Source of the DNA: Neolentinus lepideus HHB14362 ss-1
Lineage: Eukaryota > Basidiomycota > Agaricomycetes > Gloeophyllales > Gloeophyllaceae
Direction: 5' to 3'
NCBI GenBank assembly: GCA_001632425.1
Contig: KV425565.1
Coordinates: forward strand, 1-64,000
Length of the DNA: 64,000 nucleotides
Below, piece after piece: positions 1-64,000 of the stretch. Made by a program: the position numbers and the translations under genes. The stretch's first letter is position 1. Every line of letters starts with the position of its first letter. The notes beneath the pieces were generated by a model, which did not search any database, was not told the origin of the DNA, and worked only from the letters and a program-made list of their open reading frames with translations.

Positions 1-416
1 GATGCAGAGGTACTGTCAGCTCGACCCGCTAATTCGCAGATTCGCAGAATGCGAGCAGATGAAACGCACTCCCACGGGTGGGAGTACGTATCATCTTCTC
101 GTGTCCGCGCTAATTTGTGCGTCCCTGATCCAGGAAAATAATATGGGGAATGGGGCGGCGGTGTTTCTGGCGTTGAATTTGAGTTTCGAGAGGTATAAAG
201 GGTGGGGGTATGTGGATTCGAGAGGCAGCATCGAACCCCCTCTCCTCTCGTCTACGTCCTCATCGATTACCACCTCAACCACACTCTGTACGTTATGGTC
301 ATTTACTATTGTCTAATCGTCAATTGACCTTCTTTCATAGTAGTGAGTTCGTAGATATCAGCGCTATTGCGAGACAACGGACGGGTACATATACGAGCTA
401 CTTACTATGAGATGTC

Positions 417-1250
417 TAGCGCTGACATCCTTACCCACAGCAGAATAGTCCTGACATCTAGAACGGTTGGTCTTACTTAGAGTGACCATTGAAGGTTGGA
501 ATGGAGGTAAGTTATCGGTAACGCTTCGTCAGGTTCGGATATCTGCATGCTCGTATGTACTCTAATATTCGACGTAATATGGATGGGGAGCGCTAACTCT
601 CTTCATTCGCTGCAGAATAGCTTAATCTCTACGATCGTAGCAGGGATTGCGACTATTCGGGTACCTTACCACGGCAAACAACTATTGTAGTGCAAGTGAA
701 TTAGGCCTAAGGATTCATTGTGTACAGAGTAATCTCAACACGTGAGTATTTCATTAGCGCGCATGTTACGAGATAGACAGCGCTGACCGTGTTGAGTAGA
801 ATGGTCGTTGTATACAAGATGGTTGGTATTACTACTTGTGCGGATGCTTACCGCGACTGTTGACCGTAGTACGGTCACTAGCGACGTCTTACAGGTCAAC
901 ATAGCGCTGATGTCTACATGCTTGCGTGTATTCCAATGCCTCGAATCCATGCGATGCTGACTCTATTTCTTCGCCGCAGGATTTCCTGATATCTAATGAC
1001 GTTGGTATTACGACGTCTGAGGAGGCTCGCCGCGGCCATTCACTGTGGCAGGATTAGAGTCGACTTGATATTTACAACACAGTTCGTATTATGATATCAA
1101 CTATCATTATTCACCCTGCTAACCATCTTCATTTATCTACAGGGACTGCGATATTGTACATCAAGTCAGCAACAGTGCAATCAAGTGCGTTACCGTTATA
1201 GAGTACGTCAGTCAAACTAGGTAAGCTGAATATCAACGCCAACCTGCTTA
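417..1250. repeat. Degenerate repeats spaced about 365 bp
   Basis: Related words recur at similar spacing. AGCGCTGAC occurs near 419 and 780. GGTTGGTCTTAC near 467 is matched by GGTTGGTATTAC near 824. CATGCTCGTATGTA near 547 is matched by CATGCTTGCGTGTA near 918. TTCGCTGCAGAATAG near 608 is matched by TTCGCCGCAGGAT near 969. Offsets are 357-371 bp. Copies are strongly diverged, so the boundaries are uncertain. Confidence 0.4.
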
Positions 1251-1413
1251 CCCGTAATTTACGCCCGGTCCTGATGTATTACAGCGGTGCGAGTAGCCCC
1301 CACGGTAAGAGACTCACTGTAACATCCAGATTTAACGTAGAAAGACATAGTAGGCGTAGAGTAGTCGTAGTCGCACATTGACAACAGGGAGTGTGCACGA
1401 AAAGCAAGGTCGA

Positions 1414-2105
1414 GAGCACGGGTATGTGGATCCTGGACCTGAGGTTAGTGCGGTCACGACCACTCGAGAGCGGCGTCGCGTTGACTCCCGTGCACGGTTG
1501 AGACCGCGACGTCTGCTCACTTGTGTCGAGTCCCGCCCGGATGAAATTTGTTTACGCGGTACGTCTGGCTTAAGTCCGTCCCGCGCAACCCATGACGGCG
1601 ACGTCGGTGTCATGTAGACTCCCTCGCTGTGCGCGGCCGAGAGCGCTCGTGTCGACTCCCGGCGAGGACCCACTTGCGTTGACGTTGACTCCCCTTGAGG
1701 TCGAGACCGTGAGCGTGGACACGTCGAGGAGTGGTGGCTAGCATCACGGGGACCTGCTGCAGTGCACTGTTGGAGCACGGGTATGCTGATCCTGGACATG
1801 AGGTTAGTGCGGTCACGACCACTTGAGGGCGGCGTAGCGTCGACTCCCGTGCGCGATGTCTGCTTACTTGTGTTGAGTCCCGCCCCGTTTACGCGGTACA
1901 CTCTTGTGGCGTCTGGGCTATGTCTATGATGGCGACGTCAGTGTCGGGTAGACTCCCTCAGGTGCGGTCGAGAGCATTTGTGTCGACTCCCGGCGAGGAC
2001 CCACTTGCATTGACTCCCCCTTGAGGTCGAGACCGTGAGCGTGGACGCGTCGAGGGGTGGTGGCTTGCATCGCAGGGACGTGCTGCATCACACGGTTGTG
2101 CTCGC
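1414..2105. repeat. Two-copy direct repeat, about 359-bp period
   Basis: The segment beginning GAGCACGGGTATG at 1414 is repeated from 1773. Both copies run through the same order of words: GATCCTGGAC, GAGGTTAGTGCGGTCACGACCA, TTTACGCGGTAC, GTCGACTCCCGGCGAGGACC, GAGGTCGAGACCGTGAGC. The second copy has several small deletions and fades out near 2100. Within each copy the word GTCGACTCC recurs. The unit length is close to the spacing of the degenerate repeats just upstream. No coding function is evident. Confidence 0.75.
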
Positions 2106-3504
2106 GGTGGGATGGTGTCGACGTGGCGACGGCAGCCCGTGTGCGTCGAATGACACCACGAGTACGCGTGCTAGATCTTGCGTTGACTCGTAAAGGTCGT
2201 GACCGTGAAGTCCGCCCGCGTCGAACTCACCAACAGTGGAGACCACGACTTCATGGTGTCGACCGCTGGCGAGTCAGACCACCAACGTAGCGACTGTATG
2301 TCGAGCTAGAGATGGCGAGCTCTGGGTGCCGCTGCGATTAAGACCTCGGGGTTCAGTGGATCACGGCGTGATGTCACGACTGCAAATGGGCGGAATAGCG
2401 TCGTCTTGTTCGTACGCGACGTCGGAGAGCGTGGCGGGGGCGAGGAAGGGAGCGGTGAGGATATGAGGTCGGGTGACGTCTTGCGAGTAGGAGGGGAGTG
2501 TAGATAATACGATGTTACATACCTTTGAATGAGCAATATATGCATTCTCATCACCGTATGCACAGGGTAGACCTTCCAATCCTCGTACACTATCTGGTAT
2601 TTCCGCCTCTTTCCGCGGGATGCCATGAATGTGCGAGTCGAGTCAACGGTGATGCGAGGGCGGATAGTGTTCGAGCAGATGGTGCAATACATGGAATGCA
2701 TAATAGAGAATTGGAGAGTGCGATGCTTTATATTCTCTCGAGCAAGCGCGATCACCAACGCGGTGACTGTATGACATATGTTTCCGGTGCATCTGACGTA
2801 GATCCTGACCACATTGAGTATTGCAAGGGATCGGCATGGTTCGGGTCCGATTGTCCACACGGAATATGGTTTGACGGAGCATGTATTGTGGGCGGTGCGT
2901 TGGGGCAATCATAGCAAAGCAACAGGTGTCGGTCGCAGTCGTCGTTAGGTTTCAGATTCTTTCCTCCACGTCAAAGTGGTGGCAGTTGAGCGCTGTCTGT
3001 GGACAGGTCAGAGGCAGTGCTATCGCCGCCTGAAGGTATCGTTCGAAATAAAGCAGAAACCTTCAGCGTCTTTCACTAGTCTTGTTACCTTTAGGAAAGC
3101 TAAGGAAGGGTGCATAGCAGATATGTAATGGAAAGAGAATGTTTCGACGCTCGCATATGTTGTCCCTGCAAACCGTCGCATGCTCTTTCGCCTCTACGGT
3201 GTATTATCCTATCAGAGACACATCCTCACTGTATGCGCTGTAATACTCTCTGTTACCATGAGTCCTCTGTCCATCCACCGTAACCAATCGGTCATTTATT
3301 GTAGCACATCTTTCGGTAGCAGATCTTTTATTTCGGATCTTTTATTGACGTTGACAGCGGAAGGTCTTGTAGCTTTAAAGTTCGACTAGTTCAGTCCATC
3401 CAGTACTCGACTCCCGCCACCGTAACACCCTGTCGTCCGAATCCCGTCCGATCACAACTCGCGTTCACCAAACACAGCAAGTACCCACATCTGCAAACGC
3501 AAGA

Positions 3505-5154
<1,650 letters not shown>

Positions 5155-5194
5155 AGGGTAAGGGAAACGGTGTAGTATTAAAAATCTTGTACAA

Positions 5195-5567
5195 GATACA
5201 GAAGGTGTTGTGTGTGTTGCTTTCCCAGCCTTCCGGTAGGATTCGTGGAGCACGTCTTGTTGGTTCCTCCCGAACGTTGCCTCGGTGCGTAGGTCTCTGC
5301 AAGGGCAACCAAGTCGCTCTCGGATGCATCTGAGAAGTTAAGGTGTCTGTCAAAAGTCGATTTGGCTTTATATTCGAGGTTAAAGTCCTCCTGAATAACT
5401 GACTGGGCGGATTTCCCTCTGCCGTACCATAAATCCAAGGATTCTGGAGGAACAGGCATGACTCGGATGCCGCTGCAGAAAGGGGTTTTCTCCTTTACCG
5501 CAGATCGCAAGGCTTGAAGTTGTTCTTTCGTGATTCCAGACATATCGAACGAGGGGGATTTCACCAA
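5195..5567 (-). pseudogene. Frameshifted 5' fragment of a 2OG-Fe(II) oxygenase-family gene
   Basis: The minus-strand reading starts MVKSPSFDMSGITKEQ and continues with TPFCSGIRVMPVPPESLDL and LNFSDASESDLVALAETYAP. This resembles the N-terminal region of a large basidiomycete family annotated as 2OG-Fe(II) oxygenase-like. Near 5285 the family pattern jumps to another frame, which reads ATFGRNQQDVLHESYRKAGK, so a small indel has broken the gene. No iron-binding HxD...H core follows, because the remnant runs into the HEM2 3' end only about 40 bp away. I read it as a decayed 5' gene fragment. The family recognition is from memory of the motif order and should be checked by search. Confidence 0.6.
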
Positions 5568-6067
5568 TAGTATGAAATCGACTGTGGCATATTATTTTAT
5601 GCACATGTACTGGTTTGAATCCCTGCATCCTTTCACGTGGATACACACGCTAATACTGACGGTACCGCGATGACTTGCACTATTTTTCCAAAGCGAGTCA
5701 GATATAGAGGTTTGTAAATGTGTGGGTCCGTGATGACTGTGATGCGCGTCGTGGCAGTTCGTCGTCTTCTTCGCTCGGGCACTTTATTTGAGTGACAATA
5801 GTACTATTCTGTTGCGTGTTAGCCTCGTGTGCTTTAGTGCAGTAGAAAGTTTGCATTAAGTGTTTACGGAATCCGCGTCGAGGGAGAGATCCATGGCGGT
5901 ATATCGGAAGAGTTGCATAAATTGCAATTTGGTCGCATGTGGCATTCACGCCACAGGGTAAAGTAATGATAAGTACAATAAATAACAAGCGTCTACTCAT
6001 ACATTACCACAGTATAGTATCGAAGAAGAAATGAAATGATCGGAATCAAGAAAAGGGCAGCCAGTCA

Positions 6068-8546
6068 CTACGCTTCGTCCTCGTTTTCCACTAACCAATT
6101 CTTCATCATTGCCTCAGTACTGTCTGCGTATCTGTGGAAGTTGCTGCCAACACCGTTGTACAGTCTGCAATTATCGAACATAAGCTGGGCGTCGGCAACG
6201 AGCGCATCCAAGTTCGAATACTCGTTTTTCGAAAGCTTTGAGTCCATCTTGGGAAAATCTATACCCGCATACACAATGATGAGGCCAGGGCATCATGAAA
6301 TGGCTGCAGTGAAATAGCACGTACCCATAGGTTTCTTTATAACGTCCTCGTAATCAGTCACTATGTTGGTGTCCACAGCTCTGTCGAATATAAAGGCATC
6401 TGGGTGCTTATGCAGCGCTTCCATTAGTCTACGCATCTTATTATATTCCTTGACTTTGTACCACGGCACAACCGGCCTTATGTGTACAAAAGTTAGTGTG
6501 CTTCCTTCTTATTTGGTGAATAGAGCACCTACTCTGTGGCCATGTCAACCGTCCAACCAGTCTCTCCTGGAACGTATGTCAGTAAAACGAATCGAATCGG
6601 ATTAATATAATTCACATACGCAATCCGGGAACATCTTGAGGGTCCAGAGGCTTATGTTCGTCACCATCGCCCCACTGTAGACCAGGGTATACAACGCTAT
6701 CCTTGCTCTTCTCGGCCATCTTTGTCTTCACTGCTTCCAGCTGCTTGGCAATGACTTCCTTCGTCCGGAGGTAGTCCACCTTCCGGAGCATAGTGCACTG
6801 CATGATGGTGCCACCCTCATAATCTTTGATATATCCAGCCCAAACAGACCGTGGAAGCGTGATTTCTTGGGAAAATCCTTGTTTCCGGAAATACCCAACA
6901 GCGTAGTTGTCTGCATACGTCAGAAAATGCAGCATATCGGGATACGTTCGTCGAATGTGAGCTTTGTAGTGGTCCATGAGCATGCTGCCGTATCCCTTGA
7001 ACCATTGTAAATCGTATTGCAGATCCAAGGTAGGTCTGCCGCTTACCTTCACTTGATCGACGGAGTTTGTAGCAAAAAACACAATTTCTGCAAAGCCACG
7101 CTGTGGAAATGGTCGGAAGCATATGCCGCCCACCACTTTCAGACCTCTCTTGATGATGCCCATACATCGAGAATTGCTGTCATAAACAAGTCTAGCGATG
7201 TACCCTCGTGGCATCTTCGGGAGTTGCTTTTGGAAGAGCGTCTTCAGCTGTGTGAGCATAATGAAGGACCGCGGCGATCCATCGTTCTCGACAGCTTCAA
7301 TCTTAATGACACCCTTCCGCAGCTCGATATTTGCCGCTTTCTCAGATTTGAGAGCCTGCTGGGCGAGCATTAGGTGGTGGCAGGAGACAAAGGTGACACG
7401 TGCTCACGGTACTGCTGGACTTGGCCGCGTCAACTGTCACACCTGTGGCTAAGCGATTGAGCTGGCTTTCGTCCATCGTGTCTTCGAGTTTGATCCTCGA
7501 CTCGTGTCCGTTCACGCCGCTGACCTGATCATTCATTGCGACCTGTTCTTCCTCTGTCGGTGGCGGGAGCAAAGCGGGCGCAGTCGACGATTTTGTTTGT
7601 TTGGCAGATGTGTGCTTGCCTTGGCCCTTGTTACCTGCGGATCTCGAGGGTCCGTCTTTGCGCGCACGGCCGCGGGATGGAGCGAATATTCGCGTTTTCT
7701 TCGACTGAGACTGGGTCCTGCTGGTGCTCTGTGCCGGGGGTAAACGAGCAGCAAGCGGCTGATCCTCGTCAGAATCATCCGCGCCAGCGTCACTGAGAGT
7801 CTTTGAGTCGTCCTCTCGCTGCCTCTTCCCTGGAGGTGACGTGAAGCTGACATCGCTCAAAGACGAGGACGCAGGCGATAAAATCTGCCCTTCTAGGACT
7901 GTGCAGAGATTCCGTCAGCAAGCCTCATACTAAGGAGATGGCTCAGCGCGTGACCTACCTGGGGACAGTATATCTTCGATGTCAGGGCTTTCAGGGTCCT
8001 CAGGCAGTGTCATTTGAGGGAGCAAGCCGATTATTGACTCATTGGTATAATCGAAATCAAGGAGCTTGCTATCATCCTAATGCAGCGGCTACTCGGACAA
8101 GGGTATTTCAGACGCAATAAAACCGCCCACCTGCCGGAACAAAGACAGGGAAGTGAGCTCATTGGATCTAATATGAACACATGTGAAATATGGACCTCAA
8201 GAAATTCGTCCAGCCTTATGGCTACTCGTGCTCTTCGCAGAAATTCTGTCCTGCCCAGAGTTGCTTCATCTGCGCCATGAGCAGTAGCGTGATGGCCGCA
8301 TGCACATTCTTGAAGGTAGTCATCCATAGACTCTTCATCTTCAGAGCCATATTGTGTAAGGTCGTTTAAAGATGTGTCGGGCTGAGGTTCATCGAGAGCA
8401 ACTTCGACATCCGGTGGTGGCCGGAGTCCCGTGCACTCCTCGCATTGGCTGCAGCTGGAGTGTCGGGCAATTTTTATGGCAAGCTGGGCCTTGCTCAGTT
8501 TCCCTATTTCATTTGCGGAAGGGTAGAGGAGTCTTGTGATGGTCAT
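6068..8546 (-). CDS. GCN5: SAGA histone acetyltransferase Gcn5
   Basis: Acetylates histone H3 lysines as the catalytic subunit of SAGA/ADA. Eight exons (8546-8196, 8076-7959, 7898-7408, 7358-7047, 6995-6620, 6566-6533, 6476-6325, 6258-6068) give about 674 residues. The N-terminal 120 residues are Cys/His-rich (CSQCEEC at 32-38, CACGHH at 81-86), resembling the metazoan PCAF N-terminal domain. Residues 160-320 are low-complexity. The GNAT domain (about 360-515) shows FKGYGSMLMDH-type acetyl-CoA binding, MLHFLTYADNYAVGYF and VWAGYIKDYEGGT. The bromodomain (about 565-665) shows YEDVIKKPMDFPKM and MFDNCRLYNG. The intron at 6996-7046 is 51 nt and stop-free. I chose the 8546 start because a TATA box at 8640-8647 lies only about 20 nt upstream of the alternative ATG at 8621. 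The first donor (GTCCAT) is unusual. Confidence 0.93.
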
Positions 8547-8638
8547 CCTGGAGCAAAGAGCGCATATGAATAGAGGATCGTAGTGGTTAGTGTGAACATC
8601 TCCCTGTTGACGCTGAACCAAGATAGTACCCTGGGCAT

Positions 8639-8647
8639 CTTATATAG
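8639..8647 (-). promoter_or_regulatory. Candidate TATA box for GCN5
   Basis: The minus strand reads CTATATAAG about 95 nt upstream of the chosen GCN5 ATG at 8546. Transcription from it would begin near 8610, downstream of the alternative ATG at 8621. That favours the 8546 start. Confidence 0.45.
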
Positions 8648-8923
8648 TGATGTGTTGAACGACATGGACTTGTCTGCTAGTATTTAATATTTCCTGTCAA
8701 GCTCAATCTCTTACCTTGCTGATATGTGCTGAAATTTGCTGGAGTCCTCCCAGAGGAAGTTACGAAATGTCGATTTCTTACTACGGCTTGCTTCGTGCTT
8801 GTTGCCATTCTTACGGCTTTGGAGTGTCTGGATCAAAGAACTTCTCACCAAATTTTCTCGAGTCCACCTCTATGCTCTCTGCAGCGTAGTCAATACCCTC
8901 CGGTCAACGGCAGTACCGTCGTT

Positions 8924-9875
8924 ATGCTTCGCAGTCCTTGGTTCTGGTGTACTCCTATCGTGGCGGCCCTCTCGACGGCGGCTCAATGGATCCAGTATCC
9001 TTCCAACGGTTTCGCGACGATGACCCACTATACCATGCCTGCCAACTTTATTGCTGCGTGCGGGTGCACTACGGAAAGTGAGAATTATCCCACAGCTGCC
9101 ATGAGTCAATATGCCTTTGGCAGCAGTACATCCTATGGTCCTGGTTGCGGACGGTGTTTCAATTTGACACTGCTAAATACTTTCTTGTCCGATCCGCCCT
9201 TCTATCCAACGGAAACGAAAAGTCTCATTATTAAAGTAACTGACTTATGTCCGTTCGGAGGCGCTGGATGGTGCTCAGCTACACCCTCGAAACCCAACCC
9301 GTGCGCAACTTGGTCTATGTCAATGTCATATGTACATTATCCATGATCATTCCTACAGCGCTGGCGCATACATCAACTTCGATCTTGTATATCCATCATC
9401 AGCTATTCCGGATAACTTCTTCCCATCGAATGCTTCATTATACGGATATACTGTATGTCGTATTTATTGCCGTCTCTGCGGTCGCTGAGAAGGTATATCA
9501 GGACTTTGGTGTTTGGAACACCAGTTACCAGACTGTATCATGTACGGAGTGGGCTGGATACAAGAATGCAGCGGCATTAGGTAGCGTCACGAGCCTAGGC
9601 AGTGGTGCGTGCTGTCCGTCGAACCCGACGGTACGTCTCTAGCAGTGTGTAGCTTCTCAGAGTGGACTAACCCGATGAATATCAGGATAACTCAAACGAC
9701 ACATGTCCATCTTTCTCTGAACAGAATGGAATACCGTAAGTTTGTGACCTGTCTTCTCTGCAGCGCTGATACGAGTGTCCACAGACCAGATACCCATACA
9801 AACTCCGCGAACCGGAGATCTATAACGTGTCTACCACTGCTGTCATTTATTGCTGGATTCTTGATGGCGCTTTAA
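8924..9875 (+). CDS. Secreted double-psi beta-barrel protein (endoglucanase V/expansin-like)
   Basis: Five exons (8924-9300, 9359-9452, 9502-9630, 9686-9735, 9785-9875) encode 246 residues. A short hydrophobic N-terminus (WFWCTPIVAALSTAAQ) looks like a signal peptide. The core has the Cys-rich pattern of fungal RlpA-like/GH45-like barrels: IAACGCT, GPGCGRCFNLTLLN, KVTDLCPFGGAGWCS, AYINFDLVYPSSAIPDNFFP and YGYTDFGVWNTSYQTVSC. The tail ends in CLPLLSFIAGFLMAL after a Ser/Asn-rich stretch, which suggests a GPI-anchor signal. Such proteins act in the wall or extracellular space and many lack proven hydrolase activity. I cannot say from sequence whether this one cleaves or only loosens polysaccharide. 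Confidence 0.85.
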
Positions 9876-10146
9876 GCTTTAAGGCTTGGCGTCTCCTGTG
9901 TTACTACGGGCCACGGAATGTACAGGGAATTGTTGTATTTGGCGTTCATTAATTATTTGTTTTTGGTTTGTAGTCTAGTTGCTTATGTAAGATGTCGGAA
10001 TCTTACTTCGTGGGAACCAATTAGCAAACTAGCGTTTCCATCTCACTCGTGACAGAAGAACAGTCCGACCTCTGCTAAGAATTACATTGTTCCCCCATTC
10101 TCCCCTGGTAAGTTATGTCTTGTTGCAGGATCTGTCCCTTTGTCTC

Positions 10147-11979
10147 ATGCAGGACAACGCGCAGACGATGTCGCATGCCGCAACGCTGAGAGAACTTGAG
10201 CTTGAAAGGAAAGCACTCGACGAGCTGATCAAGCAGCGCATTAATGAGCTATCCCAGCTCAGGACACAGCGCAACAACCACGCCCCTATTTTCAAGCTGC
10301 CGCCTGAAGTTTTAACTTATATATTCCACATTTGCTCCTACTTGGAGCCCTTCAGCATCCCAAGCCCGTATTCCATGGCGAGCACTCCTTGGTTCAAGGT
10401 TACTCACGTATGCAAGCATTGGCGAGAAGTCGCGCTCAATTGTGCCTCGCTATGGCATTACATCGAATTCGTGTCGCCGAAGTGGACAGCAGAGATGCTG
10501 AAGAGGTCGAAGAACGCGGCTATCGTGGTGAAGGCTGATCTCACGTACCGAACCCCCAACTTCGCCTCCATCGTACAACAAGCGCTTGAACACGTGCACA
10601 GAATAAAAGAGCTCGATCTGGTGGCTCCGCAACAAACATTGTGCAGGCTTGCAGGGACATTGACACGCCCAGCACCCCATCTCGAATCTCTGCGTTTGAG
10701 CAGCCAGCGACTCAGTGCTTACTTGGATACTATTTATCGCGTTCCCGACTCTCTGTTCAAATCAACTGCGCCTCGTCTTCGTCGCCTGGAGCTGGTTAAC
10801 TGCGAAATTGACTGGAACTCCAGTTTCCTCACCAACCTTACTCATCTGCATCTTGACAAAGCCTCAGCGAATGATCCAGGGCGTCCTATGATGTCTCAAT
10901 TTCTGAAGGTGCTCAGCAATACGCCTCATCTGCAATCTCTGCGTTTGAAGCACTCTACTCCTCTCGACCCCGAGAATGCCGCGGGTGATATTGATCGGGT
11001 CGACCTCATGTCGCTCTCTAAGGTGGTTATCAATGACCGCCCAGAGAACACTGCCGGTCTTCTCAACAGGCTTAACATGCCTCACGATGTGAAGCTCAAG
11101 TTGGACTGCAAAGCGACACCTGGAACGGAGGATGGGTTCGAGCAGGTGCTGGCTGTTGTGAAAAGCTACCGCTTGCGCGACGTCCACGATAGAACGCATC
11201 TCGAGAGTCTCCGTATCATGATCGAGTATGGGAGCTTGCAGGTCATTGGGGGCTCGATGAAGGAGACTGTCATCCCTACGGTCGCGGCTTTGTATCCCAC
11301 GCTACCTGCAGCAAATCCTCAAATTGATGTGATTCTGACGTGGCCCGGTGGCCCAAAAAACGAGCGGACGAAGTCGATCCTGTCGCTTGTTAGCGACAGC
11401 CTGGACCTCCACGATGTCCAGTCACTCCATGTGTACAGCTCCGAGCCCGTGCCGATCGACAGCTGGTTAGCGACATTCACCAAGTTGACGAGCCTCAAGT
11501 CACTGAAGATGGGTGGCTATCGGTGCTCGACTCTGATCGAATGTCTCGGGAAGTCGACACCTGTCGGTCAAACTCAGTACGAGAGTGCCCGTGTCATATT
11601 CCCAGAATTGAGAACCATCGCGATGAACGACGTCGATTTCTCGGAGCGTCTGGCGGAGAACATGGAGGTCGACGTGTTCTCTGCCTTTAGGGACTGGCTC
11701 GAGTTCCGCATGCTGAGGGATGTGCCTGTGAAGGAGATTAACCTGGCGAACTGCATGTCCATTTCGGAACACAAGGTAGCAGAGTTGCAGCAGCGCATTG
11801 TGGGTATGGTGTCGTGGGACGGCATAGATCGAGAGCTCAGCTCCGACGACGACTCCTTTGATGACTTCTACTACGCCGGTCCCTACGGAAACCCGTTAGA
11901 ATGGGCTCCAGAGGACGACGATATGGATATGGACCTGAACGTTGACGACGTCGAGGCGATATTCGGCTTCCCCTTCTGA
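10147..11979 (+). CDS. F-box-like protein with leucine-rich C-terminal region
   Basis: A single long open frame. An N-terminal coiled coil (LRELELERKALDELIKQRIN) precedes an F-box-like motif (IFKLPPEVLTYIFHICSYLEP, then FKVTHVCKHWREVALNCASLW). This is the standard layout of the expanded agaricomycete F-box family, whose members are thought to recruit substrates to SCF ubiquitin ligases through Skp1. The rest has irregular leucine-rich repeats such as APHLESLRLSSQRL and TPHLQSLRLKHST. The tail is very acidic (DDDMDMDLNVDDVEA). The frame is open from 10087, and starts at 10147 or 10168 are equally possible; I prefer one close to the coiled coil. The target is unknown. Confidence 0.85.
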   Translation: MQDNAQTMSHAATLRELELERKALDELIKQRINELSQLRTQRNNHAPIFKLPPEVLTYIFHICSYLEPFSIPSPYSMASTPWFKVTHVCKHWREVALNCASLWHYIEFVSPKWTAEMLKRSKNAAIVVKADLTYRTPNFASIVQQALEHVHRIKELDLVAPQQTLCRLAGTLTRPAPHLESLRLSSQRLSAYLDTIYRVPDSLFKSTAPRLRRLELVNCEIDWNSSFLTNLTHLHLDKASANDPGRPMMSQFLKVLSNTPHLQSLRLKHSTPLDPENAAGDIDRVDLMSLSKVVINDRPENTAGLLNRLNMPHDVKLKLDCKATPGTEDGFEQVLAVVKSYRLRDVHDRTHLESLRIMIEYGSLQVIGGSMKETVIPTVAALYPTLPAANPQIDVILTWPGGPKNERTKSILSLVSDSLDLHDVQSLHVYSSEPVPIDSWLATFTKLTSLKSLKMGGYRCSTLIECLGKSTPVGQTQYESARVIFPELRTIAMNDVDFSERLAENMEVDVFSAFRDWLEFRMLRDVPVKEINLANCMSISEHKVAELQQRIVGMVSWDGIDRELSSDDDSFDDFYYAGPYGNPLEWAPEDDDMDMDLNVDDVEAIFGFPF

Positions 11980-12253
11980 TTCAGCTGCGGCCTACCATCT
12001 AACCATTATTACCCGTCCATCTCGTAACTTACCTACTGGTGTAATTATGTACTCTCATGCATGTATGGATTGGACTTATGCTACAATCATGATTTGAGTC
12101 AATAACCAGAATAGATTCAAGGCCAACAAGAGAACGGAGTGAATTTTCGATTTGCTGCCAATAAATACGATACAAGGTGTGATACTGCTGACGCTACTCA
12201 TACACGTCACTCGCCCACCTAACCATAAGGTGATGATAAGCAGGAACAAAGGT

Positions 12254-13782
12254 TTAACGCTGGCCATCTGCAAACAGTATTCAGTGAACATTTTCCGCGG
12301 TGGAGTGGAGACGTCAAACTTACAAGCCTTGGTCTCGTACTTGCCGATACCGACAATGACGTTGGCGGGCTCCTGAGGCTTGTTGTTGAAGAAGTTCTCC
12401 AGGATGCTCTTGGTGCCCGCTGCGTAGCGAGCCTGGGCGTCCAAGGTCGTACCAGAGTAGTGGGGCACCATGCCGTTCCCACCGCCAATGGGGTTCTTCA
12501 TCGTCCTCCATGGGTGGTCCTTGGGTGCGGGTTGCACATTCTACAACACACAGGTGTCAGTCCCTGGCACCCGAAGACTTGATGGGCCATGCTTACCCAG
12601 ACATCACCAGCGTAGCCGTTGATCTGGCCGGCCTTAAGGGCCTCGGCAATGGCGTCCTTGTCGCAGATGGCGCCGCGCGCAGTGTTGACGATCCATGCAC
12701 CCTTCTTGACGTGCTTGAGGAGTTCGGCGTTGACGAGGCCACGAGTGCCCTCGTGCAGCGGGCAGTTGATGGTGATGACGTCGCACTGAGAGACAAAGTC
12801 CTTCAGGTCCTCGACACGGCGAGCGCCTACAGCCTTGGCAGCGTCTGAATTTGGGTCAGTGATGCAGGGAAAGGAGTCGAGGCAAATAACAAACCGGCTG
12901 GTAAGGCCGCATAGTCGTAATACAGGAGTTCCTTGCAGTTGAAGGGCAGAAGACGCTGAAGCACACGGTAACCGATACGGCCGGCACCAAGGGTGCCAAC
13001 GACCTTGCCCTCCAAATCGAAAGCATTCCGCGCAACCTCGGAAACCATCCAGTCACCGCGTTCAATCATCTGTTAATCACCCCGAACCATCAGGAATCAC
13101 ACTCATAATACACCGAAAGAGTCCGACGAACCTCGTGGGCGGGAACAAAGTTCCTGACAAGGAGAAGGATCGACATGACAACATGCTCAGCGACGGACAC
13201 GACATTCGAACCAGTGACCTCAAGGACCTGGATCTTGCGGTCGACGCAAGCATTCAAATCGATGTGGTCGGAACCAACACCAGCCGTAACGCAAAGCTTG
13301 AGGTTCTTTGCCTGCGGGGAAAGGGTTAATTAATTCGAGGTCAAATCTTGCATATCTCATTTCAGCTCACCTTCGAGACGAGATCCCCAGTAAGATAACC
13401 TGGGTGGAAGGGGGTTGTGATCAGGATGTCAGCCTAGATTGTCGGGACCGAATATTAACGCCGATAAGATATGATAAATGAGCTGCAGACGTACATCGAC
13501 AATGTTCTTCTGGAAGACGCTGTTGGGCCCCTCCTTGTCATCGGTGACCTGTGTACCTACTGAGCAAACGTGGCGGCATAGGTAAGGAGCTTAGCACATA
13601 CGATGAGCGTGTGGCCTTGGCTCTCCAGCCAATCACGGATACCAAGCTGGTTCTCGATGGTACCGAGGAGACGGGGCTCCTGCTCAGCGGCCGAACCACC
13701 CTTGTACAAAATAGCAAGAACCTAGGGGTCTCATTGAGCGAAATAACACTTGTAGCTAACTTTCGCAGATACTCACCTTCAT
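12254..13782 (-). CDS. FDH1: NAD-dependent formate dehydrogenase
   Basis: Oxidises formate to CO2 with NAD+ in the cytosol, disposing of formate from methanol, oxalate or lignin metabolism. Nine exons (13782-13777, 13721-13602, 13548-13495, 13433-13371, 13311-13132, 13069-12895, 12844-12597, 12540-12324, 12267-12254) sum to 358 residues, the family length. Motifs are [12 protein letters not shown], the Rossmann [16 protein letters not shown], the NAD-selecting acidic residue in ELLYYDY, the substrate arginine in [10 protein letters not shown] and the catalytic histidine in [17 protein letters not shown]. The first coding exon is only ATGAAG and the last adds YGQR. No mitochondrial presequence is visible. 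A TATA box lies about 60 nt upstream of the start. Confidence 0.96.
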
Positions 13783-13841
13783 ATTAATAGATTAGAAACA
13801 GTGAACTGGCACAGTATACTCAGCAAGGATCCACTGCAGCC

Positions 13842-13851
13842 CTTATATAGG
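13842..13851 (-). promoter_or_regulatory. TATA box of formate dehydrogenase
   Basis: The minus strand carries CTATATAAGG about 60 nt upstream of the formate dehydrogenase ATG. Its position fits a core promoter of a strongly induced gene. Confidence 0.55.
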
Positions 13852-14790
13852 TGTTATGCGCTGAACAGTGTGGGATGAGGCGAGGCATCAGCTGACTGAG
13901 CCTAGCGTTCCAAGATCGAACTTGGGAATAATGGACGTCTAAGCCCGGGTGTTTCATTCATACGGACCATATATAGCCCATCTGCCCGAGCGTTGCTTGA
14001 ATACTGATCGTCCGTGTCCGCCTCAATGTTCCGCATCGGACTCGGGGAGGAGGTCACGTGCCCTGCACGCCCACGGTGATTATTATCGCAGCCATCGCAG
14101 CTGAGAGCGCAACATTCAGAGGATGTACCGTTTATCCTCTTCAAGGACGTCATTCCCAAGAACGCTACCGTCCATAAGCCGTCCATGCTACATCTTCAGC
14201 GAGAGCAGACGAAAATAGACCACGTATGTCAGGTACGGACCGATTTTCAATCGTAACTGATCCCTCGGTGAGAGATGGAAGACAGGGCGGCCTTCCGACC
14301 ATTCTGTTTCGCGGAAGTCCGGAAGCTGAAAGCGCGCGGTTGTGTCAGCAGTGGCGAGAAGGATAACAAATACCAAGGAAATTCAGAACAGGATTTATTC
14401 AGCAAGTTTTAGCCCAATATCGGGACGGGAGGGAACGGTCCTTTGACGTTACAGGAGCGGCGTAGAATCGGCAACCGGTAGTACCTGCGCAGGCGGCAGG
14501 CATCCCCGTTTGACGGAACAAAGCCGGAAGTCGGCAAATGAGTAGTAGCATCATCGTCATACCCCAGTGATTCGGAAAGACCAGACGAAGCATCGAATTG
14601 GCAGCTAGTGCTCCTACTTGGAGCCAAAGCTCGCACGTCAAATGCATTAGAACTTTCTCTTTACTAGTAGAATTATCAGGTGCCTAACCCGAAGTGGGGT
14701 TCGTGAGATGGGCGCCCACCAATGAAAGTGTCACGCACTACAGAGGTCATGGTCTCGTGTTCATCCCAAACCACCTGAGACAGCACTTAA
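13852..14790. other. Intergenic, no recognised gene
   Basis: This lies between the formate dehydrogenase promoter and the 3' end of the EXS-domain gene. Only short overlapping frames are present, the best being minus-strand frames near 13902-14186 and 14399-14647, and none shows a known motif. The left part probably contains upstream control sequence for formate dehydrogenase. Confidence 0.4.
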
Positions 14791-16375
14791 TCAGCTCTCA
14801 GGCTTATCCTCTTCCCCATTCGGAGAGAATAATTCGTATTCTTCCGCGACGTAGCTGCTATCTGGGGACCTCTTGTATCCTGCCTCGTCCGTCCTCCTTA
14901 CGACCTCCCATTCCACTCGGATGAACACCCACATCCACCTACGGAATAGCTCTGCCATCTCCAAACAGAATATGACGACGCTACCTTCCGAGTATGAATG
15001 TAGATGACTGGAGAGTTTGATTGACCATGTTAAGCGCAGAACGAGGTTGAGGAAGATTATGAGGGGATACACAGGAAGAGGGTACAATAGCGATGGTCGA
15101 AGACCATATGGATATGGACGACCCTGGCGAGAGGGAAATAAAGATCGCTCAACTCTCTCTTCCCTTCCCGAAGAGACCGACGACGCAGTGTTGCTGGTGA
15201 CCGACGTAGATCTTGAATGTAAAGACGGTAGGATCAAGGGTCTTGGCACGCGAGCGTTGTGGCTACCCGACGATTGTATCTTCAAAAGGTCGAGACCCCA
15301 ATCATTTGTCAGGTCCCACCAGAAGGAATACAGAGAGTTCACTAGTGCAGATAGGAGCCTGCGTGTATACGTAAACAGGCTCAAGTCACGATGGATGTTA
15401 TGGGTGCTCACCATAGTCGGAATAGTTGGTGTTCTCCATGCCAGGCTTCCTTTGCCACTCCTTCACCTTTCTCTGCGACAAGCTCATTCACAACTATCCG
15501 CTGCGCCGCCGATAGGAAAATGACCGGGAAAGAGGTGGCATATTTTAAGGCATTGTACAAAGGACGCCGACTACTAGTTCCCTGGGAATAGTAGTCGATC
15601 AAGCATTGACGCAGCCGGACAGCATATGGTACGCTAGCAAAATATACGAGAATCAGACCTCGCCAGTAAGCAGCCAGAGCATTGACGTACCTCATCAAAA
15701 TAGGCAGAACCCAGCGTGACCATCCGTTTTGTGACGGTAATTCAAGGAGACTGCTGCCCGGCCATAACATACATAGCGAAAGCCAGATATCTCCAAAGAC
15801 TTTGGCGAAAGAAGTCATGACATCAGCAAAGACGATGTCAGAGAAGTACACTGGTCGGTCGGATGGAGGGAAAATGCATCTGCGTAATGACCTGCGTTGA
15901 CAATGGCGTTGGTGTCAATGAATGAAAGAGACTGGGATCCATCTCACAGGAGAAAGGCATCACGCTCACGTTTCTGGAGAACGTCGAAAGGAGTTGCAAG
16001 AAGGAGGAGCACGCATAAGCACGTAATGGCGGGGATGAACTTGAACGCGTCGACGAGGAGAGGGTCGTTGTGGGTGGAAAGACGAAAGATGCACCAGGTA
16101 AGGAAACACCATGAAGAGTAGGATATAAAGAGGCGATAGACGGGTGCGTGGAAGGAGGAACTTGATTGCACGTGGCGGTCGACGGGTAACGGACTGAAGA
16201 CGTGTCCTGCGTGTCCGATGAGACCGAACGTGCTGGATACATCGATCCCGAGATATGTGAGACCGTGAAGGTTGGTTGCCCAGCCGAGTATACCCAGGCC
16301 GAGTAAGACTAGAACGCGAAAAGGCAGCGGGAAGGAGACAGCAAAGGAGGTTTCATCGTCGACAAAGTCGTTCAT
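14791..16375 (-). CDS. EXS-domain multi-pass membrane protein (Erd1/XPR1 family)
   Basis: The EXS domain is found in yeast Erd1, which acts in Golgi retention and phosphate recycling, and in the phosphate exporter XPR1. This protein lacks the SPX domain of XPR1/Syg1 and so is closer to Erd1. The N-terminal exon (MNDFVDDETSFAV) is strongly hydrophobic with several membrane segments. The middle exons give VRLRQCLIDYYSQG, SRRPLYNALKYATSFPVI and VNSLYSFWWDLTNDWGLDLL. The last exon gives LLYPLPVYPLIIFLNL, RLTWSIKLSSHLHSYSEGS and FRRWMWVFIRVEWEVVRR. All are signature EXS blocks. At least four short introns interrupt it; one runs from the GTGAGC near 15413 and joins RLW to LLSALVNSLY. The start shares a 232-bp interval with SNU23. 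Confidence 0.88.
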
Positions 16376-16607
16376 GTTTTTGGGTCGATGGTGAGTGCAT
16401 GGATTAGTTTGCAGGCTGCCAGGCTGCAAGAGGTCGAAGCGTCGTAACTGGCGTCTGCAGAATGGAAGAATGGAAGGAGTAAAGTAGTGCTGCAGCGGTT
16501 TAAATCAGAACGTGGCACTGCGCGCGTCCGGTAACTCAAGTTAATTGATCGCTTCTTACCGCCACAATTGCCCTGACTGTAATCACTCTTTATTCGATAC
16601 ATCTGTT

Positions 16608-17379
16608 ATGTCCGAGAAATCTGGTGGTAATGACTCGAAAGCGCCAACTGCAGACTTCAGGAGGAAATGGGACAAGGAAGAGTATGCAGAAAAGGCAAAG
16701 AAGCGCGACCAGGATGAGAAGGAACGGATGCAGGAGAATGAGGAACGCGCAAAGCAAGGTGCATTCGTCTACTACTGTATCCCGAATGACAGTGCTAACA
16801 ATTGTGTACCCAGGGAAACGTCCTAGGAAGGGGCATAAGCAGGATCTTCCCAAGCCAACCGAGCTCATGCAACAAAGAGAGACACCGCTAGAGCTTGATA
16901 AGAACTTGGGAAAGACTATGGTCGTGCAGAATGCTAGTGGAAGGGGTCCTGGTGTTCCTGGTTTTTACTGCGAAGCATGTAGCCGCACTTATAAGGACAG
17001 CTCAGCGTATCTCGACCACATCAATGGCAGAGCACGTACGTTCCATTCTGGACTGCCTCCGGGACACACTAACAACCCAACAGATCTAAGAGCACTAGGT
17101 CAAACGACGCGGATAGCGCGATCTACCGTGGAACAAGTACGAGCTCGAATAGCTTATCTTCGAGAGAAAACGAAAGAAGCTTCGAGTGCAAAGTCTTTCG
17201 ATTTCGAGCAGCGGCTGACGCAAGTACGCGAGAAAGAAGCAGCAATACGAGCAGAGAAGAAAGCCCAGAAGAAGGCGGAGAAGGAGAGGGCTCGCGTCGA
17301 ACTTGCTCAAGAGGCCACAGCAGATACCGAAATGATGGAGATGATGGGCTTTGGCGGGTTCGGCTCTACTAAAAGGTGA
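16608..17379 (+). CDS. SNU23: U4/U6.U5 tri-snRNP zinc-finger protein Snu23 (ZMAT2)
   Basis: A component of the spliceosomal B complex that helps 5' splice-site handling. Three exons (16608-16758, 16814-17035, 17084-17379) encode 222 residues. The N-terminus FRRKWDKEEYAEKAKKR is the conserved ZMAT2 opening. The central U1-like C2H2 finger reads FYCEACSRTYKDSSAYLDH and is completed across the second intron as INGRAHLRALGQTTRI. The C-terminal part is a long charged helix (LTQVREKEAAIRAEKKAQKK) ending EMMEMMGFGGFGSTKR, as in the family. Reading through the second intron would destroy the finger. The assignment is firm. Confidence 0.93.
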
Positions 17380-17473
17380 TTTCACTCAAGATTACTCGAC
17401 GACGTTGATCATAGCACTATGTATTACAAGCATTTTGTTCTTCTATCTATGCGATACCCTGATCCATCCATCT

Positions 17474-20400
17474 CTATGGCCATGCCAAGGACAACAAGAA
17501 TGTAACATCCGCAACGTCCTGCTCCTCCTCAATGACCGTCTTTGCGCCCGGTTTTCTGTGCTTAATATCTGTAGGCGCGCTCCTGACGGTCTTCTGGATG
17601 GTCTCTCCGTGCGCCTCGACAGCCTCCAGCAATTCCGTGCCTGACCCCTCGTCGAAGCGGTAGAACACATCGACGTCGTCCGTCGCTTGTAGCCCCGCCT
17701 TCTTCCGCAACTTCTGCACACGGTTGATGATTTCGCGCGCGAGCCACTCGCCCTTCAGCTCCGGGTGGACCTGGATGTCTAGCCGCACGACTACATCATT
17801 GTCCGTCTGCGTCGCGTACGTCTCTTCAGTCCCAGTTGGCAGCTCGATGTACCGCTGGACCTGCAGATCGCCCTCGATGAGCTTGATGCCCGCAACCGTG
17901 ATCTTTCCCGTCTGCGTATACGACTTGATGTCGTCGCTGGAGACAGTGGGCAGAGCGTTTTTGACCTTGGCTAGGTCTTTTCGGAGTTTCTTGCCCAGGA
18001 CACTCCAGTCCGCAACGGCGCGGTACCGTACACCTGATGCTGCTTCGTCTGACGTGAATATCACATCTCGGACATTGAGTTCAGACTCGATGTATCGCTG
18101 CAGTGGCTTGATGTCGTTCAGATACTCTTCGTCTGTGTGGAAGACAAGCAGCTCTTTCAGCGGCGTCTAGTCATAGTAATGTAAGCATGCAAACATGAAA
18201 GGGAACAGTAAGTGTCCTTACCTTCAGAGACAGGTTGTTCCGCTCTCGGATATTCCGAGTGAGCTCGATGACACTTTGCATCCGCTTTACCTGACGCTCG
18301 ATGTCAGCATCGAAGTAGTCCTCCTTCACCTCTGGGAAGGGCAAGAAGTGGATGGACCGCGCATCCTGCCCCGGAACCTCAGGCATGAATGCACGCAGGG
18401 ACTGGTAGATATTCTCTGTCAGGAAGGGCGTGTACGAAGACTAGAAATAGGGAAATTAGCCACGAAACTGGTCTGAGGACATATTTTCCTACCATTGTGC
18501 AGCATAGAGTAAACAGTGTCTCAAACAGTGTATTCAGCGCTTTGAGCGTATCCTCTTTCCCATCCTCCCCCTTCAACCGTCTGCGGTTAAACCGGATGTA
18601 CCAGTTCGTTAGCTCATCGACAAGATCTAACAGGCGCGGGATGATAGTGTACAGCCGGTACGCGGCCATCTCCTGGCGGACGAGCTTGATCAGCGACTGA
18701 CATCGCGCAAGGACCCACCGGTCCATAACATTATTCGACACAGGCGCGTGCGCGTCATACTTGAACTCCCAGTTACTCGTCTTACGGTGCAGCGAAACAT
18801 GGCCCAGGAAAAAGCGGAAGGAGTTGAGCCACGGGAGGAGAACGCGGGAGATGACCTCGCGCACGCCTTCTTCGCGGAAGCGAAGATTGTCGCCCCGGAC
18901 AATGGGGGAGTTGACCAGGAACATGCTGGAAGCCATGCTGATGAGACACATATGGATAGGTGTACCATTCATGATACGTACCGGGTAGCATCCGCGCCAT
19001 AGGTGTCAATGACTACATGAGGGTCGGGGTAGTTTTTCAGACTCTTGCTCATCTTCTTCCCGTCTCTATAACAGATGCTTTGAGTCGACGAAAAGCACGA
19101 CATCAGGTGGGAGACACGTACGCAGCCAATACGAGACCTGTAACGATCAAGTTTTTCCATGGTGCTTTGCCGAATAGATGCGTTGACAGCACTAAAAGAG
19201 TATAAAACCACCCTCTCGTCTGATCAATACCCTCCGAGACGAAATCAGCAGGGAAGCGCTGCTCGAAGAGCTCTTTGTTCTCGAAGGGATAGTGTAGCTG
19301 CGCGTAGGGCATGCTACATGATCATGGTGCGTCAACGCACGTAAAATGGGGATAGGGCGTAGAGAGCTCACCTGCCCGACTCGAACCAACAATCAAAAAC
19401 CTCCTCGATCCTCTTCAAGTCACCCTTACCCTGCTTCGAAGGGATGGTGATGTGGTCGATCTTATCCCGATGCAAGTCGGTGATGCCCTTTACACCTGAC
19501 AGGGCCTCCAATTCTTCAATCGAGCCCACACACACAATCTACATAAAAGACGAGGAGTTACTTAGAGATAAGTTGACCTGCATTGGACAAACACTGGATC
19601 CATACCTCCTCCAAATCGTCACTACCCCAGAGTGGGATAGGCGTGCCCCAATACCGGTTTCTCGAGATATTCCAATCTCTCGCGTTCGAGATCCAGTTCC
19701 CAAACCGTCCTTCACCAACATTTTGCGGAACCCTAGATCCGATAGTTAAATCCAGCACCTGCAAATATAATTAAAGATCAGGACACACACCATCGCGTCT
19801 CCTTGTTATTCGCCACCAGCTCGTCCGTAATCTGTGAGACTCTAACGAACCACGTCGGGATAGCGCGATACAGTAAAGGGGTACCGGATCTTACACATTC
19901 AGTCAGTCGCAGCCTCAGCGTGAGCTACACGCAACCCACTGACCTCCAGCAGAAAGGATATTGATGGCTAAGCACGGACTGGACGATCAGCCGGCCCTTT
20001 GCCTTCAGCACCTTTTGGATCTCTTTGTCCGCATCCTAAGTAGCAGAGCGATCAGATCCTACGTGTCGTGCACAACGCATCGTGTATATTGCACGTACCT
20101 TGACATACTGGCCTACGAAATCAGACACCTCATTCGTGAACCGCCCGGAGTCGTCGATGGGACACGGTGGCTGCTCGTCCGGCTTGATGATACCATGCGC
20201 GATGGACACGCGGTGATCGTCCTCACCGAACGCGGGCGCCTGGTGGACGATACCGGTACCATCTGCGTCCGTGACGTACGTGTCAACGACGACTCTGAAT
20301 GCCCTGTCTTCGAACTTGGTAAATCCATCCCGTCAGTTGGAGCCCGCAATTCACTATCACTATAGGATGCGTACTTGCTCTGTGAAGTACTCGAAGAGCG

Positions 20401-21450
20401 GGACATATCGCCATCCCTTCATATCTTCGCCCTTGAACTGGCCGATCTTCTTGAATTTGGATTTCTTAGGGTCTTTATAAAGCGTCCGGAGGAGTCCTTC
20501 GTGCAAGATGAAGTTTTGGTCCCGCTCCTGATCATGGATCTTAATGTATGTAAAATCAGGATGCACGCAGAGCGCGAGGTTAGAAGGGAGCGTCCATGGT
20601 GTTGTCGTCCATGCGAGGAGGGAAGTTGTTCGGTCGTCCACGAGGGGGAAGGACACAGTAACTAGTAAACACCGTGAGTTGTGCGTAGCGAAGCGGGGAA
20701 ATAAAGCGTACCCGCTGGATCTTGCACCTCCTTGTAATTCAGACCTGCCTCAAAATTTGACAGGGGCGTGAAGCACCCAGTCGAATAAGGCATAACCTTC
20801 AGACCCCTATATACCATACCCTTCTTATGGAGTTCCTTAAACGCCCACCAGACACTCTCCATGAAGCTGGTGTTGAGTGTCTTGTAGTCGTTATCGAAGT
20901 CGATCCAGCGGCCCATGCGCTCGACAGTGCGCCGCCACTCGGATGAGTAGCGCATGACGATGGCACGGCACTCGGCGTTGTACTTGTCGATGCCCATCGC
21001 GAGTACATCCTCCCGCCCGCGGATACCCAGCTTTTTGTCGATTTCGTGCTCGACGGGCAGGCCGTGCGTGTCCCAACCGAAGCGACGGACGACATGGTGG
21101 CCGGTAACATGTGCATGACGAGTGACGATGTCCTACTGCTTCTGAGAACCTGGATGATGATGAACAAGAGGCTGCGATGCGTACCTTGATAGTTCCGGCA
21201 AGCAAGTGACCATAGTGAGGCAGGCCAGTCGCAAATGGTGGGCCATCATAGAACGAGTACTCGGGCTTGCCCTCGGAAAGCTTCAAGCTCGTTTGGAACG
21301 CATCGATCTCTCGCCAGTACTGGATCACCTTCTCCTCCTCCTTCGGAAAATTAAACGGCGCCGAGACTAAGCGAAATCACTGGAATGTTATGAAGCAGAT
21401 TTGGCGGGATCGGAGGTGTTGCACTCACTATCATGTGGAGGGAACGACAT
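17474..21450 (-). CDS. ILS1: Isoleucyl-tRNA synthetase, cytosolic
   Basis: Class I synthetase that charges tRNA-Ile. The first exon encodes MSFPPHD and splices to [18 protein letters not shown]. The HIGH signature appears as [12 protein letters not shown] and the KMSKS loop as [15 protein letters not shown]. Between them lie [36 protein letters not shown] and the editing-domain stretch [19 protein letters not shown]. The anticodon-binding region includes [17 protein letters not shown] and [16 protein letters not shown]. Roughly ten short introns interrupt the gene. It lacks an obvious mitochondrial targeting sequence, and its architecture is that of the eukaryotic cytosolic enzyme. It converges with SNU23, with only about 95 bp between the two stop codons. 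Confidence 0.95.
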
Positions 21451-22028
21451 GGTGGTTTTGCTGGAAACAGCTGGAGAGCTCCTCCTGCTGGATTAAAACG
21501 CTATATACTGAACTCGACGATGACTCGAGGGCGCGTGAGTGCTTGATTGACTTCTCGATAAAGAGATTTCCAGTCCGGCGAAATGCTTGTTCCCCGGCCA
21601 TGTGGCGCACCCACACTTCGTGTTTGCAGCCACAAAAGTTTCCGCAACATAGAAGTCGATTTCAGCTTTCTGCTCACTGTCTGTACTGCTTTACTCCACT
21701 TATATTCAAGACGAATAAACTCAAGCCAGCAAGAGCGACAAAAACATGACAGCTCTAGCAAGCCTCGCGGTAAAAACTATTGAAGTTAACCTCTTCATCA
21801 TTCGTCCTTAGGGCTGCTTCTTCAGATACGTCTGCGGGTTTAATCTACGCGACGACCCTGGAGCCACGTAAACGGAGATTGTGCTCACATCTCGTAAGCG
21901 GTGACCATTAATGTTGGAATGTTGCCTCCTTTGGCTGCCACTTATTATGGGCCCGGAGACACGTTGAAATATCCATAAAACGCCCAGTCGGCGTCACTCT
22001 AATCAAACCAAAAACACTTACACCAAGT
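21451..22028. other. Intergenic between ILS1 and the BAG-domain gene
   Basis: Contains the promoter of the tRNA synthetase and the 3' region of the BAG-domain gene. Short frames on both strands show no known motif. Confidence 0.4.
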
Positions 22029-22750
22029 TCATCTCCGACCTTTAACACCTGCCCAGGCACCATCGAGTCTATCCAGCACTTTCTGCACCTCTCTGACTGC
22101 TTCCTTTCTCTCCTTTCTGGCGTCTTCCCACCCGCCCTCCGCATTGATCGCATCCAACCTTAACAGAGTCTGCAGCAGTAGTTCCGACAATCTGGCATGC
22201 GTTGGCTGTAGGGTCTTAACCTGCTCTTGATCAGGTGTGGAGGGGGGCAGCGAGGTGACGAAAGCGTCGACTTCTTTCGCGAGACCATCCTGGACGCCCT
22301 GGCGCTCTGCGTGAATCTGGGCGAGGGTGGATTGCTCGGTGCGGGGTTCGGATTTGGCGGATTTGGATTTTGGAGGAGTAGGAAGGGACTCGCCACCTAT
22401 TAGAGCGATAGTGGAATTGGGGCGGATTGAGTATGCTGAGACTACGGATAGCGAAACAGTGAGATACGTGGATTTGAGTAAGACGGTATTCCAGAACATT
22501 GATGAATCATAGCACATACTGGGTGCAGTATCATCTTTCATAACCGCCCCTCCATGCACGAGCTTGAACGAGTTCTCAGGCAGCTGAGTGTAATCCGATA
22601 TCTGTTTACGGATGTACGACAGCTTAGTCGAGGGTTCAGGGAGGGGAAAGTGTAGTCTATAAGGCAGGGCAACAACATTTAGTGTCATTGCCAGGCCGAA
22701 AAAGGATCAAGGGCTGACCTCTCCCGCCCCCACTTTACAACATAACTCAT
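22029..22750 (-). CDS. Ubiquitin-like and BAG domain Hsp70 co-chaperone
   Basis: BAG proteins bind the Hsp70 ATPase domain and promote nucleotide exchange. Three exons (22750-22719, 22656-22520, then about 22437-22029) read MSYVVKWGRERLHFPLP at the start. The ubiquitin-like fold follows with LSYIRKQISDYTQLPENSF, KLVHGGAVMKDDTAP and YSIRPNSTIALIGG. A proline/lysine linker precedes the C-terminal BAG three-helix bundle (about 110 residues) with LLLQTLLRLDAINAEGGWED and ARKERKEAVREVQKVLDRLD. The unspliced frame would begin at 22688 and lose the conserved first strand, so I chose the 22750 start. The second acceptor could be either of two nearby AG sites; the upstream one gives the more typical sequence ISAYSIRP. 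Confidence 0.88.
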
Positions 22751-25700
22751 TCCGTCCGAGCGCAAGCTGTACCGTCTCGCTTGCACGTAGGCGACACGGA
22801 GGAGGATGAGAATGACAGGGACAACTGATGGTGGTGTGATTTCGAAAACAAAGGTGACGAAGGGGGTTCAGAAAGAAAGAAAGGACAAATTAAAGCAACG
22901 TGTACAGGATTGGAGTCAGCATGGCAGTGGAGTGGGGATCTTCACAGATGAGACTCACGAAGGTGGATGGGGTCGAAGTTATAGGAAACCAGCTTGGGCA
23001 GGTGGTACTAGGACAGGCCGAAGGAGGGGAAGGGAGGCCGTGAATACAGGCCTGAATATGTCAAAGGGTGTGTAGTGTCGAATCGCTATGCAGGAAGGCT
23101 GTGGGACTCGGTGGACCAGCTATCGGACCTGTGGGACCTCCTGAACGATCTTCAAACTCTTCCTGATTAACATACACGGCCAATCTTACACAGGTTTACT
23201 TTTCTGATCGTCTCGTCTTCGAGCTGGGCTGCCGCGTCCAAATCGACTCTGTGCTGTCGGGATGACCGCAGGGTATCAGAGTCAAGCTGGCTGCATTCAA
23301 GAGCGCATCCTTTGACCACGATTCGGTTCTCATCTGATACTCGCTTCTCGCTTCTTGTTGCTCGTGTCCTTTTTGGAATATAGACAGCATGTGTTCCCGT
23401 TTCCAGTAAAGAATGTCCAGGTATAATCGTTCCTAGTCGTCTTGAACTCTGGGTTAGTAGGGACATTCCACTGGTGCTCAATCTAGGTTCAAGTACATCT
23501 GAACTTTGCTGCTTCGAGCTTTCCATGGGCTCATTCGCCTCCAAACTCTAGCCAGGAGCATGAGCTCAGGTACACGGTCGGAGTTCTCCAGCATCCGTTT
23601 GACAATTGGCTTCTATCAATGAGGCATAGGACATTGTAGACGATGGTAGTACTTCACTCTGGTATAGTTTTAGTGACACTGGTCTTTAGGCCAACTCTCG
23701 ACACTCATAGCCCTTGCCGGGAACAGTCCTACTATGGGCTATCTAACTACTCAACTGCATGTAAATGCCGCTACGCTGGGGATAGGCCAGTTCTGTCTGC
23801 TCTCTGCCCATCGGAATGGCTACTCCACCGGCTCTCCTCTTTCGACAGATCAAGAAGCCCATTCTACAATATTTCGCTCACATTCATAGCTTCTACGATG
23901 ATGTAGGAGCTAGCCCTTGGACGAAGAGCGTGTCACCTAGCAGCTCAACATCGAGGTTTCTCAAGAAGTCCGGCGTATATGTGATCAAAAGGGTATTCCT
24001 GGCATCGGTGCTGTATGTCTTGTTCTTGTGTTCTCTGCCGATAAGGCATAGGAACTTTGCACATGCTCAAGCCTTCTCTCTGAATAGTAAGCCCAAAATC
24101 TCGCCACATCATCCTTTAGGGTGAAATTCTTTTTCGTCCTGGCGGGGAAATGTTGACATCCTGACAGAACAAAAGGTAACAACCTGTTTGTGTGATGCTA
24201 AGCACCCCAACCTTAGATGTCACGCGATTTGTATCGTTGTATCGCACCTTCTTAGAGATGAAGTATACCTATAAGAATACGAACAAGTTGTTAGCGGGAG
24301 GGTCGGTGTCTTCTGTCGTCCAGTATACATGGTTCTGCATATATCTAACATTCTGAAACTAGTTATATAATCTACACGGAGAGCACTGGTCCCAAAGTCA
24401 ACTAGTGGCTCGTGGATCGGCGTGCCCGACTATCATTGATGATGTGGTATCACCCGTAGCTTGCCTTTATCGCGCGTTGCAAGACCAACTAATGATTGAC
24501 CGCAGCCTCAGTTGCTGCGTCACCAAGGACCTCTATTTATGCGAGAACAACTACGCGTTCCCGTTGCCCAGTGGCCGCTTGAAGCAGGACCGGGAACGTA
24601 CCGTATGTCAGGCGGGGTTGATGGAACTGTTCAAGCGGAATCCGAATGTGCGGAACCCCAGTGCGTTTCGAGGTATCCAGCGGAGGGCTATCTGTTCAAG
24701 ATATTGATCCAAATGTGAATTGACCACAACAAGAGAACGTACGCGCTCCGGGCTATATTACATATCCTTCTAGAGCTGGCCGCAGTGTCAGGGCCGACCA
24801 AACGAGTTATTGGTTACGCAACAATGACACCCGTTGCGTGTTCTGGATTTTGACGTAGGAATGTCTCTAGGGTACCGATGGGATGTGCGCCCATTGTGTC
24901 TTCGTCGTTTCTACGTTGACGGATGACTCGGTTTCAAATGGAGAACGTGCTTGTCAATGTTGAAGCTGAAGGCCGGTCGAGACCTGAACTTATGGCTTCC
25001 GTGAGTGGCAGTTACACTGATATCTGCATAGCGGTTTTTATCTCTCTTCCTACGGCAACCCTAACCTTGTGTCACGGCTTCGGTGCGTGGGGGATCGTCG
25101 TGTATGACACCATGACTCCTTTGATATGGAAGCTAACGCTATTTGTAGTCTAGGTGCGCAGTAAAGACCTCGCTCGAATAAGAAGGCTGTGGCCACTCAG
25201 AGGATGGAATCACCTCGCAGCACCTATTGCCATTCATTGAACGCGAGATGTTAGCCTGCAGAAGAGGGATGACGTCTCCATTGAGCTCATCTACTCGTCT
25301 CTGAGACTGTAAGTGGTACCCTACTGGTTCGTGATTGAGGGGAGAAAGGATCGAGTCGAAGATGTCCACGGCTGGATTTATGCCCCAGTCGAAGACGAAT
25401 GGTAAATCTTCCCTTCATTGTCATTCAATATTCAACGCTAGTTCCGACTGCAGAGCTATATTATTAGAGCGAAGCCACATGGTGAAACCCAAAGTTCGGC
25501 GAGATCGAGAGAGGTGTGGAGCTGGAGATTGCCCGGTGGCCAACTTTATCTGGACCAAGCTCTGGCAATTCCAAATAAACATCCGGTGGTCGGCTAGGTG
25601 GTTGTACAATCTGGTCACCCTTCTTTCTTAACGCTTAAGTTTAATAGTTTTTTCCAATGCGGGGCGCTTGCGTCTTGCATGGAATGCACCTTTGAACTCC

Positions 25701-26703
25701 ATGAACCGCATACTGATGCCTTCCTTTCCCTCAGGGATACCATCACACGGGTGTAGCGTCCGAGGAACAATCGGACAGCTTCCTCGTCTATCCACTCTGA
25801 AATCTGCTGTGATCGGGAACTTTTTACCGTTGCTAACCGGAAGCGGGTAGTCTGTTCGTGCTCCTACGGCTCCGCTGTCATGTACAGAACTTGGGACGAT
25901 TAAGGCATTGAATTGCATATTTTTTCCTCGCAAATGGCTGCGAGTGCACCCCCGTCTTCCGCACAGCTGCCTCAAGTGATCTATGTGGTTCCCCTCCGAG
26001 TCTGATGACAACTCGCAGGATCATGTTGTCCACTCCTTTATCGCGTGGTTGGTCCGCTAATCGTTGGTCCGCTATGTAGGCTTCCGCCTTGCGGCTCCGA
26101 AAAGCTGACAGGTCGGAGTCCCTCTTGTTGTCTCTCGTCGTCATTGCATCCGTGAGCTATGACGTTTCTTCCAGAGTTCATCCATTCTGATCAGAAGCCA
26201 TGTATGGCTGTTTCGGCCTTAGGGTGTCGGACTGCGCCATTGCATACAGAACTCCTTGAACGCCGAAGACAAGGGTCGGACTGCGCTTCATGTGAGCGTA
26301 AGCACGTTGTTCACAGGCCTCCGGTCTCATATTAGGGCGATGGGGTCGTGCAGACTGGTTGCAGCCTACGGTTCTGATCGAGGGTGCTAACGCTAACGCA
26401 CTTGTCCGTGCGGCATCGCGATCGGTTATCTCTGGCTTTGCTGTGCTATTTGACCATGTGGACGGCTTATACTTGCGACGGGTCAGTACGACGGGTTGTA
26501 TATGGCGGAGTAGGGTGCAGCCATCGGGGGATATACATGAACACGTTTGGATGGGCCGAGCTGGCCCGAATGGACGAAGGTATGTATAGCTATCACTACT
26601 ATAGCTATCAGGATGAGAACAGCTGTGAATATGCCAGCGTTCTCCACCTCTATTGATACATGGAAGGTGTCTGACGTGCAGGGCATCGATAGCCTCCCAA
26701 TAG

Positions 26704-26764
26704 CGAATTAGTGGCCAGTATCGAATTAGTAGCCAGTAGCGAATTAGAGCCAGTATCGAATTAG
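26704..26764. repeat. 18-bp minisatellite
   Basis: Three full copies plus a partial fourth of a unit like CGAATTAGTAGCCAGTAT start at 26704, 26722, 26740 and 26757. The third copy is 17 bp. Copies differ at two or three positions only. Confidence 0.85.
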
Positions 26765-26808
26765 TAAACACACACCACAATTAGCATAGTATCTCAGCCA
26801 CGTGGTGC

Positions 26809-26855
26809 AAGACCCCGGATACTGTAAATTTCCAACATACAGTGTCCGGGGTCTT
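26809..26855. repeat. 18-bp inverted repeat with 11-nt loop
   Basis: The left arm AAGACCCCGGATACTGTA (26809-26826) pairs with the right arm TACAGTGTCCGGGGTCTT (26838-26855). One position is mismatched and would be a G-U pair in RNA. The loop is AATTTCCAACA. It lies about 150 bp upstream of the PBS2 start codon and just right of the minisatellite. It could be the remnant of a small inverted-repeat element, a protein-binding palindrome or a transcribed hairpin. Confidence 0.8.
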
Positions 26856-27007
26856 CAAATGACTTCATCGGACAAGAATTGATCCCATTTTGATTCACCG
26901 CGTTTGCTCTCCGACACTCACTCGCCGTCTTTTATTTCCTTTTTACCTTTTTCTGCCTTTCGACTCTCCCCTCATCGTCGCCCTACTCTTGCTCGCTGTC
27001 CCTAACG

Positions 27008-29247
27008 ATGGCCGACTCGTCTGATCCGCCCCCGCGCTCGCGACCCGTCCCTGTCCCCGCCCGACAACCACAGACCCCATCTGCATCGCGTCCATCCGTC
27101 TCCGCGCTGCTGTCCAATCGTACGCCCGGAGCGACGCCAATTCCTCCGTCTTTGCAAGCCAAAATGGCTGCGGTGAGTGTCTGCTCAATCTGATCTATGC
27201 TCCCTTTAGTGGGCGGTGCTAGCTGTCATTGTGCATCCAAGTCAAGCGAGCCGGATGTCTTATTCATGCGCTGGGATAAGCGGAGAGGTTTTGCACGAGT
27301 GGTTGGACTGGTAGCTTCCGTCCGAGCGTCGCGATATGCATGAGTAACGCTGGTCGACGCCAGCGGTTGGTCCGATTCTCAGAGACGGCGGGATGTGGCG
27401 GGAATTTGCGCTATATGAAAGTCGTATGCTTCCTTGTGCAGCCGCAGTGTATGGGCTCATCTTTCGTGCGGTCACGGTTGGACCTATCACGGAATAGCAT
27501 GATCGCCATTCCGCCACTGAACTTTCGTACTTATTCGGACCGTATTCATCTGCTAGGGTCTGGACGCCTTTGTTTCATTTCTCAATCCCGAGGCTCATTT
27601 TCGGATACTGACTAATCGTTCCTTTATGCACCCCAATTTCAGATGGCTAATCGTGCATCTAAATCGCAACATTCGGTTGATTCGACAGCAGCGGCCCTCA
27701 AGCGCGCCTCCCTTGCAGATAACATTCGACCAGTTGCTTCCGCGCCTTCGCCAACGCGTCCAGGGGGCGTGGCTGGGCGACGGCAGAAACCGAACCTGAA
27801 CATCAGCCAACTTATCGGCGAGTCCGGTGGTTTAACAGGTGGCGCAGCTGGTGCTGGGTTAGGTGCTGGGAGTATCCTAAATCAAGATCAGGATAGGGTG
27901 AGCCCTGCTGCAAAAAGAAATGCTGGGACGCCGTTTGCGAACTTCCAGAAGATCGTGTGAGCAAAAACGAGTCTCTTCTCTTCTCCGCAGTAGGCTGAAT
28001 CGACTTCCGCTCTGTAGCGACCCCTCTGGCCGGTTAAAGTTCAGTGGGAAGGCCGTGCTGCATGCGGCTGGTGTTGACTTCTCCAATGGCCAGAGTTTTG
28101 CCATTACGATGGACCAATTACAGCTTTATGAGGATCTGGGGAAAGGGAATTACGGGACGGTGAAGAAGGTGTTGCATAAGCCGACAAATGTGGCGATGGC
28201 AATGAAGGTAATACCTTCCTCTCTCGAGTCATACAATCTGTTCTGATAGGGTTATCCCAGGAAATTCGCCTGGAACTTGATCAAGCGAAACTTAATGCTA
28301 TTATTATGGAGCTCGACATCTTACACAGGGCAGTGGCGCCGGAAATCGTCGAGTTCTATGGCGCCTTCTTCATTGAATCTTGCGTTTACTACTGTATGGA
28401 GTACATGGACGCAGGGTCTATGGACAAACTCCAAGCATACGGACGTGATTCACCATGTACAACACCGCAGGCACCTCCAGAGGATCCCATGGATACGACA
28501 CAAATGCCAGATCCTACTAGCATCCAGCTGACCCTGCCAAACCCGATATTCAGCGGGAAGCGGACGGGCGGGGTGCCAGAGCAGGTACTGGCCAGGGTGG
28601 TAGGCAGTATGGTGCGAGGGCTGAAGTTCTTGAAGGATGAGCTGCAGATAATGCACCGTGATGTTAAGCCGACGAACGTGCTTGTAAATCGGAGGGGGGA
28701 GATTAAGTTATGTGATTTTGGTGTCAGCGGCCAGTTGGAGAAGAGTTTGGCGAAGACGAATATTGGTTGTCAGAGTTATATGGCGGTGAGTGCTACATTC
28801 ATATCAAGCTACAATGTTATCTGATGGCTTATGCAGCCCGAGAGAATCCGTTCAGAATCGCTCAACACTTCTCCTACCTACACCGTTTCCTCCGACGTCT
28901 GGTCACTAGGACTGTCCACGATCGAGATGGCTCTGGGCCACTATCCATATCCGCCCGAAACGTATTCCAACGTCTTCGCGCAATTGACTGCGATTGTGCA
29001 TGGCGACCCTCCACAATTACCCGCCGAGTTCAGTGAGACTGCTCGAGATTGGGTGGCGCGGTGCATGATGAAGCGGCCAGAAGATCGCGCGACGTACAAG
29101 GAGCTGCTGGAGCACCCGTTCCTAGTCGAGGATTCACGACGGCAGGTGGATATGCCTGAATGGGTGGCAAGAGCACTGGAGGCTAAGGAGCGAGCCTCGA
29201 GAGAGAAGGAACGGATGGAGGTGTTGGGGGAGAAGGCGCTGTCATGA
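27008..29247 (+). CDS. PBS2: MAP kinase kinase of the HOG stress pathway (Pbs2/Wis1 type)
   Basis: Phosphorylates the Hog1-type p38 MAP kinase under osmotic and other stress. Five exons (27008-27172, 27643-27956, 28018-28207, 28261-28785, 28837-29247) give 534 residues. The N-terminal 190 residues are Pro/Ser-rich and probably carry docking sites. The kinase domain has the glycine loop GKGNYGTVKKVLHKPT, the lysine in VAMAMKEI, the catalytic MHRDVKPTNVLVN, DFGVSGQLEKSLAKTNIG with the Ser and Thr activation sites, and CQSYMAPERI, which is characteristic of Pbs2 and distinguishes it from Ste7 and Mkk1. A proline-rich insert lies between subdomains V and VI. Intron 1 is 470 nt, exceptional here. 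A short charged tail follows the domain. Confidence 0.95.
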
Positions 29248-30843
29248 TTTCTGACAGGTTCCCCCCCTCCTGTGAGATAGTGCCGCGGCGAATGAGGGCC
29301 CCTATTTTCGGTTTTGGTGGCCCACTGACTGTCTCGGCTAGAAGATTAACTGGTATTTTCGGTCTCAAGCAAGGATTGAATTAAGGCTCGCGCGGCGTGT
29401 CCTCTGTCGTTCGCTTCTGGTGTCCTCGGTTCGTGCCCTGCTATCTATGTTGTTCTGCGTCCCTTCTGGTCGGGGGTCCGCATGTTCGGAGCTTCTCTGG
29501 CTTTCTGTTCTGGTGATCTTAAACCAGGATCGACGGCCTGTGTTGTGGGTGGCTGGGGAAAGGGAAGCACGCCGAGGTGTTGGTTCGGGGCAATTGCAAA
29601 AGGCGGCCTTGCGTTACCTCGAGAGGAAGCATGGAGGACCAAAGCAATCATCATCATCCAAACAATGGACACTGTTCATCATTGTATCGTATTCATCATC
29701 ACCTTAGTCCTGTCTCCTGCGTCGTTTAACTCCCCCTTGCCCTTGCTACACCTATCATCTGTTGCATGCTGATCACGACTGGGTACTCTTTTCGTTCGTC
29801 GATTTTTGGCTGGCTGGTGCTACGCTGTTGTTTGATGGTTAGTTTGGGTAGAGCGCTAAAGATCCAGATGAGGTGCTGTGCTCCTTCCTATTTATTAGTA
29901 TGCCTACGTTACAATCGTAGGATGCATATACACGACTGCATCGTACTTAATGTGTAATGTATGGCCATGGTCTGCATGGTCTGGATAGATTGTGTATATG
30001 AACGTTAACGATGTTTGTACGCGCAATGAATTTGCCCACGTTCTTGCTCCTTACGTGAAATAGATGGCATCAGCGCTCAGGTGATTCTCCAGATTCTTGA
30101 CGTCTAATTGTGGAATGTCCTTTGGGCTCAAGTTTGTAAATTGTGGCGGCCAGTTGCGATCTTTAACTCTAGACCTCACCATTCGTTGGTAGCCGGGGAA
30201 CAGTCTCGTTCAGACGGGATGGGATCTCGACTAGAAGCAACCGCAGAATGGCAGTTCTTTGTGACTTGGCTATGTCGCTCTGGACCTTCCGCGGCACTTG
30301 TGCATCAGTAAAGCGAGTCTTGATTGACCTCCTGGATATCCAATATATAGCGACGGAGTATTTTCCGAGATGCAGTTCGCTCAAGGCTGCTTCTCAAGTC
30401 TCGAGGTGATGCAGACAAACACCATCCAAACCTCAGAGCGCCGATATTCGGTCTCTGGAAATTGACGGTATACACGGCATCTTCACATCCGTCAAACTGC
30501 TGCCAGTGTTGCCGCGGCATTGTATCCTCTGCTTCTTGTCTGGAAAGTCTGCACACCTTTGTGGCTTATAGTTACGCCATAACAGAATGCTATGGTCATA
30601 GAATGACAGATTTCCATCTCGAATGCACTACTAAACCCGACATATGCCGTGCAGCTGTCATTGAAAGTCTCATTCTCCAGACTTTCTAGGCGAACTCTGA
30701 CAGGATGGAGCCGTTACTACCGCTTGTAACTCAGTCTAAACCGGATTATCTTACCCAAATTACAAAAAACAGGACTCCTGGGAGCCTATCAAGAGCACAG
30801 GGAAGTTTTTAAAGCCTGTATTTTATCTTCGCGGATCGAGTTA
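29248..30843. other. Intergenic, no recognised gene
   Basis: Downstream of PBS2, up to the left end of the transposable element. Only short frames without known motifs are seen. The first few hundred bases are probably PBS2 3' untranslated sequence. Confidence 0.4.
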
Positions 30844-30863
30844 CACTGTGGGAAGTAAAGCCA
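30844..30863 (+). repeat. Left terminal inverted repeat
   Basis: CACTGTGGGAAGTAAAGCCA, identical to the reverse complement of 33538-33557. TTA precedes it. Confidence 0.92.
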
Positions 30864-30868
30864 TTTTG

Positions 30869-31015
30869 TATAATTGGCTTTGCCAGTGATTTTACAAAAT
30901 CATTGGCAAAGCCAATGATTTCGTGGCCATGGACAATAATTGGCTTTGCCGGTATTGGTTTTTCCAATTATTTTTCGTGACTAGGGTGGTACCATTGACT
31001 TTGCCAATTATTTAC
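30869..31015. repeat. Left subterminal motif cluster
   Basis: Four copies or half-copies of ATTGGCTTTGCCAAT, itself an interrupted palindrome (ATTGGC, three bases, GCCAAT). They lie near 30872, 30901 (inverted), 30938 and 30994, with a degenerate copy between the last two. Clusters like this bind transposase in CACTA elements. Confidence 0.8.
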
Positions 31016-31059
31016 AGTGGTGTACTGTTGATGCACTGCCTGACCTCATAGAGCAGTCT

Positions 31060-32100
31060 CCAGGTGTGATTCACCTTCCAGCGCCGCGAATCTCGGGTTT
31101 CTGTGTGTACTTAGACAGTATACCTTTGAATATAGCATGATTGTCAACCGGCGGTTGCCACGCTCGAACCGTCGGTAACCATTCACCACGACGACGACTT
31201 ATCGACCATGGGGTTCGACGTAGACTCGTCACCAATCCAGCACGCAATGCACACGTCTTCCCGAAGTGATAGTGAAGTATAGTATTATTTGGTGTATACC
31301 AGATTGTACTAAATAAATCCCATGACTGTGATTTTATTCTGATTTTTCTGGAATTTCTGTGATTTTCCTGGAATTTCTAATGATTTGTGATGAATTTATG
31401 GAGCTTTTGCGTTGATGCGCCACCGCCAAGTACAACCAAATATTTCCCATCACGTGATCATGACGCCGCGGTGTGCAAAAGTCCTGCTTACTATGGGACG
31501 CGACTCTGTCCCGCTCTCCAGTTCTCTCCTCCTGCCGCTACATGTTGTCGTGTTGGTCCTTCGCACGCCATTGAGATACTTAGTGTCACAACTGCACCCG
31601 TGTCTATGACCCTTTGGCCCTGGAAGTGCCGAAGATGCCATCTTTCCAAGTGCAAATGGATGTCGTTGGACAGTGCTGGAACGTGAGTGCTGACGACTTT
31701 TCGCAATGCTGCCAACTTACTCGGACTTGGATAGATGTATATACAGCAATACCTGCAAAGGCCCATTGGATGCTCGGGACTGAGATCCGGTTGCGATCCA
31801 ATCAAAGACCTCTCCAGCAGATGACGAAGACTCTTTTGGCGCACATGCAGGCGGTGTTAGACTTAGTTGTTCATTCTCCCATGGACCAGGCGGGTGACTT
31901 GGAGGTATGTGCTAATGGCGTCGAGGTGTGTGACTGAGATGTGCATATAGAGACTGACCACGCATATAGAGACTGACTGCGCATATAGCGACTTTAGACG
32001 TCATCCTCTCCCTACGCAGCCGAAGCAGTATCTCAAGCACTCAGCAGGTGAAGTTTTGTGAGGCCGCGACTCGGATGTTCACTACCCGTCTCGACATCCC
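31060..32100. other. Element interior of unknown origin
   Basis: Sequence inside the transposable element. A plus-strand frame at 31614-31937 (MALEVPKMPSFQVQMDV...) overlaps an opposite-strand frame, and neither shows a known motif. It may be a second captured fragment or unique element sequence. Confidence 0.35.
31943..31992. repeat. 19-bp tandem repeat inside the element
   Basis: GCATATAGAGACTGACNNC recurs at 31943, 31962 and 31981. The last copy is partial. Confidence 0.8.
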
Positions 32101-32155
32101 CGGTGCGTGTTTCACAACTGGTGCGTTCTCCCTCCTCCTCCCCCACGTTCCCCCT

Positions 32156-32219
32156 CTCATCTCATCTCATATCATATCATCTCCCAACTCAACTCAACTC
32201 AATTCAACTCAGCTCAGCT
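32156..32219. repeat. Pentanucleotide-type simple repeat
   Basis: A run of CTCAT/ATCAT words followed by AACTC words, inside the element. Low complexity, no coding role inferred. Confidence 0.8.
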
Positions 32220-32533
32220 ACTCCCTACTCAGAATTCGACAACACAATCCTACACATCCGCGCACACTAACATCACCGCCAACGCCCTCGCCTCGTGCAT
32301 CCAGCTCGTCCACGTGGGAGTGGGGGGGCCGGTCCTCCCTTTCGCGCTGTTCCCGGATGTCGGGTGCGTGTCTTGTATTTTTCTGTGTCCTTTGTGTGTC
32401 AAGAACAACGTAGGCAGAGCACGGGCGCACCGTGAATGCTACGAGGACTTGTCCGATGACCACCTGTGAGTACTTACCCCTCCCTCGGCTCACATCAATC
32501 TGACCGCCGTCTACCTCCCGGGCCCACCCACGC

Positions 32534-33150
32534 CGCCTCTATGTCTCCGCCCACGCCCTTACACACTCTCGCGACACGACCGTGCTCCACCAACCCAGCC
32601 ACTACGAGCTCACCATGCGCCAGGAGCCCAAGCAGGCGCGCATGTGCGGCATCGGGGGTATGTGTCCTCCTTTTCCCTTGCTCTCACGCACAGATGAACC
32701 AACATCGTACAGCGGAACGCCGCCCCATCGACCCCCCGCCCATCATCCAGCTCCGCGTGCATGACCCCGCAGCGCTGCGCGAGCCCCACTCACCTGCCTC
32801 CAGCGGCAGCTCTGCGAGCGACTTGGGGTATGTCAGTCATACTGCCGGTGCGTTTTTCTTTCCTTTTTCTTTCCCCCTTCCTTTGTCCTTCTTCTTCGTC
32901 CCACACTAACACCAACACTGGCAGACACGGCAACCCACCCCACCCCCCTCGTACGCCACCTCCTTCCTGCAGAACCCGTACTACTTCATGTTCACGTCCC
33001 TCGCGAAGCCTGACGAAGGTGTGTTTCTTATTGTTTTTGTTGTTGAGCATTTTTAGTCTGACCCTGAGCTTTTTTGCGTTTGTGTTTGCGTCTGTGATTG
33101 ACTTCGTGTTCACGCGGGCAGATACGGAGTCGAGGGACTCGTCGTGTTGA
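32534..33150 (+). pseudogene. Captured, truncated velvet-domain gene fragment
   Basis: Three exon-like blocks match the start of a velvet domain, the fungal DNA-binding fold of VosA/VelB/VeA regulators of development and secondary metabolism. Block 1 (32534-32657) reads HYELTMRQEPKQARMCGIG. Block 2 (from 32713) reads ERRPIDPPPIIQLRVHDP. Block 3 (about 32935-33018) reads SFLQNPYYFMFTSLAKPDE. Intron-like GT-AG sequence separates them. Blocks 2 and 3 do not join in frame with the only canonical sites, and after KPDE the domain stops: the next block ends in SRDSSC and a stop instead of the expected second half. It is a broken genomic copy, probably from a gene elsewhere in this genome. If transcribed it would give an incomplete domain lacking most of the beta-sandwich. 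Confidence 0.78.
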
Positions 33151-33391
33151 CGAGTAGAAGAGGGTAATGTACCAGGGGTGGGTGTTTGCAGTACATAGTA
33201 TCAATACATGGGCTGTATCTCCCTATAATAATATATTAACGTGATTGATGAAACCACGGCTAGCTACGGGAATTCTCAGTTTAAACCAATGTACATAGCA
33301 ATGGATAACCATGGAAATGGCACTTTGAATGCAAGGCACAGCTATGGAGAATCAATGTCATAGTCACGAGAAACAAGTGGTGAGGTGACCG

Positions 33392-33525
33392 AAAATAATT
33401 GGCAAAGCCAATGATTCCTAATAGGGAAAATGTCACCCCTGTAATTGGCTTTGCCAATTATGTAGATAATTGGCAAAGCCACTTTACATGACTGGCTCTG
33501 CCTATGTATTCGTACTGGTTTAGCC
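33392..33525. repeat. Right subterminal motif cluster
   Basis: Copies of ATTGGCAAAGCCAAT or its complement lie near 33398, 33451, 33474 and, degenerate, 33490-33525. They mirror the left cluster. Confidence 0.8.
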
Positions 33526-33537
33526 AATCATTCAAAG

Positions 33538-33557
33538 TGGCTTTACTTCCCACAGTG
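33538..33557 (-). repeat. Right terminal inverted repeat
   Basis: TGGCTTTACTTCCCACAGTG, a perfect inverse of the left end, followed by TTA. Confidence 0.92.
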
Positions 33558-33560
33558 TTA

Positions 33561-34450
33561 GTCAAAGATTAATAATGTGAGTTCATCCATTTTCCCGAGC
33601 CAGGAACGCTGTCGGGTCTCCATAGTATCATTTATGGCACGGAATGAGACGTGAATTAAAGCCACCCTTGTCTTACCTTTGGTCGCCATATGGCGGCCTT
33701 GCTCCACGGATAACGTCATGCACTTACTGTGCTACACACGATGCGGATGGTTGAAATAAACTGTATGGCGGACGATAGATGGTCGGATGAACGATCAAAT
33801 AACGGCGTTGATATCAACGCACCAGTCACCTACTCAAGAAGAGCGGCGCAGTTTGCTACTATTGACAATGGGCAACGTTAACTAGGAAAGCTTCAAGTAT
33901 GGGAAGCGGATCGTCGTCATTCGAGCTCTGGGAGGATATGGTATATATTTCTCGCCCACGAGAAGCATGCTAGTACTGTGGCTTACCATCATGTTTAACT
34001 GACTCCGTGGCCGATCTCAGGCTGACTAAGGCCTAATTTAATGTGGCATTACAGCCTGCTTCCGCCGGGTTGAAGTCCTGTGGCAACATAACAGATCGTA
34101 GTAATGTTTCAGAGAGTAATTCTATAATGCACAGAGTTACATACAAGGACATAACTCTGCGGAGAGGTCGAGGAGGGCATCATAGATTTCCTGAAGAAGA
34201 ATTCTGTTCGGTGGCCTGGAGGGCCAATCGTACCGAATAGACAAGATTTATGGTGGTTTGCGAAAGGCGCAATCACTAAATGGTGAATGTGATGCTATCT
34301 TAGTAGATATATTGTAGTGCTGCTTAGGAGTACTGACTACTTCATGATGTTGGATTCTAGTGCAACTTGAATCCTTCCCTGACCAATGGTAAAAGCCGAA
34401 ACCACTCTGCTTACCTAATATGTATACCGGAGCCTGCTGTGGCGTCGCGT
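33561..34450. other. Intergenic between the element and TFB1
   Basis: Upstream region of TFB1. Short frames only, no known motif and no repeat seen. Confidence 0.4.
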
Positions 34451-36934
34451 ATGCCTCCCTCAACCGTCTGTGCTGCTAAAGCATCGTACAAGAAGACTCC
34501 TGGTCTGCTTGAGCTCTCCGAAACATATTTGCAGTGGACTCAGCATGACAAGAAGGCACCTAGCGTAAGGATACCCCAGATTGAGCTCGCTTGTAAGCCT
34601 GCCTGCAAAGTTTGAGATGACATGCAATTTGCTGAACCCGCTTCCCGTACCGTTTGTCTACGCGTCCGCAATCGGGAATCATAGCATTATTCTGTAGTAA
34701 GGAAGGTTCACCCCAAGTCAGATTGAAAGTTGGCCTCTTCAAGGACAGTGGCGGCCACAACTTCACCTTCACGGCCGCTCAACCGGTCGCGCTCTCGGAA
34801 CGAGAAACGTTCAAACGAGAGCTTACCAACATCATCTCGCGGAATCGTGGCTCTGCGGATGCCCCAACACCAAAACCAGGAATCGCGTCGGCCCCTCCCA
34901 CGCCCGTGAATGGTCACCCACCACCTGTACGTCCTTCTGCCAGTGCAACTCCCGCTCCTGGTCGGGTTCCACCACCTCTGTCTCGAGCCACGAGCGTGGT
35001 CAGTAATGGTACGACACCGGGGCCCTCCAATGGGCTAACAGCAGATGACATCAAGCTGAGGAAGAAGGTGCTCGTCGCAAACCCTGAGCTGGCCGCACTG
35101 CACAGGGAGCTAGTCATGTCCGGGCAAATTACAGAATCTGAGTTTTGGGATGGTCGAGAGGTAAAGTTGATTTATCGGTTTGGCGCATAGAGCTTGTCCT
35201 GACGCGTATTATTGTGCTCGAAGCATTTACTTGTTGCTCAGTCCGCGGCAGACAGTCAGAAACGCGGTCGACCTGGAACATTGGTTGATCCACGACCTCA
35301 GGCAGTCGAAGGCGGCGATGTCAAGATAGTCATTACGCCACAGTTGGTACATGATATCTTTGAGGAATTCCCAGTCGTAGCTAAGGCGTACAATGAAAAC
35401 GTACCCAAACCAGTATGACACGCCATCACGTTCATCTGCAGTTCAAAGTTAATCTTGCTTCCTTTGCCAGCTGAACGAGTCGGATTTCTGGAGAAGATAT
35501 TTCCAGTCAAAATTGTTTCATGCGCATCGAGCATCCATCCGGTCTAGCGCAACGCAGAACGTGGTCAAGGACGACCCAATATTTGATAAGTATCTAGAAA
35601 AGGAGGACAATGGTGAGTCTTTCTTTATCCTGTCGCAACTCTGATTCTTATCTGCTCACAGACCTGGAGCCACGGCGACAACGGGACGAAGACGTAGAAA
35701 TGTTCATAGATCTCGGTGCCACCCAGGAAGATCACGACGCTGTCAGGGAGCTGTCTATTACACGCGATCTTGATCTGACTATGGCCGTTATCGTAGACTG
35801 GTAATGAGAAAGATATCACGATGCAAGCAGGGAAGCAAAAGGGTGTTCTCCCACTCATTCGGAAATTCAATGAACATTCGGAGCGTCTTCTGAAATCTGC
35901 AATGTGCGGCCTTATGATCGATTTGCTATGTACGCATACTCATATTTCATGTTAGAGGGGATGGTCAGGGGGCGGCAAAACGGCGAAGGATCGATGATGA
36001 TGCGTCACATGTACGTAGCTAACATCCTTATCCTGTGAGACTGTCAATCTCACTACTTGACACTAGATGCGCGATTACTACGCACAAATTGACCTAGAAG
36101 ATCTGCACGACTCACGAGATGCAGCCGGTATTATTCTAGAGATGCAAGATCGCCAACGGTATTTCGAAGGCGGTATGAAGAGCACAGCATCGGAAGATGC
36201 ATCAAAACATGTGAGTTCGCGGCCGGGCAATTCCAACCAGGGCGCAATGTGACGGCTCCCTGCGGCGTGTAGAAACTGGACATTAGAGCCGTCTTACGCG
36301 AAGCAAAAGACAATCTGCACGAATGGGCAGAGAACTTGAGTCAGGTGAGGGTCACAGGAGATAGAGGAGCTCTCCTCCACTGACAGCCTCACTATAGCTT
36401 CAATTGGACAAGAAAGCGGGCGATGCCTCTGTAGTTGCGATGACGCACAGCGTGCAGGCTCGTCTCACGACCAAAACACGGAAAAGTGGGTACCCCTTAG
36501 CGTCCATTGCTCGCGGATTAAGTCATACTCTCCCTAGACGACATCCCAGAAGGACTCTTGCGTCAAATGACAACATGCCAAACAGCTGCCAACGAGTTCT
36601 TGCGGCAATTCTGGTCAGCAATCTATCCGCCACTGAGCGACCTGCAATCGGCGAATCCGCCGACGTCAGCGCAGAAGGCTGCAAAAGCCGCGAAGATGGC
36701 TGGGTACCTTGCGAAAACTCATGAGAAGGTCGATGCACTAGTGCGCGCTGCGCATGCTGAGGGCGTCGACCCTAGTCGTGTCCAAGCGGTATGTTATCTC
36801 CGTCGTGTTCAGTGTAGTATACTTACTCCAGTGGTCAGGCCATGAAACCTCTCATGGATGCTGTCGAGAAGGCTCTCGCGCTTCACCGCACCAGAAAACC
36901 AGTCAGTGTCAAGACTGCTCAAGGACTTTGCTAG
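34451..36934 (+). CDS. TFB1: TFIIH core subunit Tfb1 (p62)
   Basis: A structural subunit of TFIIH, acting in RNA polymerase II initiation and nucleotide excision repair. The first exon (34451-34592) encodes MPPSTVCAAKASYKKTPG and LELSETYLQWTQHD, the start of the p62 PH domain. It splices to ASLFCSKEGSPQVRLKVGLF at 34685. Two BSD domains follow: NPELAALHRELVMSGQITES with EFWDGREHLLV, and LVHDIFEEFPVVAKAYNENV with LNESDFWRRYFQSKLF. After intron removal the middle reads DATGNEKDITMQAGKQKGVL and PLIRKFNEHSERLLKSA, then AKRRRID and IDLEDLHD. The C-terminal helical part ends in VKTAQGLC. At least eight short introns are present. Confidence 0.93.
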
Positions 36935-37081
36935 CCTGCTCTCATCCCTCTCGCATGGCACGACTTGAAACGGTTGAACTGACCATTACGTCCGCAACGA
37001 AGTATACTACAAGCGCATATTGTACGTAAAGGAGCATCCATGTAAATCCATAATTACTGTCAAGCGACAAATTTTGGCATC

Positions 37082-40000
37082 CTAATGTGGAACGGGCTGT
37101 TTTTGTAACTGCGTCCCTCCAGATGTTGTGCACTCATAGGTGGTATACATGACCAACATGTGTAAGGCAAGGGCGTAGAAGATGAAGGCGTTCCGTGCTC
37201 TTCGGTTACCCAAAATCGCACGTGTAAGCCCAAGGACACCTCGTTCCATCGGATTGAGGTTTCCATAGGCCCTTGCTGCCTCCTGTAAATTCACCACAAT
37301 TAATGGTTACGTTCTTTCATCAGGAGACATATCATAGGCTGACTCACCCGCCCGCGGAAAGCTTCGAAGGGATTCATAGCTTCTTCGTACCTCGTCCGGT
37401 ACTTGCTCATATCATCGTTTGCCACATCGCCATTCCCAGGTAGCGGGTCCAAGGTCGACATGGCGTGCCTGCGCGACGATTCCTCTCTGTAGCTCTGCAT
37501 GTACCGTACTTTTTCGTATAGCTTAAGATTATCGGCCTGCAGTGTCTTGATCTCTGTGCGCAACTCGGAGATAATTTGAAACTGCTTACGGAGCTCCTAC
37601 ATCAATCACCATATCATGTCAGTCTTGACGTGAAATTGGAACGGAGGAAGTAGAGCAGGACGAACCTCTTCGAGCTCGGCGTTACGCTGCCTGAACCGGT
37701 CCCGCTGACTCGTGACAATAGGCAATATGGACGTGTCAGCGGATGACGTGAACGGTATGGGCGTCGTCCTCGCCGGCGAGTCCTAGTCACAGTTTCAGTA
37801 AGACGTCTAACCAACATCAAGCCGAACAATGACCCCGTTTGACGTTCTCTTGCCCAAGTCCAGCCCAGCAAGCGCGCTCTCCTTCCGCGCCAGCTCGCCA
37901 GCACTGGCGGAATCGTCCGGCCCCTGGCTCTTGTGCTGATCCATCTGCACCAAGTCGTTTTCCAGCCGCTCATTCAGCGCCTTCTGCCTCTCCAGCTCCG
38001 TCGTCGCGCGCTCGAGCTCAGTCTGCGTGCGCTGCACGGAGGCTTCCAGCTCTGCGTAGTCGATCTAATCGAGGGCAGAAACGTGCACAGATGTGAAATT
38101 AAGTTAAATCAGAGAAACAGGACACTATTCGGACGCACCCGAAACTTGGCCAGCTCGTCCAATATCCTCTTGTTCTTGCTCGCCAAGAGCACTTCCAACG
38201 ATTTGGCTCGATCCCCGTCCCCCTTGTCCGCATTCGGATTGGGGCTTGGCAGCGCTAAGCCTAGAGAGTTATCCACTGTGTAGCCATTCACCCTCGAAGC
38301 CTCGTCCTCCTCATCCTGGTCCATTCCACCGAATTCGACGTACTAAATCGGTAGTGTCAGTCTCCCGTGAGTATCCCTGCAAATGTCGCGTGTATATGAA
38401 ACCATATACCTTCAGAATGTCCAACTCCCTTTTGACCTCGTCATAATCCTTCATCTCCTCCAGTCGTCCTTTTAATCTCCTCACCTCCGCCTCTTGGCTC
38501 TCCATCTCCCTCTGTATTGCCTCCACTTTCTTTCGCGCCTCCCTCTGCACCTCCTCAGTTGCTTCTCTTTGAGCATCCAAAGAGCGAGCGAGCCGCTCGG
38601 TCTCGGCCTCCAAAGACGAGATTTGTTCTTCCAATGACTGAACTCTGCGTTCATTTCAGAATCCAGATTAATATTGAGTGGAACGGAGGCCATGCACAGG
38701 GCAGGGGGGAGACGTACCGCTCGGAGGTACCGCTCCCACTCTTCATGTTCTCAATCTCTGCACGTAGCAGTTCCTGTAATAAGAGACAATGAAACTCCAA
38801 AAACAAAGCCGGAGTAACGGAGCACAAGGGGTGGACGTACGTTTCTCCTCTCAACAGTCACAACCCTGCTATTCGCGCGCTCGAGGTCCGCGACGAGCAT
38901 ATCCATCTCAGCCAGTTTGGATATCGTCTCTTGATCTGGATGAGTACCAAGGGGTTCATATCGATGTCGGGTGATGGCGGGGAGTTCACAAGTTCGTGTC
39001 AATGTTAAGTGTATATAAGTCGCGTTAATATTGGGCAATTCGAGGTTTTCAGAGATTTGCTCGGATATGAGCATTGCCATTAGAATGTCTGAGGTGCAAG
39101 CGTACCTTGCCTCTCCGTCTGATTGAGGAGTTTGGCCTGGCTGGTCTCTACGGACATGCGGAGCTCGCGCAGTTGCGTGCGGGAGAGGGACAATTGGCGT
39201 TGGAGGTCTTGTTCGCTAAACCAGTAGTTTCATGTGCACAAAACGGTGCGGTAGTAGTAAGATTCATAGTCAAGAGAAATGAAGAAACGCATAGCACCCA
39301 ATAACGAGAAGTATCGAAACGGTAAGTATAAGATGGGAAGCAGAGGGAGCTATGTCACGTACCGCTCCTCGTAGTTCCTCATTTTCTCATCGTATGTCGC
39401 ATTCAACTCGTTCTCCTTCTGAAGGACCTTTTCCTGGATCACGTCCTCCATCTTTAACAAGCCCCTTCCGTTTAGACCCTAATCATCATCCCAGAGACAG
39501 GTGAAGCACGCACGCACCCTGGCCTCTAACGTCTCGACCTTACTCTCTGCCTTCTTCGCTCTCACCTCCAATCCATTAAGGTCGTTGACTTTCTGCTTGA
39601 GCGAAGCATTCTCTTCGCGCAGTCGGTCTACGGAGGATTGGAGTTCGGCGGTCTCGGCTAGTTGAGCTGTTTGGTCCTAATGAGCCGCTTGCTCGTGAGT
39701 GAAGTCAGAGGAGGCGGAAGGTGGATATTAGAGCGCACAACGACAGCCTCAAGGAGGGGATATGGGTCTGGCGCTTCCGCCAGGACCTTGTACACGCTCA
39801 AGAAGGCATTCTCCGCAAACTTGGACCGCTTCGTGAGGTTATCAATTTCAGTTTGGTAAGCTGTAGACATGCGACGTGATTGGGCCTAATAGAGGACATT
39901 TATCATTCATACGCACACTTCAGGAGACCCTTGAACGCAGTCAGCTTCTCCTCGTCCGGTATCTTCTTGAACTCTTCGTAGCCCAGGATCACTCTTCGAA

Positions 40001-40232
40001 ATGACGAGTCTCAAGTTGTGAAAGCGTACCTTTGGTCCTGTCCGCTAATGCTTTTCGTCCTACAATGCTCTCCTTCTGGTTCTCAACTAGTTCAATCCCC
40101 TGCGCGTCCAACGTCTTCTGGAGCTCGGAGAAGTTGATGTCTAGAGTGCGTGAGTTGCAGCGCATACGGCAGACAAGTTGTCCACTTGAACATACTCTTC
40201 CATGCTGCTAGAGCACCAGAGAAATTGTCCAT
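37082..40232 (-). CDS. COY1: Golgi coiled-coil membrane protein Coy1 (CASP homologue)
   Basis: CASP/Coy1 is a tail-anchored golgin-like tether on Golgi membranes, the non-DNA-binding product of the CUX1 locus in animals. The N-terminus [20 protein letters not shown] is followed by [20 protein letters not shown]. Long coiled coils follow (for example [20 protein letters not shown], and [17 protein letters not shown] heptads). The conserved C-terminal CASP domain contains [20 protein letters not shown] and [14 protein letters not shown]. The tail has [20 protein letters not shown], then a single membrane span ([14 protein letters not shown]) and a short lumenal end. At least ten introns interrupt it. 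Its start is 204 bp from the phosphatase start on the other strand. A possible extra upstream exon is discussed in the findings. Confidence 0.92.
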
Positions 40233-40436
40233 GGCTAGCAAGTCAATGCAGCTTGGACACTGCGTGTGTTATGAATGACGGAGAGACGCACGTGTCTTCA
40301 CGTGTCGACTGTGCAGGTATGGTCTCCTAATCAGGAAGGTCTCCTTCCAAATCAAGACAACGATCATCAAATTCCTGGATGGCATTTATGCGGCCTTTGA
40401 TTGCATCTTGCTGTGTCTCTTCCTCTTTCTCCTACC

Positions 40437-41631
40437 ATGGCTAGTCTAGTGGGACGCCAGCTAATTGTCTTCGACTTCGACTGGTTTGTACTGCTCTTGC
40501 TTGAGGCTTGAACAATGTGTGCAACGTTAGCAATCCAGGTCGATGGCGGACCAGGACACCGACCGCTGGATCTTCGAGGTCAATGCTCCCGATCTGCGCA
40601 GGAAAATGAAGAACCTGAAGGATGAAGTCCAATGGACAGACTTGGTGTGAGTGTGGCTTAACGCTTTCATGTCCCCATGATTCGAACGAGTGCTCCTGAA
40701 GGGCTCAGTCATTAAGAGAGTTCCATGCTAGAGGGGGGAAACGGGAGCAGATCGAGGAAGCCTTGAGGACAATGCCATTCGTGCGTTGATCCCATATCTG
40801 ACTCGAGTGGTCTGAATCTAACGGGTACGCATGCGTGAATCCCTCACCAGCACCCTGCCATGGTCCGCGCGGTGCAGAACCTCAAGGCTGGGGGAAAGAC
40901 CTCGTTCCTTTGTCTATCCAACGCAAATTCGATCTTCATCTCTACGATTCTCAAAGTCTGTTTCTCTCCCTTTCGAATGTTTTCCGCGTAATACCAAAGG
41001 AACTTTACTGATACCTCTCCCAGTCCAAGGGCCTCTCAGACCTCTTCGAAGAGATCGTCACGAATCCCGCAGAATGGGACCCAAACGGTCTTCTCAAGGT
41101 CCGCAGACGAATCGCACCCGATGCGCCTTACCAGCACCAGTGCAAAGTCGGGTGCTCGCCAAACATGTGCAAGGGTACGTTCCCTCCACGGCATGCTTAA
41201 ACACCTGATTTTCACGCCGACGCATGCCGTATCTAGGCGAAGAGCTCGACGCCTTTCTAGAACGCCACGGCGTGCACTTCGACCGCATTATTTACGTCGG
41301 CGATGGCTCGAACGACTTCTGCCCCATTCTCCGGTTGCGGAGGTACGTTATTGCGTTCTTTGACAGCCCCTCATCACATCAAACCTCATCCCGTCGTTTC
41401 CTGATGTCAACCCAACCATTTCTTCATTCTTTGTCATATACCGCGTACATCTCGAACCACGCAACCTAACTGAGGCACCATCCGTTTTACAGTCAGGACA
41501 TGATCCTCTGCAGGAAATTTCGCGGCCTAGAGCGTCGCATCGCAAAGGAAGGCGAGAAGGAAGGATTGAAATGCCAGGTACGCTATTGGGCGGGGGCTTG
41601 GGAAGTTGAGGAGATCTTTGGTTCGCTGTAG
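40437..41631 (+). CDS. PHOSPHO1/2-type HAD phosphatase
   Basis: A HAD-superfamily phosphatase of the PHOSPHO group; animal members act on phosphocholine/phosphoethanolamine (PHOSPHO1) or pyridoxal phosphate (PHOSPHO2). Exon 1 reads MASLVGRQLIVFDFDW, with the catalytic aspartates in the DFD motif. It splices to SMADQDTDRWIFEVNAPDLR. Next come REQIEEALRTMPFHPAMVRAV, the motif II threonine/serine region TSFLCLSNANSIFISTIL, and LSDLFEEIVTNPAEWDPNG. The cysteine-rich stretch HQCKVGCSPNMCKG and motif III DRIIYVGDGSNDFCP complete the active site. It ends EVEEIFGSL. Six or so short introns. The fungal substrate is not established from sequence. Confidence 0.9.
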
Positions 41632-42495
41632 AAGAACGACCATAGAAAACCAACCTACGATGCGTGGGCGTTCAACACGCCGTAATAAACCACTGCCTCA
41701 GGAAGGTTCTCGGCGACTCTGATTGGATGCAGGTGCAATTGGTCGACAGACAACTCGAGCCTTGCGAACGCCGTACCAATCGTGGGGCTTTGCCAATAGA
41801 AAGTCGGACTCGCGTCAATGGCGTGGACACAAGGTTTTAAGGTGTGCGGCCAGATCCAATAGAACATCGGAGGAGTGGGTGCCCGTTGTACGCATCTAAA
41901 ACATACCGCGCATCGCTATTGGTCGTGACTCGTCAACTCAGAGCCCACAGAAGCTTTGAGCGGTCCATGCACACCGGTCCCTTGCCCTCCAGGGAATCAG
42001 CTGCAAGTCTCTTTTGCATCGTTGCAAGAAGACTCAAGAAGCTCTCGAACCCAGATCCGACATCGGCTATGAAACCTGCAGGATTATTTCAACTTCGCAA
42101 TAGAAAGGGCGAATTCTAATCAACTCTACAGGAAAGACGAAACCTAGATACCCACTGCCGCTGGCAGGTCTATTACTCTATCGTCCGACCGTCGCATCTC
42201 TCCTATGTATGCCTGCTGTCCGCAAGTGCCATTTCCATCCACATTCTCCAATAGAGAACCGGGTAGATCCTTCATGAAGGAAACATCATTGCTTCAGCGC
42301 TTGGTTGGCGAGAATACATTGCGAGGGTGCCCAATGATAGCTAGTCAGAATGCATGCAGAATAGATTCGAAACGGCATGTTATAGCGAAATGGCATGTGA
42401 TCGCGCATTGAATCAGGCATTGTCATGATCAAGAGATGTGTGTTTGGAGAAGGATTCAGGAAAAAGAAGATTAACATACAAAACCCACGAGCACT
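41632..42495. other. Intergenic between converging phosphatase and YAK1 genes
   Basis: 3' regions of both genes. Short frames only; no repeat or RNA gene seen. Confidence 0.4.
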
Positions 42496-46574
<4,079 letters not shown>

Positions 46575-46854
46575 TGGCAGTGGTGGTCGCCGTCGCTACA
46601 GTCGTCGAGCCAGTCGTCGTCGTCGTCGAGAGCAGCTCGCGTGCGGTGGCCGTAGCAGGGAGTAGATTCGAGAGATGCGTTGCAGATGCGTATTGATTAT
46701 TGGGGCTCTTTTGGCCACAAGGCGTGTTATGACACATCCGGCTATACTACCTCAATATATTCTTTGTGCAGTAGCAACACGCAGCACATCTATCCTATTC
46801 GTAGAACTACATCAAATTATAATAAATCGACGTCCTCTGGATCCGGCTGTCTGA

Positions 46855-47459
46855 CTACTCTCGGTCACTTTCCATGTCTTTGAGCGCACCGATAATGGCC
46901 CTTTCGACAGCGAGGAGCAGCCGAGGTGCTTGGCCCAGGGAAACAAAGGCTGGGGGCACGTCGATCGATAAGAATATCTGTTTCTTGAAACGCGTTGCTG
47001 CGTAAGGCGAGCCGAGCCAGTGCAGGTGCCGGATGTAAGACAGCGGCGTGTGCGCGGAGGATCAGAGATGGGTTATTAATTTCGCTCGTCAGACAAGATC
47101 CGGACAGAGATGAACGGACGGTCAATCACCCAGACGCTGAGCCATGGCGAGCGCAAAGTCGGAACTGGGCGAGGAGAAGATGGAGGTGCCCGGCGGCTGC
47201 ATCGCAGACTTTGGGGGGTCAGGCATTGCATGGACGTCTTCAGAGGGCAACATACGTTAATGGACGGCATGGCACAGGCCCAGTCCTTGGCGAGGGCGCC
47301 GTGCAGAGCGGCAGTATCGACTTGCTCGGGCGGGTCTTCGGTGGTGCCAATCCATAGCATGTATGAGCCCAGCAGCTGCGTTACCTGCAGAGCGAGGGCG
47401 GGTAGGGTCGAGTCTGAAGATGGGATGTATTTGCTCGAGATATGGATGGCGGAAGACAT
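46855..47459 (-). CDS. Proteasome assembly chaperone 4-like protein (Pba4/PSMG4)
   Basis: Pba3-Pba4 (PSMG3-PSMG4) scaffold assembly of the 20S proteasome alpha ring. Spliced reading gives MSSAIHISSKYIPSSDSTL, LQVTQLLGSYMLWIGTTEDP, DWACAMPSINSAMQPPGTS and MAQRLATRFKKQIFLSIDVP. It ends LLLAVERAIIGALKDMESDR. The order of a short beta-rich start, SYMLWIG, small-domain MPS, MAQRLA, KKQIFLS and a C-terminal helix is that of PSMG4. The two introns are 47250-47204 (approximately) and one from the GTGATT near 47123 to the CAG before AACGCG near 46998. An upstream in-frame ATG at 47492 would add 11 residues; I prefer 47459 because MSSAIHIS aligns with the family. The gene diverges from the GRF gene 164 bp away. 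Confidence 0.8.
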
Positions 47460-47623
47460 GGTCGGGCACTGTCGACTGCAGAATGAGGTCATGTGCTTGT
47501 GGTCCTCCGTGGACCAATTATTCCACGGACTTGTATTCCCACAGACCTGATCTGAGATCCACCATCAATGCATGTCCACTTCTCAGTGCCTTGCTCTAAT
47601 TAGTGGCTTGCTTTGTATCTCTC

Positions 47624-49644
47624 ATGTCGCAGGGATTACAGAACGGCAGAATACACGATGTCAGTCCAGTCAGGCCAGACGGCACCGTCGTCTGCTACTG
47701 CAACGTCCCCGCTGCTAAACGCACCAGTCGCACCCCCGCCAACCCCAACCGGTACGCTCTGCCACTCATTCATGCATGCAACTCACTAACTTGCTACCAG
47801 CGACTTTTACTCCTGCACGAAATTCAGCAGCGACCCAAACAAGTGCAAGTTCTGGTGTACGGTTCCCCCCCAAATTACCCATATCCGTTCTAATTCTCCT
47901 CAGTGTGGGCAGATAATCCCATCATAGCCAACCACCCCGCCCGCCGCCAGCCCACCACGCCCTCCCAATCTCAGCCAGACTCCCAATTCAGCTCGCCCGC
48001 TATTCCGTACGCCAGCCCTGCGTCTCAACACGCGCCGATGCCGCCTGCTACGCCTACGAGAACGAGGGTCGCGAACGTGAACCCGCCAAGGACGCCGTCG
48101 ACGCCCCGCGGCCGGGAAAGCAGGCTTAAGGATATCCAGACTGCGCTCGAGGTCGCAGCTCCTACCCCTCCCCCATCTAGCGCCTCCCCCCCACCGGCGC
48201 CTCCCTCATCCTCAAAGAAACCCGACTCTGAAGACGAAATTGCCGCCGAAGACGAACCCGAAAGAGCCTCCGCGGCCATCCAGACCGACCACGCCTCCGA
48301 ATCTTTTCCGTCCCCGCCACGCTCGCAGAATGATCATATTGAACCAGACGATCATCACATTGAAGTAGACGCGCCTTCCCCGCACCGGCACCCCCGCACG
48401 CCCTCCCAAAACCAAAACAGGAGCAGAAACCCCTCCCCCGCCAAGCGCGCGCGCATCGGGGAGGTGCGCTACCCCTCCCTCTCGTCCTTCGCCCCCCGCC
48501 TGCCGGGGGACTACGACTGTGTCAGTGTGTTCGCTCCCACTTCCACTACCACTTCCACCAATCCATTCGTTAAATTACTCGCTGCGGCTTCGACCAACCC
48601 GTTCGCGTCCGTGTCCAGGAACCCGTTCCTGTCCGCCTCCACCTCCAACAATCTGCCCGCCTCGAGTCAGCCCTCTCCGACCGGGAAGGGGAAGGGCAAA
48701 GCGCGGGCGAGGGTGGAAGAAGATGATGATGATGAGGTGGTGGTGGAAGGGATGAGTGAGAGCTCGAGCCAGCTGCCCGCCCCGGTCGAGCACCCAGAGA
48801 GCTCCACGCCTCGGAGCGGGAAGGAGAAGGGGAAGGGGAAGGGGCGCGCGAGGGTGGAGGATGATGATGAGATGCAGGTGGAGGCGGAGGTGGAAGGGAC
48901 AAGTGGGTATAGCTGCAATGCGAGCTCGAGCCAGTCCTGCACGACTGGCGTGGTCGAGCAGCCGAGGAGCGGGAAGGAGAAGGGGAATGGGAAAGCGCGC
49001 GCGAGGGTGGAAGGTGATGATGAGATGCAGGTGGAGGCGGAGGTGGAAGGGACGAGTGGGTACATGCCCGGGGCGTACGTGCACGAGGTAAATCCCCTAC
49101 CTTTTCTCCATCCTGCTCCTGGGGCGTCGAACGAGATTTGCTGACTGCCGTGGCTCTGTGCTCGCCCTTGAATTCCATCCGACTCCACTCACACATCATC
49201 CCAACCCAACTGGCTTCTGTCCCCCCAACCTATTCATAGGACGACGGCAGCACCCGAGAAGTCGAGTCTGTCCTCCACACCGTGCCCCCCACCGCGACAC
49301 CAACACCGCTCTGCGCGCGCGCGGCCGCCGAGGGCCTGCAGTACGCCTCAGCGTACCTCGAGCGGCTCGAGCGGCTCCGCCGCGCGGCGGAACTGAGCGC
49401 GGCTGCGAAGGCGCGGAGGATTCAGGAGTTGGATAGGTGGCTGGATGAGTGAGTGGTGCTTCTCTTCCTTGCGGTGTGTTATGTATTTGTTCTAAGCCTC
49501 TTGGCGCGGTTTTCTGTGTTTTGTATGCTGTTGTACGTGCTGACGTGCCTATTTTGTTGCAGGCTGCATGACGACATCGAGGCATTGCTGAAGAGGAACG
49601 AGGAGCTCGATGCGAAGGTGGAGGAGCTGTCTCGGTGTCGCTGA
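47624..49644 (+). CDS. GRF-type zinc-finger protein with acidic/basic repeats and coiled coil
   Basis: The N-terminal zf-GRF finger, a single-stranded nucleic-acid-binding module of topoisomerase III, NEIL3 and APE2 type proteins, reads VVCYCNVPAAKRTSR, RDFYSCTKFSSDPNKCKFW and LWADNP. It is assembled over three exons with introns after about 47752 and 47861. The long middle part is Pro/Ser-rich and then holds repeated modules of the form GKEKGKGKGRARVEDDDEMQ plus VEAEVEGTSGY. After the intron following 49088, the C-terminus is helical (LQYASAYLERLERLRRAAEL) and ends LLKRNEELDAKVEELSRCR, a coiled coil that could dimerise. I recognise no catalytic domain, so it is probably an adaptor or nucleic-acid-binding protein of unknown role. 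Confidence 0.82.
48680..49070 (+). repeat. Coding tandem repeat in the GRF protein
   Basis: Three copies of a module starting at about 48685, 48817 and 48972. Each reads GKGK/GKEKGNGK-type basic residues, then RARVE, acidic DDDE, then VVVEG or VEAEVEGTSGY. Copies 2 and 3 are nearly identical at DNA level over about 90 bp. Confidence 0.8.
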
Positions 49645-52600
49645 GTCTCTCACTCACTTCCTCCCCTCCCCCCCCGGTTATGTCGTTAGTATGTGTGCTT
49701 CATCCTGATTTCTTCTGGCTGAGCCAAATTTTCTCTCTCTCCCTCTTCCCTTTCATGTGTTATTATTTCCCCCACCGGTACATCCACTACCGGCTCCTCG
49801 TGCTTCTCCTGTGACATCTTTCTGATATTATATGATGTCTTTTTTGCTGCAATTGATGAAATCGTTCTCGTTCAACCGTCGATTTCGCGTTGATTTCTTC
49901 GCAGCCGAGGGCGTCGCATCCCCCGTTCCTCCTTTGCCGTCTGCTCTCCATGCGTTGGATATCCCACTTCGGCTAGTCCCCACAGGATCTCTGGGTGTCC
50001 CCCAACCGCCGTCTGGACCAAACATCGGGTTGCTGCGGACGGCTAACTATATGGGCCGTGCCTTGCCCATCCTACTGCCGCTGCCGAGAGGATTGGCGGT
50101 TGTCCGGTAACTCGGCAGGTTACGCGAGCGGTGGCCTGCCCACCTCGCGCGGATCAAGGACAGACTTGTCGGGGACGTCTCGGCTATTGTGTGCCCCTTG
50201 CTCGTGCGTCGCTACTTTTTAATTTTGATTTTCTGAATTTCGTGTGCGTCTGTGAGAAACGGCGCGCGGGGCTGGGTTAGATCTTACGAACGTTATCCCT
50301 TGTGCAAAGCTGCCTACCTGCTGATTTCTGGTTATTCTGTGTGTGTTGATTTTGTCGCTCTGATTTCATGGCCACTATGATATTGGATCTGCTTTTACTT
50401 CCTCAAACAAAGAGAGTCCCCTCACTCCGTCCAGTGTTTCGGCAGTGCGCTGGGACAGTTACGCGAGCGGTGGCCTGCCCGCCTCGTGCGGATCAAGGAC
50501 AGGGACGCTATCGTGTACCCGTTGCTCGTGCGTCACTACCCGATGTTATCTTCTATTTTTCTGAATTTCGTGTATGTCCGGGAGAAACGGCGTGCGGGGC
50601 TGGGCAGGTCGCAGTTAGCTCTTGCGATCGTTATCCCTTGTGCAAAGCTGCCTACTTAATTATGCACGAGTATTTTTGGTTATTCTGTGTGCGTTGATTT
50701 TGCCGCTCTAATTCTATGGCCATTATGACACTGGATTTACTTTTGCTTCCTCAAACAAAGAGAGTCCCCCGTCACTCCCGCCACTTCTTGCTGGGATATT
50801 AGAGTCTCGAGCGGGAATTTGTCATTTCGCATTTGACAAGCCCCATTTTCTGGTTATTCTGTGTGCGTTGATTTCGCCACCCTGATTCCAAGGCCGTTGT
50901 GACAATGGATTTGCTTTTGCTTCAAAGAGAGTCCCCCGCACTCCTGCCGCCCCTTACTGGAGTCTCGAGCGGAGATTTGTCATTTCGCATTTGACGAGCC
51001 CCATCTCCTCTGCCGCACGTGAAGCCGCATCTTCACTTATGGGCGTAAAACCACCGACACATGTCGTAGGTCACCACGACAACGACAAGGCCGAGATTAA
51101 TTGCCGCCGCTACTATGAAGGCCTTCGTGCCTCGTTCTTAAATTCCAGAGGAGCCGCGCCATCCATTTGACTAGGGCGGGGGCGCCACATATTTGACTGA
51201 ATGGTGGATAACAATATCACACTGAATTCGACGTGCAGCTTTGTTCCCTCGTTCTGCTCCATGACCGGACGGTTGGCGAGCCCGCCGCCCCGTCTAGTAA
51301 AGGCCGGTTCACATTCGTACCCAAACCGATGAGAGGTTGGATGCCTTTGCCCTAAGGTTAGCACATGTTTTGTTTATCGCTACACCCCGAAAATGCCTCA
51401 AAGAAGTACGTTATTTTGATTCTGGATGTCGTGACCGACAAGAACCGGACTTGACCCTGCGTAGTCGGTCTACCGGTTATCTTTATGCGTCCTCAGGCCT
51501 CCACACCGATTTGCAAAGGCCATCATCTACTCGGCACAGCTAGAAAGGCTCGAAATATGTTGACTTTCCTGTTCTCATTACCATGTGCTCAACTAAGTAT
51601 TCCAAGATTTTGGAATAATCGACTGGTGGACTAGTAGACATTATCTCCGTATGGAAGGCTAGCTCAAGCGCTCATGCCGCGGATCATACATCACCGCTTT
51701 TTATCCATTCATGGATGTGAGTCTGCTCGTTTGACTCATTATTGATACCTGATGAACGCGCAACCGGTCAATTCATTCCCTTGCACCGACGTCGCGCTGC
51801 TATCGTGCATGCCCTAGGTTTTGATACATTTGTTGTGTATGCCAGTGATCAAGCTTCAAGTCCAATCGAAGTAGAATGTCGGGTGAACACTATATGCACC
51901 TGGTTCGCCTTCAATTCCATAGCCATGAACATGGATAGTTGGGACAGAACTCAAAAATGGAGTACTTGCTCGCGGGACCCATGCACCATACAGCGATGTC
52001 ATGTATACATCGGATCATATGCTTCCTGCAACATACCGACTTCTATCATATATCACCAGCATGGCATAACTGGGTACCGGCCCGCGACCGACTCTTTTGT
52101 GTATCAAAGAAGTGTGTTTATGTCGCTGACAGTGACATTCTATAGATGTATGCTCATATGGCGGCCCGATCAGCAGGATCACGCTGCACGTCTCGTCCGT
52201 CCTGGGCCGCTGGCGCAGGAGCTTCATGGGCGCCTAGGCTACGCGATATCTGGTAAAAATACGATGAATTGATTCTTGCGGATTAGCGGGAAGCGCCGTG
52301 TACCTGAAGTAAACATAGGTCATCCCCGAGTTTCGCTGACGAGGGGTATACGTACACATTGACGAGAATTGCTATTGTGGTCAATCACGGTTGGGAAGGT
52401 AGTACAGTTGCAGAAATTGCATCAGATCGCCGTGTTCCAGTCTGAAGCCCGCAGTGTGCACAGGAATAATTCGGGGAACGAATGCCACAGATACCAAGAC
52501 CAATCAAATAGTATCGATGGACGATAACAGAGTGCGCCCTGCTATAATACCTACTCGCCTGGATCAAGCTCGAAAGACATTGACGATCCAAACACCTGGC

Positions 52601-55092
52601 AAGAGTAATATGTTCGCTCATGGAGGCTAATGAAATTGGTGACAAAGTAACTCGAGGGGTGATAGGAGATGCGCAAGTTGGAATGAACGTATCACCGGCT
52701 CGAAAAACAGGGACCATTCTCTAGTACCTCGCACCAGATTGCGACGGCGACCTCAACATTGTCCTTTCGGACCCTGAATTACAAATGAGAGACGCCCAAG
52801 TGGTAGAAACACCGATATCACCTCTATAGATCGGTTAATACTAGCATCAAGACTAAGCAGTGTTATATACGTACGAGGAAATATGGAGTCCGAAGACCGC
52901 GGGCCTCAGCGCTTGGTGGCAGTAGGAACAGCGGTGAATTAATAGTGAAAGAAGACTCTGGTATTTGCCAGCTAACAGAGACCATATCTCTAGGGTGGCC
53001 GACAGGGACAGCGCGCAGGCGCAAGCAGGCCGAGGGTGGCAGATATGTACGAAGAATTTTCACTTTGCGAAAATGGAGATGCTCGTCTGGACATAGTACC
53101 TGATTAATGTTGAACAGCGGACTGCGACGGTCTTTTAGGGGCATTACAATCTTATGGAACCGATGAAATAACGAAGTTCCTGACATCCAATACGCCAAAC
53201 ATACCTGACAGTGGTCAGTCAGTTAGTCTCCTTGGCAGTCATACGCACCGACATCCTACGCTTGAGAGACATCCTGACATGAGCATACAACAGAATACCT
53301 GCAGACACTGGCATTTGAATCAATTGAAAGTCCGTTAATCTGCCAAGCTTAAGTGCCTACTCATTAGTCGTCATGTCAGATACACCGCTCGATAGGGGAA
53401 AACAAGCAACATGCGGGCCAAACATACTAGATGATGAGCTCGCCTGATGATCTGACTTTAACGATTTTGGCTTCTTTTCGCTCCATCTGAGACGCTGAGA
53501 CGCTCCGATTATAGTTATAATTCGACACGCCGGCGAAAAAGCTGCTATGACAGCTGGGCCAATGGGCGACGTTTCTGTCAGACAGACACGTATGACGAGC
53601 ATTTTCAAAGGCAAGGCAGTTGTCGGGAAAGGTGTATGATACCAGAGAAGGTTAGTTTACAGAAGGAAAGTCCGGTCAGCAAACGCGTCCATCACCATTG
53701 GCTCAGTCGCGCGAGCGCGCATCTCGTCATCCTTTATAACGACCTGCATACTCAACAGTTACGTTAGCGCTCACACAGTACTCAAGATCTACCCGAAGTT
53801 CATACCCAATTTTATGATGACACGCACCTCTACTAGCACGATAGACAGTGAATAGCAAGCGTATTTTTGGCAGCCTATCTACGCAGTGAGATAGGCATGT
53901 AGAATGCGTCTGTGGAACTCAATCGAATCAATACACGTATGAACAACATGCAGCGGCCCGATTCAACTCCAGTATCTTGGACTGCTGCTGCGAGTGACTC
54001 AGCATATGGCTCAAGAAGGTGCAAAGAAGGCAACACCTGTGAGTTAGTTACTTCACGGTCAGAAGCGACGGCTCTGCATCCGAGCAGCGCACAGGCACTT
54101 TCCGGAGGAGCATCATGCAGGCATCACCGAATATTCACCAGTCCAGAGCGCCATGATCGAGTATACAGAGGGAGAAGCCTTGGTTTACGTACGCGCATGC
54201 TTCGGTGCACTGGTGATGCTGCTTCGGCTCGGTCATGGTTTGCAGGATAGTAGAACCTAAAATCTAGCTATTTCTGCGGACAGTGGGTGAACCTCGAGGA
54301 ACCGATGAAGTGTAATATTGAACCCGCCAGCAGTCTTCCCTTGTATCTGCACATCCGTGGACCAACTTGGACCGCAGAGGAGCATATGGAAGGAAATGAC
54401 CATCAAGGTGATAATCCAAGTTTCTCCGGTTCATCCATTATGCGTTTTTGCCGAGGAGTAGTGTGACCCCGAATGCGAACATGGGAAGCATTCCATCCAC
54501 AACAACCCAATGCCAGGGCAGAATGCAAGCTACCGACGTACAGGATCGTCTTCAGGATGTTTGGATCTCCACTGAGTCACCGACTTTCCGGCTGAACAGC
54601 ACTCAGATCTGAGAAGGTCCCCGGCACGTATGTATACCGTAACAAAACGTCGGAGATCCAGTCCACAGTTAGCAGTACCAGCGGTTGACCGATAGAGCCG
54701 ACATCTTTTATGGGATTGCGAAGAACCTCGAACCAGAAATCCCGTAATGTACGAGTTATTGTAAGCAAGATACACAGAAAACGTACATTGTTTTAGCTGC
54801 AAAGGAGAACACTACCAACACTGCGGGTGACAACACATATTGCTAGTATCGTCCGTAACATTGGTCGAGTGTCCGACAAAAGGGAAGTAACAGAGTGTGC
54901 GTGAATATAGAGGGGCTGCGTGGCGAACAGCATGCAAGAGTGCGAGGACAGGACCAAAGCCCTAAGTGGGTGGTGATAATACTGTCCCAGATCGGGAAGG
55001 ACGCGGTCAAAAGAATAAGTTATTGAACGAGAGATGGCCCAAATCACGGAGTTTAGAGATAACATACCGAAGTACAATGGCAGCGAGGGTAG
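49645..55092. other. Gene-poor 5.4-kb region with repeat array, no confident gene
   Basis: The left end is 3' region of the GRF gene. A degenerate array occupies 50.1-51.0 kb. From 51.0 to 55.1 kb there are many short frames. Several minus-strand ones (54793-55077; 54577-54768, reading TLRDFWFEVLRNPIKDVGS; and one near 54450-54540, reading WVVVDGMLPMFAFGVTLLLG) are hydrophobic, which could mean a decayed multi-pass membrane gene. I cannot join them into a convincing model and do not call a gene. Confidence 0.4.
50119..51010 (+). repeat. Degenerate tandem array, units of about 340 bp
   Basis: GTTACGCGAGCGGTGGCCTG starts units at 50119 and 50458. Both continue with CGGATCAAGGACAG, TGCTCGTGCGTC, CTGAATTTCGTGT, GAGAAACGGCG, ATCCCTTGTGCAAAGCTGCC and TGGTTATTCTGTGTG (50329, 50677). 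They then run to TCAAACAAAGAGAGTCCCC. A truncated unit starts with TGGTTATTCTGTGTG again at 50851. A short word, GAGTCTCGAGCGG followed by GATTTGTCATTTCGCATTTG or similar, occurs at about 50803 and 50961. No open frame is conserved between units. Confidence 0.8.
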
Positions 55093-56734
55093 CTAGCAGA
55101 ATAGCTTCCGCAACCAGAGTATGAATTTGGACCACCAGCTGCCCTTCCAACCTTCGGCTCGTTCCTTCGAGCTGAGCCACATTATTCCAGTGCCACAGCG
55201 TATTTCCTTCCTGGGCATTTGGTCATCCTCGCCTTCCTCCAGATCCAGAGGTCTAGCCTTCCCTGAGGCGACCGGAAACCGAGGTAGAGCTAGCCTGCTG
55301 ATAAATGAAGGGAAAACCTTCAACAGGCACAAGTACTCGGGATTGGGTAAGTCTGGGGACGTCCACGTTCGAAGATACTCTTCCTCGTCCTCTTCATTGA
55401 ACGCGTAATCGCCATATGGTGCCACCGGTACATGATCATTATCTGCCGGTGCCGACGCTGGACTTGGAGGTTCCCTATCGGCCGCCGCACTCAGAAGAGC
55501 ACCGGACGTACCACACGATGAGTTGGACGTTGATGATGCTAAAGAACGCGATAAGGCTGGGGTATCTAAAAATGGATCGCTAGGTGCTCTAGGGCGTTTC
55601 ACATGGTTTGTGTCAGGTAGGTGAAGTCGTTGGTTGTCCGTGGGAGGCGTGGACGGAAGAGGCTGGGATTTAGAACGCGAATGTGGACGGTAGAGTGGCG
55701 CCAACGAATTGTAAGAGGACGATCGCTTGGAAGAGGGTGCTTCTTCGAAAGCCAACACCTAGGACAGATCAAGGTTCATTTACGTAGGCAGAATAAAGGA
55801 CGAGACATTAATTACCCCCTTGAGGACGTCTATAGCTTCGAGCATGAAGTCCTTTCCACTATACCAATTATGGGGAACTGTGAGTGTCAGGAAGATGATG
55901 AGGGATGTGATTGGACGCACGCAGTCTCCTTGAAGACAGCATCATCGATTTGCCACTCTATTCGGTAAGGGCCAGCCCCACCAAGACTTTCGGGTATCAC
56001 TTGCAATCGCATGACAGCCCACAGTCCCTCAAAGAAGGGCTTTGTCCCAGGCATGCCCATATTGCACCACGTCTTAACGAACCGCTCAAATCGTTCGTAT
56101 CGTTCCTTGCGCGCTATCGGTCCAGAGGGATCCGCACGGGAGTGCGGCATCAAAGACCCTCCTGGATGGGTAGCGCTCAGATGTGCTTGGAACTCAGCCG
56201 CACGTCTAGCGCTCATATGGGCATGAAATGCGGATCGAACGGACGCCTGTAGTTTTACAAAAGGTGCCCGCTGCGATGGGGGAAGCGTAGCTAAGGTCTG
56301 CGTCATAGACCTTCCAGCTTCCTCGTCTTGATTGTAATACCTTATGCAGGAGTCAGTAGTAGCATCATCTCTTAATGTAAGCACCTATACCATCGTCGGC
56401 AATGTTCAGCAAATTCCTCTATATCACTCCGAGCAAGGCCCCGGGCAGGAGTCGTAGATCGTGTGTGTGATGGTGGAGGGGTCATCCTGCGACCTCGTCC
56501 GCCCCGAGGACGACCCGTGTAGTTCGGAGAAGTCGGAGAAGTCGGGTTAGATGCATTCGACGTCCAAGTCGCACCTGTTGGAGGGGGTGATATAGCCGAA
56601 GGAAGGTCATAAAGGAGTGGTTCGTCATTGTCAATGCCAGCGATAATGGCCTTGGATGATGGTGTGTTGAATCGTAGAGGAGGGGGGGTGGGTCGAGAGC
56701 GGGGAGCTTGCAGCCGATAGGATGCACTCGACAT
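55093..56734 (-). CDS. Conserved fungal protein of unknown function
   Basis: Five exons join in frame. The first (from 56734) reads MSSASYRLQAPRSRPTPPPL, a low-complexity Pro/Ser region, then RSDIEEFAEHCRRWYRYYNQ across a 43-nt intron. The globular middle reads APFVKLQASVRSAFHAHMSA, RKERYERFERFVKTWCNMGM and PGTKPFFEGLWAVMRLQVIP. After two more introns comes AGKDFMLEAIDVLKG, then VLAFEEAPSSKRSSS. The last exon is Ser/Pro-rich and acidic, and closes with a conserved-looking tail (DLPNPEYLCLLKVFPSFISR and WWSKFILWLRKLFC). The tail is aromatic and could be membrane-associated. The pattern of globular blocks separated by disordered linkers suggests a real, constrained gene. I do not recognise a named domain and assign no function. 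Confidence 0.75.
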
Positions 56735-59700
56735 TGTTTCTGAGACGCAGAAGACGCTGACCAATGATCTTGGACCTCCAATAAACAATCCAAATCAGCC
56801 GAGGAGACTCGTGGGACTGTTCGAACTCTGCTGAGATCAGGTTCTCGATAAACGGCGTGAGGGTGACTTACAAGGCAGCCAGCTTTTCGGAAATCGCAGT
56901 TGTCGCCGTTGCGGACGTCGTCAAGGGGGACGTGGTCGCCGTCGGTGTCAGCGAGCAGAACGGCGGGACCTGTCGCACGACGTTGGCGAGGCGACACTGC
57001 GGTGCAAACCACAGAGATCTGTGACACGAGATCTTGTCACAAGGGACGCGTGCTGCAGAAGCATATCGGTACCTCGGCCACGTGGGGCCCTCGTGAGATA
57101 GTGGCAACTTCCAAGTGTCCTAGCTACTCTAGACAAGCGCCTTGCTTTTAGCCTTTTCATCTCACAACGTGCTTCCCGACGGTACATCTTTGTGAATATC
57201 CGAACTCTAACGCTGCCCGACAGAGCCTTTTTACGTGCACAATCCACGGTGCTTTTTCGGCTAGAACCGTCCTCCATGGACACTGACCTGCTATTCGCCC
57301 ACAGGGTATACGTAAATGCAGAGCCATGGTTAATCTCACTGCTCGTGCAGTCCAGGCTAGCCCATGGAGAATAAACTCAAGCATGAAGTGGCGCCCTCGC
57401 GCGACTCGTATCCTTTAGCAACCACCTTCTGAGATCGGGCGCCGTCTGAGTTGAATGGACTCTTGACCCGTTCCATCGGCGATGTATCCTGGCACCCCTC
57501 ATGCATTCCTGCTCATAGCATGCATCGTACATTTCTAAAGCACTAACGTAACTCGCGACTGCTCCTAAAAATACCGACGTGTGCCCCAAATTTCCTACGC
57601 CTAGTCTATCTCGTTCGTCGTCCCACGGCACCGAAGCCAGTTTTTCCGTCCAATGGAACTTAGGTTCACGGTCTCAGCGGTCGTTGCGAATGTGTCGCAG
57701 AACGTGTCAAGAGGCTTCTCGGCATCCGCCATCACCAACCGTATCCTCAGAAGAACGAGTCAATCTCAGCGGCGCAGAGGCTCGGACAGTCTCGCCCTTC
57801 TGAAGATGTGGGTGTTGATTTGCTTCAGCACGCTGCTCACACCTGGCAGGTGCGCCTGGACTACGGTCATTAAGACTGGATGGATCGAGCACCAATTTGA
57901 AGACCCCCTCCAATTTTTGCAAGCCAAAAATAGTGCTGCAACAATTGTTCTGCCTATGATTGCTGATGCTCTTCTGTTCTGCAGAACTCTGGTGGCGTAC
58001 CCTCGCATCTGTATTGAAATGTCGCCTGGTCAAGCCGGAAAATTTGGTGGATCAACGACAGCACCACGATGGTCCCACTTATTCATGGTACAGCTTGATA
58101 TCTGCCCATTTTTCTGTCCAAATTGGCCACCATCACATTTCAGTGTTCGCAAATCGGCGAAGTTTTTCCCGAGCGTCACCGTTTGCGGACACATAGCTTA
58201 CCATGGCTGCTCTGTGAGCAAGTGATTTGTCTCGTGATCCTAGAGGTAAGGATATCCATCCTCTGTATCGTTCGTCTCCTCATCGTCGCTCGACCATCGG
58301 AGAATCACCGCAATAAATGAAAGCCATGCGAAGTGCTTCTTGGGTCACCAGAATTCTCAGTAATCGCCGAACGGGTTTGAATTCTACACACCACGGATTT
58401 CCACTCACGTCTGATTGCTCACGGTTAAACAGTCTGAACCGGTGCACTCTCCTGGTGTTGGAAGTCGGGGGGACCGGACGCTGTAGCGCGCAATGCCGAT
58501 CGGAGTGACGAGCTGTGCAGGTCTCTTCGATCATTTGGACTCTATCGCGCTTGCTTCGTCTGAGATTTGCTTTGTAGTTAGGTTCCCACATTGCTGATAT
58601 ACTCAATTCAACGCAATTCAATCCGGTTGGCTATCTTCCATCTCACATGGAATGAATGGCCTATCACCACCTTTGCGAAGCTGGATCCGTCCAGGTTCTG
58701 CTGGGTATTCAGTCCTACCGGTTTGAATGACGGGACTCTCGGGAGGCACAGCAAGTGTTGTAACTTTGCTAATGCCCCCTCCCCTTGAAGGAGAATTTCA
58801 GCAAGCAAAGGTGATAACGACAGGGGCCTGACCCTGATATTGCTGTCGGCACGTCGCGCTCGTCGTTGCGGCCTCAGGCTTCTCTCGCAGCACCGCTATA
58901 CAGACTGGCCTCGGTCATCAACACATTTCATCTGCTCACCTAGCTCATCCACCTCTTATGCTGCGCATTGGGCTGCCATCCCGCAGGGCCACGAAGTCGA
59001 CGTCACAGTCTCGATCGCTCTGTCTGATCGGTCAAGTGCGCTGTCTCCTCGTTTTGCCGTAGCTTATTCCGAATGCTCGTTGCCCTTGCAATGTGCAGCA
59101 GTGACAGCGGCGGAACATCTCTCAGTGGCGCCGCTGAATCATTGACTAGTAAGTTCTACACACATGGTATCGTTATACCTGATTACGCTTCAGAAGCAGA
59201 TAAGCAGCCTCGCCTGCGCTGGCCGCGGACCAGAATACTTCCATCTGCCACATAACCCCCGCGGCAGCTCATCTCCTAACCTCAGGTGGCATCTAGCGCC
59301 GACAGTCCCCATTACCTGCCGACGTATTGATCACCGACATTGTCGAGGTACTTGTGCGGTATTTGTCAGGGCCATTAATAGCCAGATTTTGGTAGAGATT
59401 GATCGGTTTTGTGTGCGCCCAACAGTGCAGCACCGCTCGCAGGTTGGTATCCACGAAGACCCTTGTGGTGTGAACAGCTTTATGGCCCAACGTCCGCGCA
59501 TCCTTGTCGCGTCTGCGCAATGGTAACCAAGGTGAGGACAATTGATACATTGGATATACTGTCCACGATCCACGATCCACGATAGGGATCTGGAAATTCT
59601 CAGCAGCGATGAAAGACAATTCGGAATAGTGGGCGACTGATCGGCGGCCCGAGTTTACGTATGTCGCTCCGCTACTTCTACGAAGCATGATACTGCTGTC

Positions 59701-62001
59701 CTAATCTTAAATGTTGTGGCAGACATGATGCAGTCGCGCTGCGCAGCGGTGTTCTCGATGTCAGCACTGAGCAACAAGAAGAGGTGTATTTGTTTATTTT
59801 CCGACTCCAGATGTCGCGAGGGATGATTGATGCTAGTCGGAGTGATATGAGAAGGCGTATATACGTCAGGTTTCAACGACATTCCGGACAGGCTGGTCCG
59901 GGAGGACTCCGACGGCCGTGCCGGTAGGATCGTAGATCGGTTTCTTAATAATGAGCGTGTTTGAGTCAGCAGATGCCGCGGTGCCTGGACTTCGACCTCT
60001 TGGCGTTAATCTCAGCTCATTAAAACCCGGCCGGAGAGGCTCCGGTACCGGCCGGCCCCGGCGTACAACAGAAGCGGAGCCAGATCAAGATCACACGGAA
60101 GCAAATGGGAGGATACCCAACCGGGCCACGTTCATACCCATGCTCACCCTCCTACCGGACTGCTCCTGCTCCTGCTGGATAGGCGTTGCATGATGCAATT
60201 TGCGATTCTATACCCTCCTCTAACCAATTACTCCCGCATTCCTATGCATTGCCAACGCCTCTTCGAATTACGGCCACCCATGTCATAATTGGACCAATTC
60301 ACGCCGCTTGTATAATGTACCGAGTGACCGAACGCCTTCGGTTCAGCTCGCTCAATCCGCTCAATTCTAGCCTATCTGCAACACCGAGTCCTTGAGGTGG
60401 CCCGCGCGACGCCCGTATCGCTGCCGTGCCTGCTCTATCGCGCACAATCACAGAGATCGGGTCCCCCTATGCGGCTCAGGGCGCAGTTCCTTTCTAGGTA
60501 GCAGTATCAGTGGTGCTCCGTTAGCCCCAGACTCGGGTACTTATCTATCGCATTTCGCAGAAATGCCGGTGGCAGCTTCTCCATTTAATTGGACCGTTCA
60601 CCATCCTAGTCTAAGCACCGTAACATAACTGACAACGTTGCGTTCTCTGACAGTGATATTTGCCATAGATATCCTGAATCAGCTCTGTTCTCTTCGTGTC
60701 CGCAGCGACCGTGATGCAACGGAGCCGGACGACCGAGCGTTCCGTGGTCATGCGGTGGGATGACAAGTATGCCGTCACTCTCGTCAAGATTTCGGTGAAA
60801 CCCGCACTGGAGCGTGCTTCGAGCACTTTGCCTAACAGCGCACAACATTATAAACAAAGTTGGGCCTCTGGCACATGCCTAAAGGCACAGAAGCCGGCGC
60901 CTGGAAAGGGGAACTTGTCGATCTTCCTCAAGCCGCTTCTCCAGGACAACGTTAACAGATGCCTGGAGCCGAATAGGTGGGAACTGCTTGCGAACTGGCT
61001 CTGGATACGTAACGGCCGCGCGTGCGCCGCGGTTGGGTCGAGCAGTAGCAACTAGTGAGGCCGGTCAGGTCGGTATGAAGTGTGTGACAGGATACAGAGT
61101 GTTTCATTTTAATTGTGACATTAGTTGGTCCGGCGGGGATTATCACGGTAACTCAAGATTGATTCAGGAGAATGCAATGGTAGCGCGCGGCAGCGGCCGA
61201 GAGCATTGTTGAGAACTGTCGAAAAGGTGATTGATGCCCAACTGAGCTGGCGTTCCACATAGATAGACACGAAGGCTATATCCGCCGACAAGGTAACGTA
61301 TGGAGCTTCTATAAAGTGAAGGAGTCACAAGGTGCCGCGAAGGAGCCAATCGGGGTGAGGGGACCAGTTGTCGGAGCGGAGAGAGCCATCGCAAGATAGG
61401 CTGGTAGTTCCAGAGATGCGGAAGCTGGGTGGGGGGCGGTAGCCTATGAGTATTATTACACTTGAGACACCTGATACGGGACACGCCTAGATCTCCCCGC
61501 AATTCTGTCTGAATTCTTCGTGGAAGGGATTCGGGGGGATGCGAGTATTTTGAGGATGATAGAACCCAACAGGAGAAGGCGTGCAATTGATGGGGAGCCA
61601 CGAAGGTTTACCTGCGCATGCGGCAATTTCATGCCAACTCGGCGGGACGAGGTGTGCCGTAAGGCAAGATCTGGGATGTCAATTGGACGTCGATGTGAGC
61701 TCGATATAAAGCCGGGACGGTTGGGAGAGCCAGGGCGCGCGCGACAAATCACACGAGCCACGCCTCCAAGCGGGTGGAGAGACGACTGGATCTTGCTTCT
61801 TGGACTATAGACACCGACCAAAAATCGGAAACCGCGGACGCGTAAATAGGGCGGCGTCTGCGTATATAACGACTGCATCAGAGGGGATCAGGCCGGTGCG
61901 GACCCTTTCTTTTGCAGCTTCTGCGCGCTAGAGCCCAGGTCAGTGTCGGCTATGGACGCGTGGTGATGGTGCTAACGGGGATATTGAGATAGCTTAACTC
62001 T
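56735..62001. other. Gene-poor 5.3-kb region, no confident gene
   Basis: The longest frame, 57653-58225 (+, 190 codons), contains a hydrophobic block ending ATIVLPMIADALLFCRTL, reminiscent of basidiomycete multi-pass membrane proteins. It has no clear start, splice partners or further domains, so it may be a remnant. The remaining frames are short and overlap on both strands. Small direct repeats occur at 59560-59583 (GATCCACGATCCACGAT). The right end is the upstream region of the CSL gene. Confidence 0.4.
61863..61869 (+). promoter_or_regulatory. Candidate TATA box upstream of the CSL gene
   Basis: TATATAA lies about 130 nt upstream of the first in-frame ATG of the CSL gene at 62002. Confidence 0.35.
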
Positions 62002-64000
62002 GTGGAACCCCTTTGTCGCTGCTTACCTCTGCTTATCCTTGCTTGTGGTCAACAGTCTAGCCCTGCAATGGCACAAGCGAGCTGGGTGGGCCACGCGGCA
62101 AATGCCGAACGCCGATCAGAATTCGGTATGAATGTCGATGGCGACGCAGGGCCCGCGACCTCTGCGCCGCGCCCTCTCCCCCCGCCCTCTGAGCTCACCC
62201 GCTGGGACCTCGCCGACATCCTCAACCCCGCCGCCAGCCAGCGCGACAAGCGCCTGTCCATGGACTTTCCTCCTGCCCACCACCACTCCGTCTACGGCCA
62301 GGACATTGATCAGGCGTTCAACCCCCTCGATCAGCAGCCACACCACCATCAGCCACATCGCATCAACCCCCATGCCTTTGACCACCCCGACATCGACATG
62401 CCCGACCAGCACGCCCCCAACTTCGACCTCTTCAACAACGGCAATGGCTTTGCCAGCCCCAGGTACCGCACCAATGCCTCCTCGTCCTCCTCGCTAGCAC
62501 CCTCGTACGGCATGGCGGGCGACTCGATGTACTCGCACTCGTCGTTTGGCGACTCGGTGCAGTCGTTCCACGGCGCCAACTCCAACTCGTACGACATGAT
62601 TCACAGTCTCTCTTCGTCGTACAGCAGCGGCAAAGTGTCGCCGCTAACGCCCAGTGATCCTAGCATGCAGCACTCTCCTGTCTTCCCGGGCGCACTCGGC
62701 CCGAACGTTATTCCCAAAGACTTCCCCGGGCAGCACGTCTTCCCCGACATCGATCGCCGCCTGCCCAACGGCAACTTCCCCTCCGACTTCCACGAGGACT
62801 ACGCCGTCAACGGTGGGTTAGGGCTAGGTTTCAACGGCCCCGCCCACCACATCGCCCGCTTTCCGGGCCCGATGGACTCGCGCTTTCCTTCCCAGCTGCA
62901 GCACCACGCCCACCACGACATCCTCCAGGGCGTTTCTCCCCAAGCCACACACTTTAGACCCAATGGCATCCCCGGCTTCGACGACTCGCCCTTCATGACG
63001 CCCAACCCTGCCACCGACTTGAGGCTCGGCATGGGCCCGGACGACCATCTACTCGCAGGCATCCGCGGGCTCGGAGGGTTCAACAACGCGAGCGACCTTC
63101 AAACTTTCATCCGGTGAGTCGGAATATTGTATAACAACAGCCTTCTCTGATCAGCTTATTTTAAGCCCGTATCTGGACCAATACGTCCGCACTCCGAACC
63201 GCCTTGCTTTCGGCGAACGCACAGTCATTGTCATGTCGAGCAAGGTCGCCCAAAAATCATACGGCACTGAGAAGAGGTACGTTCTCATTGCGTGGGGAAA
63301 CCCTGGGGTATGGCTGAACTTCGGGTGTCTTAGGTTCCTCTGCCCCCCTCCCACAGCAATCATGATCGGGAACTCCTGGTGGTCAGATGTCCTGCGGCGG
63401 GGGCAGGACCCGAAGCTCTGCCCACCGCGCGTCGTCGTGTCCATCTCGGGCGAGCCTGCGCCGCCGGAGGGCAACATCGAGTGGACGAGCGCGGCGGGCA
63501 AGGCATTCGACGTGAACGACCCCCCTGCGGGGACGACATATATTGGGCGCTGCGTCGGCAAGCAGCTGTTCATCTCGGACGTGGACGAGAAGAAGAAGAA
63601 GGTCGAGGCGCTCGTGAAGATCATGGCGCCCGCGGGCGACGGCGACGACGGCGAGCGTGTCATTGGCACGTTTGCGAGCCGTTCGATCAAGGTCATCAGC
63701 AAGCCGTCGAAGAAGAGGCAGAGTGCGAAGAACCTCGAACGTGAGTTTGACGTTTGTTGTTTCATCCCGACTTTACGGGGTTTGACGTCATGATGCAATT
63801 CAATTGACCTGAACTATCTAATAGTGTGCATCAATCATGGATCGACTGTGTCGCTTTTCCACAGGTTGAGGTCCCAGACTGTGTCAACAAAGTACCTCTG
63901 TGTTTCAGGGTCGGGCTCTGCGTTCAAGGGCTCAGATGGTGCCCCGCTCATGGGTCTCGACCATCGGTCAAGATCGTCAACACCCTCATTCATTGCTCGA
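62002..64000 (+). CDS. CSL (CBF1/RBP-J/Lag-1) family transcription factor, 3' end outside the window
   Basis: A DNA-binding factor of the family that mediates Notch signalling in animals; fungi have it without Notch (fission yeast Cbf11/Cbf12 act in adhesion and the cell cycle). The first exon encodes about 370 low-complexity residues rich in His, Pro and Ser. The LAG1 DNA-binding domain then starts in YLDQYVRTPNRLAFGERTVI and MSSKVAQKSYGTEKRFLCPP, followed by AIMIGNSWW. The beta-trefoil follows with GTFASRSIKVISKPSKKRQS and, after another intron, CINHGSTVSLFHRLRSQTVS and TKYLCVSG. Introns begin at about 63114, 63277 and 63741. The long N-terminal extension suits the F2-like class. The start could also be 62068 (MAQASWVG), and an upstream exon is possible. 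The C-terminus is cut by the window edge. Confidence 0.92.

What the first reader, a model, noticed from the sequence alone, without database searches (positions are those of the whole stretch)
30844..33557. Pack-type TIR transposon carrying a captured velvet-regulator fragment
Sequence shows perfect 20-bp inverted ends, a TTA duplication, subterminal motif clusters and an interior with exon-intron pieces of a velvet-domain gene but no transposase. Capture of host gene fragments by CACTA/MULE-like elements is well known in plants; a clear fungal case that took part of a developmental/secondary-metabolism regulator would be notable. That the element is mobile and that the fragment is transcribed are inferences.
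Basis: partly seen in the sequence, partly recalled or inferred. Interest (0 to 1): 0.88.

Follow-up and report, generated by a model that had tools for sequence, protein, structure and literature searches.

The report
Mushroom jumping element carrying velvet fragment
This is a real DNA transposon without its own transposase, of the CACTA type, in a mushroom genome, and it carries part of a developmental-regulator gene with its introns, much as plant Pack-CACTA elements carry pieces of host genes.

Summary
Window 30844-33557 has perfect 20-bp inverted ends, a TTA direct repeat, ten palindromic subterminal motifs and no recognisable transposase. The genome (G000, very probably Neolentinus lepideus HHB14362 ss-1) holds two siblings, on C23 and C19, with the same ends, other flanks and their own 4-bp repeats: the family has moved. 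All three carry the 5' part of a velvet-domain gene with introns. Probable donor: NEOLEDRAFT_1183051; 3' exons of such a gene are readable on G000:C81.

A second family (C2, C4, C5, C7, C21, C9) has nearly the same terminal repeat. It is a mosaic of the ends and interior of a Transposase_21 (tnp2) element with pieces of an aquaporin locus and an M28 peptidase locus, both still in the genome. This points to the EnSpm/CACTA superfamily and to a fungal Pack-CACTA. The velvet piece is truncated and apparently frameshifted in all three copies, so it is probably non-coding cargo.

Not shown: an empty site, a complete autonomous copy, the transposase that moves this family, transcription, the donor's 5' DNA. 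Capture by fungal hAT elements is in print; my searches of an open-licence library listed no fungal Pack-CACTA.

The parts
30841..30843 (.). left copy of the TTA direct repeat
30844..33557 (+). whole element, 2714 bp
   Evidence: siblings C23:352294-355792 and C19:154069-157229
30844..30863 (+). left terminal inverted repeat, 20 bp perfect
30870..31014 (.). left cluster of subterminal ATTGGCWWWGCCAAT-like motifs (5 with up to 3 mismatches in the left 300 bp)
31221..31265 (.). 45-bp stretch of unknown nature found at 10 other places in the genome at 89-98% identity
31678..31956 (+). stretch 92% identical to C73:149088-149365, nature unknown; possible second captured piece
   Evidence: no Pfam family in three forward frames of L011:2001-3502
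32600..32657 (+). velvet exon piece 1 (HYELTMRQEPKQARMCGIG)
32658..32712 (+). intron, 55 nt, GT..AG
32713..32847 (+). velvet exon 2 (ERRPIDPPPIIQLRVHDP..YVSHT)
32848..32924 (+). intron, 77 nt, GT..AG
32925..33017 (+). velvet exon 3 (SFLQNPYYFMFTSLAKPDE); out of frame with exon 2 when spliced
33395..33534 (.). right cluster of subterminal motifs (5 with up to 3 mismatches in the right 300 bp)
33538..33557 (-). right terminal inverted repeat, 20 bp perfect
33558..33560 (.). right copy of the TTA direct repeat

Best explanation
The element is a non-autonomous Pack-CACTA transposon of a basidiomycete. An EnSpm/CACTA (tnp2, Transposase_21) transposase made by another element recognises the CACTG[T/C]GGGAAGTAAAG ends and, by analogy with plant Spm (recalled), the subterminal motif clusters, and moves the element with 3-5 bp, mostly 4 bp, target duplications. 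At some time such ends came to enclose chromosomal DNA with the 5' part of a velvet gene, introns included, perhaps by tandem insertion and aberrant excision as proposed for plant Pack-CACTA. The chimera then spread to at least three sites. The piece is truncated and apparently frameshifted in all three copies, so it most likely has no protein function. Shown: ends, direct repeats, siblings, velvet exons and introns, tnp2 elements with nearly the same ends, a sister family with pieces of two other host loci. Inferred: which transposase acts on it, the capture route, the exact donor, the lack of function.
For: Three copies with the same ends and different flanks, each with one direct repeat. 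Perfect 20-bp ends specific to them and motifs confined to their ends. Velvet exons with introns in all three. Probable donor: P0001 as best hit of 194 proteins, 3' velvet exons on C81. Sister family with ends agreeing at 22 of 23 bases (velvet right end against the C2 end), holding parts of loci that match MIP and Peptidase_M28 in Pfam, and with ends and interior matching two Transposase_21 elements.
Against: No complete autonomous element is shown: C58 runs off its contig, and no left end of C44 was found in the 2.2 kb read upstream. The subterminal repeats of C58 and C44 differ from those of the velvet family, so its own helper may be another, unseen element. No empty site. The 4-bp repeats differ from the 3 bp given for fungal EnSpm in PMC12730594 and from the 5 nt given for rice and maize CACTA in PMC8903248. 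Divergence between the window copy and C19 is uneven. The donor's 5' DNA could not be read.
Confidence: 0.84

Rival explanations
1. The velvet piece was captured more than once: the C19 copy and the window/C23 copies took it from the same gene at different times, or the ends were later made alike by gene conversion.
For: Between the window copy and C19 the velvet stretch differs at 38 of 300 non-CpG sites, the right end at 9 of 381 (Fisher p 1.5e-7); against the left stretch 11 of 157, p 0.08. Only C19 keeps the next donor exon DTELHWLKDG.
Against: All three copies share differences from P0001 (PHSP for PRSP, DLG for DSA) and an exon 3 of 93 nt where I count 92 from the annotated donor protein. 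Sequence upstream of the velvet piece aligns in all three too.
Confidence: 0.15
2. It belongs to another TIR superfamily with a TTA repeat, such as PIF/Harbinger, and only looks like CACTA.
For: The window copy has a TTA repeat.
Against: The seven other elements have TTAG, ATAA, ATCA, GTTG, CGTAG, GATT and CTGA. The sister family's ends are those of Transposase_21 elements. Harbinger families were not searched in the genome.
Confidence: 0.05
3. The velvet piece has a function now: it is transcribed and acts on the intact velvet gene through small RNA, or as a truncated protein.
For: Splice sites are kept and the piece lies in sense orientation relative to the element's + strand. No expression data were available.
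Against: Truncated before the second half of the velvet domain, spliced frame broken in all three copies, and CpG decay between the window copy and C23 (37 of 280 CpG positions against 26 of 1841 others).
Confidence: 0.06

Closest known systems
Pack-CACTA / Pack-TYPE elements of plants (PMC8903248 and PMC13317346, passages seen)
   Same: Transposase-less element with CACTA-type ends and direct repeats that encloses host gene pieces; pieces of more than one locus in one element (sister family).
   Different: Here a fungus; mostly 4-bp repeats against 5 nt given for rice and maize CACTA; only three velvet copies; mobilisation not observed.
hAT elements with captured histone H3 in Pyrenophora and Pseudocercospora (PMC3538342 and PMC6710886, passages seen)
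   Same: TIR transposon that captured and multiplied a host gene in a fungus.
   Different: hAT with 8-bp repeats in Pseudocercospora; there the H3 copy lacked introns and was read as a transcript or retrocopy; here introns are kept and the type is CACTA.
Fungal EnSpm/CACTA and Plavaka elements (PMC12730594, PMC1636069, passages and one section seen)
   Same: Transposase_21 domain in the relatives here; 5'-CAC..GTG-3' ends.
   Different: EnSpm there has 3-bp repeats; Plavaka ends are TGT..ACA or CATCA..TGATG. The passages I saw do not deal with captured host gene pieces of this sort.
Helitrons with captured genes in Pleurotus and other fungi (PMC4289320, listing and start of abstract seen)
   Same: Gene fragments captured by DNA transposons in a basidiomycete.
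   Different: Helitrons are rolling-circle elements; the element here has inverted ends and direct repeats.

Membership tests
EnSpm/CACTA superfamily | Terminal inverted repeats beginning CAC and ending GTG (PMC12730594) | tested here: met
   CACTG..CAGTG in 8 of 8 elements with paired ends
EnSpm/CACTA superfamily | Short direct repeats: 3 bp for fungal EnSpm, 2-5 bp for the wider clade (PMC12730594), 5 nt for rice and maize CACTA (PMC8903248) | tested here: inconclusive
   3 bp in 1, 4 bp in 6, 5 bp in 1 of 8 elements: inside the clade's range, not the 3 bp of fungal EnSpm
EnSpm/CACTA superfamily | tnp2 (Transposase_21) transposase in an autonomous relative with the same ends | tested here: inconclusive
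   C58 and C44 have Transposase_21 (3e-17, 1.4e-16) and nearly the same ends, but neither is complete in the stretches read and their subterminal repeats differ
EnSpm/CACTA superfamily | Clustered subterminal motifs in both orientations (recalled for Spm) | tested here: met
   5 + 5 motifs at the two ends, 0 in the interior
Pack-TYPE (Pack-CACTA) | No transposase, host gene piece between CACTA-type ends | tested here: met
   Six frames without a transposase family; velvet exons with introns
Pack-TYPE (Pack-CACTA) | Donor gene elsewhere in the genome | tested here: inconclusive
   P0001 from a contig of the same length as C81, and 3' velvet exons on C81; the matching 5' DNA is not readable. For the sister family both donor loci were read
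Pack-TYPE (Pack-CACTA) | Observed mobilisation | not testable with these tools
   Copies at three sites only
PIF/Harbinger | TTA or TAA repeats (PMC8903248) | tested here: not met
   1 of 8 elements
Plavaka | Ends TGT..ACA or CATCA..TGATG, 2-3 bp repeats (PMC12730594, section 20) | tested here: not met

The most novel reading that the evidence does not exclude
Basidiomycete CACTA elements make Pack-CACTA chimeras repeatedly: in one 34-Mb genome two families with nearly the same ends took up pieces of at least three host genes (velvet, aquaporin, M28 peptidase), with introns for velvet and aquaporin. Gene shuffling by CACTA elements would then not be a plant speciality, and the capture route could be studied in a small fungal genome.
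Probability: 0.65. Interest if true: 0.65.

Novelty: new member of a known kind. Interest (0 to 1): 0.52.

Why it matters
Gene capture by CACTA elements is described in plants; in fungi capture by TIR elements is in print for hAT, with an intron-less histone gene in Pseudocercospora (PMC6710886, passages). Here a fungal CACTA-type system carries gene pieces with introns, two donor loci are readable in the same genome, and tnp2 elements with nearly the same ends are present. Donor, chimera and transposase can be compared in one small genome, which makes the tandem-insertion model of capture testable outside plants. Gene models laid over such elements may also be transposon cargo.

Tried and rejected
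PIF/Harbinger from the TTA repeat: rejected, because seven other elements have other repeats. An intact velvet gene at this very locus: none seen; the neighbours are a kinase and a TFIIH-type protein. The four velvet loci found by Pfam (C3, C27, C8, C10) as donors: rejected, only short weak protein matches and no DNA match. Single TIR-like hits as autonomous elements: 13 stretches were fetched and no second end was seen, but four of them (C44, C40, C29, C35) lay on the wrong side of the end, and C77 was 8836 of 9401 N; C44 and C40 were re-read in part, C29 and C35 were not. Five of the 28 TIR-like places were tied to no element; four of these five were not fetched. Origin of other open pieces of the interior (five pieces, 205 positions with spacers): 312 candidates, none at E <= 10. 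Rfam on 30500-33900 and tRNA scan of the window: nothing. Empty site by joined flanks: only the window's own flanks.

Literature: eight searches of the open-licence library listed no fungal Pack-CACTA; each showed at most 20 titles, often of hundreds, and most subscription papers are not held. PMC6379663 (Arabidopsis Pack-CACTA) is not held; the tandem-insertion model is taken from passages of PMC13317346 and PMC8903248. PMC4905642 was looked through for four terms: no CACTA, no Neolentinus.

Full report
Observation. The element runs from 30844 to 33557. Its ends are a perfect 20-bp inverted repeat, CACTGTGGGAAGTAAAGCCA, with TTA directly outside both. The 19-mer CACTGTGGGAAGTAAAGCC occurs exactly six times in the 33.8-Mb assembly, each time at an end of one of three elements; with up to three mismatches there are 28 places against 5 for the reversed control. 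Of the 28, 16 are the paired ends of eight elements (three velvet elements, C2, C4, C5, C7, C21), 7 are single ends looked at further (C9, C44, C58, C77, C1, C40, C29) and 5 were tied to nothing. All 14 genomic places with 0-1 mismatch to WATTGGCWWWGCCAATW lie inside the three velvet elements.

Siblings. The whole-element search found C23:352294-355792 and C19:154069-157229. The window copy and C23 are 96% identical over 2556 aligned bases; C19 matches in pieces of about 80-95%. Flanks differ, and each copy has its own direct repeat: TTA, TTAG, ATAA. C23 has an extra stretch of about 790 bp bounded on both sides by GTACTGTTG, a later nested insertion. Differences between the window copy and C23, counted over five blocks of the alignment, crowd at CpG: 37 of 280 CpG positions against 26 of 1841 others. 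I read this as decay of a methylated repeat (inference).

The velvet piece. Stretches for HYELTMRQEPKQARMCGIG, ERRPIDPPPIIQLRVHDP..YVSHT and SFLQNPYYFMFTSLAKPDE follow one another, with GT..AG introns of 55 and 77 nt. Pfam scores are weak on the window copy alone (20.8 bits, cut-off 25); in the genome search the element stretches reach 27.9, 23.9 and 23.8 bits. A 95-residue composite finds 194 proteins at E <= 0.001; 119 of the 120 listed bear the Velvet domain, and the best is P0001, NEOLEDRAFT_1183051 of Neolentinus lepideus HHB14362 ss-1, 76% identical to the composite. The contig length given for P0001, 128225, is that of G000:C81. From this number I take G000 to be that strain (Gloeophyllales). 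P0001 itself finds only the three elements in readable G000. A Suillus relative, P0004, finds two stretches at C81:101214-101516 (85% and 82%). The fetched DNA shows those 3' exons, with a run of N beginning about 0.6 kb upstream of the nearest exon. So the probable donor is the C81 gene, its 5' half being in or beyond the gap, or withheld; I could not read on. C19 keeps a further exon, DTELHWLKDG, that the window copy and C23 lack. In all three copies exon 3 has 93 nt and does not continue the frame of exon 2; from P0001 I count 92 nt. With the shared differences PHSP and DLG against PRSP and DSA this argues for one capture. The piece ends before the second half of the velvet domain.

Sister family and helper. 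C2, C4, C5, C7 and C21 (3.8-4.1 kb, paired ends) and C9 (one degraded end) have CACTG[CT]GGGAAGTA ends. The velvet right end and the C2 end agree at 22 of 23 bases. C7 is a mosaic: 1-358 the left end of the C58 element (87%), 521-1402 a locus on C3 (76%), 1723-2162 and 2427-2560 interior of the C44 element (72%, 81%), 2750-3562 a locus on C12 (82%), 3795-4113 the right end of the C44 element (82%). Pfam names the C3 locus MIP, aquaporin family (1e-23), and the C12 locus Peptidase_M28 (3e-20). The captured part of the C12 locus overlaps the Pfam-matched stretch by only some 70 bp and runs on downstream; that the rest is the end of the peptidase gene is read by eye. The captured part of the C3 locus runs through the space between two MIP blocks that lie in different frames, so an intron was taken along. 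C58 and C44 have Transposase_21 (3e-17, 1.4e-16); DUF4218 is over its cut-off in C58 only. They are 98% identical over 2.0 kb; C58 runs off its contig, and no left end of C44 was found in the 2.2 kb read upstream. Fourteen Transposase_21 places are listed in the genome, 13 over the cut-off, three over 60 bits.

Mechanism. Best supported: a tnp2 element acts in trans on the short ends, and capture follows when ends of neighbouring insertions come to enclose chromosomal DNA, as proposed for plant Pack-CACTA (passages of PMC13317346 and PMC8903248). Kept introns speak against a processed transcript as the source, unlike histone H3 in Pseudocercospora (PMC6710886, passages). Which transposase moves the velvet family is open: the C58 and C44 subterminal repeats (AGTGCCCAA type) differ from its own.

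What does not fit. Between the window copy and C19 the velvet stretch differs at 38 of 300 non-CpG sites and the right end at 9 of 381 (p 1.5e-7); against the left stretch, 11 of 157, p is 0.08. A second capture or gene conversion of the ends would explain it; I cannot tell which. The 4-bp repeats are neither the 3 bp given for fungal EnSpm (PMC12730594) nor the 5 nt given for rice and maize CACTA (PMC8903248), though inside the 2-5 bp of the clade.

Novelty. Transduplication in fungi was claimed first for hAT elements in Pyrenophora (PMC3538342, passages), and fungal CACTA elements were reported in 2006 (PMC1636069, passages). The searches named above listed no fungal Pack-CACTA. I file it as a new member of the Pack-CACTA kind in another kingdom. 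That the cargo is velvet matters less than that the system exists.

Noticed in passing
L009 (G000:C23:350500-357500), about 1950-2750: A nested insertion of about 790 bp in the C23 sibling, flanked by a 9-bp repeat GTACTGTTG, with imperfect inverted ends around TATACTATAGGTGTGGAC: another TIR element of unknown type.
   Followed up: partly
window 31221-31265: A 45-bp stretch found at ten other places in the genome at 89-98% identity; absent from the C19 sibling in the alignment; no Rfam or tRNA match.
   Followed up: partly
L051 (G000:C12:360600-363600), about 1600-2280: Downstream of the M28 peptidase match the locus holds several partly similar stretches, since single parts of C7, C21 and C9 match it two to four times.
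   Followed up: no
window 32233-32363 and just downstream: An intron-bounded open stretch (NITANALASCIQLVHVG..LFPDVG, then perhaps ARAHRECYEDLSDDHL) upstream of the velvet piece, perhaps part of another captured gene; no relative found.
   Followed up: partly
window 28306-29244 and 34654-35187: Nearest recognised neighbours: a protein kinase and a TFIIH p62-type protein; no listed ORF of 120 aa or more crosses either end of the element.
   Followed up: yes
G000:C59:164272-164691: The strongest Transposase_21 match of the genome (90 bits) lies away from the TIR-bearing elements described here; its ends were not examined.
   Followed up: no
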